This document shows positions 1 through 44,335 of a DNA stretch of 44,335 nucleotides, piece after piece. The first letter of the stretch is position 1, and each line of letters starts with the position of its first letter. A program made the position numbers and the translations under genes. This stretch comes from Siminovitchia terrae. GTDB taxonomy: Bacteria > Bacillota > Bacilli > Bacillales > Bacillaceae_C. A model generated the notes under the pieces. It searched no databases. It worked only from the letters and a program-made list of their open reading frames with translations, and was not told where the DNA came from. The DNA lies in the NCBI RefSeq assembly GCF_003605405.2, contig NZ_QYTW02000005.1, forward strand, positions 164,404 through 208,738, read 5' to 3'.

Positions 1-125
1 GTGGGGATTCAGACGCCGGCTGAATAAAGTTAAAGCCTCCGGCGGATGCCACAGATTTTCAGAGGAAATTTATCGATCGGAGCTCGATAAAATCTGGGCA
101 CAAATACGCCAAGGCGCATTTGATA
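1..125 (+). repeat. Interspersed structured repeat, copy A (cut by window edge)
   Basis: This is the right-hand part of a repeat that recurs four more times in this window, always in this orientation. Visible here are the 3' arm CTGAATAAAGTTAAA (20-34), the GC-rich CCTCCGGCGG block, the hairpin TTTATCGA / TCGATAAA, and the terminal block rich in GCGC that ends in GCATTTGAT. The left part lies outside the window. It sits just upstream of the MoxR gene. Seen directly by comparison with the other copies. Confidence 0.9.
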
Positions 126-162
126 GATTGGTTGAGAAAAATTTGAGCGGCAGGTGAGGAAC

Positions 163-1119
163 ATGACGGTCGAAATCACTCAGAAGCATATTAAAAAAAT
201 TATTCAAAATATCGAAAAGGTCATGATTGGTAAAAGTGGGGTGGCCAGACTTTGCCTGGTAGCTCTATTGGCTGAAGGGCATGTGCTCTTGGAAGATGTC
301 CCGGGCGTAGGCAAGACGATGATGGTCAAAGCTTTGTCAAAGTCTGTTAACGCTGAGTTCAAGCGAATTCAATTTACCCCGGATCTTTTGCCTTCAGATG
401 TTCTCGGTGTCTCTATCTATAACCCAAAAGAAATGGAATTCACGTTCCGTCCCGGCCCAATCATGGGCAATATCATTTTGGCAGATGAAATTAACAGGAC
501 TTCGCCAAGGACACAGTCTGCCTTGTTGGAAGCCATGGAAGAGCACAGTGTAACAATTGATGGAGTCACTTTGGAAATGGAGAAACCTTTTTTTGTAATG
601 GCCACCCAAAATCCGATTGAGTATGAAGGAACGTACCCGCTTCCTGAAGCCCAACTGGACCGTTTTTTGTTAAAGCTTGAAATGGGTTATCCAAGTGAGG
701 GAGAAGAAGTGGAAATGTTGACGCTGAGTCAAAAAACATCCCCGATTGATGAATTGCAGCCGGTGATTTCCCTGGATGACCTAAGGAACCTTCAGGATTA
801 TGTGAAGGATGTTTTCGTCGAAGAGGCAATGAAACAATATATTGTAGAGCTTGCGAATAAAACCAGGGTGGATTCACAGGTTCAGCTTGGTGTCTCTCCG
901 CGGGCATCCATTGCTTTGCTGAAAGCATCTCAAGCACTGGCATTCATGTCAGGCCGCGATTTTGTCCTTCCAGACGACATTCAATATTTGGCTCCATTTG
1001 TTTTTGGTCACCGTCTTATTTTAAAGCCGGAAGCAAAATATCAAGGAACCAAAGCGGGTGATATACTGGAAACCATCCTTCCGAATGTTCATGTACCAGT
1101 GAAAAGGGCAGTGAAATAA
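163..1119 (+). CDS. yeaC: MoxR-family AAA+ ATPase (YeaC-like)
   Basis: AAA+ ATPase of the MoxR family, thought to act as a chaperone that assembles or activates metal- or substrate-binding partner proteins; its precise client is unknown. The 318-residue protein has a Walker A GVGKTM at residues 48-53 and a Walker B ILADEIN at about 105-111, followed by the sensor region MATQNP. The start at 163 is chosen because a GGTGAGGA ribosome site lies directly ahead; a TTG-type start at 154 would lie upstream of it. It heads a tight operon with a DUF58 protein and a transmembrane transglutaminase, the usual partners of MoxR proteins. The same three genes precede guaA and pbuG in Bacillus subtilis, which supports the yeaC name. 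A structured repeat ends about 40 bases upstream. Confidence 0.93.
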   Translation: MTVEITQKHIKKIIQNIEKVMIGKSGVARLCLVALLAEGHVLLEDVPGVGKTMMVKALSKSVNAEFKRIQFTPDLLPSDVLGVSIYNPKEMEFTFRPGPIMGNIILADEINRTSPRTQSALLEAMEEHSVTIDGVTLEMEKPFFVMATQNPIEYEGTYPLPEAQLDRFLLKLEMGYPSEGEEVEMLTLSQKTSPIDELQPVISLDDLRNLQDYVKDVFVEEAMKQYIVELANKTRVDSQVQLGVSPRASIALLKASQALAFMSGRDFVLPDDIQYLAPFVFGHRLILKPEAKYQGTKAGDILETILPNVHVPVKRAVK

Positions 1120-1120
1120 C

Positions 1121-2317
1121 ATGCCTAGGGGTCTGTCGAAGTGGATAAAGATAAAAAGATTTATTTCTTTCGCCGGTATTTTGATCTTACTCGCCGCTGC
1201 TTTCGCCTATGCTATGTTTCAAGGCGGGTTCGTCAGTTGGTTTTTATTTTACAGTTTCTTGCCATTTGCTTTGTACCCCATTCTCCTTTTCTATTACCCT
1301 GTGAACTTCACGGCAGAAAGAACCATTTCCCCACGAACTTACAATGCAGGTGACGATATTGAAGTGAATGTGACGTTGACAAGGAGGTTTCCATTTCCCC
1401 TTCTATTTCTTGTAGTCGAAGATGTCATACCAGGTTCACTTAAGCAAAAAGAAATAAAGCAGATGTTCTTTCCGGGATTTAAAAAGAAATTCAAGATGAC
1501 GTATACAATCGGAAATGCTTCCCGCGGAGAGCACATTTTTCAAAATGTCAGGCTGAAGACGGGGGATGCACTCGGACTACTGGAAAAAGAAAAAAGGATT
1601 CCCTGCAAACAGGCCATATTGGTTTACCCTCCGCATGAAGCTATTTTTTACAGATCCATCCGCAATATGTTCGATCAGGGAGGAATCGTATCGCCCTTAT
1701 CAAGCCATGATCCTTCTCTGGTGGCGGGAATCCGGGAATATGAGCCGGGGGATCGCTTTTCTTGGATAGATTGGAAAGCGTCCGCAAGAGTAAACGAAAT
1801 GATGACAAAGGAATTTGATACGAGAGAGTCTGATGATTTTCTGATTGTTTTAGATACGATGCCTACGGAAACATTCGAAGTTTTAGTGAAGTTTGCTGCG
1901 TCGGCTGCAAGGACTGTCATCAAGAACGGTGAGAAAGCTGGGATTTTACTTGGTGGAAAAGAGAGTTTGTTCATTCCACCAAGCAGTGGAGCGGACCAAC
2001 TGCAAGCTATATTTTACCATTTGGCAAAAGTAAGTGAGGATGGATCGCAATCAGTGGAAAATCTCTTTGAAGATCCGAGATTTTCTGGACAATCCGCTGT
2101 TTATATGATTGTTACCTCCAAATTAACGAAACAAATGATAGATGGGGCGGAGCGTTTGCGTGGAAAGAAAAATCGGGTCATCTTTTTTCTCATAAAGGGG
2201 GAGGGATGGTCGATAGAGGAAACGGAGCTAATAGCTGCAGCGGTCAGAAAAGGACTGATCGTCCAGCCGGTTGAACACGATTTTCAAATGGCTTTTGCGG
2301 GGGTGAAACAGGCATGA
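1121..2317 (+). CDS. yeaD: DUF58 membrane-anchored protein (YeaD-like)
   Basis: A 398-residue DUF58 protein. Two hydrophobic segments lie near the N-terminus (about residues 15-60). The family core around residues 205-250 contains GIREYEPGDRFSWIDWKASA followed by a VLDT stretch resembling the metal-binding strand of a von Willebrand A fold. DUF58 proteins are normally encoded beside MoxR ATPases and are proposed to be their partners, but a biochemical role is not established. It starts one base after the MoxR stop codon and overlaps the next gene by four bases, so the three genes should be cotranscribed. Confidence 0.92.
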   Translation: MPRGLSKWIKIKRFISFAGILILLAAAFAYAMFQGGFVSWFLFYSFLPFALYPILLFYYPVNFTAERTISPRTYNAGDDIEVNVTLTRRFPFPLLFLVVEDVIPGSLKQKEIKQMFFPGFKKKFKMTYTIGNASRGEHIFQNVRLKTGDALGLLEKEKRIPCKQAILVYPPHEAIFYRSIRNMFDQGGIVSPLSSHDPSLVAGIREYEPGDRFSWIDWKASARVNEMMTKEFDTRESDDFLIVLDTMPTETFEVLVKFAASAARTVIKNGEKAGILLGGKESLFIPPSSGADQLQAIFYHLAKVSEDGSQSVENLFEDPRFSGQSAVYMIVTSKLTKQMIDGAERLRGKKNRVIFFLIKGEGWSIEETELIAAAVRKGLIVQPVEHDFQMAFAGVKQA

Positions 2318-4512
2318 TGGGCAGGAGTAAAATGTTTTCATTCATCCTTTACGCCCTCGGTTTCTTACTGCTCTGGGAATGGCTTTTGCCGCTTGAGCAA
2401 GTGACAAAAACGAGTGAAGTCCAATATTTTATTATCTTTGTAGTCGCTTCTTTGCTCCTGAATTTCTTTCATTCTCCTTGGTATATCACATGGCCGCTCA
2501 AGTCAGCTTTTATTTTGTATGCACTTTATGCGATATTTTCTGAAAGTATCGAATTTATTTTATGGTTATCTCAATTATTGGGGGAAATCAGGGTTAATAC
2601 CTCCATGGTTCTCTCACGGGATTGGCTCGACCTTTCTCCTTTATACAGAAGTCTGCTCTTTTTTCTGCTTCTTTGGCAAATCACGTATTTGCTTAGGTAT
2701 TGGCTGATGATTAAAAGGAAAATCTTTGTTTTTTATTTCATGACCATTTTTTATATCACGTTGCTGGATACATTTACGCAATATAATGGAGAACATGCTA
2801 TTGTCCGGATTGTTTTCATCGGATTCATCCTATTGGGTTTACTCTTTTTCAAAAGGGTGCTTGAAGCGGAGAAAATGGACGGTCAGCATTTGCTGTTGCG
2901 GCGTTGGATGATTCCGCTAGCTTCTATGATTTGCTTTGGAGTGGTGATCGGTTATCTGTCACCTAAAGCTGCCCCAATTTGGCCCGACCCCGTTCCTTTT
3001 ATTGAGTCGAAGGCAGAAAATATGGGAAGGGGCGGAATTTCAAAAATCGGATATGGGGTAGACGATTCTCAATTGGGTGGACCCTTCCTCAACGATGATA
3101 GGCTCGTTTTCACAGTCACAACCTCGACAAGACAATATTGGAAGATTGAAACTAAAGATACTTATACCGGAAAAGGATGGATTGCCTCCGATCAAGCAGG
3201 CAAGGAAGTAGAGGACATCCAATATGGCGAGGAGCGACTCCTTGATGACACTGGATCTATCAGCAATGAGATACAGGAAGCAATGTTCAACTTTGAAATC
3301 GGCTATCCTCATGTTGTCAGGCCCTATGGGTTTTTATCCGTAAAAGGCGAAGCATCAGGTTTTCTTCGTTATGACCCGCGTTTGGACAAGCTGACCTCTT
3401 ACACTGGTGATATGAATGAGGTACGTTTACCAAGCTATACAATTAAATACAGGGCGCCATCATATAGCTTGCAGGAATTGAGAGCAACGAAAGGCATTCC
3501 TAGCGGAGCAGATTTTTCCATACTTCGTGAACAGTATACTCAATTGCCGGAAAAACTCCCGGAGCGGGTCCGCAGCTTGGCTCTGGAACTGACAGGCGAA
3601 TATGATAACTGGTACGATAAGGCTCTGGCAATAGAAAGTCATTTTCAGACAGGCGAATTTTCATACGATCAAACACGGGTAGCAGTTCCAAAGGCTGGTC
3701 AGGACTATGTTGATCAATTTCTTTTTGATACCAAAAGGGGATATTGTGATAATTTTTCCACGTCCATGGTTGTCATGCTACGATCGCTGGACATTCCCGC
3801 AAGATGGGCAAAAGGATATGCTCCCGGTCAATATAAAGGGACTTCCGGCGATGATAACCGGATTTATGAAATAACGAACAACGACGCTCATTCATGGGTT
3901 GAAGTGTATTTTCCTTCATTGGGATGGCTTCCGTTCGAGCCGACCAAAGGCTTTAACAACCCTGTCAACATCATGCATGATGAACAGATAGGATCAGCAT
4001 CTGCGGCCGCTTTTGAAGAAGAGTCTATGGAGACTAAAGAAAGCCAGCCGGATGAAAAAGAAGCGGAAGAAAAAGAAAATCCAGACAATGTAATTGAAAA
4101 AGACGCTAAAGCGGGCAACTTCTTTTATAAGTATTGGGCTGGTGTTGGGTTTGCGGTCATTTTGATTGGTCTAGCAGTTGGTGGGTTAATATTAAGCCGG
4201 AATTATTGGATACCGCGCCTTGTGATATGGACATATAAAAATAGACAGGAAGATGAGGCTTTTACCGGTGCGTACGAAATATTACTCAATAGGCTGGACA
4301 GTGTTGGTTTAAAGAGACATCCGGGACAGACGCTCCGCAGTTATGCGGCTGATGTTGACAATCACTTTGACACTACCGATATGAGCCATTTGACGGAACG
4401 GTACGAGAGGCTGGCTTACGCCAGAAATGAAAACTCGACAAATTGGGAATATAGCAAAGAGCTATGGGAAAATTTAATTAAAAAGACCATGAATAGAGTG
4501 AAGAAAGAATAG
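2314..4512 (+). CDS. yebA: Transmembrane transglutaminase-like protein (YebA-like)
   Basis: A 732-residue membrane protein with about six N-terminal transmembrane helices (DUF3488/TgpA-like), a large extracytoplasmic transglutaminase-like domain, a further membrane helix near residue 615 and a cytoplasmic C-terminal DUF4129-like tail. The papain-like catalytic Cys lies in GYCDNFSTSM (about residue 478) and the His in NDAHSWVEV (about 526). The third position reads FEPT, so a Glu stands where Asp is frequent. An acidic, Lys/Glu-rich linker precedes the last helix. It overlaps yeaD by four bases. Family knowledge suggests cysteine protease or crosslinking activity at the cell surface; the substrate is unknown. 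No clear terminator follows the stop codon. Confidence 0.9.
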   Translation: MMGRSKMFSFILYALGFLLLWEWLLPLEQVTKTSEVQYFIIFVVASLLLNFFHSPWYITWPLKSAFILYALYAIFSESIEFILWLSQLLGEIRVNTSMVLSRDWLDLSPLYRSLLFFLLLWQITYLLRYWLMIKRKIFVFYFMTIFYITLLDTFTQYNGEHAIVRIVFIGFILLGLLFFKRVLEAEKMDGQHLLLRRWMIPLASMICFGVVIGYLSPKAAPIWPDPVPFIESKAENMGRGGISKIGYGVDDSQLGGPFLNDDRLVFTVTTSTRQYWKIETKDTYTGKGWIASDQAGKEVEDIQYGEERLLDDTGSISNEIQEAMFNFEIGYPHVVRPYGFLSVKGEASGFLRYDPRLDKLTSYTGDMNEVRLPSYTIKYRAPSYSLQELRATKGIPSGADFSILREQYTQLPEKLPERVRSLALELTGEYDNWYDKALAIESHFQTGEFSYDQTRVAVPKAGQDYVDQFLFDTKRGYCDNFSTSMVVMLRSLDIPARWAKGYAPGQYKGTSGDDNRIYEITNNDAHSWVEVYFPSLGWLPFEPTKGFNNPVNIMHDEQIGSASAAAFEEESMETKESQPDEKEAEEKENPDNVIEKDAKAGNFFYKYWAGVGFAVILIGLAVGGLILSRNYWIPRLVIWTYKNRQEDEAFTGAYEILLNRLDSVGLKRHPGQTLRSYAADVDNHFDTTDMSHLTERYERLAYARNENSTNWEYSKELWENLIKKTMNRVKKE

Positions 4513-4562
4513 ATAAGCTGAACGATAAATTTGTGATTTATTTCGGAGCGAATTTAAACATG

Positions 4563-4797
4563 TGCAAAGTAATGTTGCGCTTCGGACAGTATCTTTGTAA
4601 TCCGGACAGTAATGCTGAATTACGGACAGTATCTTCGTATTTTAAGCAGTAACGCTGAACATTGGACAGTATCTTTGTATTCTGGCCAGTAAAGCAGAAT
4701 TACGGACAGTATCTTCGTAATCTGGACAGTAATGCTGAACTCCGGACAGTATCTTTGTATTTTGGACAGTAAAGCCGAACATCGGACAGTACTGTCA
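4563..4797. repeat. Array of alternating 20-bp tandem repeats
   Basis: Twelve 20-base units run head to tail in exact register. Two types alternate: type A like CGGACAGTATCTTTGTAATC (from 4583) and type B like CGGACAGTAATGCTGAATTA (from 4603), so the higher-order unit is 40 bp, repeated about 5.5 times with a degenerate first and partial last unit. Differences are scattered point changes. Because 40 is not a multiple of three the array is not a coding repeat. It lies between yebA and the pbuG promoter. Function unknown. Confidence 0.95.
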
Positions 4798-4938
4798 TAT
4801 TCAATATAGTTTGAACGAAAAATCTTTGATTGATTACGTAACTGAATCTAATCTTGTGTAGCAGTTCCATGAGGAACTTTAATTTTACTTATATAGATGA
4901 GAAGAAACCGCAAAGCATCTTGCTTCAGTGATAAAATA

Positions 4939-4967
4939 TTGACTGGTTGTTCCAATCTTGATAAAGT
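4939..4967 (+). promoter_or_regulatory. Probable sigma-A promoter of pbuG
   Basis: TTGACT (4939-4944) and TAAAGT (4962-4967) are separated by 17 bases, about 30 bases ahead of the guanine aptamer. The -35 is close to consensus and the -10 is weaker. Placement ahead of the riboswitch is what a purine-controlled leader needs. Confidence 0.55.
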
Positions 4968-4993
4968 AAAGTAAACAGAATTTTGTCGTATTA

Positions 4994-5064
4994 TATCGTA
5001 TAATCGCGGGAATATGGCCCGCAAGTTTCTACCAGGCTGCCGTAAATAGCTTGACTACGAGATA
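4994..5064 (+). promoter_or_regulatory. Purine riboswitch, guanine class
   Basis: The aptamer has P1 arms TATCGTA / TACGA, P2 GCGGG / CCCGC (5006-5010 and 5018-5022) closed by loop AATATGG, the invariant core GTTTCTACC, and P3 GGCT / AGCT around loop GCCGTAAAT. These loops match the two kissing loops of the purine family. The specificity base in the 3' segment TTGACTACGA is a C, as in the B. subtilis xpt guanine aptamer, and not the U of adenine aptamers. It precedes pbuG and a terminator, so guanine or hypoxanthine should end transcription early. Confidence 0.95.
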
Positions 5065-5124
5065 AAGTTGGGGATTTTCCTTCATTGTCATATAATCCCT
5101 TATTATTGTAGATCAATCTCAGTC

Positions 5125-5157
5125 AACGCCTTAAGTCGTAGTTGCTTAGGCGTTTTT
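5125..5157 (+). terminator. Riboswitch-controlled intrinsic terminator
   Basis: ACGCCTTAAG and CTTAGGCGT form a stem, with one bulged base, followed by a T tract. It is about 60 bases downstream of the aptamer and about 145 bases ahead of pbuG, so it is the likely expression platform. The loop contains GTCGTAGTTG, whose CGTAGT can pair with the aptamer 3' P1 strand region ACTACG, which offers a plausible antiterminator. Confidence 0.85.
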
Positions 5158-5301
5158 CTGTGTTCTGAAAGAGGGTGTGTTCATACTAGAAAGATTTGGA
5201 ATCAAGCTGGTTTCACAGTCTTTGAATTATAAAAAGCTATTTAATGAGAAAGATTATATTATGGGGTTTTGACAATCAACCTCATTTTGGAGGAAGAATA
5301 A

Positions 5302-6636
5302 TTGAAGAATTATTTTAGGTTTGATGATTTAGGTACAAATTACCGCAGGGAGACGATTGGCGGAATCACAACGTTCTTATCCATGGCTTATATCCTGATT
5401 TTGAATCCAATCACACTATCCCTTGAAACCGTAAAAGATCTTCCAGATGCTCTGAGGATGGACCATGGGGCAGTTTTCGTCGCAACTGCTTTGGCTGCTG
5501 CCCTTGGTACACTTCTGATGGGCCTTATTGCAAGGTATCCGATTGCTCTTGCTCCGGGAATGGGATTAAATGCGTTCTTTGCTTATACTGTAATTTTAAC
5601 AATGGGAATCCCATGGCAAACGGCTTTAACCGGCGTACTATTTTCAGGAATCATATTTATATGTTTAACACTAACTGGTATCCGGGAAATGCTAATTAAC
5701 TCGATTCCACCTGAATTAAAGATCGCAGTCGGCTCCGGAATCGGATTGTTCATCACCTTTGTCGGACTGCAAAATGCAGGCCTGATTGTGAATGATGATG
5801 CCGTTCTTGTCGGTCTTGGAAACTTGAGAGACGGAAATGTCATCTTGGCGATTGTTGGAATTGCTATTACGGTGATTTTAATGACACGTGGTGTCAAAGG
5901 CGGGATTTTCTTCGGGATTTTAATTACCGGAATCATCGGTATGATAGCAGGTGTTGTTCCTAAGCCGGATGCAATTGTTGGTTCCGTACCAAGCATTGCT
6001 CCTACATTCGGGGTCGCATTGGAACCAATTTTTAACACGCCGGGCGAGGTATTTACACTTCAAATGCTTGTTGTTGTATTGACCTTCTTATTTGTTGATT
6101 TCTTTGATACAGCAGGTACACTTGTAGCTGTTGCGCAGCAGGCTGGATTGATGAAAGGCAATACGCTTCCGCGTGCTGGCAAGGCTCTATTGGCTGACTC
6201 TACAGCGACTGTGGCAGGTGCCATTTTGGGAACCTCCACGACAACCTCTTATGTTGAATCAACGGCTGGAGTGGCTGCAGGTGCAAGGACAGGCTTTGCT
6301 AATATCGTTACAGCGATTTTATTCTTGCTATCCCTGTTTTTCTACCCATTGTTGGGTGTTATCACTGCATCTGTCACTGCACCGGCGCTGATCATCGTCG
6401 GAGTATTGATGGTGTCCGGAATTGGTGGAATTGATTGGAAGAGATTTGAAATTGCTGTTCCGGCATTTTTTACAATTGTTTCCATGCCATTGACGTATTC
6501 CATTGCTACCGGTATCGGAATAGGCTTCATCTTTTATCCAATTACAATGATCGTTAAAGGAAAAGCGAAAGAAATTCACCCAATTATGTATTTCTTTTTC
6601 GTGATCTTCGTTCTTTACTTCATATTTATAAAATAA
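5302..6636 (+). CDS. pbuG: Hypoxanthine/guanine permease (PbuG-like, NCS2/AzgA family)
   Basis: A 444-residue polytopic membrane protein of the AzgA-like branch of the NCS2 purine transporters, importing hypoxanthine or guanine by proton symport. Typical features are the N-terminal TIGGITTFLSMAYILILNP, the ALAPGMGLNAFFAYT segment around residues 80-95, and the FVDFFDTAGTL motif near residue 265, followed by GTSTTTSYVESTAGVAAGAR. Hydrophobic segments run along its whole length. Translation starts at TTG after a strong GGAGGAAGA site. A guanine riboswitch and terminator in the leader show that it is repressed when guanine is plentiful. It lies next to guaA, as in related genomes. Confidence 0.95.
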   Translation: MKNYFRFDDLGTNYRRETIGGITTFLSMAYILILNPITLSLETVKDLPDALRMDHGAVFVATALAAALGTLLMGLIARYPIALAPGMGLNAFFAYTVILTMGIPWQTALTGVLFSGIIFICLTLTGIREMLINSIPPELKIAVGSGIGLFITFVGLQNAGLIVNDDAVLVGLGNLRDGNVILAIVGIAITVILMTRGVKGGIFFGILITGIIGMIAGVVPKPDAIVGSVPSIAPTFGVALEPIFNTPGEVFTLQMLVVVLTFLFVDFFDTAGTLVAVAQQAGLMKGNTLPRAGKALLADSTATVAGAILGTSTTTSYVESTAGVAAGARTGFANIVTAILFLLSLFFYPLLGVITASVTAPALIIVGVLMVSGIGGIDWKRFEIAVPAFFTIVSMPLTYSIATGIGIGFIFYPITMIVKGKAKEIHPIMYFFFVIFVLYFIFIK

Positions 6637-6647
6637 TATCGGCTGCA

Positions 6648-6686
6648 GCTTGCAGAGTAAGGTCTCTCTTATCTGCAAGCTTTTTT
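6648..6686 (+). terminator. Intrinsic terminator after pbuG
   Basis: GCTTGCAGA (6648-6656) pairs perfectly with TCTGCAAGC (6672-6680) and is followed by six T residues, 11 bases after the pbuG stop. Confidence 0.9.
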
Positions 6687-6823
6687 GAATGAAGCATAAG
6701 TGATTTAATGGAAAATTAAATCATAAAGAGAACTGGTTGACCATGAAGAAAAACGAGTATAAAATGAAAAAAATTGACAATCATATGAACCGTTCTTGGT
6801 GGGAACACGACGGTTGGAAATCA

Positions 6824-6832
6824 TGATATGAT
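6824..6832 (+). promoter_or_regulatory. Candidate extended -10 promoter of guaA
   Basis: TGATATGAT is an extended -10 (TGn plus TATGAT). No good -35 stands at the usual distance. A TTGACA occurs further up at 6774 but its spacing is wrong. An inverted repeat AACCGT / ACGGTT (6788-6815) lies just upstream. No riboswitch is seen here. Confidence 0.35.
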
Positions 6833-6894
6833 GAGTGGAGAAGGACTCTGTCGAATGTTTGCAAGGACGGAGTTTAGATATGGAGGGTGCCTAC

Positions 6895-8448
6895 ATGCCA
6901 GGAAAAACAGAACTGCAAAATCAAGAAATGATTATGGTATTGGACTTCGGAAGTCAATATAATCAGTTGATTACTCGAAGAATCCGCGAATTCGGTGTTT
7001 ACAGCGAGCTTCATCCGCACACCATCACTATTGAAGAGATTGAAGCTATTAAACCGGCGGGTATAATTTTATCCGGTGGACCGAATAGCGTGTATGGAGA
7101 AAATGCTTTTCGTGCTGACGAGAAAATCTTTGAATTGGGAATTCCTATTCTTGGGATCTGCTACGGAATGCAACTAATGACGATGCATTTTGGAGGCATT
7201 GTCGAAAGAGCGAAGGGAAGAGAATACGGAAAAGCTTCTATTGAAGTAAGAGAAGGGGCTCCCCTTTTCAAAGGCCTTCCTGCAGAGCAAGTGGCATGGA
7301 TGAGCCATGGCGATCTGGTCAAACAAGTACCTGAAGGTTTTGTTGTGGATGCTGTTAGTTCTTCCTGCCCGATTGCTGCCATCAGTAATGAAGAGAAAAA
7401 GTTTTTCGGCGTACAATTCCATCCGGAAGTTCAACACTCTGAATATGGCAATGAACTGTTGAAAAACTTTGTTTTTGATGTGTGCGGCTGTAAAGGCGAG
7501 TGGACAATGGGCAGTTTCATTGATGTTGAAATGGAAAAAATCCGTCAAGAAGTCGGAGATAAGAAAGTTTTATGTGCACTAAGCGGCGGTGTGGATTCTT
7601 CTGTTGTAGCGGTTCTTATTCACAAAGCAATCGGTGATCAATTGACTTGTATTTTTGTCGATCATGGTTTACTTAGAAAAGGCGAAGCCGACAGCGTCAT
7701 GAAAACATTCCGCGAAGGCTTCCACATGAATGTCATCAAAGTTGATGCGAAAGACCGCTTTTTATCTAAATTAGAGGGTGTGTCTGATCCAGAGAAAAAA
7801 AGAAAAATCATCGGAAACGAATTTATCTATGTCTTTGACGATGAAGCGGCAAAATTGGAAGGCATTGATTTCTTGGCTCAAGGAACCCTTTATACCGATA
7901 TTATTGAAAGTGGAACAGCAACTGCACAAACTATTAAGTCCCACCATAATGTCGGCGGATTGCCAGAAGATATGGAATTTAAATTAATTGAACCATTAAA
8001 TACCTTATTTAAAGATGAAGTAAGAGCACTTGGTACAGAACTGGGAATCCCTGATGAAATCGTATGGCGTCAGCCATTTCCGGGACCTGGTCTTGGAATC
8101 AGGGTTCTAGGAGAAATCACAGACGATAAGCTCGAAATCGTTCGAGAATCCGATTATATTTTACGTGAAGAGATAAAAAAGGCTGGTCTTGATAGAGACA
8201 TCTGGCAATACTTCACAGTGCTGCCTGACATTCGAAGCGTCGGAGTAATGGGGGATGCTCGGACATATGATCACACCATCGGAATCAGAGCTGTTACTTC
8301 CATTGACGGAATGACTTCCGATTGGGCACGTATACCATGGGAAGTTCTTGAAACCATTTCTAGACGGATCGTTAATGAAGTGGAGCATGTCAACAGAGTG
8401 GTATACGATATTACAAGTAAGCCGCCTGCGACGATTGAGTGGGAGTAA
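6895..8448 (+). CDS. guaA: GMP synthase (glutamine-hydrolysing)
   Basis: Converts XMP, ATP and glutamine to GMP in the last step of guanine nucleotide synthesis. The 517-residue protein has an N-terminal class I glutamine amidotransferase domain with nucleophile Cys89 (GICYGMQ) and the His176/Glu178 pair in FHPEVQ, then the ATP pyrophosphatase PP-loop SGGVDSS at 230-236, and the C-terminal dimerisation domain with [10 protein letters not shown] and the ending [12 protein letters not shown]. The start at 6895 follows a GGAGGG site; an in-frame upstream extension to 6835 has no ribosome site and is not conserved. Its own terminator at 8575 suggests it is transcribed alone. Confidence 0.98.
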
Positions 8449-8574
8449 TTCACTAAGAGCATTTGAAGTGAAAACGTTGATTTGACTGCATTTCGATGGT
8501 ACGTAGAATGGATAAAACAATTAAAAATGAATAGGTTCTCCGCCAAGATTCCGCCAGGGGAAACGGAGAAAAAT

Positions 8575-8610
8575 GAGGGATATTGTGTAAAAGCAATATC
8601 TCTTTTTTTA
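8575..8610 (+). terminator. Intrinsic terminator after guaA
   Basis: GATATTG / CAATATC stem (8579-8585 and 8594-8600) followed by a TCTTTTTTT run. Confidence 0.8.
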
Positions 8611-8777
8611 TTTCTAATTTTCTTGAACTCACTGATTATCAAGGTTCTTCACATTAATTATTAGAAGGTGGGATAAGTATTAAAAATTTTATTAACATAT
8701 CTAAACGTCCTTTCAAGGTTTATCTCCGCCAAAAGGGTACTTTATTGGGTATGGTTAAACCTACCTTGGAGTGGTAG

Positions 8778-8935
8778 AAGAGGAAATATAACATTATCTA
8801 TGGCAATATCGACAAAATAAAGGACGAGGTGTGGCAAGAAATTTATGAGTCATATAAAATGTATATTCTATTTTGTGCAACCAATCCCATGCATGTGGAG
8901 TATGTATCGTGGCTGTCAAGGGGAGATGAGTAGAA
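8778..8935 (+). pseudogene. Possible relic of an MT-A70-type adenine methylase
   Basis: The frame reading KYNIIYGN resembles the KYNIIYADPPW start of MT-A70-type phage adenine methyltransferases, and further on YILFCATNPMHVEYVSWL resembles the LFLWATNPM region. The catalytic DPPW is missing. The DNA just upstream (GAGTGGTAGAAGAGGAAATA) resembles that ahead of the better preserved relic at 21019. Tentative; about one third of the gene would be present with large deletions. Confidence 0.3.
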
Positions 8936-9202
8936 GTAATTAAAGGATTGATATAATAAGGCTTCATTGTTTTTTTACGAAACACCGTTACACTCCTGTA
9001 TATTATTAACTTACTTCTATCTTTGGGTTGGAGTCGGATTGAGAGAGTTACTTTCATCAGACGAATTATTCGTTTTAATACAGCAACACTAAAAGGATCT
9101 TTATTTTACGGCAATTAACCATAAAAAAACCTCCTGTATAATAGTGTCATGCCTGTTTGCATGCAGCTTTCATTACACAAGAGGTTATTCTATTTATCGT
9201 GA

Positions 9203-9290
9203 TGGCTCTCCAGTCCGCAAGAGGTGGCTCTTTTTTCCGCAATGACCGGCTCAAAAGTACGCACATGTGGCTCAATTCATCTGCAATATT
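9203..9290. mobile_element. Remnant of IS21-family terminal repeats
   Basis: Four (T/C)GGCTC motifs begin at 9203, 9225, 9247 and 9268, a spacing of 22, 22 and 21 bases, each followed by a segment with a CGCA or TGCA core. Arrays of such 20-22 bp repeats with GTGGCTCA cores mark the ends of many IS21 elements. No istA or istB sequence follows, so only an end has survived. Confidence 0.4.
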
Positions 9291-9482
9291 CAGTTGATAA
9301 GTAAACAGGGCGTTCATGTTTCTTTTGATGTTGCAGGCCGCGTGTTGCTTACATCCATCGAGTTAACTGGAATTAGCGAGTCATTACCAATGAGCTCAGT
9401 TCCAACATGGTTTATCGCTAGTATATTTCTATACGGCAAAATATTTATACTCAGTACTTAGGCTATTTCTTTCTTACTAATT

Positions 9483-10088
9483 TTATTCTTCGACGGCGAT
9501 TCCAGCAGCTTTGAAGTGTCCATAGGCAACGATTTTACTAAATTGTGATGAAACTTCTTCCACAGGAAGGGGCAAATCGTTTTTGATCCACCAAATGATG
9601 ACCCCCATAAAAGCTGATACGAGATATTCGAGTAGCAATTCTTTCGATATTTTTAAAGTAGATTTTCCCTGAGAAGAAGTCCAGCCCTCATTTAACTTAT
9701 CTTTAATAATCTTCTCCATTTTTGACTGAAACAAATAAATTTTATTCTCTCCAACTAACATCGCTTGATAATAAGAGGTATTATGCGAAATGTGTTCCAA
9801 TATAGTCTGCATGACGGTCTCAAGTGTAGAAATACTAAAAGGTCTCATGCTGATAGGACATTGAACGATGGCGTTTTTTATTTCCTCCAATAACTCTTCC
9901 ACACATCTATCTAATAAATCAGGCTTATCTTGGTAATGGAGATAGAAAGTGTTTCGATTGATCATTGCGCGATCGGCAATATCCTGGATCGTTATGGCTT
10001 CATAGCCTTTTTCCTGAATAAGTTCATAAAATGCCTTTCGAATCGATTGGTTCGTCCGCAATACCCTTAGATCGGTTTTCTTATTCAT
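9483..10088 (-). CDS. TetR-family transcriptional regulator
   Basis: A 201-residue repressor. The N-terminal helix-turn-helix reads ITIQDIADRAMINRNTFYLHY (residues about 37-57), typical of TetR proteins; the C-terminal half is a ligand-binding helical domain of the TetR_C_8/33 kind. The ATG at 10088 is preceded by GAGAGGAAAC. It is divergent from the double SnoaL-like gene and an MFS pump, and a palindrome just downstream of that gene's promoter is a likely operator. The inducer is unknown. Confidence 0.9.
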   Translation of the reverse strand: MNKKTDLRVLRTNQSIRKAFYELIQEKGYEAITIQDIADRAMINRNTFYLHYQDKPDLLDRCVEELLEEIKNAIVQCPISMRPFSISTLETVMQTILEHISHNTSYYQAMLVGENKIYLFQSKMEKIIKDKLNEGWTSSQGKSTLKISKELLLEYLVSAFMGVIIWWIKNDLPLPVEEVSSQFSKIVAYGHFKAAGIAVEE

Positions 10089-10179
10089 TTTTTCGTTTCC
10101 TCTCAAAAAAAATTTAGATCGTTAAGCGACAAATTTCTACGAATTGTATATTATCCATCAAAAACAAAAATATTGGATA

Positions 10180-10248
10180 TTGTATATGGTATTTCCTCTT
10201 ATTATAATGGGCATTAGATAAATAAACAACATATTGTTCATTAATGCC
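10180..10248 (+). promoter_or_regulatory. Promoter with palindromic TetR-type operator
   Basis: TTGTAT (10180-10185), 17 bases, TATAAT (10203-10208). Immediately downstream lies AACAACATATTGTT (10225-10238), arms AACAA / TTGTT, nested inside a wider inverted repeat GGCATTA / TAATGCC (10210-10216 and 10242-10248). A repressor bound over the start site would block transcription of the rightward genes. That the divergent TetR protein is the binder is inferred from position. Confidence 0.6.
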
Positions 10249-10365
10249 TATAAATTTGAAGGAGGGGAAATAAAGTAAAAGTTAATAGTTAGGAATTGGT
10301 CAATCAGGGATTATACTTATCTAACTTAAATAATGTGAAATTTAATAAATACGGAGGTTTTTGAA

Positions 10366-11145
10366 ATGACAATAAATACTAAAAATGAGCTTGTTCTTAA
10401 AGCAATCGCAGTCATAGAAAGTTTAGAGAACGGTAATCCTGAAGCTATTACCGCTTATATTAATCCAGACAAATATATTCAGCACAATCAGTCCTTACTC
10501 GATGGTCGTGATGCCATGCTTGGCGCACTTGATCATTTAAAGGAAATAGGTACAAAGGTAAGTGTTAAGCGTGCGTTAGTCGACGGAAATTATGTTGCAC
10601 TTCATTCTGAATATGATTTTTTCGGCCCCAAAATCGTTTTTGATATATTTCGTTTTGAGAATGGACTGATCGTTGAACATTGGGATAATTTGCAAGAAAA
10701 GGTAGAAAAGACACCAAGCAATCATACGATGATTGATGGACCGACCACAATTAAGGATATAGACAAGACTGATGCAAACAAAGAATATGTTAAAAGTTTT
10801 GTGGAGAATATCTTAATTGGGAAGAACCCAGATCTGCTTACCTCTTACTTTGATGGGGATAACTACATTCAGCATAGTCCACATATTGCAGATGGCCTTT
10901 CCGGTCTTCACGCTGCAATGCAGGAGCTCGAGGAGAAAGGTATTAAATTTCAATACACTCAAGTTCATCAGATTATCGGACAAGGTGATTTTGTTCTTGT
11001 GGTGAGTGAAGGTATATTTAATGGTCAACAAACTGCTTTCTATGATTTGTTCCGCGTAGAGGATGGAAAAATCGCCGAGCATTGGGACGTAATCGAAACC
11101 ATATTGCCGGAAGAGGAGCGAAAAAATTCGAACAGTAGATTTTGA
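10366..11145 (+). CDS. Tandem SnoaL-like (NTF2-fold) protein
   Basis: A 259-residue protein made of two homologous SnoaL-like halves, at about residues 8-112 and 134-248. Each half repeats the pattern YI(Q)HN/SP, a DGxxA/GL helix and the ending DxFRxExGxIxEHWD. The halves belong to the polyketide-cyclase-like NTF2 superfamily that many bacteria use as small-molecule binding or isomerising proteins; no reaction can be named. The start follows ACGGAGG. It is controlled by the promoter and palindrome at 10180-10248 and ends at a strong terminator. Neighbours are a divergent TetR regulator and an efflux pump, which suggests a response to a small toxic or signalling compound. Confidence 0.85.
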   Translation: MTINTKNELVLKAIAVIESLENGNPEAITAYINPDKYIQHNQSLLDGRDAMLGALDHLKEIGTKVSVKRALVDGNYVALHSEYDFFGPKIVFDIFRFENGLIVEHWDNLQEKVEKTPSNHTMIDGPTTIKDIDKTDANKEYVKSFVENILIGKNPDLLTSYFDGDNYIQHSPHIADGLSGLHAAMQELEEKGIKFQYTQVHQIIGQGDFVLVVSEGIFNGQQTAFYDLFRVEDGKIAEHWDVIETILPEEERKNSNSRF

Positions 11146-11170
11146 AGTTTGTCTAGCGGAATCGCAGAAA

Positions 11171-11203
11171 AACATCGCCACATTAAATGACGGCGATGTT
11201 TTT
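11171..11203 (+). terminator. Intrinsic terminator after the SnoaL-like gene
   Basis: AACATCGCC / GGCGATGTT perfect stem followed by TTTTT. Confidence 0.9.
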
Positions 11204-11299
11204 CGTATCACAGACATATCTGAGCGATAAATTAATCATCAAAGAAATAAAAGAGCGTTGCTTCAACAATGCTTAACTAAAGAAATGAGGTGTCTCTTA

Positions 11300-12676
11300 A
11301 TGCAAACCAATCATAGAATTCAAAGGAATAATGAAGAGTTGTTATTAGGCGTTCTTGTCTTTACGCTCATTATCGCCGTCATGAATTTAACCATGTTTAA
11401 TGTTGTACTTCCAGATATCAGTAAACAGTTTCAGCTTTCACTATCACAAGCAGGCTGGATCGTCACGAGTTATATGATTGTCTATGCAATCGGCTCAGTA
11501 ACTTACGGGAAATTGTCAGACATTTATAGCTTAAAGAATTTGTTGACCTTTGGTCTATTACTTTTTGCAATTGGATCAGTTGTTGGTTTGGTGGCTATTA
11601 AATTTTGGATGCTTATTGTGGGACGAATTGTACAGGCAGCTGGTGCATCAGTCATTCCGGCGATTTCAATGATCGTTCCGGTTCGTTACTTTTCACCCGA
11701 AAAGCGTGGACGTGCTTTGGGTACCATTGCAATCGGGTTCGCGCTAGGTTCGGCATTAGGTCCGATTATTGCCGGGGTGACAAGCAGTACGTGGAACTGG
11801 AGAGTTTTATTTGTGGTTTCCCTTCTATCGTTGCTGACGTTGCCAATGTATCGTAAATATTTAAATGATGAAAAGCGGAGTGCCGGCAAAATGGATTTTA
11901 TCGGCGGAACACTTTTGGCAGGTACAGTAGCCACCCTGTTACTGGCTTTAACAAATGGGAATATATTGTTTGTTACGACTGGGACCATTTTCTTTATTTT
12001 GTTCTTATTACGTATTTTCTACGCTTCAGCGCCATTTATAGATCCGGCTATATTTCGAAACAAATCGTTTTCATTCAGTCTTATTATTGCTTTCGTAATG
12101 ATTGGAGTTAGCTTTGCTATTCCATTTATTACACCTCAGTTACTCTCTTCTATAAACCAATTGTCAGCGGCTTTCATTGGAATTGTTATGTCCCCGGCAG
12201 CCCTTGTGGCTGCATTATTGGGACGGAGGGGAGGACAGTTGGCTGATGAAAAGGGAAATCCGTTTCTTGTGTATACTGCAGCAACACTTCTTATTATCGG
12301 TTTTATCTGTTTGTCTTCAGTCGTCGGCATGTCGCCGGTCCTTATTGCAATCTTTCTTATTTTCGCTGTCCTAGGTCAATCGTTCATGCTAATCGCTATG
12401 TCGAACACTGTTTCACAAACGCTATCAAAAAAACATACGGGAGTAGGAATGGGGTTGTTTACCATGATCACTTTTATTTCAGCAGCTGTATCAACAGCTT
12501 CAATCGGCAAGGTACTTGATTTTGGCACATCAACCATTCGCTTGAATCCGATAAATCAAAATAGCATTACTTTTGTATATGGCAATATTTTGCTGTTACT
12601 AGCCGTTCTAGTTGTTGTGATGGTCACATTTTATTATGCACAATTTGGACGTAAAAAAGGTGTTGATACCACCTAA
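11300..12676 (+). CDS. MFS drug efflux transporter, Tet(L)/Tet(K)-like DHA2 family
   Basis: A 458-residue transporter, the same length as Tet(L). About 14 hydrophobic segments are visible. MFS signature A reads YGKLSDIYSLKN near residue 75, and the antiporter motif C region contains GFALGSALGPIIAG. The N-terminal NVVLPDISKQF corresponds to the NVSLPDIANDF of Tet(L). The start at 11300 follows GAGGTGT. Similarity to Tet(L) places it among 14-helix drug/proton antiporters, but whether it exports tetracycline or another drug cannot be told. A terminator separates it from the SnoaL-like gene, so it probably has its own promoter. The flavin reductase follows after about 70 bases. Confidence 0.88.
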   Translation: MQTNHRIQRNNEELLLGVLVFTLIIAVMNLTMFNVVLPDISKQFQLSLSQAGWIVTSYMIVYAIGSVTYGKLSDIYSLKNLLTFGLLLFAIGSVVGLVAIKFWMLIVGRIVQAAGASVIPAISMIVPVRYFSPEKRGRALGTIAIGFALGSALGPIIAGVTSSTWNWRVLFVVSLLSLLTLPMYRKYLNDEKRSAGKMDFIGGTLLAGTVATLLLALTNGNILFVTTGTIFFILFLLRIFYASAPFIDPAIFRNKSFSFSLIIAFVMIGVSFAIPFITPQLLSSINQLSAAFIGIVMSPAALVAALLGRRGGQLADEKGNPFLVYTAATLLIIGFICLSSVVGMSPVLIAIFLIFAVLGQSFMLIAMSNTVSQTLSKKHTGVGMGLFTMITFISAAVSTASIGKVLDFGTSTIRLNPINQNSITFVYGNILLLLAVLVVVMVTFYYAQFGRKKGVDTT

Positions 12677-12677
12677 T

Positions 12678-12692
12678 TGAGAATCATTGTCA
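12678..12692 (+). promoter_or_regulatory. Fur-box-like site ahead of flavin reductase
   Basis: TGAGAATCATTGTCA agrees with the 7-1-7 Fur core TGATAATNATTATCA at 13 of 15 positions counting N. It lies 55 bases before the reductase start, next to an AT-rich TATAAT-containing segment (12723). A candidate site only. Confidence 0.45.
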
Positions 12693-12747
12693 CTTATTGT
12701 ATAGTAGATAGTAACGATAAATATAATTGAGTAGAGGAGAATAGATA

Positions 12748-13464
12748 ATGAAAATATATTGGACTAAAATAAATAAGATTATTGAAGAAGCACCTGAGGT
12801 TAAAACGTACCTGCTCGACTGTCCGGAAGACTTTACATGGGAAGAAGGTTCCCACACTCACTTCGCGCTGGAAGGTTTTAATGCAGGGGATAAACCAAAT
12901 CGCAGCCTGGTTCGACATATGTCAATCTCCACATTACCGAATGAAAATTCAATTGGTATCACAACACGCATAAGAGAGCAGTGCTCTGAGTATAAAACGA
13001 TTTTAAGAAATCTTGAAGTCGGCAGTGAAGTTGCATTATTTAAAACTCATTCGAATGTACCGCTTAAAAGAGAAGACAAAAATGTTTATCTGCTGTCAGC
13101 AGGTGTTGGCCTAGCCACTTTCAGACCGCTTGTACTTGATTATTTCGAACGTGCTGACAACGTCAATCAAGTTCATTCCCTAAACATCGATTCATCCAAA
13201 AACTTCTTATTCACTAATATTTTTGAATCCGCACCTGATAAAAAATTCACATCACAGTTTGTCGATAACCGAAAAGACTACTATGACGAAGTGAAAAACC
13301 TTGCTGCAGACAAGGAAGGACTCTTCTATATTGTTGGCAGTGACGAATTCCTCATGCAGAACATTGAAGTACTGCGTGAGCAGTGCATCAAGCCGGAACA
13401 GATTATGCTCGACAAACGTGAAGATCAACTGCCTGAGTTTTTATCATTTGATGTGTCAGTTTAA
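12748..13464 (+). CDS. FAD/NAD(P)H-dependent ferredoxin-reductase-like oxidoreductase
   Basis: A 238-residue single-chain FNR-type flavoprotein. The FAD-binding motif is RHMSIST (about residues 54-60), and the nucleotide-binding segment LLSAGVGLATFRPL (about 114-127) matches the GxGxxxxRP pattern of the family. No ferredoxin domain is attached. Such small reductases pass electrons from NAD(P)H to flavin, iron chelates or partner proteins. The ribosome site is GTAGAGGAG. The Fur-like box upstream suggests iron control and possibly a ferric reductase role, an inference. A terminator follows. Confidence 0.82.
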   Translation: MKIYWTKINKIIEEAPEVKTYLLDCPEDFTWEEGSHTHFALEGFNAGDKPNRSLVRHMSISTLPNENSIGITTRIREQCSEYKTILRNLEVGSEVALFKTHSNVPLKREDKNVYLLSAGVGLATFRPLVLDYFERADNVNQVHSLNIDSSKNFLFTNIFESAPDKKFTSQFVDNRKDYYDEVKNLAADKEGLFYIVGSDEFLMQNIEVLREQCIKPEQIMLDKREDQLPEFLSFDVSV

Positions 13465-13513
13465 TAGAGACAAAATATTTTCTTGGTAAATACTCAATCA
13501 ATGTTCCATTAAT

Positions 13514-13550
13514 GGGCGCTTTAACGGTAGAAAGAAGCGCTTTTTTTATT
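13514..13550 (+). terminator. Intrinsic terminator after the reductase
   Basis: GGCGCTT / AAGCGC stem with loop about 12 bases, followed by seven T residues at 13541. Confidence 0.8.
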
Positions 13551-13666
13551 ATTGTACCGTATTATGAAATATTTAAAATTGTTGAGCATTCTTTGAATTA
13601 CAAGCATCTTATGTGGAAATCAGAGAGAAGGCATAAACATCTTTTTATAGTTAGACTCTTATATAG

Positions 13667-13679
13667 TTAGATTATCTAA
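13667..13679 (+). promoter_or_regulatory. Perfect palindrome, probable MarR operator 1
   Basis: TTAGATTATCTAA is a perfect 13-base palindrome 16 bases ahead of the MarR start. MarR proteins normally bind such short palindromes in their own promoters. A near copy occurs at 14286. Confidence 0.65.
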
Positions 13680-13695
13680 TTATTGGAGTGATAAA

Positions 13696-14244
13696 ATGTC
13701 TAAATTTGATCGAGGATTCATAGATAAAGATACTTTACCTAAATTGGGATTAGAGCCATATGTAGAACTTATTAATAAATCATCATCAATTGATACCAAT
13801 ACTGAAGATGCAAAGATCGGATTGATGTTGCTATGGTTAAGTGACTACTTTTTAGATGTAGTGGATATGGAGTTAGCTCCATTTGAAATTACTGAAAGTA
13901 AATTGGACTTATTAATATTACTTACTTTACATGGTGAAAGACGAGCGACGCCATCCGCAATAGCAGAACGCTTAGGAATTGCAAGAGCATCGGCAACCTC
14001 TATGATTGACTGGTTAGAAAAGAAAAATCTAGTCATCCGAAACCACAGTACGCAAGATCGTAGGAGAATTTATGTAAGTTTAACAGAAGAAGGGCATACT
14101 TTTGTAAACAAAGTTTTGCCAACTTATTGGTCATCTTGTGCTTCTAGCATGATAGATTTGAATTCTGATGAGCGTAAAGTATTTGAGAAAATAATAAAAA
14201 AACTAACAAAATCTATGCAAAAAAGACTTGGAGTGGAGCGTTAA
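13696..14244 (+). CDS. MarR-family transcriptional regulator
   Basis: A 182-residue winged-helix protein. The recognition region ATPSAIAERLGIARASATSMIDWLEKKNLV (split around residues 77-106) and the wing TQDRRRIYVSLTEEG are typical of MarR. The N-terminus is longer than average by about 30 residues and its sequence is unfamiliar. The start follows TTGGAGTGAT. A perfect palindrome sits in its promoter and a one-mismatch copy lies just past its end, suggesting autoregulation plus control of a downstream gene that has since decayed. Confidence 0.9.
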   Translation: MSKFDRGFIDKDTLPKLGLEPYVELINKSSSIDTNTEDAKIGLMLLWLSDYFLDVVDMELAPFEITESKLDLLILLTLHGERRATPSAIAERLGIARASATSMIDWLEKKNLVIRNHSTQDRRRIYVSLTEEGHTFVNKVLPTYWSSCASSMIDLNSDERKVFEKIIKKLTKSMQKRLGVER

Positions 14245-14285
14245 ACTGTAGCAATGATAGTACAGTTTCTCTTATAGTCATTTAA

Positions 14286-14305
14286 TTAGGTTATCTAACT
14301 ATAAT
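14286..14305 (+). promoter_or_regulatory. Second MarR-type operator overlapping a -10 element
   Basis: TTAGGTTATCTAA differs from operator 1 by one base and runs straight into TATAAT (14300-14305). This looks like a regulated promoter whose gene has been lost; only a fragment follows. Confidence 0.5.
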
Positions 14306-14339
14306 CCAGGAAAGCCAAAAAGGAAGATATATTCAATGA

Positions 14340-14532
14340 ACAGAGCAATTTCAAGAGAATAAGTAAATTACTCTCTGATGACTGAAACTATACTGGTTTC
14401 AAAAATTAGAACGCGACTTAACAAATCAACTTTATATCTTAGATAAGCATTATGAAGGAGAAGAAGGGCAAAGTTTTCAAGTGGCTGGAAAGAAAATCAC
14501 TCCGAAATGGAGTGGGAGTAATTCCCTTGTTT
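14340..14532 (+). pseudogene. Remnant of an unidentified gene
   Basis: Downstream of operator 2, broken frames can be joined: NFKRISKLLSDD, then YWFQKLERDLTNQLYILDKH continuing with YEGEEGQSFQVAGKKITPKW to the stop at 14532. The first part is cut by stops and frame changes. I do not recognise the family. It was probably the target gene of the MarR protein. Confidence 0.35.
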
Positions 14533-14556
14533 GATGTATTTAAGCTTGCCTCAATC

Positions 14557-14592
14557 AAAAAGCCAGTCTAATTTTTTTCAGACTAGCTTTTA
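14557..14592. terminator. Bidirectional terminator
   Basis: AAAAGC-C-AGTCT and AGACT-A-GCTTTT form a stem with T-rich flanks on both strands. It closes the minus-strand operon ending at 14583 and the decayed plus-strand unit. Confidence 0.75.
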
Positions 14593-15125
14593 ATTTCCTT
14601 TTTCAGCATTAAAAATAAGAAAATTACACCGACTTCTACGATCAGCGGGACAAAAATAATATTTAAATGGAGGAAAATCACACTTATCAAAATGGCTATA
14701 CAAATAAATATTGAACTATATCGATAGCTTTTTGATTGATAAAAGAATGAATATGGTAATAAATGTGCACCGTAAATTATTGCATATACAGGTAAGCACC
14801 ACATAGGTGCTTTAACTAATAGAAGAATACAAATAATTAAATATAAGACTTGATTGTTTGTTGCAATCAATAGTCCATTAATTAATGGATTTTCTTTATA
14901 AAATAAATCAACATTTAATATTTTGGCACAAAGAATTGAAACAGGAAACAGCAATGCACCACAAGATAAAATGCCAATATTCTTTATTATTAAATCTAAA
15001 GGCAGCAAAGTGATTATTGTAATAACTCCCCAAATAAATATCGAGGCCATAATAAAAGGAAGACCCTTCTTTTGCTTCTTTGCAATATCATTTAATAACA
15101 CTTGTAAGCTAGTATTGATGTTCAT
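14583..15125 (-). CDS. Multi-pass membrane protein of unknown function
   Basis: A 180-residue protein with about six hydrophobic segments after a short hydrophilic start (SLQVLLNDIAKKQKKGLPF). It resembles the family I know as DUF7010, without an assigned function; that match is from memory. It starts after AAGGAGT, ten bases past the DUF3021 gene, so it is the third gene of the LytTR operon. A role in membrane stress or transport is only a guess from context. Confidence 0.75.
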   Translation of the reverse strand: MNINTSLQVLLNDIAKKQKKGLPFIMASIFIWGVITIITLLPLDLIIKNIGILSCGALLFPVSILCAKILNVDLFYKENPLINGLLIATNNQVLYLIICILLLVKAPMWCLPVYAIIYGAHLLPYSFFYQSKSYRYSSIFICIAILISVIFLHLNIIFVPLIVEVGVIFLFLMLKKEIKS

Positions 15126-15135
15126 TTCCGACTCC

Positions 15136-15552
15136 TTAATTTTTTAGCGCTTTATTCAAACTATCCGCTATTTTTTTATTTTCATATTTTGAGAAAAAAT
15201 AAAATCCGATGATATGACCGATCAACGTTATCAATAAAATTAGGAACAAATAGGGTTTGACAAATTCAAATACTTTCGGTGAAAAAAGATATACGCTTTC
15301 TATACCACAGAAGAAATTCAAAAAAGTACTAATAATAATTTTAGTTGTTACTTTGAATGTAGAGTAGTTCCACAAATAAGGATAAGCTATACCAAAAACA
15401 ATCCCCATTAGAATACTGATTCCAATTAAATTCCAAATATAAAGAAATGGGACTATTTCTTCATGAAGATTAAAAATAGTAATTAAAAAAACAATCCAAA
15501 TCATCCCTAAAAATGAAACCTGCAAAAAGTTATTTTTTAGGTCTTTTATCAT
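15136..15552 (-). CDS. DUF3021 membrane protein
   Basis: A 138-residue protein with four predicted membrane helices and a basic C-terminal tail. The length, topology and immediate position after a LytTR gene match the DUF3021 family, which is almost always paired with a LytTR regulator and is thought to restrain or tune it. The start codon overlaps the stop of the regulator by four bases (ATGA), implying translational coupling. Confidence 0.82.
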   Translation of the reverse strand: MIKDLKNNFLQVSFLGMIWIVFLITIFNLHEEIVPFLYIWNLIGISILMGIVFGIAYPYLWNYSTFKVTTKIIISTFLNFFCGIESVYLFSPKVFEFVKPYLFLILLITLIGHIIGFYFFSKYENKKIADSLNKALKN

Positions 15553-15989
15553 ATCAATCTCTCCTTAATAGACTTTGCATAATGTCTACTGACAATATAC
15601 TTATTTTGTTGTTTTGTAATAACTTCCAATCTCGCATGACTTCCCGAAGCAAATGAGCGTATTTGATTCAAATTCAAAATCATCGAATTGTTGATTCTAA
15701 CCAATCCGAATGATTCCAAGTAAGATAATTCTTTTAAAATCTTATTCAGCAATAGCTCTGTACCATCTATTAAAAAGATTTTGGTAAAATGACCAGATGC
15801 TTCAATTGCTTCGATGTCATTGAGTTCAATCATAACCTGACGATTTGTTTTGAAATCTGTTGCGCTTAATGTTATAGATTGAAAAACATGCTGTTCAAAT
15901 GTCGAAAGCAATTCTTTATTCGATGGATTACTAATAATCTCAATTTCAGAAGATGGTTTATTGTTTTTCCAAATATAGTTGAATTTCAT
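15549..15989 (-). CDS. LytTR-domain transcriptional regulator
   Basis: A 146-residue stand-alone LytTR regulator with no receiver domain. The LytTR domain covers about residues 45-144 and includes IEASGHFTKIFLIDGTELLL, FGLVRINNSMILNLNQI and the final YIVSRHYAKSIKERL. Such proteins bind direct repeats ahead of their own operon. The start follows GAAAGGAGATC. It is the first gene of a three-gene minus-strand operon with DUF3021 and another membrane protein. The upstream region (15990-16090) is AT-rich and presumably holds its promoter; I could not pin the elements. Confidence 0.9.
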   Translation of the reverse strand: MKFNYIWKNNKPSSEIEIISNPSNKELLSTFEQHVFQSITLSATDFKTNRQVMIELNDIEAIEASGHFTKIFLIDGTELLLNKILKELSYLESFGLVRINNSMILNLNQIRSFASGSHARLEVITKQQNKYIVSRHYAKSIKERLI

Positions 15990-16096
15990 GTTGATCTCCT
16001 TTCTGTTTATATCGTAGCAACACTTCTCAGAACTTACGATGATTTTTCGTTTTGTTGCAAAAAAAATAGACTTTGTTACAACATTGAATCAGTAAA

Positions 16097-16312
16097 TTGA
16101 AAACTACAGTATCCGACCATCAAAAGCCCCAGAGATATTCAGTTAGTGCTAAAGGCAATGAATCTAAATTGACTATTAAAACAGAAGCATTTTTGCGAAT
16201 GAAGCACCCTTCTTTTACAAATGAGGGAACAAAATTACATGTTATGAGAGAGTATAATGAGGAACGAATACAAGAAAAATACCCCCTCGAATATGGGGAG
16301 CAAGTAGCCTAA
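16097..16312 (+). other. Doubtful 71-codon open frame
   Basis: An open frame beginning with TTG and containing hydrophilic sequence such as KLTIKTEAFLRMKHPSFTNE. No ribosome site precedes it and I recognise no family. It may be a piece of the same vanished element as the FtsK fragment that follows. Between 16313 and 16483 I see nothing convincing. Confidence 0.25.
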
Positions 16313-16483
16313 AAAGGTGATTTATGTGTGTCTCAATTTGTTCTTTTATAAATTTTAAGATTGACTTGCCAGAATTCAAAGTTGGAATAAAGTCCTTTTA
16401 TTTGACGGAGCTCAAGAAGAATTATTCGGAGAACTTTACATGTTGTCCTTCCACTACTCTCCTTTACTTCGCTAACTATATTT

Positions 16484-16655
16484 TCAACCATCCCTTACCG
16501 GTTACTTCTATCACAGTTTCCACTGTGCATTGATGATGTGACAGTTCAAAATGGTTCTATGAAACTAGTGGAACATATTGAATGGAAATTCGATGAATTA
16601 CCTCATATATTGATTGTTGGTGGTACTGGCGGAGGAAAGACGTACTTTATCATCT
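16484..16655 (+). pseudogene. Fragment of FtsK/SpoIIIE-type conjugative coupling protein
   Basis: The frame reads TIPYRLLLSQFPLCIDDVTV, then QNGSMKLVEHIEWKFDELPH and the Walker A ILIVGGTGGGKTYF. This is the ATP-binding entrance of the TcpA/ConQ/Tn916 Orf21 family, which drives single-stranded DNA through the conjugation pore of integrative elements. The full protein is about 450 residues, of which about 55 remain. The frame breaks off after KTYF, where the sequence becomes the antisense of a DUF554 gene. No other conjugation gene is visible. Confidence 0.7.
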
Positions 16656-16918
16656 TTGTAGGTTACTTTCTGCTGAATAAATGTATCAAACCGATTGAGC
16701 TTATAATCAATATCAATAATATCTCCTACAATTGCACCAATTGTAATAGAAATAATAAGTATCATAATATTGGTGTTGGTTGAAATCCCACTGATACCTA
16801 TATAGAGAACGCAAAGTCCTACTCCCATCATCAATGTGTTCTTTATTTTCTCCGAGATACTTTCCTTCAAAAGGCTTCCAAATACTCCAGTTAAGCTCAT
16901 TAATATGTTTCCTATTAT
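16655..16918 (-). pseudogene. Truncated DUF554 (YdfK/YqgA-like) membrane protein gene
   Basis: Reading from 16918: IIGNILMSLTGVFGSLLKES, then a segment with GVGLCVLYIGISGI and IGAIVGDIIDIDYKLNRF. This matches the N-terminal third of DUF554 proteins, normally about 230 residues with seven helices. The proper start codon is missing (an ATG at 16900 is internal to the domain), and the 3' end is replaced by the FtsK fragment at about 16655. It follows directly on the deacylase stop, so the two were probably cotranscribed. Confidence 0.6.
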
Positions 16919-17404
16919 TTATACTTTTAGAAAACGAACAGTATTTCCATGCTTTTCTATAATACTTTGTAAGTCTTGTGGAGAAAGCCATAAAGTAGCT
17001 GTGTTTTCATTTGGATGAATTCCGATAGTATGAAACCTCATCAATTCTTCGTCAATGAAAACTTCAACTTTTCGTTTCATATCATTCAGTATACCTAAAG
17101 GAGTAACTGATCCTTTTTTTAAACCCAGATAGCGAAATAAATCATTTTCTGATGCAAAGCTAAGTGGCCGTGAGCCAAGTAACAAACGTAAGTCTTTCAA
17201 GTTTATTACCTTATCCTTGCTAATAACCAACAAATAATAATTTTTCTTCTTGTCATCACGAAGAAAAAGGTTTTTCACAATCAAGTCGGCCTTCGGTAGT
17301 CTGAAGCTATCAATTTCATCGATTGTATTAGCAGGTGGATGTTCTACCACACTATATTTCATTTGTAATTTGTTCAACATATCTATAATTTCCACTTGAT
17401 TCAT
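16919..17404 (-). CDS. Prolyl-tRNA deacylase-like protein (PrdX/YbaK family)
   Basis: A 161-residue protein of the aminoacyl-tRNA deacylase superfamily. Characteristic blocks are KADLIVKNLFLRDDKKKNYY, the GSVTPLGILND loop near residue 95 and the ending IGIHPNENTATLWLSPQDL followed by IIEKHGN. These match PrdX-type free-standing editing domains, which hydrolyse mischarged Ala-tRNA(Pro) or related products in the cytoplasm. It is divergent from a LysR gene with a LysR-type dyad in between, so it is the likely target of that regulator. Confidence 0.88.
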   Translation of the reverse strand: MNQVEIIDMLNKLQMKYSVVEHPPANTIDEIDSFRLPKADLIVKNLFLRDDKKKNYYLLVISKDKVINLKDLRLLLGSRPLSFASENDLFRYLGLKKGSVTPLGILNDMKRKVEVFIDEELMRFHTIGIHPNENTATLWLSPQDLQSIIEKHGNTVRFLKV

Positions 17405-17486
17405 ATCATTTCACCTTTGTTATAGATTTGAGAATATGGTATTTTATCCTAGTTACGCATTAAAAAAAACGTTTATTTTGTAATTG

Positions 17487-17505
17487 ACATGACAATTTCT
17501 CATGT
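17487..17505. promoter_or_regulatory. LysR-type operator in the divergent intergenic region
   Basis: ACATGA-CAATTTC-TCATGT is an inverted repeat with 6-base arms and fits the T-N11-A pattern of LysR sites. It lies about 80 bases from the deacylase start and 94 from the LysR start. Confidence 0.55.
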
Positions 17506-17598
17506 TTTAATTTTATTTATTATACAGCCACTTGTAAAACGAAAGTTTTTAATGAAGGATATGACGTAATTGCATATCTCACTATCGGAGGAATGATA

Positions 17599-18486
17599 AT
17601 GGACACTAAAAAACTTGAAACTCTGCTTAAGGTAATTGAGTACGGAAGTATAACAAAGGCTGGTGAAGATTTAGGTTATACACAATCAGGTATAAGTCAT
17701 ATGATTAAGTCTATTGAAAGGGATTTCGGCTTTCCTGTTCTGAAACGGAATCGAACAGGAGTAGAACCAACGGATGATTGTAAAAGAATGATACCTACAT
17801 TAAGGCAAATGGTTAATTGGAATGAACAACTTGAACAAATTATCGCTTCCATAAATGGAATAACCATAGGAAAAGTTCGTGTAGGAACATTCACAAGTAT
17901 GTCTGTGCATTGGATTCCAAAAGTTATAAAAGCATTTCAAAATCAGTATCCTAATATTGTGATTGAGTTGGTTGAAGGCGGGGGTCAATCATTATCTTAT
18001 GGAATAGAAAACGGCTTGATTGATATAGGTTTTGGACTTCGCCCGACAGAGATTAATGTGGATTGGATTCCTTTATTTGAAGATTGCCTCATGGCTGTTA
18101 TTCCTAGGACCTTTCAGCTAGATAGTGCAGAACATTTTTCAATAAAGCATTTTGATCAATCTCCATTTATTGCTCTGCCGGAATATTTTGATCGGGAAGT
18201 ACAAAGTGTTTTTGAAACACATGGTATCACTCCCGATATTAAATTTTCTTCAACAGATGACTATACCATTATTTCAATGGTTGAGCAGGGATTAGGATTA
18301 AGTATACTTCCCCAAATGGTACTTCAGGGTTATATACATTGTCGAGTTCAAACTTTACCATTAGAACCTTATTGCAAACGTCAACTAGGCATTGTGTTAC
18401 CATCCATTAAAAATGCGTCTCCTGCAACAGAGAAATTTATTGAATGTGTGAAAAAGATTATCCAAATTGAAAAAGAAAACCAATAG
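17599..18486 (+). CDS. LysR-family transcriptional regulator
   Basis: A 295-residue regulator with the N-terminal helix-turn-helix KLETLLKVIEYGSITKAGED followed by LGYTQSGISHMIKSIERDFG, and a periplasmic-binding-like effector domain from about residue 88 (GKVRVGTFTSMSVHWIPKVI). The ATG at 17599 is preferred over that at 17593 because CGGAGG is then at normal spacing. It is divergent from the deacylase gene (plus the ruined DUF554 gene), and a dyad lies between them. The effector is unknown. Confidence 0.92.
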   Translation: MDTKKLETLLKVIEYGSITKAGEDLGYTQSGISHMIKSIERDFGFPVLKRNRTGVEPTDDCKRMIPTLRQMVNWNEQLEQIIASINGITIGKVRVGTFTSMSVHWIPKVIKAFQNQYPNIVIELVEGGGQSLSYGIENGLIDIGFGLRPTEINVDWIPLFEDCLMAVIPRTFQLDSAEHFSIKHFDQSPFIALPEYFDREVQSVFETHGITPDIKFSSTDDYTIISMVEQGLGLSILPQMVLQGYIHCRVQTLPLEPYCKRQLGIVLPSIKNASPATEKFIECVKKIIQIEKENQ

Positions 18487-18656
18487 AGACAAGTTTCATT
18501 GTTGTAAGGCATTTTACTTTGTAGAGAACAAGGAAAATAGTTGATTATAATTATTTATCTTAAAAAGGAAGAACATAAAATTCCATGAATCTCTACAAGT
18601 CTTAAGAAACTGTTTTTATCCATAATTTATTTATGGAAAGAATGATGTTTTATTCT

Positions 18657-18870
18657 TTATGAAAATATCTTTATTCTCTCTACACCTGGAATAAATTCTT
18701 TTTCATTTGGTTTAGATTCTATTCCTCCAAAAGGCATTAGAATCCAAGCTTCTGGCATTTTCCACGTTTCCTTCACTTCATTATCAATCAACGGATTATA
18801 ATGTTGTAAAGATGCCCTATACTCTTCTTGGCAAGGCTAATCATACAGCAAATTGAGCAATCCCTGTTGA
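18657..18870 (-). pseudogene. C-terminal fragment of a nitroreductase
   Basis: On the minus strand the last frame reads EEYRASLQHYNPLIDNEVKE, then TWKMPEAW and MPFGGIESKPNEKEFIPGVE before the stop. This is the conserved end of HBN1/Frm2-type nitroreductases (FMN enzymes of about 200 residues). Upstream, IAQFAV-stop-LAL in another frame matches the preceding helix, so there is a nonsense codon and a frameshift. The N-terminal two thirds are gone. Confidence 0.6.
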
Positions 18871-19335
18871 CTGTACTGTCCAATTTTAAAAAAGTTCTAT
18901 GTCAAATGTTGGGGTGAACCTCTTCCTCCCCAACAAGACTTCCAATTTTTTTATCCTTGAGTTAATTTCATAATTTAGAGCCCTTGAGGTTCAAGGCTTC
19001 TAAGACACTCAGCATTTTGATCAAACATTATTTTAAACTAACATGTTTGGTTTTCTTTTGCCTTCCCGAAACAAGAAACCCAAACACCCAAATTCTTTTT
19101 TTGGTTTACCATTGATTTTTTGTCGCGCCTATAAGGGGATGAACCTTCGGTATCCGTATGAACATTTGGAGATTATCTTCGAATGAACATCACAAACTAC
19201 TTGATTCTTTTACCCAAAAAGTTGTAAAGGAGAATCACCGCAGTTTGCAATTAAGTCTCTTTAGGTGTTTTGGAGGATATATTCAATCAATCTATATGCA
19301 ATTAGAAAAAATGAGGTTGCATTTTAGTTCATTTT
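18871..19335. other. Gene-free stretch
   Basis: About 460 AT-rich bases with no convincing gene. A small open frame at 19158-19358 has no ribosome site. A G/C-rich dyad GTTGGGGTGAACCTC / CTCCCCAAC near 18908-18941 could form a weak hairpin. Confidence 0.5.
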
Positions 19336-19350
19336 CATTAATAATTAATG
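19336..19350 (+). promoter_or_regulatory. Perfect palindrome ahead of MarR gene
   Basis: CATTAATAATTAATG is a perfect 15-base palindrome 29 bases before the MarR start, with a further half site ATTAATG at 19354. It is probably the autoregulatory operator, though AT-rich palindromes also arise by chance. Confidence 0.5.
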
Positions 19351-19379
19351 TGTATTAATGATTTGGGGTGATTTGAAAA

Positions 19380-19826
19380 ATGTTACAGCAATTAGTTCAG
19401 CTAGTGAAAGAAATTAATCAGATTGAATATGAAACAAACCTTTTGTTGACGGAAGAATTTTCATCGCTTTTAGACGATAAAATTACTGATAAACAAGCTG
19501 TATTTTTAAATTTTCTGCATCAAAAAGGAGCCCTTCAAACTTATGAACTATCCAAACTGATGGGGACTTCTGCCAGTGCTATAAGCCAATTGGTAAATAG
19601 ATTAGAAAAGGATGGCTACATCAAAAGAACTGTTAATCTAAAGGATAGAAGGGAAGTTCTCATTGAGCTTGATAAACGGGGTCATTCTTATTTTCACAAG
19701 CAAGAGGAGATTGAACTGGCGATCATCGATAAATATTATTCAAAATTAGAAATGGATGACCTGATTCATTTAAAAGACATTTTCTCGAAATTTAAAAAAA
19801 TCGTTGTGCAGGAGCAAAATAAATAG
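19380..19826 (+). CDS. MarR-family transcriptional regulator
   Basis: A 148-residue winged-helix protein of normal MarR length. The DNA-binding core is LQTYELSKLMGTSASAISQL followed by VNRLEKDGYIKR, and the wing contains NLKDRREVLIELDKRG. A GGGGTGA site precedes the ATG. It lies 76 bases upstream of the serine hydrolase gene in the same direction, and AT-rich palindromes stand in front of both genes, so it may repress both. Confidence 0.9.
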   Translation: MLQQLVQLVKEINQIEYETNLLLTEEFSSLLDDKITDKQAVFLNFLHQKGALQTYELSKLMGTSASAISQLVNRLEKDGYIKRTVNLKDRREVLIELDKRGHSYFHKQEEIELAIIDKYYSKLEMDDLIHLKDIFSKFKKIVVQEQNK

Positions 19827-19865
19827 AGCTCATTTCATTTTTGCTTCGACAAATATTTAATATAG

Positions 19866-19878
19866 ATAAATTATTTAT
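19866..19878 (+). promoter_or_regulatory. AT-rich palindrome ahead of serine hydrolase gene
   Basis: ATAAATTATTTAT is a perfect palindrome 24 bases before the TTG start. It may be an operator for the neighbouring MarR protein, but its composition makes chance likely. Confidence 0.3.
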
Positions 19879-19902
19879 ATAGATTAATTGGAGGGGTTTG
19901 TT

Positions 19903-20904
19903 TTGGATAGTGATACTTTACAACAGGAAATATTTAGGATTGTACAACCATACGTTAAACTTCGGAAATATTTATTATTATCCATTGGAATTGTGTACAA
20001 GAATCAATCTACTACTTTACTTTATACTGGCTCTGATACAAGTTTTAAAGAGGAAGACAAACCTTTTATTTATGAAATCGGTTCTATTTCTAAGGTTTTT
20101 ACAACTACGGTTCTGGGGGAAATGATACAGAAGGATCTACTCTCCAAGGGCGATTCCATTGGCCGTTATATCCCAAAATTATCCGATAATCATCCCGTTA
20201 CGTTAAGTCATTTGGCGAATCATACTTCGGGGATACCAGGGATAGGCCTATGGAAATCAATTACCAATCTTTTTGATTCAAAAACACCTCGCGATCCCTA
20301 TTGTTTATTTTCCCTAGGTGAAGTCATTGATTATTTTTATAAGCATCGTAAAGAACCTAAATTAAAATTTCGTTATTCTAATGCTGGCATGGGGTTGTTA
20401 GGACATATTTTAGCCATGAAACTAAACACCGACTATGAAACAGCTATTAAAAAAATCATAACGGATCCCTTACATATGGAAGATACATTTATTTTGGTTC
20501 CTTCAGAAAAAAAACAACGTGTGCTGCAAGGGCATGATGTAAAAGGGCGAGAGCAGCAACCGCTCCATATGAGTGACTTTATGGGAGCCGGCGCTTTACG
20601 ATCAACTGTTGATGATATGTTGAAATTTATGAAAGCACATATAAGCAGTGAAAACAAAGGCTATCAATTAACACAGAAAGCCACATTGAAAATTGCCAAA
20701 AATATGAATGTCGGTTTAGGGTGGTTCCTAGAAGATGAGATAGTTTGGCATAATGGTTCAACACAAGGATTTTCGAGTTTTTTAGGTTTTGATCCAGCGC
20801 AACAAATAGGTGTAATTGTTTTATCCAATTATCGATCTCGATTATTTGCCACTAACCCTAATCAGATAGGAACAGATATACTTAAGCTTTTACGAACCAG
20901 CTAA
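19903..20904 (+). CDS. Serine beta-lactamase-like hydrolase (class C/PBP4* type)
   Basis: A 333-residue member of the serine hydrolase family related to AmpC and D,D-peptidases. The three active-site motifs are visible: SxxK as SISK in EIGSISKVFTTTV, YSN in RYSNAGMGLLGHIL, and HNG in place of KTG in WHNGSTQGFSSFLGF. No signal peptide is evident, so it may be cytoplasmic, as in esterase-type members, and not a penicillinase. The TTG start at 19903 is chosen because GGAGGGG stands six bases before it. The MarR gene upstream suggests induced expression. The substrate is unknown. Confidence 0.85.
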   Translation: MDSDTLQQEIFRIVQPYVKLRKYLLLSIGIVYKNQSTTLLYTGSDTSFKEEDKPFIYEIGSISKVFTTTVLGEMIQKDLLSKGDSIGRYIPKLSDNHPVTLSHLANHTSGIPGIGLWKSITNLFDSKTPRDPYCLFSLGEVIDYFYKHRKEPKLKFRYSNAGMGLLGHILAMKLNTDYETAIKKIITDPLHMEDTFILVPSEKKQRVLQGHDVKGREQQPLHMSDFMGAGALRSTVDDMLKFMKAHISSENKGYQLTQKATLKIAKNMNVGLGWFLEDEIVWHNGSTQGFSSFLGFDPAQQIGVIVLSNYRSRLFATNPNQIGTDILKLLRTS

Positions 20905-21018
20905 TAATTGTAAAGATTCTTCATTCGTATAATGGTAATCAAGCAATAAAAAAGATAAGTTCCGCCAGAATCACCGCCAAAAAGCGTTTTTAAGTTGTGA
21001 AGATTTAGAGTGGTAAAA

Positions 21019-21120
21019 GTGAAATACAACATGATCTATGCAGATCCATCATGGCGGTGTTACAGAAAGCGGCATTATCAGATAATGAATTTGAATATCT
21101 GTAACCTACACTATCTCTAA
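21019..21120 (+). pseudogene. Relic of an MT-A70-type adenine DNA methylase
   Basis: The frame from GTG at 21019 reads KYNMIYADPSWRCYR, then RHYQIMNLNICNL. This matches the start of phage-type MT-A70 enzymes (YADPPWRY and HYPTMSLEDICNL), with the second Pro of the catalytic DPPW replaced by Ser and a small internal deletion. The rest of the gene is absent. Its upstream DNA resembles that of the relic at 8778. Confidence 0.55.
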
Positions 21121-21140
21121 TAAAGATAGTGTTTATTTTT
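21108..21140 (+). terminator. Probable intrinsic terminator
   Basis: ACACTATCT / AGATAGTGT stem with loop CTAATAA, followed by TTATTTTT. Confidence 0.65.
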
Positions 21141-21310
21141 ATGGCGACCTTTCCCATGTTGAAGGAGGTTTTAAAAGTCACCCTTGAAGATTTAAAAGAA
21201 CGGTTAGGACGTGCTCGCTGGCCGTACGAACTTCCTGGAACGTGGTGTGCCGCTGGGTTACTTGAAGGAGTTGACCGATTATTTAATAAAGGTGAGAGGT
21301 AGAAGCGGTG
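21140..21310 (+). pseudogene. N-terminal relic of an epoxide hydrolase-like gene
   Basis: VTLEDLKERLGRARWPYELP, then after a one-base frame change VPLGYLKELTDYLIK. This is the pattern of the N-terminal domain of epoxide hydrolases (DLxxRLxRTRWPDELPG...YLxxLxxYW). The frame ends at TGA near 21310 and no alpha/beta-hydrolase core follows. Confidence 0.55.
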
Positions 21311-21425
21311 AGTGAATCTCATCGATATTATACAAGATATGGATATTCTCTTTCTCTCCTCGTTTCACAATCGCGTCATATTAAAGAAAGGAACACTGTC
21401 TTATTCTATAAGTTCACTCGATTCG

Positions 21426-23216
21426 TCAGCGGACAATAATATACGGTCTCATCATTTCATAATCCTCATGCTCCAAGATGTGACAGTGCCAAACATATAG
21501 TCCTGTGAAAGGACCAAACTTCATAATAATTCGAGTGACTTGTTCGGGATTGGCTCTTACGGTATCCTTCCATCCTCGTTCTTGCGGCTCGGGAGGTATC
21601 GTTGGACTCGTATAATGGATCACTCCCTCTTTGTTATACTTGTCTACATCGAAATTTCTCCGATCTATTATTTGGAAATCGATTAAGTGAAGATGAATAG
21701 GATGTGAATCGCCAGTCAAATTAATAAGATACCATATTTCGGTTGATCCCAGTTTTGGATTTTCAGATATGGGGGCTCCCCACTCCTTATTATCCAACAG
21801 CATGAATTCGCGGCCATACTGGTCTCTGGTGTCATTTAATGTAAGGTATCTTGAATTTGAAGATAACTGTTCATTTATTTGGGGAAAAGGCGCCATATTA
21901 GCCGGAATAACGCTGGTATCTACACTAGAAAGGGGAAGGGTTACTGAAAACTGCATGACTGTTCCAGTATCTTCATCAGGCGGGGCTCCTGTAGGGAAAG
22001 GGGTAGGTGCATCGTTTATCATAATAATATGTTTGTCCTCGAGATTTGTAAAATCAATTATTATCTCCGCTCGTTCTGCAGGCGCTAATAAGATTTCTTT
22101 GAGACCTATCGGATATTCCATGAACCCTGAATCTGTTGCAATTTGATATAGAAGTTGTCCCGAATCGAGCTTAATCCTAAAGAAACGGCTGTTGGATCCG
22201 TTTAGCAGTCTGAAGCGATATTTACGCGGTTCAACTTTTAAAAACGGATGTACTTTGCCGTTTACTACAATTGTATTCCCAAAAAATTCAGGAATAATCG
22301 ATGTTTCTAATTCTGGGACAGGTGAGTCCGGCTGCTTCGGATAAAAAAGAGAGCCACCTTTATTTAAGGACTTATCTTGTAGCATAAGAGGAATCTCATA
22401 CTTGCCGCATGGTAAATTTAATAATCGCTCACGTTGATCTCTAATAAAATAAAATCCTGCTAATCCGGCATAAATATTAAGTCTGGTAATACCGAGAGCA
22501 TGATCATGATACCAGAGTGTGCAAGCCGAGTTGCAATTATCATATCGATAGATTTGTTTTCTGAAATAGGGGCCGACTTGCTGAAATCCCTTTGTAAACC
22601 AGGCCTCCGGATAACCGTCGCTTTCCCACTCCACACAAGCACCGTGGAGGTGAACTACTGTGCGTACTTCCGGCACCTCCATACCAGCACCATGTACTGT
22701 ATAGTCTATAGGGAACAAGTGCTTATCTGGAAGGTCGTTCATCCATTTAATAAACACGATTTCTCCGCTGTTTACTTCAATTGTAGGCCCCGGATAACTG
22801 CCTTCGTAACCCCAAACCGTTGTATCATTTAATTCCTTGTGAAGTGATTGCTTGAATTCTGTCATATTTACTTCGTAATAAGTATAAAACTTATTTTTCC
22901 AGCGGGGTTGTAAAACAGGTGGGATGGGAAGTTCGTCTACAAATTTAGAGAGACCTATTTCGGGAGAATTGTCTTCCATCGCGCCACATTGGTTACCAGA
23001 TGTGCATTTACATTGTTCACCGCATCGACAATTTGGATTATTACAGTATGGATTGGTGCAGTTCCTTGTTAAATTGTGCAAGTTGGGTGAAATATCATCA
23101 TCTATACTCATCCAGATTCCCCCGTTTTTTGAATTTTCGCCACAGCTATTATTTGCCCGCACATTGCCAAATATCTGAAAAGCTATGACGTGCCTATCAC
23201 AAGTACTGGCTTTCAT
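21426..23216 (-). CDS. CotA-like spore-coat multicopper oxidase with Cys-rich N-terminus
   Basis: A 596-residue laccase/bilirubin-oxidase-type enzyme that oxidises phenolic or metal substrates with O2, usually in the outer spore coat. All four copper motifs are present: HLHG at 189-192, WYHDHALG with HDH at 237-239, HPIHLHL, and HCHILEHEDYEM at 577-588, with Met588 as probable type 1 axial ligand. Unlike CotA (513 residues) it carries an N-terminal extension whose residues 53-77 hold seven Cys in CxC, CxxxC and CxxxxC spacing, resembling a small metal-binding module. Two starts are possible: 23216 after GGAAGG, or 23111 after GGGGG (561 residues); both keep the Cys cluster. CATAATTTA at 23248-23256 fits a sigma-K -10, but no clear -35 is seen. 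It is surrounded by gene relics. Confidence 0.9.
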   Translation of the reverse strand: MKASTCDRHVIAFQIFGNVRANNSCGENSKNGGIWMSIDDDISPNLHNLTRNCTNPYCNNPNCRCGEQCKCTSGNQCGAMEDNSPEIGLSKFVDELPIPPVLQPRWKNKFYTYYEVNMTEFKQSLHKELNDTTVWGYEGSYPGPTIEVNSGEIVFIKWMNDLPDKHLFPIDYTVHGAGMEVPEVRTVVHLHGACVEWESDGYPEAWFTKGFQQVGPYFRKQIYRYDNCNSACTLWYHDHALGITRLNIYAGLAGFYFIRDQRERLLNLPCGKYEIPLMLQDKSLNKGGSLFYPKQPDSPVPELETSIIPEFFGNTIVVNGKVHPFLKVEPRKYRFRLLNGSNSRFFRIKLDSGQLLYQIATDSGFMEYPIGLKEILLAPAERAEIIIDFTNLEDKHIIMINDAPTPFPTGAPPDEDTGTVMQFSVTLPLSSVDTSVIPANMAPFPQINEQLSSNSRYLTLNDTRDQYGREFMLLDNKEWGAPISENPKLGSTEIWYLINLTGDSHPIHLHLIDFQIIDRRNFDVDKYNKEGVIHYTSPTIPPEPQERGWKDTVRANPEQVTRIIMKFGPFTGLYVWHCHILEHEDYEMMRPYIIVR

Positions 23217-23567
23217 GCCATAATTCCTTCCTATCTTGATCTATTCTTAAATTATGCATATTGGGCTTGGACAAATACAAAAAGAACACCTGGGGAAAAA
23301 GCTAATTTCAATCCCAACTCTCACGGCATAAATGACTAAAACTGCAAAAAGAGGTCGAATTTCATGGGGAATAATACGCCTAATCTCTTACAGATGAAAA
23401 AAGTTTATTCACCTCAACATGTTGATCTTTTAACTAATCTGAGCCAATACCACCAATTATCATTAAAATTAAGCTGAAAAATTATATGATTTAGTTTAAG
23501 TCGCTTTGTTCCATTAAATGACCATAAGTCTACGGTATTTGATGAAAAAAATCTGTATAGGGTGAAA

Positions 23568-23783
23568 TTAAAATGATTCCAACACGGCTTTAAAATCCAG
23601 CCAGTTGTTTGATGAAAATGCCCCAATAACATTTTCCAAAACAGCGATAACTGGATATGATCTATTTGTTGCACACCGCATTTCTTCGATAAATCCGTAT
23701 TGCTTGATAAAACAAACTCGATTGACTTTTTGCAAGAACTCCCCGCTTTCCGATATTCGATAGGTTCTGACAGGGCTAACCAA
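23568..23783 (-). pseudogene. Fragment of a phage-type C5-cytosine DNA methyltransferase
   Basis: On the minus strand the frame reads IEEMRCATNRSYPVIAVLEN, then VIGAFSSNNWLDFKAVLESF. This matches the conserved EMRxATNxxYPxxxxxENVPGAFSSNxGxDFxAVLE block of phage Dcm-like enzymes, which includes the catalytic-domain ENV motif. The Pro of ENVP is replaced by Ile and the PC motif region is absent. Only about 70 codons remain. Confidence 0.6.
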
Positions 23784-23851
23784 TAGTACAAAACTGCTTT
23801 ACAGTTTCTTTTCTAATATCGGTTCTTGATATTTCCGAGCGTGATGTCTAC

Positions 23852-24061
23852 TTAAATATGAAGCAATCTTTTTTCAAGCCGATAGTACATTTTAGGAAAG
23901 TAACTTATTTTCTCCCTAGAAGGTTGTACAGACATATTTTCACATCCTGAGACAATCATTCGGAGGAACACATCATTGCGCAGATGCTCACTCATTCCCA
24001 TTTTTGAGGCAAGCAGTTCCGCAATTGTTGATTTTTCAGATGCCATAACACCAGTAATTTA
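23852..24061 (-). pseudogene. Fragment of a P-loop (zeta-toxin/AAA_33-like) kinase
   Basis: ITGVMASEKSTIAELLASKM followed by a segment with HLRNDVFLRMIVSGCENMSV matches the start of small P-loop kinases in which ITGVMASGKST is the Walker A and HxRGDxFRRMIVSGREEMS follows. The Walker A Gly before Lys is replaced by Glu and the frame ends after 64 codons, so it cannot be active. Confidence 0.5.
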
Positions 24062-24199
24062 AAAAATAGTTTGTTCTAATGTAGAACCCGTCCTTTAGAA
24101 TAATTAATTTTCACCAACTTGTTTAATAGAGACGGGGAAGATTCAAAACATTCGTTTTATTGATGTTTATTATTGGTGGCCTTACCTTAAGTTTAGATA

Positions 24200-24230
24200 T
24201 TGACCCTCACACCATGTCATACTTTAATAT
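24200..24230 (+). promoter_or_regulatory. MerR-type promoter with 19-bp spacer
   Basis: TTGACC (24200-24205) and TAATAT (24225-24230) are separated by 19 bases, longer than the 17 of ordinary promoters. This stretched spacing is the hallmark of promoters activated by MerR regulators through DNA distortion. It is 36 bases ahead of a merR-type gene. Confidence 0.6.
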
Positions 24231-24265
24231 GGCTATAACGTAGTAACTTGGGAGGGAAAATTATT

Positions 24266-24655
24266 ATGAAAATAGGCGAATTATCATCAAAAACCGGAGT
24301 CAGCATCCGATCTATTCGATACTATGAGGAAAAAAACTTAATTTATCCAAGGCGATTAGAAAATGGATACCGTGTATATGGCGAAAAGGATGTGGAGCGT
24401 GTAAAAGCAGTTCAACTTTTTTTAGAGTTGGGTTTAAATACGGATGAGATTTCTCCTGTTATATCCTGTGGATCTTTTCATCCCGTCGATAATAACTCTG
24501 ACTGTGCTTCTACTGCACTTTCTCTTTACAGAAAAAAATTAGAAAAAACACGTGAACAAATAAATAATTTACAGGAAGTTGAAAGAGAATTAGAAAACTT
24601 AATTGACTTTTGGACCAATGTAGAAAATCAAGGTAAAGGCAGTGACGTAAAATGA
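24266..24655 (+). CDS. MerR-family transcriptional regulator
   Basis: A 129-residue regulator. The N-terminal MKIGELSSKTGVSIRSIRYY and the wing RRLENGYRVYGEKDVERVKA are classic MerR; a coiled-coil dimer helix follows (about residues 85-118). Two Cys at about residues 70 and 81 lie in the effector region, but the pattern does not match a known metal sensor. The start follows GGGAGGG. The gene overlaps the MFS transporter by four bases and has a 19-bp-spacer promoter, so it should activate its own efflux operon when a drug binds. Confidence 0.92.
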   Translation: MKIGELSSKTGVSIRSIRYYEEKNLIYPRRLENGYRVYGEKDVERVKAVQLFLELGLNTDEISPVISCGSFHPVDNNSDCASTALSLYRKKLEKTREQINNLQEVERELENLIDFWTNVENQGKGSDVK

Positions 24656-25818
24656 ATTACCGTATTTTCATTTTAGTACTTGGGACTTTCATTATTGGTA
24701 CAGATGATTTTGTCATTGCCGGTATATTAACAAGTCTAGCAGAAGATATGAATGTTTCTATTGCTATGGCAGGACAATTAGTTACTGCCTTTGCAATTGC
24801 CTACGCAATTGGTGCTCCTGTTTTAGGAACGATAACATTTAATATACCTCTAAAAGCACTGCTGGTAGTGTCTATGCTCATTTTTACAATTGCTAATGGT
24901 TTCTCTGCAATAGTACCCTCGTTTGGATGGTTATTTGTCACAAGGGTAGTGGCTGCTCTTGCTGCTGCGTTATTTACTCCTTTGGCTATGGCGGCATCTG
25001 CAAGTTTAGTCCCTGTTACAATGCGTGGGAGGGCTTTATCCTTTATCATCACTGGAATTACTGTGGGATTAATACTAGGTGCACCTATTGGAACCTGGGT
25101 TGGAAATACAATATCTTGGCGTTATTCTTTTGCGCTAGTTTCTTTAGTTTCTTTAATCACTACAATTGGCGTATTTATCATGTTACCCAAAATTGAACGG
25201 GAAGCTTATATAAGTTTAAAAGAACGATTGAAAAGCTTTAATAAAACAATATTGTTAACCTTAAGTGTTAGTATTATTGCTACGACTGGTGGCTTTATGA
25301 CTTATACGTATATAGCGCCTATCATAACAACCATCACTGATATTGAGAATATTAGTATCTTCTTACTGTTGCTAGGAATTGGTGCCCTTTTTGGTAATCT
25401 TGTTGGAGGTTATTTCACAGATCGTATAGGCGCGCCTAAAACACTGATGCTAACCCTTGCTGGATTTGGGATGCTACTAATAGCTTTCTCGATGTTAACC
25501 CTATTAAACCCGTCTGCATTGTCCATTGCTCTCGTTTCTCTTGTTGCTTTATTATGGGGAATTCCCGGTTTTGGTATGAATCCAGCACTCAATTCGTACC
25601 TGATTTCATTAAGCCCTCATCATGCTTCCATGATTCTCTCTTTTAGTGCATCGGCTTTATACTTGGGAATTGGTTTAGGAGCTGTTATAGGCGGAGGAGT
25701 AATAAGTATAAGTTCTATAGACTATGTAGGCTTAATAAGTGGTATACTTGTCGGCATTGCATTTATGATTTTTACTTTTGTGCAGCATTTTTTTGTGAAA
25801 AAACGCGAATTAAAATAA
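24652..25818 (+). CDS. MFS transporter, 12-helix DHA1 family
   Basis: A 388-residue transporter with about 12 hydrophobic segments. The N-terminus GTDDFVIAGILTSLAEDMNV and the motif GRALSFIITGITVGLILGAP GTW region place it in the AraJ/YdhP/PbuE-like branch of drug- or metabolite-exporting MFS proteins. Its start ATG overlaps the MerR stop codon (ATGA), so the two are translationally coupled. Export of the compound sensed by the MerR protein is the likely role; the substrate is not known. Confidence 0.88.
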   Translation: MNYRIFILVLGTFIIGTDDFVIAGILTSLAEDMNVSIAMAGQLVTAFAIAYAIGAPVLGTITFNIPLKALLVVSMLIFTIANGFSAIVPSFGWLFVTRVVAALAAALFTPLAMAASASLVPVTMRGRALSFIITGITVGLILGAPIGTWVGNTISWRYSFALVSLVSLITTIGVFIMLPKIEREAYISLKERLKSFNKTILLTLSVSIIATTGGFMTYTYIAPIITTITDIENISIFLLLLGIGALFGNLVGGYFTDRIGAPKTLMLTLAGFGMLLIAFSMLTLLNPSALSIALVSLVALLWGIPGFGMNPALNSYLISLSPHHASMILSFSASALYLGIGLGAVIGGGVISISSIDYVGLISGILVGIAFMIFTFVQHFFVKKRELK

Positions 25819-26154
25819 GTGAATATTTTATCAACTTCATTTGGAATTAAACCAAACTTAAATTCGACATCAAAGAAGTAATAAAATAGGGGGCTTCAAA
25901 GTATTTAGTGGAATTACTATTTTAATAGCTCGATAACAATTAAATTATAAATTGGATTATTTGGTGGAATATGTAATGGGATTTGTTAATGGATTTGATA
26001 CAATAGGGGTAGGGGAAATTTTTCAGGTCGTAAAAGGTCTTATTTTTGGTTCTTTACTAATAATACTGTGATATTATATCGGGAAGTTTTTTGTTAGATT
26101 ATTTATTAAACAATTGAAATGGAACATCTCTATTTCAAGGGGGAGAAATTAATT
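25819..26154. other. Intergenic stretch with a broken small membrane-protein frame
   Basis: From about 25966 a frame reads VEYVMGFVNGFDTIGVGEIF, then a hydrophobic segment GLIFGSLLIIL, a TGA stop, and YYIGKFFVRLFIKQ. It may be a short membrane-protein gene ended by a nonsense codon, or chance. Nothing else is seen. Confidence 0.25.
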
Positions 26155-26736
26155 ATGAGAAAAATTTTTTATAGCATTTTCATTATTTTTGTATTAAGTG
26201 CATGTTCCCAGGAAGAAAATATTGACGCTACAGAGGATGAGACTCCTCTTACAACGAACATAGAAATCCCTAGTGCTATTTTCACCTCTGAAAAAAACAA
26301 TAGTACAATTGACGAAGAGGAAATGAAGTTAAGCATAAAAACATATTTAGACAGTAGCGAAGAATTAGATAATGCTATTTATCCATTTGAAGAGATTATC
26401 GATGAAGATGAGGAACTAAATGAAAGTGAATTAGAGAAATTTAACAGAATTAATAAGCTTGTAAAAGAGAATGATGAGAATTTCTCTAATTATATTTTGA
26501 ACAATACCTTGCCTGAAGGCTATCAAGAAGAGTCAGAGAGAATTAGTCGTTACATTACAGCTTCAAATGAGTATATTCAAGAATTAAATGAAATGCTTGA
26601 AGGAAACTTTTCTGAAATAGACATTGAATCATTCATTGATAAAAGCGGTGTGGTCAATGGAAAAGAACAGAAAAAAATAGAAGAATTCCTTGATAAGAAG
26701 AAGATTCACACCAAAGCATTTGGACGGGAATATTAA
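26155..26736 (+). CDS. NDxxF-motif lipoprotein
   Basis: A 193-residue acidic lipoprotein. The signal peptide MRKIFYSIFIIFVLSAC ends in a lipobox with Cys17 for lipidation. The motif NDENF inside KENDENFSNYILNNTLPEGY marks the NDxxF lipoprotein family of Bacillales and Staphylococcus, function unknown. The mature part is mostly helical and rich in Glu. The ATG at 26155 follows GGGGGAGAAA; an upstream in-frame start at 26119 would spoil the signal peptide. A strong terminator follows, so it is probably monocistronic. Confidence 0.85.
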   Translation: MRKIFYSIFIIFVLSACSQEENIDATEDETPLTTNIEIPSAIFTSEKNNSTIDEEEMKLSIKTYLDSSEELDNAIYPFEEIIDEDEELNESELEKFNRINKLVKENDENFSNYILNNTLPEGYQEESERISRYITASNEYIQELNEMLEGNFSEIDIESFIDKSGVVNGKEQKKIEEFLDKKKIHTKAFGREY

Positions 26737-26783
26737 AGACATAAAGGAAAGGTTAATCCATTGAACTGTACAAGACGCATTCC

Positions 26784-26819
26784 AAAAGGTGCCCTGATTT
26801 AAATAGGGGGCACCTTTTT
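26784..26819 (+). terminator. Intrinsic terminator after the lipoprotein gene
   Basis: AAAAGGTGCCC / GGGCACCTTTTT perfect stem with T tail. Confidence 0.9.
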
Positions 26820-26830
26820 GAATAATGACT

Positions 26831-27026
26831 TTTAACTTCATTCAGCAGAAGTCTCCCACTTCTTTAAGTGGTGAGATGAATGCATATTGGCATTCCATTC
26901 AGTGGGGGGTCAAACCCCGGCTGAATAAAGTTAAAGCCTCCGGCGGTTGCCACAGATTTTCAGAGGAAATTTATCGAGCGGAGCTCGATAAAATCTGGGC
27001 GCAAATACGCTAAGGCGCATTTGATT
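26831..27026 (+). repeat. Interspersed structured repeat, copy B (most complete)
   Basis: The reference copy, 196 bases. From left to right: closing arm TTTAACTTCATTCAG; hairpin CTCCCACTT / AAGTGGTGAG; hairpin GAATGC / GCATTC with loop ATATTG; hairpin ATTCAG-GGGG / CCCC-CTGAAT; closing arm CTGAATAAAGTTAAA; GC-rich CCTCCGGCGG; hairpin TTTATCGA / TCGATAAA inside CAGATTTT / AAAATCTG; and a GCGC-rich end. The closing arms share six bases with the third hairpin, so two folds are possible. It lies between a terminator and the GntR gene. Confidence 0.93.
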
Positions 27027-27221
27027 ATTTATAATGGTAACAGTAACCTAATAACCTTAGTAACATAGGGGTTTTAGGACTTTATTATTGATTGTGGCAC
27101 ATCATATTAAGTTTTCCAAAAGAAGGTTTCTGAATAGAACATAATGACCTCGCTTCTATTTCTAAAAAGACATGAAGAAAATAGCTTATCTTGATGAGAT
27201 TATTCAAGCTTTTCTATACTG

Positions 27222-27240
27222 TGTATAATAGAGATATACA
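27222..27240 (+). promoter_or_regulatory. Candidate GntR (YtrA-type) operator 1
   Basis: TGTATA-ATAGAGA-TATACA is an inverted repeat 23 bases before the GntR start, in the promoter position. The core GTATA/TATAC recurs in the larger dyad at 28723. Confidence 0.5.
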
Positions 27241-27262
27241 ATGATAAAAAAGAGGTATCGGC

Positions 27263-27634
27263 ATGCAAATTATTATATCAAACAGTTCGAAAGAGCCAAT
27301 TTATGAGCAGATTGTAAAGCAAATTCAAACGTCAATATTGTCAGGAGAACTGGAGGAAGGAACCACATTGCCTTCCATGAGACAGCTGGCTAAGGATTTA
27401 AAAATAAGTGTAATCACTACAAAACGGGCATATGAAGAATTGGAGAAATCAGGATTTATCTATTCGATTGTTGGGAAAGGTTCGTTTGTAGCAGAACAAA
27501 ATTTAGATGTAATTCGTGAGAAAAAGTTAAGGGTAATTGAAGAGCAATTAAGTGCGGTTATCTTCAATAGTCGAGAAATTGGACTATCTTATGGAGAACT
27601 GCAGGAATTGTTAAAGTTGTTGTACGAGGAGTGA
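27263..27634 (+). CDS. GntR-family regulator, YtrA subfamily
   Basis: A 123-residue repressor, short as expected for the YtrA subfamily, which has the winged-helix domain plus a two-helix dimerisation tail and no large effector domain. The DNA-binding part shows PIYEQIVKQIQTSILSGELE, LPSMRQLAKDLKISVITTKR and FIYSIVGKGSFVAE. YtrA-type regulators control ABC transporter operons, and the next gene five bases on is an ABC ATPase. Inverted repeats at 27222 and 28723 are candidate operators. The start follows AAGAGGT. Confidence 0.92.
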   Translation: MQIIISNSSKEPIYEQIVKQIQTSILSGELEEGTTLPSMRQLAKDLKISVITTKRAYEELEKSGFIYSIVGKGSFVAEQNLDVIREKKLRVIEEQLSAVIFNSREIGLSYGELQELLKLLYEE

Positions 27635-27639
27635 TCTGG

Positions 27640-28500
27640 ATGGAAAATGTGATAGAATTCCGTGGCGTTTCTAAAGCGTTTAAGGCATTCTCTATAGAAA
27701 ATCTTGATTTACAGATAAAACAAGGGTATGTAACAGGATTTATTGGAGCGAATGGAGCGGGAAAATCGACCATAATAAAGCTGATAATGAATCTTTTACA
27801 GCCAGATAAAGGGGAAGTGAACGTATTTGGACTAGACTATGCGAGTTATGCGAAAGAAATAAAAGAACGCATCGGCTTTGTTTACGATAGCAATATATTT
27901 TATGAATCATTGAACCTGAAGGATATTACCAGAATCGTTGGACCAGCTTATCAACGATGGAATAATAATCAATTCAAAGCTTATATTGATCAATTTGAAT
28001 TACCTATGAATAAACCGATTAAAAAATTTTCTAAAGGCATGCAGATGAAGGCATCTTTAGCGATTGCTTTATCCCATGATGCGGAATTAATCATAATGGA
28101 TGAGCCAACAGCTGGATTAGACCCGACTTTTCGCAGAGAGTTATTAGACATTTGTCAAGAAGAGATGGTAGATGAAAAAAGGAGTATTTTCTTTTCGACG
28201 CATATTACAAGCGACTTGGATCGTTTTGCGGATTACATTGTACTGGTTGATAAAGGGGAAGTTCTCTTTAATCAGTCTATTGACGAACTGCAGGATCAGT
28301 ATGCGTTGGTGAAAGGCAGTATCGATTTGCTTGATCGAGATACTGAAGCGAATTTTATTAAAATAGATCGATCCCAAAGCGGATTTCAAGCTTTAACAAA
28401 TGATGTAAAAAAAGTAAAAGAAATCTTCAGTAATCATGTTGTGATTGAGAAGGCTTCTTTAGAAGAAATTATGTTTTATGTGAAAGGAGCACGCAAGTAA
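27640..28500 (+). CDS. ABC transporter ATP-binding protein (YtrB-like), copy 1
   Basis: A 286-residue ABC-2-type ATPase. Walker A GANGAGKST (about residues 38-46), signature FSKGMQM, Walker B LIIMDEPTAGLDP and switch His in FFSTHI are all present, so it should be active. The C-terminal 70 residues form the extra domain seen in YtrB-like and related ATPases. The ATG at 27640 follows GAGGAG, which overlaps the GntR stop. It is a close paralogue of the ATPase at 29073 but has no permease gene behind it; a terminator comes 115 bases later. It may share the single permease of the second unit, or its own permease may have been lost. Confidence 0.92.
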   Translation: MENVIEFRGVSKAFKAFSIENLDLQIKQGYVTGFIGANGAGKSTIIKLIMNLLQPDKGEVNVFGLDYASYAKEIKERIGFVYDSNIFYESLNLKDITRIVGPAYQRWNNNQFKAYIDQFELPMNKPIKKFSKGMQMKASLAIALSHDAELIIMDEPTAGLDPTFRRELLDICQEEMVDEKRSIFFSTHITSDLDRFADYIVLVDKGEVLFNQSIDELQDQYALVKGSIDLLDRDTEANFIKIDRSQSGFQALTNDVKKVKEIFSNHVVIEKASLEEIMFYVKGARK

Positions 28501-28614
28501 GGTATAGCTACTTTTGTTCATACCCTTGACTGTTTTATTAATACATTTTTATGTTAAAAGCAGAAACAAAGCAAATAATGAAGACTGAAAGAATTTTACT
28601 TTTGAATATTCCAG

Positions 28615-28650
28615 GAGAGATCTTAAACATTTCGTTAAGGTCTCTCTTTT
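28615..28650 (+). terminator. Intrinsic terminator after ATPase copy 1
   Basis: GAGAGATCTTAA / TTAAGGTCTCTC stem with one mismatch, followed by TTTTG. Confidence 0.85.
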
Positions 28651-28722
28651 GTTTATAAAAGAAAGATAAGGAAATGGTTGATAAAATGATAAAATAATGT
28701 TTCAATAATGTATATAGTGTTT

Positions 28723-28753
28723 ATATAGTATATAATGTTATTATATACTATAT
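28723..28753 (+). promoter_or_regulatory. Perfect 13-bp inverted repeat, candidate GntR operator 2
   Basis: ATATAGTATATAA and TTATATACTATAT are exact reverse complements separated by TGTTA. A GGAGG site and ATG (28774) with a seven-codon frame follow at once, so a gene once began here. The dyad shares the GTATA/TATAC core with operator 1. The second ATPase lies about 320 bases further, beyond repeat copy C. Confidence 0.6.
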
Positions 28754-28835
28754 TCTATATTGAGATGGAGGATATGAAATTACAAAAGAAGTAGGTTTGT
28801 GACAGAAAGAATGGAGGATAAGGTTTGTAGCTTGT

Positions 28836-29016
28836 TTTAACTTCATTTAGTAGAAGTCTCCGACTTCTGTAAGTGGTGAGAAGAATACATATTGGTATTT
28901 CATTCAATGAGGGCAAACTCGACTGAATTCCCCGGCGAATGCCACAGATTTTCAGAGAAGTTTATCGAGCGATACTCGATAAAATCTGGGCACAAATACG
29001 TCAAGGCGCATTGATA
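28836..29016 (+). repeat. Interspersed structured repeat, copy C (diverged)
   Basis: The most diverged copy. It keeps the first arm (TTTAACTTCATTTAG), the hairpin GAATAC / GTATTT and the TTTATCGA / TCGATAAA hairpin. In the third hairpin GGGG/CCCC is replaced by GAG/CTC, so pairing is retained; AAAGTTAAAG is deleted. It separates the operator at 28723 from the second ATPase gene. Confidence 0.88.
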
Positions 29017-29072
29017 GAGCTGATCTGTAGCGAAACAAATTACTGAAAATTTATTATGTGAGGAATGGTAGT

Positions 29073-29942
29073 ATGGAAAATATAGTGGAGTTCAAAGGTG
29101 TAACGAAGCGTTTTAAAGGTTTTTCCTTAGAAAATATCAATCTACAAATTAAGCAAGGCTATGTGACTGGGTTTATTGGGGCAAATGGAGCGGGAAAATC
29201 GACAACAATGAAGTTAATGATGAATCTTTTACAAGCAGATGCAGGTGAAATAAAAGTATTTGGATTAGATTATGCGAGCCATGAGAAAGAGATTAAGGAG
29301 CGCATAGGGTTTGTCTACGATAGTAATGTGTTTTATGAAGGTTTAAACATAAAAGATATTCGCCAAATTGTAGCACCTAGTTATAAAAATTGGAGTGACG
29401 AGCAATTTTATGATTATATCAAGAAGTTTGAACTGCCATTAAATAAAGCAGTTAAAACGTTTTCGAAAGGGATGCAGATGAAAGTTTCTTTAGCAATGGC
29501 TTTATCTCATGATGCCGAATTCATTATGATGGATGAGCCGACAGCCGGATTAGATCCAGTTTTCCGGAGAGAGCTGTTAGATATTTTAAAAGATATTATG
29601 GAGGGTGGAAAGAGAACACTTTTCTTTTCCACACATATAACTAGTGATTTAAATCATATTGCTAATTATATTACGTTCATTCAAAAGGGGAAAATTCTTT
29701 TCAATGATTCTATGGATGAAGTGCAGGAGCGGTATGCTTTAGTCAAGGGAAGTACTGATTTAATCAATCGTGATACAGAAAAAAGTTTTATAAAGGTAGA
29801 GCATTCTTCTACTGGATTTCAAGCTCTGACAGATGATGTAAAGAGAGTGAAGGAGCTATTTGGAGACCGTGTCGTTATTGAAGAAGCTACCTTGGAAGAT
29901 ATTATGTTTTATGTGAAAGGAGCGAGTCATCAACATGTTTAA
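29073..29942 (+). CDS. ABC transporter ATP-binding protein (YtrB-like), copy 2
   Basis: A 289-residue paralogue of the ATPase at 27640, sharing most residues across the whole length, with Walker A GANGAGKST, signature FSKGMQM, Walker B FIMMDEPTAGLDP and switch His FFSTHI. The start follows GTGAGGA. It overlaps the permease gene by eight bases, so the pair should form one complex at the membrane. Export of a peptide antibiotic or membrane-active compound is typical for YtrA-controlled systems but unproven here. Confidence 0.93.
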   Translation: MENIVEFKGVTKRFKGFSLENINLQIKQGYVTGFIGANGAGKSTTMKLMMNLLQADAGEIKVFGLDYASHEKEIKERIGFVYDSNVFYEGLNIKDIRQIVAPSYKNWSDEQFYDYIKKFELPLNKAVKTFSKGMQMKVSLAMALSHDAEFIMMDEPTAGLDPVFRRELLDILKDIMEGGKRTLFFSTHITSDLNHIANYITFIQKGKILFNDSMDEVQERYALVKGSTDLINRDTEKSFIKVEHSSTGFQALTDDVKRVKELFGDRVVIEEATLEDIMFYVKGASHQHV

Positions 29943-30546
29943 TCTGATAAAAAAAGATATCATTATACAAAAATCACAAGTTTTACTGTTTATTCCATTT
30001 ATTGTTTTCTTTGCTCTTTTTGGCCAGCATATGAGCCCAGCCTTCATTTTTTTGATAGCTAGTACTTATATACCAATAAATGGATATATATATGATGAAC
30101 GGGTAGAATCAAATATTCTTCTTAATTCTTTACCGTATACACGAAAAGAGATTGTTGCTGCAAAATATATTGGAGCAATTGTATATATGATTTTATCAAT
30201 TGGTGTAGCTGGTATTATTCTATATTTATTTAATTATGACTATATGATAAGGGATATAGCCATTGCTGCAGGTCTGTTCTTCGTCTTTGCGGCTTTAGTT
30301 TTTCCGTTATTTTATATATTAAAACCTGGTTATATAGGAATGGCGGTTATGATCGGGTTTATAGTCTCAGTATTGATTCTGCCTCCTATTGTTCAATTCT
30401 TAGCAAAACATTTCACAGCTATTACGGAGTTTCTTACAAGCTTGTCCACAACGATCCTTTACTTTAGTGGCGCAGGAATTGCTATTGGTCTGTATTTTAT
30501 TTCTTGGATGGTTAGTCAATTTATTTATCAACACAAAGCGTTCTAA
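29935..30546 (+). CDS. ABC-2-type permease subunit
   Basis: A 203-residue membrane protein with six hydrophobic segments, starting MFNLIKKDIIIQKSQVLLFI and with the YIYDERVESNILLNSLPYTR loop characteristic of ABC-2 permeases of the ABC2_membrane_5 kind (the family contains LNSLPVTRKEIVxAKY). It overlaps the ATPase gene by eight bases. It is the only permease for two ATPases in this locus. Confidence 0.88.
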   Translation: MFNLIKKDIIIQKSQVLLFIPFIVFFALFGQHMSPAFIFLIASTYIPINGYIYDERVESNILLNSLPYTRKEIVAAKYIGAIVYMILSIGVAGIILYLFNYDYMIRDIAIAAGLFFVFAALVFPLFYILKPGYIGMAVMIGFIVSVLILPPIVQFLAKHFTAITEFLTSLSTTILYFSGAGIAIGLYFISWMVSQFIYQHKAF

Positions 30547-30598
30547 CTCTAACGTAACTTATCAAACATAATAACAAAACTTTAAAGGGGTGATCATC

Positions 30599-30670
30599 AT
30601 GCTTTTGTTGGCGAGACGGCTTTTCTTACTGTCAATTGATCTAAAAACCATAAATCATACGGGCGCGTAA
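30599..30670 (+). other. Possible 23-residue small protein or leader
   Basis: ATG after AAAGGGGTGATC opens a frame MLLLARRLFLLSIDLKTINH plus TGA residues to TAA at 30670. A good ribosome site but no known family; it could be the start of a lost gene. It lies between the permease and a terminator. Confidence 0.25.
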
Positions 30671-30760
30671 CGTCATTATTGCCCTATAGCATTCCTGTAG
30701 ATCGTTAAATTTGGGCTTTGATAAAAATAGAGCTCCTCAGTAAGATGAGAGTAGATACCG

Positions 30761-30805
30761 AAAGAGTCTCAAATCCTTTGATATCAAGGACTTTGAGACT
30801 CTTTT
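30761..30805. terminator. Strong bidirectional terminator
   Basis: AAAGAGTCTCAAA / TTTGAGACTCTTTT with inner pairing TCCTT / AAGGA makes a long stem with A and T tracts on both sides. It serves the convergent ABC operon on the left and the two-component operon on the right. Confidence 0.9.
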
Positions 30806-30836
30806 GTAGTAGCGCGGTGACAGCCATTTATCTTAA

Positions 30837-31445
30837 TTACCTTTCTGTCATCCAGCCATTCTCTTTTGCTTTAGCAACCGCTTCAATTCGATTTTTTGCT
30901 TCTAATTTGCTAATAATTTCCGAAATATAATTGCGAATGGTTCCATCTGTTAAAAATAATTCTTGGGCAATTCCTTTTGAAGTTAATCCCTGTTCAATTA
31001 GTATTAGAATCTCCTGTTCACGCTGGGATAGAGGATTTCTTTGGCTGCTCATATATCCTGTAATTAAAGATGGTTCAAAATAAGTCTTTCCCTGAATGGC
31101 ATTTTTAATAAAAGCAATCAATTCATCGCTCGGGGTATCTTTTAACAAATAGGCTGACACTTTGGCATTCACTGCCCGTTCAAAATAACCATCACGAGCA
31201 AAAGTGGTTAAGATTATAACTTTTATTTCACTATCCGATAATTTTTCAGCAACTTCTAAACCTGATAAGTCAGGCATCTCGATATCTGTTAGGATAACAT
31301 CTGGTTTAAGCTTTTCAACGAGTTCCAAAGCCGTTTTTCCATTGTCTGCGGTGCCAACTACAGACAAGTCCTGATCAAGATTTAAGATTGTTGCCAACGC
31401 TGAAGACAGTAAGCCTTGATCTTCCGCAATCAAAATTTTAATCAT
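30837..31445 (-). CDS. NarL/LuxR-type response regulator (DesR/YvfU-like)
   Basis: A 202-residue response regulator. The receiver domain has the acidic pair near residues 8-9, phosphoacceptor Asp54 in LTDIEMP, Thr in ILTTFA and Lys in YLLKDTP. The C-terminal LuxR helix-turn-helix covers about residues 135-190 (NPLSQREQEILILIEQGLTS, GTIRNYISEIISKLEAKNR). The sequence closely follows B. subtilis DesR, but the neighbours are an ABC transporter and not a desaturase, which fits YvfU-type systems better. Its start overlaps the kinase stop by eight bases. Confidence 0.93.
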   Translation of the reverse strand: MIKILIAEDQGLLSSALATILNLDQDLSVVGTADNGKTALELVEKLKPDVILTDIEMPDLSGLEVAEKLSDSEIKVIILTTFARDGYFERAVNAKVSAYLLKDTPSDELIAFIKNAIQGKTYFEPSLITGYMSSQRNPLSQREQEILILIEQGLTSKGIAQELFLTDGTIRNYISEIISKLEAKNRIEAVAKAKENGWMTER

Positions 31446-32547
31446 GGTGATCCTCCTCTAGCGGAATCGTAATCGTCAAACACATCCCCTTGCGATCTGC
31501 AACCAATAAATGTCCATTGAGTTGTTCCACCCGTTCACGCATTCCAACTAACCCATTCCCAAATTTTAAGTCTTTTATTCCAATACCATTATCTTGAATC
31601 GAAAAAGTAAATACATCCTCTTTTAATAAAAAAGTTATTTTGCAATAGGTAGCTTGGCTATGACGGATAATATTGGTAATTGCTTCACGAAGACAATAGC
31701 TTACTTCATTTTGTAATCTTAATGGCACGCCTTGTACGACACTTTCATTCTCCGTAGTCAGGATGACTTTAGCAGCAGAAAGAACACGATTGATTTCTAC
31801 CAGTTCTTCCATTATTGTCTTTCGGCGCATATCAGAAACTATTTCCCTAACCATTGTCAAAGTTTCTCGAGATAGTTGTTGAACTTCATTGATTTCCTTC
31901 TTTGATACAGCAAGATCGTGATCAAATAGCTTTTGCGCTAAATCAAGTTTTATCGTCATAACAGATAGTGACTGTCCTAATGAATCATGCAATTCTCGGG
32001 CAATACGATTACGTTCTTTGCCGACAATCAAACTTTCCAGTCTTTCATTTGCTTGGTACATTTGTTTACGTTGTTCTTGCTGCTTTAAAAATTCACGTCC
32101 ACCAAAAGGGGCCAGTAGAGTGAATAAAGTAAAAGCTCCTGATGCAATCAAGTTTTCATTGTTAAATCTTAACCCTTTCATCCAAACAATAAGTGACCCT
32201 GTCATAATCAAGATAAGTAATGCACTATAAAACCAATTAAACCGTTTTGTCGTTAATTTAGAAAAACCGATTTGCCATGCCGGAAACATAAATAGATAAA
32301 CATAGCCTAAATGAACCAAATAAATAAAACTGATTAAATATTGAATACTGATCCAAAATGGATAATATTTTTCGGCAAAAAGACTATTGCGATAACAAAC
32401 TGCAAATATAATAATCAATCCTGTCATACATACCTTATCAAGAGAGTCATAAGGATACATACTAAACAACGGGATTAATAAAAAACATAACCAAATCAGT
32501 GGCGTAAAGCCCTGATCTTTTGGGAACAAAGTAAACTTTCTTATCAT
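31438..32547 (-). CDS. DesK/YvfT-like sensor histidine kinase
   Basis: A 369-residue HisKA_3 kinase. Four or five membrane helices fill the first 150 residues, followed by a coiled-coil linker, the phosphoacceptor His in NRIARELHDSLGQSLSVM (near residue 187), the N box LREAITNIIRHSQA and the G box DNGIGIKDLKFGNGLVGMRE. This architecture is that of DesK, which senses membrane thickness. Because it sits in an operon with an ABC exporter it more likely senses membrane damage or an antimicrobial compound; that is inference. It is cotranscribed with the response regulator. Confidence 0.93.
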   Translation of the reverse strand: MIRKFTLFPKDQGFTPLIWLCFLLIPLFSMYPYDSLDKVCMTGLIIIFAVCYRNSLFAEKYYPFWISIQYLISFIYLVHLGYVYLFMFPAWQIGFSKLTTKRFNWFYSALLILIMTGSLIVWMKGLRFNNENLIASGAFTLFTLLAPFGGREFLKQQEQRKQMYQANERLESLIVGKERNRIARELHDSLGQSLSVMTIKLDLAQKLFDHDLAVSKKEINEVQQLSRETLTMVREIVSDMRRKTIMEELVEINRVLSAAKVILTTENESVVQGVPLRLQNEVSYCLREAITNIIRHSQATYCKITFLLKEDVFTFSIQDNGIGIKDLKFGNGLVGMRERVEQLNGHLLVADRKGMCLTITIPLEEDHHD

Positions 32548-32588
32548 ATCAACTTATTCACACCTCTAAACTAACTGATCAAATATTC

Positions 32589-33368
32589 TTATATTCGCTT
32601 TTTATTAAAAGTCAAATAACCTAAGAACAGAAAAATTATAACATAGACACAGTTTCCAATAAGCAAAGAACTGGTCGTTAATTGAGTGAGGTCTCGCATC
32701 ATTTCGAAATTTGTGAGCTGATTATTGAGATTTAACATATTAAACGGATTCCATTTTAACCACGAATATTCCTTAAGTAGCGAGAATTGAATTCCGGCTA
32801 ACATTGAAGTTAGAAAATAAGCTACGACCCCAATTAGACTTGCAATCGCATCTTTTTTTACTAAACACGTAATCATAATCACGACGCTGATAAATAACCA
32901 AGAAGCGATGAAACTCCCAAGCGTGTTTAATATCATCATCTCAAACAAAGAATGTCCTTGTGTTATGGCACCATCAAAGTGGAATTCTGGAAATAAGATC
33001 ATCTTTAAGATCATCGTTGCAATGAAGGCCACTGCATGTAAAAAGAGTGAGTAGATTAATATAACGAAAGTTTTACTTGTCAGAATTTGTTTCCGAGTAT
33101 AGCCTTGCATCAAAATCGTTTTGATTGTACCATAACGAAACTCCATCGAAACTAACTGACTTGCAAAATAAACTAAGCAAAAAACAATTAAACCAGATAC
33201 ACCAAACAGTGCAGGAAGTATCTTTTCCAGTAATAAAATTTCTGTATCGCTATATTTGATAAATAAGCTTACAATGGTTGTGCTGATTATAATTAGTACT
33301 GTATGGATCAAAACGCTCTTTTGTTTGATTTGTTTAGATATCTCTTGTTTAATCAATTCTTTCATCAT
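32589..33368 (-). CDS. ABC-2-type permease subunit
   Basis: A 259-residue permease with six hydrophobic segments and the loop EFRYGTIKTILMQGYTRKQI that typifies ABC-2/BcrB-like permeases. The start at 33368 follows AAGAAGGG. It is 14 bases downstream of its ATPase and followed by the kinase gene. Confidence 0.9.
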   Translation of the reverse strand: MMKELIKQEISKQIKQKSVLIHTVLIIISTTIVSLFIKYSDTEILLLEKILPALFGVSGLIVFCLVYFASQLVSMEFRYGTIKTILMQGYTRKQILTSKTFVILIYSLFLHAVAFIATMILKMILFPEFHFDGAITQGHSLFEMMILNTLGSFIASWLFISVVIMITCLVKKDAIASLIGVVAYFLTSMLAGIQFSLLKEYSWLKWNPFNMLNLNNQLTNFEMMRDLTQLTTSSLLIGNCVYVIIFLFLGYLTFNKKRI

Positions 33369-33382
33369 GAATCTTTCCCTTC

Positions 33383-34048
33383 TTATGCCCAATAACTTAA
33401 TAATAAATCTTCAAATTCTTCGTTATTTACTTCATTCATTTGAATATCTTGTTCAATCGTTCCATTTTTTAATAAAAGTGTACGATGAATAATTTTCTTT
33501 AATTCACTCAGAATATGGCTTGAGATTAAAAAAGTCGTACCCTCTTTCGCATAAGTAAGGATTGTTTCTCGCAAAAGCTTATTTGCACGGGGATCGAGTC
33601 CGTTCATCGGTTCATCCAAAATAACTAGTTGCGGATTATTGAGCAGTGCCATCCCAACCCCTAAGCGCTGCTTCATTCCTAAAGAATAATCCTTAATTTT
33701 TAGATTGATAAATTCATTTAAGTCTAAACGATGTACTACTTTTTGAATTTCCTGTTCAGTACTATGTATCGCTAAAAAAAGTTCCAAGTGCTCATATCCG
33801 GTTAAGAACGGGTAGAGTCCTGGATGTTCGATCAAAGCTCCAACATTTTTAATGTCAGTTTGAAAAGTAATCCTTCCGGAGTTTAGTGGAATAAATTTTA
33901 AAATAGCTTTCATCAGAGTTGTTTTCCCTGCACCATTTGAACCTACTAAGCCAACGATTTCTCCTTGATTCAAAGAGAAGCTGACATTCTTTAAAACTTC
34001 TTTTTTATGATAGTTAACACCTAATTGATTAATTGATAATAATTTCAT
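33383..34048 (-). CDS. ABC transporter ATP-binding protein (BcrA/YvfR-like)
   Basis: A 221-residue ATPase: Walker A GSNGAGKTT (about residues 37-45), signature YSLGMKQRLGV, Walker B LVILDEPMNGLDP and switch His SSHILSE. The size and the GALIEHPGLYPFLTGYEHL segment place it among BcrA/lantibiotic-immunity-type ATPases. It heads a minus-strand operon ATPase-permease-kinase-regulator, the arrangement of B. subtilis yvfRSTU. The start follows AAAGAGGAAC. The complex probably pumps out a peptide antibiotic or membrane-active molecule. Confidence 0.92.
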   Translation of the reverse strand: MKLLSINQLGVNYHKKEVLKNVSFSLNQGEIVGLVGSNGAGKTTLMKAILKFIPLNSGRITFQTDIKNVGALIEHPGLYPFLTGYEHLELFLAIHSTEQEIQKVVHRLDLNEFINLKIKDYSLGMKQRLGVGMALLNNPQLVILDEPMNGLDPRANKLLRETILTYAKEGTTFLISSHILSELKKIIHRTLLLKNGTIEQDIQMNEVNNEEFEDLLLSYWA

Positions 34049-34129
34049 CTTCCGTTCCTCTTTTCACTTGATAAATCAAGTATAGGGATTTACTCAGGTC
34101 TTGATTAGACGTAAATGTAAGGAGTTCAT

Positions 34130-34143
34130 ATGACAAATGTCAT
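34130..34143. promoter_or_regulatory. Candidate response-regulator operator
   Basis: ATGACAAATGTCAT has 6-base palindromic arms and lies 82 bases ahead of the ABC ATPase start. It is a plausible site for the operon's own regulator. Confidence 0.4.
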
Positions 34144-34151
34144 TTTTTTTT

Positions 34152-34183
34152 CAAAAAAAACAGACAGCCGATACTGTCTGTTT
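34152..34183 (-). terminator. Minus-strand intrinsic terminator
   Basis: Read on the minus strand, AAACAGACAG / CTGTCTG with loop TATCGG is followed by eight T residues. It ends transcripts arriving from the MFS gene and insulates the ABC operon. Confidence 0.8.
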
Positions 34184-34389
34184 AATCCCGATTAATAGAT
34201 TGGATAGCCTGCTATCGAGGCAGTAATTCATAAACTTACATTTGAAAACAGCATGCTGATAAAAGCCTGCTGTTTAATGTTCTTGAGAGATATTTGGGGG
34301 CAATTACTAGTAATAGTCTCATCTGAATTTCATTCTACTGGCCGTATATTTGTGGTGCTGTAATATACATTTTCCTCATCCCATTATAG

Positions 34390-34461
34390 AATATCAAATG
34401 ATCCTCAACTTCCCCCGCTAATAAAAATGCATTTTTATTAGCAAAAACGCGGTTTGATATT
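34390..34461. repeat. Nested perfect palindromes
   Basis: A perfect 26-base palindrome (34417-34442, half GCTAATAAAAATG) lies between outer arms AATATCAAA (34390-34398) and TTTGATATT (34453-34461). No T tract follows, so it is not a normal terminator. The 530-base gene-free region around it otherwise contains nothing I recognise up to repeat copy D. Confidence 0.8.
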
Positions 34462-34527
34462 TTGGATGTCTAGTAGTCCTGGCACAAACAAACCATAGTT
34501 TTATGTTGGACTAGTGCGTAAAAAGTT

Positions 34528-34687
34528 TTTAACTTCATTCAGCAGAAGTCTCCCACTTCTGTAAGTGGGAGATGAATACATATTGGTATTCCATTCAGTG
34601 GGGGTTCAAACCCCGGCTGAATAAAGTTAAAGCCTCCGGCGGATGCCACAGATTTTCTGGGTGCAAATACGCCAAGGCGCATTTGAT
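34528..34687 (+). repeat. Interspersed structured repeat, copy D (internal deletion)
   Basis: Near-complete in its left part, with a perfect first hairpin TCTCCCACTT / AAGTGGGAGA and second hairpin GAATAC / GTATTC, where copy B has GAATGC / GCATTC. The TTTATCGA hairpin block (about 34 bases) is deleted between CACAGATTTTC and TGGGTGCAAATACG. It lies at the 3' side of the MFS gene. Confidence 0.92.
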
Positions 34688-34721
34688 AAAGGTGAATCAA
34701 AATTGTGCCAACTAAAAACTT

Positions 34722-35957
34722 TTATAGTGCCTCATCGTTTACATTTTCTACCCGTTTTTCAGCATGTCTTTTTCTGCTTGAAGGTAGAAATAAACTGAGA
34801 AATGCACAGATTAAAAATCCACTCAGACTAAACAAATAGGCGGCGCTAAATCCGCCAAAGTGGTCGATGATCCAACCAGAAAAACCAGGACCAATCATCT
34901 GGCCGATACCATAAAAGACAGAAATAAAACTAATGGCTAAAGCAACGTATTGTTGTTCCACAAGCTTGGCCACTTGCAGCTGGATTAAGACGAGTGTTCC
35001 GCCCAATGATGTGCCCCAAATAAATGAGGCTAATGTAAAATATAGCGGGGCAGTCTGGATGACCGGAATAAAACTTCCGAAAGCAGATAGTAACAAGACC
35101 GTGACTAATGCTTGTTTAATACCGAAATGATCTGCAATCCATCCCCACAGTGGCGGTCCGAATATAGAGACGAACCCAGCAAAAGAATATATTGAACCAG
35201 CGAGCGATTCTGTTTCACCTAGATCAATAAGATAGCTTGTCTGATAGAGGCTCGGAACCAAGTAAACTAAGCCAACAATAAAGTAAATGCTAGCGAGCAA
35301 ATAAAGTGGTTTTGAACGCCAGACTTTATTTGACGGTTCTTTAGAACCAAATGTTTTTTCTTTTGATGATAAGTCTTTTAGAAATAATAATGTCAATAAA
35401 AGTATCGCTAACGTTATGAGCGCAAAAATGAACCAGGCATAACGCCATGCCTCTCCTGAAAATACCTTAACAACGCTCGGAACAATTAAGCCGCTGAGAA
35501 GGATACCAATTCCTGCACCACTCATTAAAAAACCCATGACCATCCCGCGTTTATCCGGGAATGAAGTGACGACCAAAGACATGAGCGGAGTAAATACTAA
35601 TGCGCTCCCCAAACCTAATAAGAACACGCTGATTGCTGCGAATAAATAACTGTTGACGAACATTAAACAAAATAGCCCGATTAATACAGCGATGTTTCCA
35701 ATTACAACTGTATTCTTTGCACCAATCTTTCCAGTCATCACACCAGATGATCCTACCGTAACTAAATAACCCAGGAATAAATACGTGCCAAGCATGCCAG
35801 CTTCTGTCGTTGTCAAACCGAGGTCAGTTTGCATAAATGGTAGAATCACACCATAGGCCATTCGCCCAAAGCCTGTTGTTGTGATCAGTAATCCCATCCC
35901 AAGAAAAATAAATACATACAAATATTTTTTATCTGTTCGTGTTTGAGGATTATCCAC
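34722..35957 (-). CDS. MFS transporter (YbfB/YjiJ-like), linked to metallophore uptake genes
   Basis: A 411-residue transporter with 12 hydrophobic segments, beginning with GTG after AGAAGGTGTC. The N-terminal block TTGFGRMAYGVILPFMQTDL followed by GLTTTEAG resembles YbfB/YjiJ-type MFS proteins. It follows the ECF genes on the same strand after about 90 bases, so it is probably part of the Fur-controlled unit. By analogy with ybtX beside ybtPQ it could move a siderophore-like compound, but sequence alone does not show direction or substrate. Confidence 0.87.
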   Translation of the reverse strand: MDNPQTRTDKKYLYVFIFLGMGLLITTTGFGRMAYGVILPFMQTDLGLTTTEAGMLGTYLFLGYLVTVGSSGVMTGKIGAKNTVVIGNIAVLIGLFCLMFVNSYLFAAISVFLLGLGSALVFTPLMSLVVTSFPDKRGMVMGFLMSGAGIGILLSGLIVPSVVKVFSGEAWRYAWFIFALITLAILLLTLLFLKDLSSKEKTFGSKEPSNKVWRSKPLYLLASIYFIVGLVYLVPSLYQTSYLIDLGETESLAGSIYSFAGFVSIFGPPLWGWIADHFGIKQALVTVLLLSAFGSFIPVIQTAPLYFTLASFIWGTSLGGTLVLIQLQVAKLVEQQYVALAISFISVFYGIGQMIGPGFSGWIIDHFGGFSAAYLFSLSGFLICAFLSLFLPSSRKRHAEKRVENVNDEAL

Positions 35958-36009
35958 TTAGATGACACCTTCTTTTACAAATCAAATTTATTTTAAGGTT
36001 GTAGTAGAA

Positions 36010-36039
36010 AGAGAGATTCATTAATTGATGAATCTCTCT
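36010..36039 (-). terminator. Possible weak terminator between ECF ATPase and MFS genes
   Basis: AGAGAGATTCAT / ATGAATCTCTCT is a perfect 12-bp stem; read on the minus strand the T tract is short (CTCTCTTTCT). It may only partly stop transcription into the MFS gene. Confidence 0.5.
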
Positions 36040-36048
36040 AATTAGGTT

Positions 36049-37506
36049 TTATGATTTTTCCATTAGGTGAACAATTTCTTGAAAGTTTAGTTCGTTTGTT
36101 GCTACGTCCATTGTAATTGATCCATCTTCAAGTTTGAGGACTCGCTGACATGCCCCTGAGACAAGCTCGTGGTCATGTGTAATGACAAGGACGGAGCAGG
36201 AGCGTCGGCTCAGCTGATGAATCATGTCAATAACGCGCTGGAGATTCTTGCCGTCTAGTCCTGATGTTGGTTCGTCTAATATGAAGATAGAGGCCTTTTG
36301 CATTAAGCCGATGGCAAGGACGAGTCTTTGTTTTTCACCCCCTGATAATGTAGCAGGATGGTGGTTTTTCAGATGCCATAAATCAAGTTTATTCAGCAAA
36401 CGGGAAGCCTCTTCTTCGCTATCTTGTTGATGCAGTATTACTTCGTTCCAAACACTGTCAGTAAACAGTTGATAGACTGTATCCTGCATAACAAACCAAA
36501 TATGATTCATCTGCTGTTTACGATTTAGCACGCGGTTATCTACAAATATTTTCCCGGATTTTTCCTTTGTAAGTCCGATTAATGTACGGGCAAGCGTTGT
36601 TTTACCAGCACCATTTTTACCAATCAGTGCAGTTACCTCATGTGTATTTAAGGTGAGATTTACATTCTTCAATACAAAGCTTTTGGATCTAGAGTGGCGC
36701 ACAGAGAGATTGTCTATTCTTATTTTTGGTTTCGGCTCTGGAAGTGACCATGTGTTCATCTCGCCTGCTTGAAGAGAAGGCAAGCGCAGCCCAAGTTGCT
36801 GAATGTGATGATAGGACATACTTCGCAGTTCAGTGGGTGTGAAAACTTTTGTAATTTGACCATTTTCCATATAAATGATGCGATCCACTATGTCCATAAG
36901 ATAGTAGAGGCGATGTTCGATAACGACAATCGTTTTTCCTTGTCTTTTCAGCTCAAAAAGCTCATCTTGTAGCATTTGTGTAGCCGGCAAATCAAGGTTG
37001 GCAGAGGGTTCATCCATTACAAAGATTGGCGGCTCAATGAGCTGTGTAGCCGCAATGGCTACTTTTTGTTTTTGACCACTGGATAGACTCATGACATTTT
37101 GGTAACGGATCGGCTGTAAGTTTGCTTGGTCAATCACTTCCTCCAAGCGCTGTTGAATAAGTGATCGTTCAATTCCGTAGTTTTCCAGTTCAAAGACTAG
37201 CTCGTCTTGAACAATGGATGTAAAAAATTGTGACTTCGGATCTTGAAAGACACTGCCAATTTTTTTGCTCCATTCCCAAATGGGCAAAGCTTGTGTCGTT
37301 TGTCCGTCGATTGCTACACTCCCTGTAATATGTCCATCATAAAAATGGGGAATCAGCCCGTTGATGATGCGGCCAAGCGTGGTTTTGCCGGATCCAGATG
37401 GACCTGTAATACAAACACATTCCCCCTTTTTTATATGGAGATTAATATTTTGTAAAAGAGTCTTTCCTGGTTGATACTCAAATTGAACATTTTTAAGTGT
37501 AATCAT
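36049..37506 (-). CDS. ECF transporter ATPase, two fused ABC domains
   Basis: A 485-residue fusion of two EcfA/CbiO-type ATPases. Domain 1 (residues about 1-225) has Walker A GPSGSGKTT, signature LSSGQKQKVAIA and Walker B IFVMDEPSANLDL. Domain 2 (about 260-480) has GKNGAGKTT, LSGGEKQRLVLA and IFILDEPTSGLDG. It powers an energy-coupling-factor importer together with the T and S proteins encoded just upstream. The ATG at 37506 follows GGGAGAATAA. Fused A components are common in single-substrate (group I) ECF systems. Confidence 0.95.
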   Translation of the reverse strand: MITLKNVQFEYQPGKTLLQNINLHIKKGECVCITGPSGSGKTTLGRIINGLIPHFYDGHITGSVAIDGQTTQALPIWEWSKKIGSVFQDPKSQFFTSIVQDELVFELENYGIERSLIQQRLEEVIDQANLQPIRYQNVMSLSSGQKQKVAIAATQLIEPPIFVMDEPSANLDLPATQMLQDELFELKRQGKTIVVIEHRLYYLMDIVDRIIYMENGQITKVFTPTELRSMSYHHIQQLGLRLPSLQAGEMNTWSLPEPKPKIRIDNLSVRHSRSKSFVLKNVNLTLNTHEVTALIGKNGAGKTTLARTLIGLTKEKSGKIFVDNRVLNRKQQMNHIWFVMQDTVYQLFTDSVWNEVILHQQDSEEEASRLLNKLDLWHLKNHHPATLSGGEKQRLVLAIGLMQKASIFILDEPTSGLDGKNLQRVIDMIHQLSRRSCSVLVITHDHELVSGACQRVLKLEDGSITMDVATNELNFQEIVHLMEKS

Positions 37507-37517
37507 AGTTATTCTCC

Positions 37518-38189
37518 CTAGACAATCCACAATGTACTAAGCATTCCGAGTCCTGCTGCCAAGCCAACAGCATCCTTTGGTTGAAAAGCAATTTCATAAT
37601 GACTTGTTTTTTTACAAGGAGCGTCAATACCTCGTGTTGTGGCAGAAGCGCTTAAATCATCTGCTAGTCGAATGGTTCGCATGAGAAGTGGAATCATTGA
37701 ATGCTCGAACATTTGCAGAGGATGCAGCCAGTTTTTGGCTTGCTTGAATGAAATTCCGCGAATCATCGCGTTTTCACCGATTATTTTAGATTCTGCGCGC
37801 AAGATTGGAAAAAATCGCAATGCCACAGTAAAGGTAAGTAGAATACTTTCAGGGACCTTCAGTTTTTGCAGGCTTGCAATGAGCTTTCCAGAAGGTACTT
37901 TTGCTAAGCCAGAAGCGATGATGATTGTCGGTAAAGTTTTAAGTGCAATTAATAACATTAATAAAAAGACATTCAAAAATGTATCGCTCAAATAATTTGT
38001 AATAAGGTACCTTGCAAGTAACAGCCCGCAGTACATGAGAAACCAATTGATTCCTAATCGGTATTGATTTTGACAGGCGAGTAGAAGGATGGCAATCGCG
38101 GCCAGGACAAGTGAACCTGTCTCATTGACGAAAATTGCCAAACATCCACAAATAAGTAACAAACCAAACTGTAAACGGACATCAAACAT
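37518..38189 (-). CDS. ECF transporter T component (CbiQ/EcfT-like)
   Basis: A 223-residue membrane protein with four to five helices in the N-terminal half and the coupling-helix region FTVALRFFPILRAESKIIGE followed by AMIRGI and SASATTRGIDAP near residues 185-196. The Ala-Arg-Gly type motifs (x-R-G) bind the two ATPase domains. It lies between the S component and the fused ATPase and starts after TAGGAGAG. Confidence 0.93.
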   Translation of the reverse strand: MFDVRLQFGLLLICGCLAIFVNETGSLVLAAIAILLLACQNQYRLGINWFLMYCGLLLARYLITNYLSDTFLNVFLLMLLIALKTLPTIIIASGLAKVPSGKLIASLQKLKVPESILLTFTVALRFFPILRAESKIIGENAMIRGISFKQAKNWLHPLQMFEHSMIPLLMRTIRLADDLSASATTRGIDAPCKKTSHYEIAFQPKDAVGLAAGLGMLSTLWIV

Positions 38190-38252
38190 AAAAACTCTCC
38201 TAATGATTCCTTCGCAAGTCTCTTTATGGAAAGAGATAGGATGTCGGAAGTG

Positions 38253-38861
38253 TTAGTGATATTGGATATAACCTGATTTGATGAAATGTTTGTTGAGTAA
38301 TTTCTTCGATAAATGACAACCAATCATCGCCATCATGAAGGAAAAAGCAATTCCGATGGAAAGCCATATTGGCGAATAAGCATAACTTACCATTCGATCA
38401 ATTGTTTCAGGTGAAAATTGCATTGTATCTAAACTTTCTTTCCCGAAGACATAAATGTTCATCACGCCGCCTGTTCCATAAATAGCACCGTATAAACCGA
38501 ACGCCAATCCTTGGCGTGAGACATTGCGGTACTGTGAGCCGTTGCCTTTGATAAGTGTAAGCTCGCCAAGCAAACCGGCAATGGCGAAGAATGGCAGCAT
38601 CAGTGGTGCACCCATAAGTGTATAAATCAGGCCTTGCACAATTGCCATAAAAAATAACGTGCCACCTTTACCAACGCGGATCGCCATCAACATATACACT
38701 AAGCTCGTAACGAAAAGGCTCGTACCAGAAATATAGGGCATTGCAACAGCCGTGAATGGAGTCATGATCATATTGACAATGGTTTGTACGATAAAAATCA
38801 AAATCGTATATAGACCAATCGTAATGAAATCTTTGGCTAGTAATTTCTTTGTTTTCATCAT
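38253..38861 (-). CDS. ECF substrate-binding S component (Trep_Strep family-like)
   Basis: A 202-residue protein with six hydrophobic segments, N-terminal KKLLAKDFITIGLYTILIFI and the conserved PLMLPFFAIAGLLGELTLIK region. It resembles the Trep_Strep (TIGR02185) S components, whose substrates are mostly unassigned; several lie beside YbtPQ-like transporters. The start follows AAAAGGAGC. A Fur box stands 32 bases upstream, so the operon S-T-A(-MFS) is likely induced by iron starvation. A relic of a second, related S gene lies at 40153. Confidence 0.87.
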   Translation of the reverse strand: MMKTKKLLAKDFITIGLYTILIFIVQTIVNMIMTPFTAVAMPYISGTSLFVTSLVYMLMAIRVGKGGTLFFMAIVQGLIYTLMGAPLMLPFFAIAGLLGELTLIKGNGSQYRNVSRQGLAFGLYGAIYGTGGVMNIYVFGKESLDTMQFSPETIDRMVSYAYSPIWLSIGIAFSFMMAMIGCHLSKKLLNKHFIKSGYIQYH

Positions 38862-38892
38862 GTTTAGCTCCTTTTCTTCTATTGCTAAACCA

Positions 38893-38911
38893 AATGATAA
38901 CGATTATCATT
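38893..38911. promoter_or_regulatory. Fur box ahead of ECF operon
   Basis: AATGATAACGATTATCATT contains TGATAAC-G-ATTATCA, a 14 of 15 match to the 7-1-7 Fur core counting N. It is 32 bases before the S component start on the minus strand. Confidence 0.85.
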
Positions 38912-38960
38912 ACTATTAACTACTCCATTAATTTTGAAATAATCCAATCGGATCGCAAAG

Positions 38961-39152
38961 TTTAACTTCATTCAGCAGAAATCTCCCACTTCTATAAATG
39001 GTGAGATGAAAGCATATTGGTATTCCATTCAGTGGGGGTTCAAACCCCGACTGAATAAAGTCAAAGCCTCCGGCGGATGCCACAGATTTACAAAATTTAT
39101 CGAGCAGAGTTCGATAAAATCTGGGCGCAAATACGCCAAGGCGCATTTGATT
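38961..39152 (+). repeat. Interspersed structured repeat, copy E
   Basis: An almost full copy (192 bases) with both closing arms, the three hairpins and the TTTATCGA / TCGATAAA hairpin; a few bases are lost around CACAGATTTAC. It lies between the Fur box and the AraC gene, and its last 76 bases are open in the frame of that gene. Confidence 0.93.
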
Positions 39153-39169
39153 TAGAAAGGATGTTTCAC

Positions 39170-40150
39170 TTGAAGAATGATATTTTAAATCAGAGCTACG
39201 AAGCGCTCGAAAGTGTATACATTCAAAAGATACGCGATGTATGGTTAGGTGAAATATATGAATATTCACCTCGTTATGGTGAGGGAACGCTTGAACGTTA
39301 TATTTTAGAACCTGGAATTGAACTAGCGATATTCCGTCAATGCACGCATGAAAGACTAGCAGAATCATTGCCTTATCATCAAAAGAATATGATTGAAATT
39401 ACGTCACTTGCCAAAGGTGAGTTATATGTACGCTATGACCCAGCGGATGAATGGACGAAATGCGACAATCAGCAGCTCATTTATTTTAGTTGGTCAAAGC
39501 CACTTAAGTACTATGATTTTCGCTGCAAACAAGCAGACGGTATTGGACTGTATTTAAATATGGACTTGCTGACGAATGGAATTTCGGGCAGTCAAAGTTG
39601 GGTGCAGTTGTTGGAGCGGTTGTTTAAAACAAATGTGCGCGTCTATGCAAGAAAAAGCTCACCCATCCATCGTTCTATTACAACGCAGCTTATGGTGCCA
39701 TATGAGGAAAATGTGATGAATCATTTCCTATTGAAATCAAAAGCTTTGGAGTTTTTATCACATTGTGTGAACGATGAGTTGGGGGAGGAGATTACTTTTT
39801 GTCCTGATGCCCGCATACGCAAAGTGAAAGAAAAAATAGATGCATCCTATGATTCACCATTGCAAGTGAATCAATTGGCGAAAGAATTCAATATTCCACC
39901 AATGACGCTTCAAAAACAATTTAAACAAAGCTACGGTTGTACAGTTTACCGATATATTCAAAAAAGACGAATGGACGCTGCGATGAAAGCGTTACTCACA
40001 ACAGACCAAAGCATAACAGACATTTCAATCAAAGTTGGTTATGATAATCCAAGCAAGTTTGCAACGGTATTTAAAAAACAGTACGGTGAGACACCTCTTC
40101 ATTATCGAAGAAAGTATCGTTACCATTCTTTACATGATTTTACCCCTTAA
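39170..40150 (+). CDS. AraC-family regulator (YbtA/PchR-like)
   Basis: A 326-residue regulator with an N-terminal effector domain and a C-terminal double helix-turn-helix (about residues 225-320), whose second half reads SITDISIKVGYDNPSKFATV followed by FKKQYGETPLHYRRKY. This ending is typical of YbtA/PchR-type activators that sense a siderophore in the cytoplasm and switch on its uptake genes. The frame is open back to ATG 39077, inside repeat copy E, but no ribosome site fits there. I prefer TTG at 39170, nine bases after AAAGG; ATG at 39161 abuts the same site. It sits between the ECF operon and the heterodimeric ABC genes. Confidence 0.88.
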   Translation: MKNDILNQSYEALESVYIQKIRDVWLGEIYEYSPRYGEGTLERYILEPGIELAIFRQCTHERLAESLPYHQKNMIEITSLAKGELYVRYDPADEWTKCDNQQLIYFSWSKPLKYYDFRCKQADGIGLYLNMDLLTNGISGSQSWVQLLERLFKTNVRVYARKSSPIHRSITTQLMVPYEENVMNHFLLKSKALEFLSHCVNDELGEEITFCPDARIRKVKEKIDASYDSPLQVNQLAKEFNIPPMTLQKQFKQSYGCTVYRYIQKRRMDAAMKALLTTDQSITDISIKVGYDNPSKFATVFKKQYGETPLHYRRKYRYHSLHDFTP

Positions 40151-40152
40151 GT

Positions 40153-40291
40153 TGAATGTATCCTGCTTTTACAAAATGTTTTTTGAGAAGGGCTGCTTCT
40201 AGATAATCCTAGTCCATGCTGCGAGCAATCCTGTTAAAAACAAATAGGCGAAGTCCACAATTGGGTCAATCATAGATTGTGAATATTGCAT
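40153..40291 (-). pseudogene. C-terminal relic of a second ECF S component
   Basis: On the minus strand the frame from 40291 reads MQYSQSMIDPIVDFAYLFLT, and after a frame change AALLKKHFVKAGYIQL. These match MQFSPETIDRMVSYAY and KLLNKHFIKSGYIQ at the end of the intact S component at 38253. Only the last third remains, with a stop and frameshift. It shows that a second related ECF S gene once stood beside the ABC genes. Confidence 0.6.
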
Positions 40292-40329
40292 TTTTTATAA
40301 AAGAATTTTATGGATTCAACTCATTAAGT

Positions 40330-40374
40330 AAAAGACCTTTTCAAAAGAAAAATACTTTTGAAAAGGTCTTTTTG
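40330..40374. terminator. Strong terminator between AraC and ABC genes
   Basis: AAAAGACCTTTTCAAAAG pairs perfectly with CTTTTGAAAAGGTCTTTTT, loop AAAAATA. It can work on both strands. Confidence 0.9.
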
Positions 40375-40403
40375 GATTGTTTTTATTTTTTTAGAGTGGC
40401 GAT

Positions 40404-40418
40404 TGATAATTATTTTCA
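40404..40418 (+). promoter_or_regulatory. Fur box ahead of ABC transporter pair
   Basis: TGATAAT-T-ATTTTCA matches the 7-1-7 Fur core at 14 of 15 positions counting N. It lies 39 bases before the first ABC gene and just after a terminator, so the ABC pair has its own iron-controlled promoter. Confidence 0.8.
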
Positions 40419-40457
40419 ATTATAAAGGATATAGGTTATGAAAAAGGGGAGTTGGAG

Positions 40458-42224
40458 ATGAAAGAGCAGTCGAATTTCGCATTTTTATGGGGCGAAACGA
40501 AAGGCCAGCGCGGTAAACTGTTAGCAGCAGTCATATTTAGCGCGCTAAGTACGATATTGACGTATGCGCCATTTTTAGTGGCGTACTTTATTTTAAATGA
40601 ATTATTACAACCTGATCCTCGTCTCCAAGAAGTGAAATCATGGGCATTCATCGTTGCAGGGCTCATTCTCTTGCGATTTTTATTCTTAGGATTGTCAGGA
40701 GTGTACTCACATATTGCTGCTTACAATGTTTTATACCAACTGCGTGCCAAGACGGTGGCGCATCTAGGGAAACTGCCACTAGGCTACTTTACAAAAACGA
40801 CATCAGGTGATTTGAAAAAAACAATTAATGAGGATATTGAAAAAGTAGAAAATTCATTGGCACATCAATTGCCTGATTTATCAGCTGCATTTATTGCGCC
40901 TGCAGTTATTTTTATATACCTATTAACAGTGGATTGGAAGTTGAGTTTATTATTGCTAGTTCCTCTAGTTTTAAGTTATGGGATTCAAATGTTGATGTTT
41001 CGAAATGTAGAAGAAAACATGAAGCTCTACCATCGTCATTTGGTTGAGATGAACTCATCTTTTATTGAGTACATTCGGGGAATGGCCGTCTTTAAAGCAT
41101 TCAATATGACTGGAGCCTCTTTTCAAAAACTGCGTCAAGCCATTATGAGTTATGAAAAAATATGGATCAAGATGACGAAAGAACAATCATTTTTTTATTC
41201 ATTATTCATTGTGATGACAGATGCAGCACCATTATTTGTTATCCCTGTAGGGGGATATCGTGTACTCCAAGGTACATTGGATGTGAGTGCGTATTTATTT
41301 TTCCTTATATTGAGTATGACATTTTTAGCTTCTCTCAAACAGTTGTTGGATTTGGGGAGAGGATTATCGATGATATTAGAGGGAATGTCGCGACTAAAGC
41401 TGATCTGGTCAACACCTGCCCAAAGAATAGGAAATGTTAAGTTGAGAAAAGCAGAGGTTCAATCTTTACGGTTTGATAATGTATCTTTTAAATATGATGA
41501 ACAATATACCCTGCGAAATATTTCACTTGAAGTTAAACGTGGAGAAACTATTGCGTTTGTTGGGCCTTCTGGTGCGGGGAAGTCAACGGCAGCTGAATTA
41601 GCGGCGCGGTTTTTCGATATGGAAGAAGGTGCCATTTATATGAATGATACGAGGTTACAAGAGATTGATCAACATTCACTAATGGACAATATCGCTTTTG
41701 TTTTTCAAGATACGTTTTTAATGGATGATACCATGTGGAATAACGTTTCGATGGGTGGCGATTATTCGAAAGAAGAAGTAGAGCGTGCATGCAAGGCAGC
41801 AGAAATCCATGAGTTTATTGCGTCCTTGCCAAAAGGGTATGATACGAGGTTAGGAGAAGCGGGTGTAAAAGTGAGCGGTGGTCAAAAACAACGAATTACG
41901 ATTGCGAGAGCGATTTTAAAAGATGCGCCGATTATCATTTTAGATGAAGCCACTTCACATGCAGATGTCGAAAACGAGCGCAAAATTCAAAAAGCGTTGG
42001 ATCACTTATTACAAGATAAGATGGCAATTATTATTGCACATCGTTTGCATACGATTCAACATGCGACACGCATCTATGTATTTGAGGACGGACGCATTGT
42101 AGAAGAAGGCACAGATGAAGAGTTAATAGCACAAACAGGTCGTTATCGAGGTATGTGGGCTGCGTATACAAAATTTGAGGAAGGAGGGGATCTCATTGTA
42201 TCAAAAACTTCAGCTCGTCTTTAA
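40458..42224 (+). CDS. Heterodimeric ABC transporter half (YbtP/IrtA-like)
   Basis: A 588-residue fusion of a six-helix exporter-type membrane domain (to about residue 320) and an ATPase domain with Walker A GPSGAGKST, signature VSGGQKQRITIARA, Walker B IIILDEATSHAD and switch His in IIIAHRL. In Walker B the usual ATSALD reads ATSHAD. Exporter-fold pairs of this kind beside an AraC regulator include YbtPQ and IrtAB, which import siderophores without a separate binding protein. The ATG at 40458 follows AAGGGGAG. It overlaps the partner gene by 29 bases. Confidence 0.9.
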   Translation: MKEQSNFAFLWGETKGQRGKLLAAVIFSALSTILTYAPFLVAYFILNELLQPDPRLQEVKSWAFIVAGLILLRFLFLGLSGVYSHIAAYNVLYQLRAKTVAHLGKLPLGYFTKTTSGDLKKTINEDIEKVENSLAHQLPDLSAAFIAPAVIFIYLLTVDWKLSLLLLVPLVLSYGIQMLMFRNVEENMKLYHRHLVEMNSSFIEYIRGMAVFKAFNMTGASFQKLRQAIMSYEKIWIKMTKEQSFFYSLFIVMTDAAPLFVIPVGGYRVLQGTLDVSAYLFFLILSMTFLASLKQLLDLGRGLSMILEGMSRLKLIWSTPAQRIGNVKLRKAEVQSLRFDNVSFKYDEQYTLRNISLEVKRGETIAFVGPSGAGKSTAAELAARFFDMEEGAIYMNDTRLQEIDQHSLMDNIAFVFQDTFLMDDTMWNNVSMGGDYSKEEVERACKAAEIHEFIASLPKGYDTRLGEAGVKVSGGQKQRITIARAILKDAPIIILDEATSHADVENERKIQKALDHLLQDKMAIIIAHRLHTIQHATRIYVFEDGRIVEEGTDEELIAQTGRYRGMWAAYTKFEEGGDLIVSKTSARL

Positions 42225-43926
42225 TCAACAATTGAATCGCCTCTACTTACCGGTTCTGTTAACCATTTTGGATACGTTTGGGACAGCAAGCATCTTCGGT
42301 AGTGTATATTATGTTTTACTTCATTTGATTGAAGGGCAATTTACATCAGGTACATTGAAAACTACCATGTTTATTCTTGGGATTGGTTATGTCATTCGTC
42401 TCTTGGCAGTGGGCTTTTCACAATACTTATTCCAAATAAGAGGAGCCATGTTAATTCGTGATGCACGTCTTAACATTTCCAATCATTTGAAAGAATTACC
42501 GCTTGGATATTTCTCAAAAGAAAGTATCGGTACGATTATTAATACGTGTACTGTTGATATGACACAAGCTGAGCGTGTCATTACTCATTTGATCGGAGAT
42601 ATGCTTAAAGTGACATTTGTTACGGGGTACATTTTGATCGTATCCTTTTTGGTCGAGCCCAAGCTCGCGCTCATTCAATTGATATTAGTAATGCTCTCGT
42701 TGCCGCTCATCGTGTGGATTGGGAAATTAGGTGAAAAAGGCGGACTGCAGAAAAAGGTTGTCGTTAGCGATGTATTAGCACGTGTGATGGAATATATTGA
42801 TGGGATTCGCATTTTCCGTTCTTATAATCAAACAGGAATGGCTTTTGGAAGGTTGAATGAGTCATTCAAACGTTATCGTGATGAAAGTATTCATCTTGAA
42901 GTGAAGTTAGTACCACTTAACTTTATATTTTTTATTATCATTGACTTCATCGTGCCGATTATTTTTATTGCAGGTTCATATATGTTGTTGGCAGGCGAGA
43001 TTCAAATGGAAGCGATGGTAATCTTCATTATCATTTCGTTAGGGGTTTCGACTTTATTTCGCCCGTTTAGCGTATTGTATACGGAGTATAAAGTATTGTC
43101 TGTAACGATTAACCATATTGTGTCACTCTACGAAATGGATACAGCGCCTTATACAAAAGAGACTGCAGACTTTCCGCATTACGAAATTGAATTTGATCAT
43201 GTGCAGTTTGCATATGAAAAAGGGCAGCCAGTGTTACGGGATATGTCCTTTGCAATGCTGCCGAATACGATGACTGCTTTAATCGGTTCATCAGGATCGG
43301 GAAAAAGTACGATTCTGAATGTATTAGCACGCTTTTGGGATATCGACGACGGTGCAATCCGCATTGGCGGACAAAATATTCAAGAGATTAAACCGGACGC
43401 TCTGTTGGAACAGATGAGTATAATGTTCCAAAATGTATATGTGTTGAATGATACAATACTACAAAACATTATTATTGGTAAGCCGAACGCCACACGAGAA
43501 GAAGTGGAGCAAGCCTGCCGACGTGCCAATTGTCATGATTTTATTATGAAATTAGAGCATGGATACGACACGGTTGTTGGAGAAGGAGGTTCGACTTTAT
43601 CGGGTGGAGAGAAGCAAAGGATTTCGCTTGCGCGTGCATTTTTAAAAGATGCGCCAATTATTTTGCTTGATGAAGCGACTGCATCGCTAGACCCTTATAA
43701 TGAAATGGGAATTACAGAAGCTGTGGATGAATTAGTGGAGGGAAAGACCGTTGTCGTCATTGCCCATAAATTGAACACAATACAACATGCGGATCAAATT
43801 CTACTTCTTGAAAACGGAACGATTCGAGAGAGAGGGACGCATGAAGAGTTGATAGCATTAAATGACCGCTACGCGTCGATGTATCATGAACAATTGGAAG
43901 CAAAAGGGTGGAGACTTCAAGTATAG
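42196..43926 (+). CDS. Heterodimeric ABC transporter half (YbtQ/IrtB-like)
   Basis: The partner half, 576 residues, with six membrane helices and an ATPase domain: Walker A GSSGSGKST, signature LSGGEKQRISLARA, Walker B IILLDEATASLD and switch His VVIAHKL. The start is TTG at 42196 because AAGGAGGGG stands just before it; an earlier frame start at 42175 lies ahead of that site. The 29-base overlap with the first half and lack of a gap imply coupled translation and a one-to-one complex in the membrane. Proposed role: iron- or metal-chelate uptake, by family analogy and Fur control. Confidence 0.9.
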   Translation: MYQKLQLVFNQQLNRLYLPVLLTILDTFGTASIFGSVYYVLLHLIEGQFTSGTLKTTMFILGIGYVIRLLAVGFSQYLFQIRGAMLIRDARLNISNHLKELPLGYFSKESIGTIINTCTVDMTQAERVITHLIGDMLKVTFVTGYILIVSFLVEPKLALIQLILVMLSLPLIVWIGKLGEKGGLQKKVVVSDVLARVMEYIDGIRIFRSYNQTGMAFGRLNESFKRYRDESIHLEVKLVPLNFIFFIIIDFIVPIIFIAGSYMLLAGEIQMEAMVIFIIISLGVSTLFRPFSVLYTEYKVLSVTINHIVSLYEMDTAPYTKETADFPHYEIEFDHVQFAYEKGQPVLRDMSFAMLPNTMTALIGSSGSGKSTILNVLARFWDIDDGAIRIGGQNIQEIKPDALLEQMSIMFQNVYVLNDTILQNIIIGKPNATREEVEQACRRANCHDFIMKLEHGYDTVVGEGGSTLSGGEKQRISLARAFLKDAPIILLDEATASLDPYNEMGITEAVDELVEGKTVVVIAHKLNTIQHADQILLLENGTIRERGTHEELIALNDRYASMYHEQLEAKGWRLQV

Positions 43927-44000
43927 GAAGCAGTATTTATTAACTCCTTTGGTGCATGATTGGATCCAAGAGAGATAAAACAGCGACAATAACAATAACC

Positions 44001-44030
44001 AAAACATTGTTTTCGGACAGTGTTTTTTCT
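44001..44030 (+). terminator. Intrinsic terminator after ABC genes
   Basis: AAAACATTGT / ACAGTGTTTT with a G-T pair, loop TTTCGG, followed by a T tract. Confidence 0.7.
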
Positions 44031-44078
44031 TTTAATTAGGAGACTGTTTTTTAAATAGAATAATAGAAAAAGAAAGCA

Positions 44079-44107
44079 TTGACGTAAAGAATATATGATG
44101 ATAGTAT
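44079..44107 (+). promoter_or_regulatory. rRNA operon promoter P1 (candidate)
   Basis: TTGACG, 17 bases, TAGTAT. First of three similar promoters in front of the pre-rRNA leader. Confidence 0.65.
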
Positions 44108-44170
44108 ATCTCTACTGGCAATACTCAAACTTAATTATTTTTCAAACGAAGAAATAATTGAAAAAAAGTG

Positions 44171-44199
44171 TTGACGATAGAATGATAAAATGATATATT
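44171..44199 (+). promoter_or_regulatory. rRNA operon promoter P2
   Basis: TTGACG, 17 bases, TATATT. Upstream flank is A/T-rich, as in strong rRNA promoters. Confidence 0.75.
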
Positions 44200-44244
44200 T
44201 AAAAAGTCGCCTCAAACGAGATTAAAAACAATTCAAAAAAGTTG

Positions 44245-44273
44245 TTGACAATCAAAAACGAACGCGATACAAT
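44245..44273 (+). promoter_or_regulatory. rRNA operon promoter P3
   Basis: TTGACA, 17 bases, TACAAT, preceded by an A-rich upstream element. This is the strongest match of the three. Confidence 0.85.
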
Positions 44274-44335
44274 AGAAAAGCTGCTCGAGAGAGCAACTTA
44301 AAGTTTGATCTTTGAAAACTGAACGAAACGAAACG
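44274..44335 (+). other. Start of pre-16S rRNA leader
   Basis: After P3 comes a small hairpin GCTGCTC / GAGAGCAAC and then TTTGATCTTTGAAAACTGAA, the segment found in the 5' leader of Bacillus rRNA operons before 16S rRNA. No 16S sequence itself is inside the window. Confidence 0.7.

Follow-up and report, generated by a model that had tools for sequence, protein, structure and literature searches.

A high-copy, gene-less repeat family of Siminovitchia terrae as probable non-autonomous mobile elements of the single-strand (IS200/IS605) type

The five related repeats in a 44,335-nucleotide stretch of Siminovitchia terrae DNA (positions 164404-208738 of contig C45 in a 5.30-Mb draft genome, hereafter the window) very probably belong to a family of non-autonomous mobile elements that carry no gene, occur in high copy number and are of the single-strand (IS200/IS605) type. 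All five lie on the plus strand and were found where the preliminary description had placed them. They are a small sample of a large family, since a 25-base core of the element occurs, with up to three mismatches, at 439 places in the S. terrae genome (250 forward and 189 reverse), while the reversed pattern used as control occurs at none. The element is about 190 bp long and has no gene inside. Counting every core match as a full copy, the family would account for up to about 1.6% of the 5.30-Mb genome. The 137 full-length copies of this genome show a median identity of 95.4% to their consensus (5-95% range 87.7-97.6%), and 81 whole or partial copies are located in C1:1-400000, C12:1-400000 and the window. 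The copies of the window and the parts of copy B are the following.

1-124, plus strand: copy A, right part only, truncated by the window start; ends in TTTGAT
26831-26835, plus strand: target TTTAA of copy B; host DNA, as shown by empty sites and tandem copies
26836-27025, plus strand: copy B, complete element CTTCATT...CATTTGAT
26836-26846 (26831-26846 including the target), plus strand: 5' strand of the outer stem P1 of copy B; from the single-stranded DNA fold, covariation helix 1
26852-26876, plus strand: hairpin 1, the left-end hairpin AGAAGTCTCCC...GAGATGAAT, common with IS200/IS605 left ends
26878-26895, plus strand: hairpin 2, weak, varies between lineages
26897-26925, plus strand: hairpin 3 region with GGGG/CCCC core; its outer arm competes with P1
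26920-26935, plus strand: 3' strand of P1, from the fold; the final TTAAA (26931-26935) could pair with the target TTTAA, a putative role
26953-26997, plus strand: right-half hairpin CAGATT...AATCTG with inner TTTATCGAGC/GCTCGATAAA; covariation helices 5 and 6, helix 5 with two-sided changes in 6 of 6 pairs
27002-27023, plus strand: terminal right-end hairpin CAAATACGC..GGCGCATTTG; helix 7, from the fold, two-sided changes in 4 of 10 pairs
27020-27025, plus strand: right tip TTTGAT, exact in 126 of the 137 full copies of this genome
28836-29015, plus strand: copy C with target, divergent; G003 has a copy at the same place
34528-34687, plus strand: copy D with target; an internal deletion removes the inner hairpin of the right half
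38961-39151, plus strand: copy E with target; G003 has a copy at the same place

Conservation among the copies has a sharp edge, beginning at TTTAAC and ending at TTTGAT; the flanking sequence is without structure on the 5' side (68 copies) and only leans towards A/T on the 3' side (66 copies). The TTTAA is exact in 113 of the 137 full copies and NTTAA is present in 125, with GTTAA and ATTAA in six copies each, which may be relaxed targets or later mutations. A perfect empty site was found by comparison with the same-genus genome G005: S. terrae reads GCCGTTTAA directly followed by CGAACATACG, and in G005 the same GCCGTTTAA is followed by CTTCATT...CATTTGAT and then by CGAGCATACG. At a second place the reverse-strand copy at C12:142919, which follows GCTTTAA, corresponds to an empty GCTCTAA followed by TAG in G003, with a mismatch in the target. 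Matches spanning the junction were obtained for 3 of 136 junctions in this genome and for 5 of 44 in relatives (three loci representing one place and two another); clean empty sites are limited to these two places, one of them with the target mismatch, and the remaining spanning matches align poorly at the junction. Moreover, contig C7 carries a tandem pair in which TTTAA is followed by two elements, the second CTTCATT standing directly after the TTTGAT of the first with no TTTAA between them. Such an arrangement would arise when a further copy inserts at a TTTAA that is already occupied. The empty sites and the tandem pair therefore define TTTAA as the site and CTTCATT...CATTTGAT as the element, which inserts directly 3' of TTTAA without target duplication. 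The preliminary description had counted TTTAA as part of the outer arm of the element and had named empty sites in relatives as a sign of mobility; the former is instead a pre-existing target, and the latter were indeed found at the two places described. For IS200/IS605 elements, passages of PMC7290912 likewise describe insertion 3' of a tetra- or pentanucleotide with no duplication.

The orientation of the copies follows the GC skew. By local skew the plus strand of the element is the G-rich strand in 77 of the 81 copies mentioned above, and the same count, 77 of 81, was obtained in 20 additional stretches, each judged by its own skew; these stretches were selected as containing listed copies, some of them on the minority strand, and the copy density there is not unbiased. 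Combined, 154 of 162 copies follow the skew (p 3.6e-36 if copies are independent). TTTAA is roughly equally frequent on either strand of C1 and C12, where most open reading frames (ORFs) lie on the G-rich strand. The ORF contexts of 80 copies (one copy without a left neighbour was dropped) did not differ from those of all intergenic gaps (p 0.70). When only copies with mechanically called ORFs of at least 100 aa on both sides were considered, which dropped 11 copies, 144 of 151 followed the skew, including all 17 copies that lie between two ORFs running against the leading direction. As these 17 still follow the skew, the orientation is not set by transcription; it is set by replication, the direction of which was inferred from GC skew. 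By established strand logic the G-rich strand is taken as the lagging-strand template. The lagging-strand template is also the strand used by IS200/IS605 elements according to passages of PMC5371812 and PMC6006769, and the first of these further states that the orientation of such elements recapitulates replication direction and that an orientation bias is known in other IS families too (PMC5371812). Taken together, the empty sites, the fixed target, the sharp ends, the tandem re-insertion and the replication-set orientation strongly support the MITE-like mobility that had been offered as one option at the outset.

In sequence, the left end of the element (its first about 50 bp) resembles the left ends of tnpA/tnpB elements of the IS200/IS605 family. 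For a divergent copy, the first about 50 bp were matched in a Fusobacterium plasmid (E 1e-3) by the left end of a tnpB element, directly after TTTAA and 53 bp before the tnpB start. Permissive left-end searches among plasmids returned 3 records (E up to 1) and 21 records (E up to 5), of which nine were examined by choice, so that the following counts are not a rate. In five of the nine, from Fusobacterium, B. methanolicus, Mycoplasmatota, Methanomethylovorans and Campylobacter, the match is followed, 34-102 bases on, by the start of a gene annotated as tnpA, tnpB or a transposase with a TnpB domain. The Paenibacillus larvae record has an unannotated frame there which by eye looks like a TnpB start, the Clostridiaceae record has what by eye is a TnpB-like remnant, the Geobacillus record has no annotated gene at the match and the Leptotrichia record has another gene. 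Several of these matches have E values of 0.1 to 4 and therefore carry weight solely because they stand before tnpA or tnpB. Y1_Tnp or TnpB domains were identified by Pfam in the three proteins tested. Within S. terrae itself the tnpB loci L005, L009, L011 and L015 likewise have a TTTAA followed by the left end C...AGAAGTCCC...GATGAAT, and L004 is preceded by TTTAT.

The right end is different. Its tip is TTTGAT, as against TTCAC or TTCAA in most elements delineated by eye; the TTTAA-type elements so delineated finish in TTCAC, and the right ends of L005 and L007 are different again. The letters of the tip recur, after an unrelated hairpin, at apparent right ends of IS200-type elements in this genome and two relatives. 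Among these IS200-type elements the left ends at L016, L153 and L155 are preceded by TTGAT, and the apparent right ends at L016, L154 and L157 finish in TTTTGAT. The proposal that the repeat descends from an IS200/IS605 right end thus held in part: a link to the family exists through the similarity of the left end, but no right end seen resembles that of the repeat beyond the tip TTTGAT. Known IS200/IS605 elements next to TTTAA, namely IS605/TnpB7 of Sulfolobus islandicus in passages of PMC11043419 and the tnpA element of the B. methanolicus plasmid pBM19 (L255), have TTTAA at the left end as the repeat does, and the left-end hairpin AGAAGTCTCCC..GGGAGATGAGT of L255 is like hairpin 1. The absence of target duplication and the strand bias, for which the family is known, are likewise seen in the repeat. 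In contrast to these elements, the repeat has no tnpA or tnpB, ends in TTTGAT instead of TTCAC and has a large two-part fold. In the archaeal IS605, the same passages describe TTTAA as both the insertion site and the TAM, together with UUCAC (PMC11043419).

The insertion pattern suggests that a Y1 protein acting in trans is the mover. In S. terrae four loci match Y1, namely one gene of IS200 type, one RAYT-like gene that is intact, one pseudogene and one fragment, and none of them lies between element ends. No tnpA was found between such ends among the 73 Y1 loci listed and compared, which comprise 4 from this genome, 9 from relatives and two sets of 30 listed loci with some overlap, many from genomes without the element, and most of which reach only about 1.5 kb to each side. 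No element ends split around a gene were seen in the S. terrae stretches covered, where the coordinates of the 30 partial HSPs, present besides 138 full ones, were inspected. Y1 matches are present in 17 of 20 carrier genomes and absent from G023, G156 and G276.

Within the preferred reading of a non-autonomous single-strand element, one tentative possibility is an ends-only derivative (PATE) of a TTTAA-specific IS605 element that is mobilised by the TnpA of the latter. The left-end hairpin is similar and has TTTAA before it, and G093 and G317, which both carry the repeat (G093 its right part only), have TTTAA left ends followed by TnpA genes with 65-75% identity to the one of the B. methanolicus element. 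However, the right ends disagree (TTTGAT versus TTCAC). The four Y1 loci of S. terrae include no intact TnpA of the B. methanolicus type, the best similarities being 27.6% over 116 aa (L016) and 29.5% over 61 aa (L019). PATEs as described in passages of PMC7290912 share with the repeat that they are gene-less, have palindromic ends and are presumed to be moved in trans. Compared with that description the repeat differs in that it does not consist of the two ends of any autonomous element found, has a conserved right module of its own and occurs in several genera.

A further sub-case of the preferred reading, which we regard as improbable, would be a REPIN-like repeat whose mover is L018, the single RAYT-type Y1 gene of the genome. 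This intact gene (L018/L192, G000:C13:34510-35064) occurs once in S. terrae (G000) and is syntenic in G003 and G001, genomes with 439, 78 and 23 core matches respectively, and G002 and G004, with 0 core matches, have no Y1 match. On the other hand, G005 has nine core matches but only broken or partial Y1 matches in place of such a gene. Of the 397 genomes of the order, 235 have homologs at E 1e-5, among them 13 of the 17 strong carriers (copy B match at E 5.6e-20 or better, a cut of our own) and 222 of the 380 others (p 0.21); the strong carriers without one at that threshold are G040, G156, G276 and G412. The gene has no copy directly beside it; in G001 and G003 one stands at a distance of about 1 kb, and L018 of S. 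terrae has none near. With repeats that neither flank the gene nor co-occur tightly with it, a role of the RAYT gene as mobiliser is unsupported. REPINs, as presented in passages of PMC3116915 and PMC6006769, are high-copy, mostly intergenic and palindromic, and the host has a RAYT-like gene in both cases, but the repeat is much longer, uses a TTTAA target and is not tightly tied to the RAYT-like gene. The bcr1 repeats of the Bacillus cereus group, compared here by description only from passages of PMC6542083, resemble it in being short and high-copy with mobile character and a T-rich pentamer (TTTAT); unlike the repeat, bcr1 was reported there as specific to that group (PMC6542083).

The family extends over several genera. 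Among five genomes of the same genus the core occurs in G003 (78 places), G001 (23) and G005 (9), and G002 and G004 gave neither core nor Y1 matches. A 37-base pattern was found exactly, among named genome records, in Siminovitchia fordii, Bacillus norwichensis and a Bacillus sp. A BLAST search with copy B matched 27 of 397 genomes of the order (S. terrae included) in 12 of 136 genera, four of the 27 at E values near 1e-3 that are possibly due to chance. Copy B had no match among plasmids or phages; the divergent copy matched one plasmid with its left end only and no phage, the right half alone matched no plasmid, and the exact 22-base core is absent from the viral contigs of IMG/VR. In the openly accessible literature, no paper was recognised as describing these element ends. 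As a separate observation, G000:C1:261209-264017 is 99.5-99.9% identical to L027 of G001, other stretches seen to be shared by the two genomes being mostly about 85-97% identical and the nearby C1:245707-246426 98.8%; the first stretch could be read as a recent transfer or as a shared mobile stretch in both genomes.

As single-stranded DNA copy B folds with -48.0 kcal/mol, compared to -21.9 kcal/mol in shuffles (z -7.95). The fold consists of the outer stem TTTAACTT.ATTCAGC/GCTGAATAAAGTTAAA around three hairpins, followed by the two-part right hairpin and the terminal right hairpin. Among the 137 full-length copies of S. terrae no clear covariation was detected, with 7 two-sided cells over 15 helices versus about 4.8 from the summed shuffle means; hairpin 2 comes closest to a signal, but its 2 cells are also attained in 18 of 200 shuffles. 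In 129 of the 137 copies the variable pair of this hairpin is a G·T wobble, from which copies B (G-C) and D (A-T) each depart by a single base. The compensatory change that had been read from the five window copies therefore dissolves at hairpin 2 into two departures from a consensus wobble, and the GAG/CTC of hairpin 3, taken as a second paired change, comes from the divergent copy C. Between genera the picture is different. In 26 aligned copies two-sided changes affect 25 of 55 pairs and amount to 62 cells versus 19.8 in shuffles; none of 500 shuffles reached 62, and slid structures gave 17-27. The rows were hand-picked (3 window copies, 2 old same-genus copies and 21 from other genomes, omitting window copies A and D, L189 and partial or degenerate loci such as L178, L179 and L184-L188) and the structure was drawn on one row, so that the shuffle and slid controls lean somewhat towards structure. 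Covariation, put forward as the check on the fold, is thus seen across genera but not within the genome, and the cloverleaf-like structure is upheld by an energy far below that of shuffles and by these between-genus changes. Subterminal hairpins are present at both ends of the element and covary between genera.

An alternative fold composed of the left-end hairpin, the outer arm of hairpin 3 and the other right arm has two-sided changes in 20 of 49 pairs, similar overall to the 25 of 55 of the cloverleaf since most helices are common to both. Among the helices private to one fold, two-sided pairs number 3 in P1 and 4 in the terminal right hairpin, and 0, 1 and 1 in the competing arms. On these counts the element might switch between two folds. 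In G375 and G412 one of two copies examined in each has a short loop in place of the interior while P1 and the right module are kept. The sequence between the arms of P1 can thus change freely, which points to P1 and the right module as the required parts. The consensus of hairpin 3 (window 26897-26925 and other copies) contains GTGGGGGTTCAA, which resembles the right-end tip of IS605 (..GTGGGAG..TTCAA).

Strong folding and between-genus covariation would also be expected of a functional non-coding RNA family or an RNA control element such as an attenuator or a 3' UTR element, with the covariation reflecting RNA structure, and neither property separates RNA from single-stranded DNA. In addition, the region 26600-27300 around copy B has 8 promoter-like sites compared to 2.8 in shuffles, one of them just upstream of copy B on the plus strand (26798-26826), as well as one terminator-like stem on the minus strand. 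Nevertheless, we consider this reading very unlikely. The orientation ignores the flanking ORFs, even in the 17 of 17 copies between opposing ones, the contexts are those of all gaps, the 137 copies of S. terrae lack covariation and the outer stem takes in host target DNA. Moreover, the repeats match no Rfam family at the gathering score, the sole match in the window being a purine riboswitch elsewhere. The non-coding RNA option of the preliminary description is accordingly set aside. Least probable of all is a small element with an RNA intermediate that enters exposed single strands by group II intron-like reverse splicing: its structure, lack of duplication, guide-pairable target and insertion into the lagging-strand template would presumably look alike, but the left end is similar to IS200/IS605 DNA elements, no intron is matched in Rfam, and the element is small with a 5' end that is not intron-like.

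We therefore return to the non-autonomous single-strand element and propose the following course of events. The strand exposed at the replication fork would fold, and the outer stem P1 would extend past the element, its internal TTAAA pairing with the flanking TTTAA and thereby marking the left cut. The same TTAAA could pair with the right tip TTTGAT. A Y1 (HUH) transposase provided in trans would cut after TTTAA and after TTTGAT, and the excised single-strand circle would be inserted at another exposed TTTAA. The pairing of the TTAAA guide with TTTAA is suggested by the predicted fold. In the copies of S. terrae it scores the same as shuffles (130 of 200 reach it), and the five target-guide pairs show no two-sided change between genera. 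The guide GTTAAA and the right tip TTTGAT are paired in 98.0% of cells versus 97.6% in shuffles (reached by 3 of 200), an excess which is a weak sign in favour of guide pairing. A more far-reaching interpretation, which we regard as speculative, is that the repeat stands for a distinct, order-wide class of gene-less single-strand transposons in which the folded DNA picks the site, with P1 running into the target, an internal TTAAA guide that pairs with TTTAA and with the tip TTTGAT, an RNA-like multi-helix fold and a changeable interior. In this interpretation the mover may be a transposase of a still unrecognised sort, since some carriers have no detectable Y1 gene.

Several other features of the window were observed. 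Copy C is located between two ABC-transporter ATPase genes (27631-28500 and 29058-29942) whose DNA is 74% alike over 300 bases. The mechanically called start of an AraC-type regulator ORF (39077-40150) lies inside copy E, which runs to 39151, so that the true start is probably further in or is supplied by the repeat. Compared with window 30757-35777, the sister species lacks about 5 kb at G003:C49:8841-9289 (L123), and the short stretch that separates the matching sides contains a repeat copy; repeats may have mediated a deletion or replacement here. About 5.6 copies of a 40-bp unit with CGGACAGTATCTTTGTATTC half-units lie between two genes at 4568-4842, and the purine riboswitch aptamer (4976-5077, 87 bits) is located upstream of a Xan_ur_permease gene (5302-6636).

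The behaviour of the repeat is already known for elements of the IS200/IS605 kind; what is unusual is its multi-helix fold together with a right half for which no match beyond the tip was found. With 154 of 162 oriented copies, the family provides a clean natural record of insertion linked to replication direction. Given that the DNA fold covaries, the choice of targets by base pairing can be tested on short synthetic single strands, and the family calls for caution in general, as intergenic repeats that covary like RNA can be folded single-stranded DNA.
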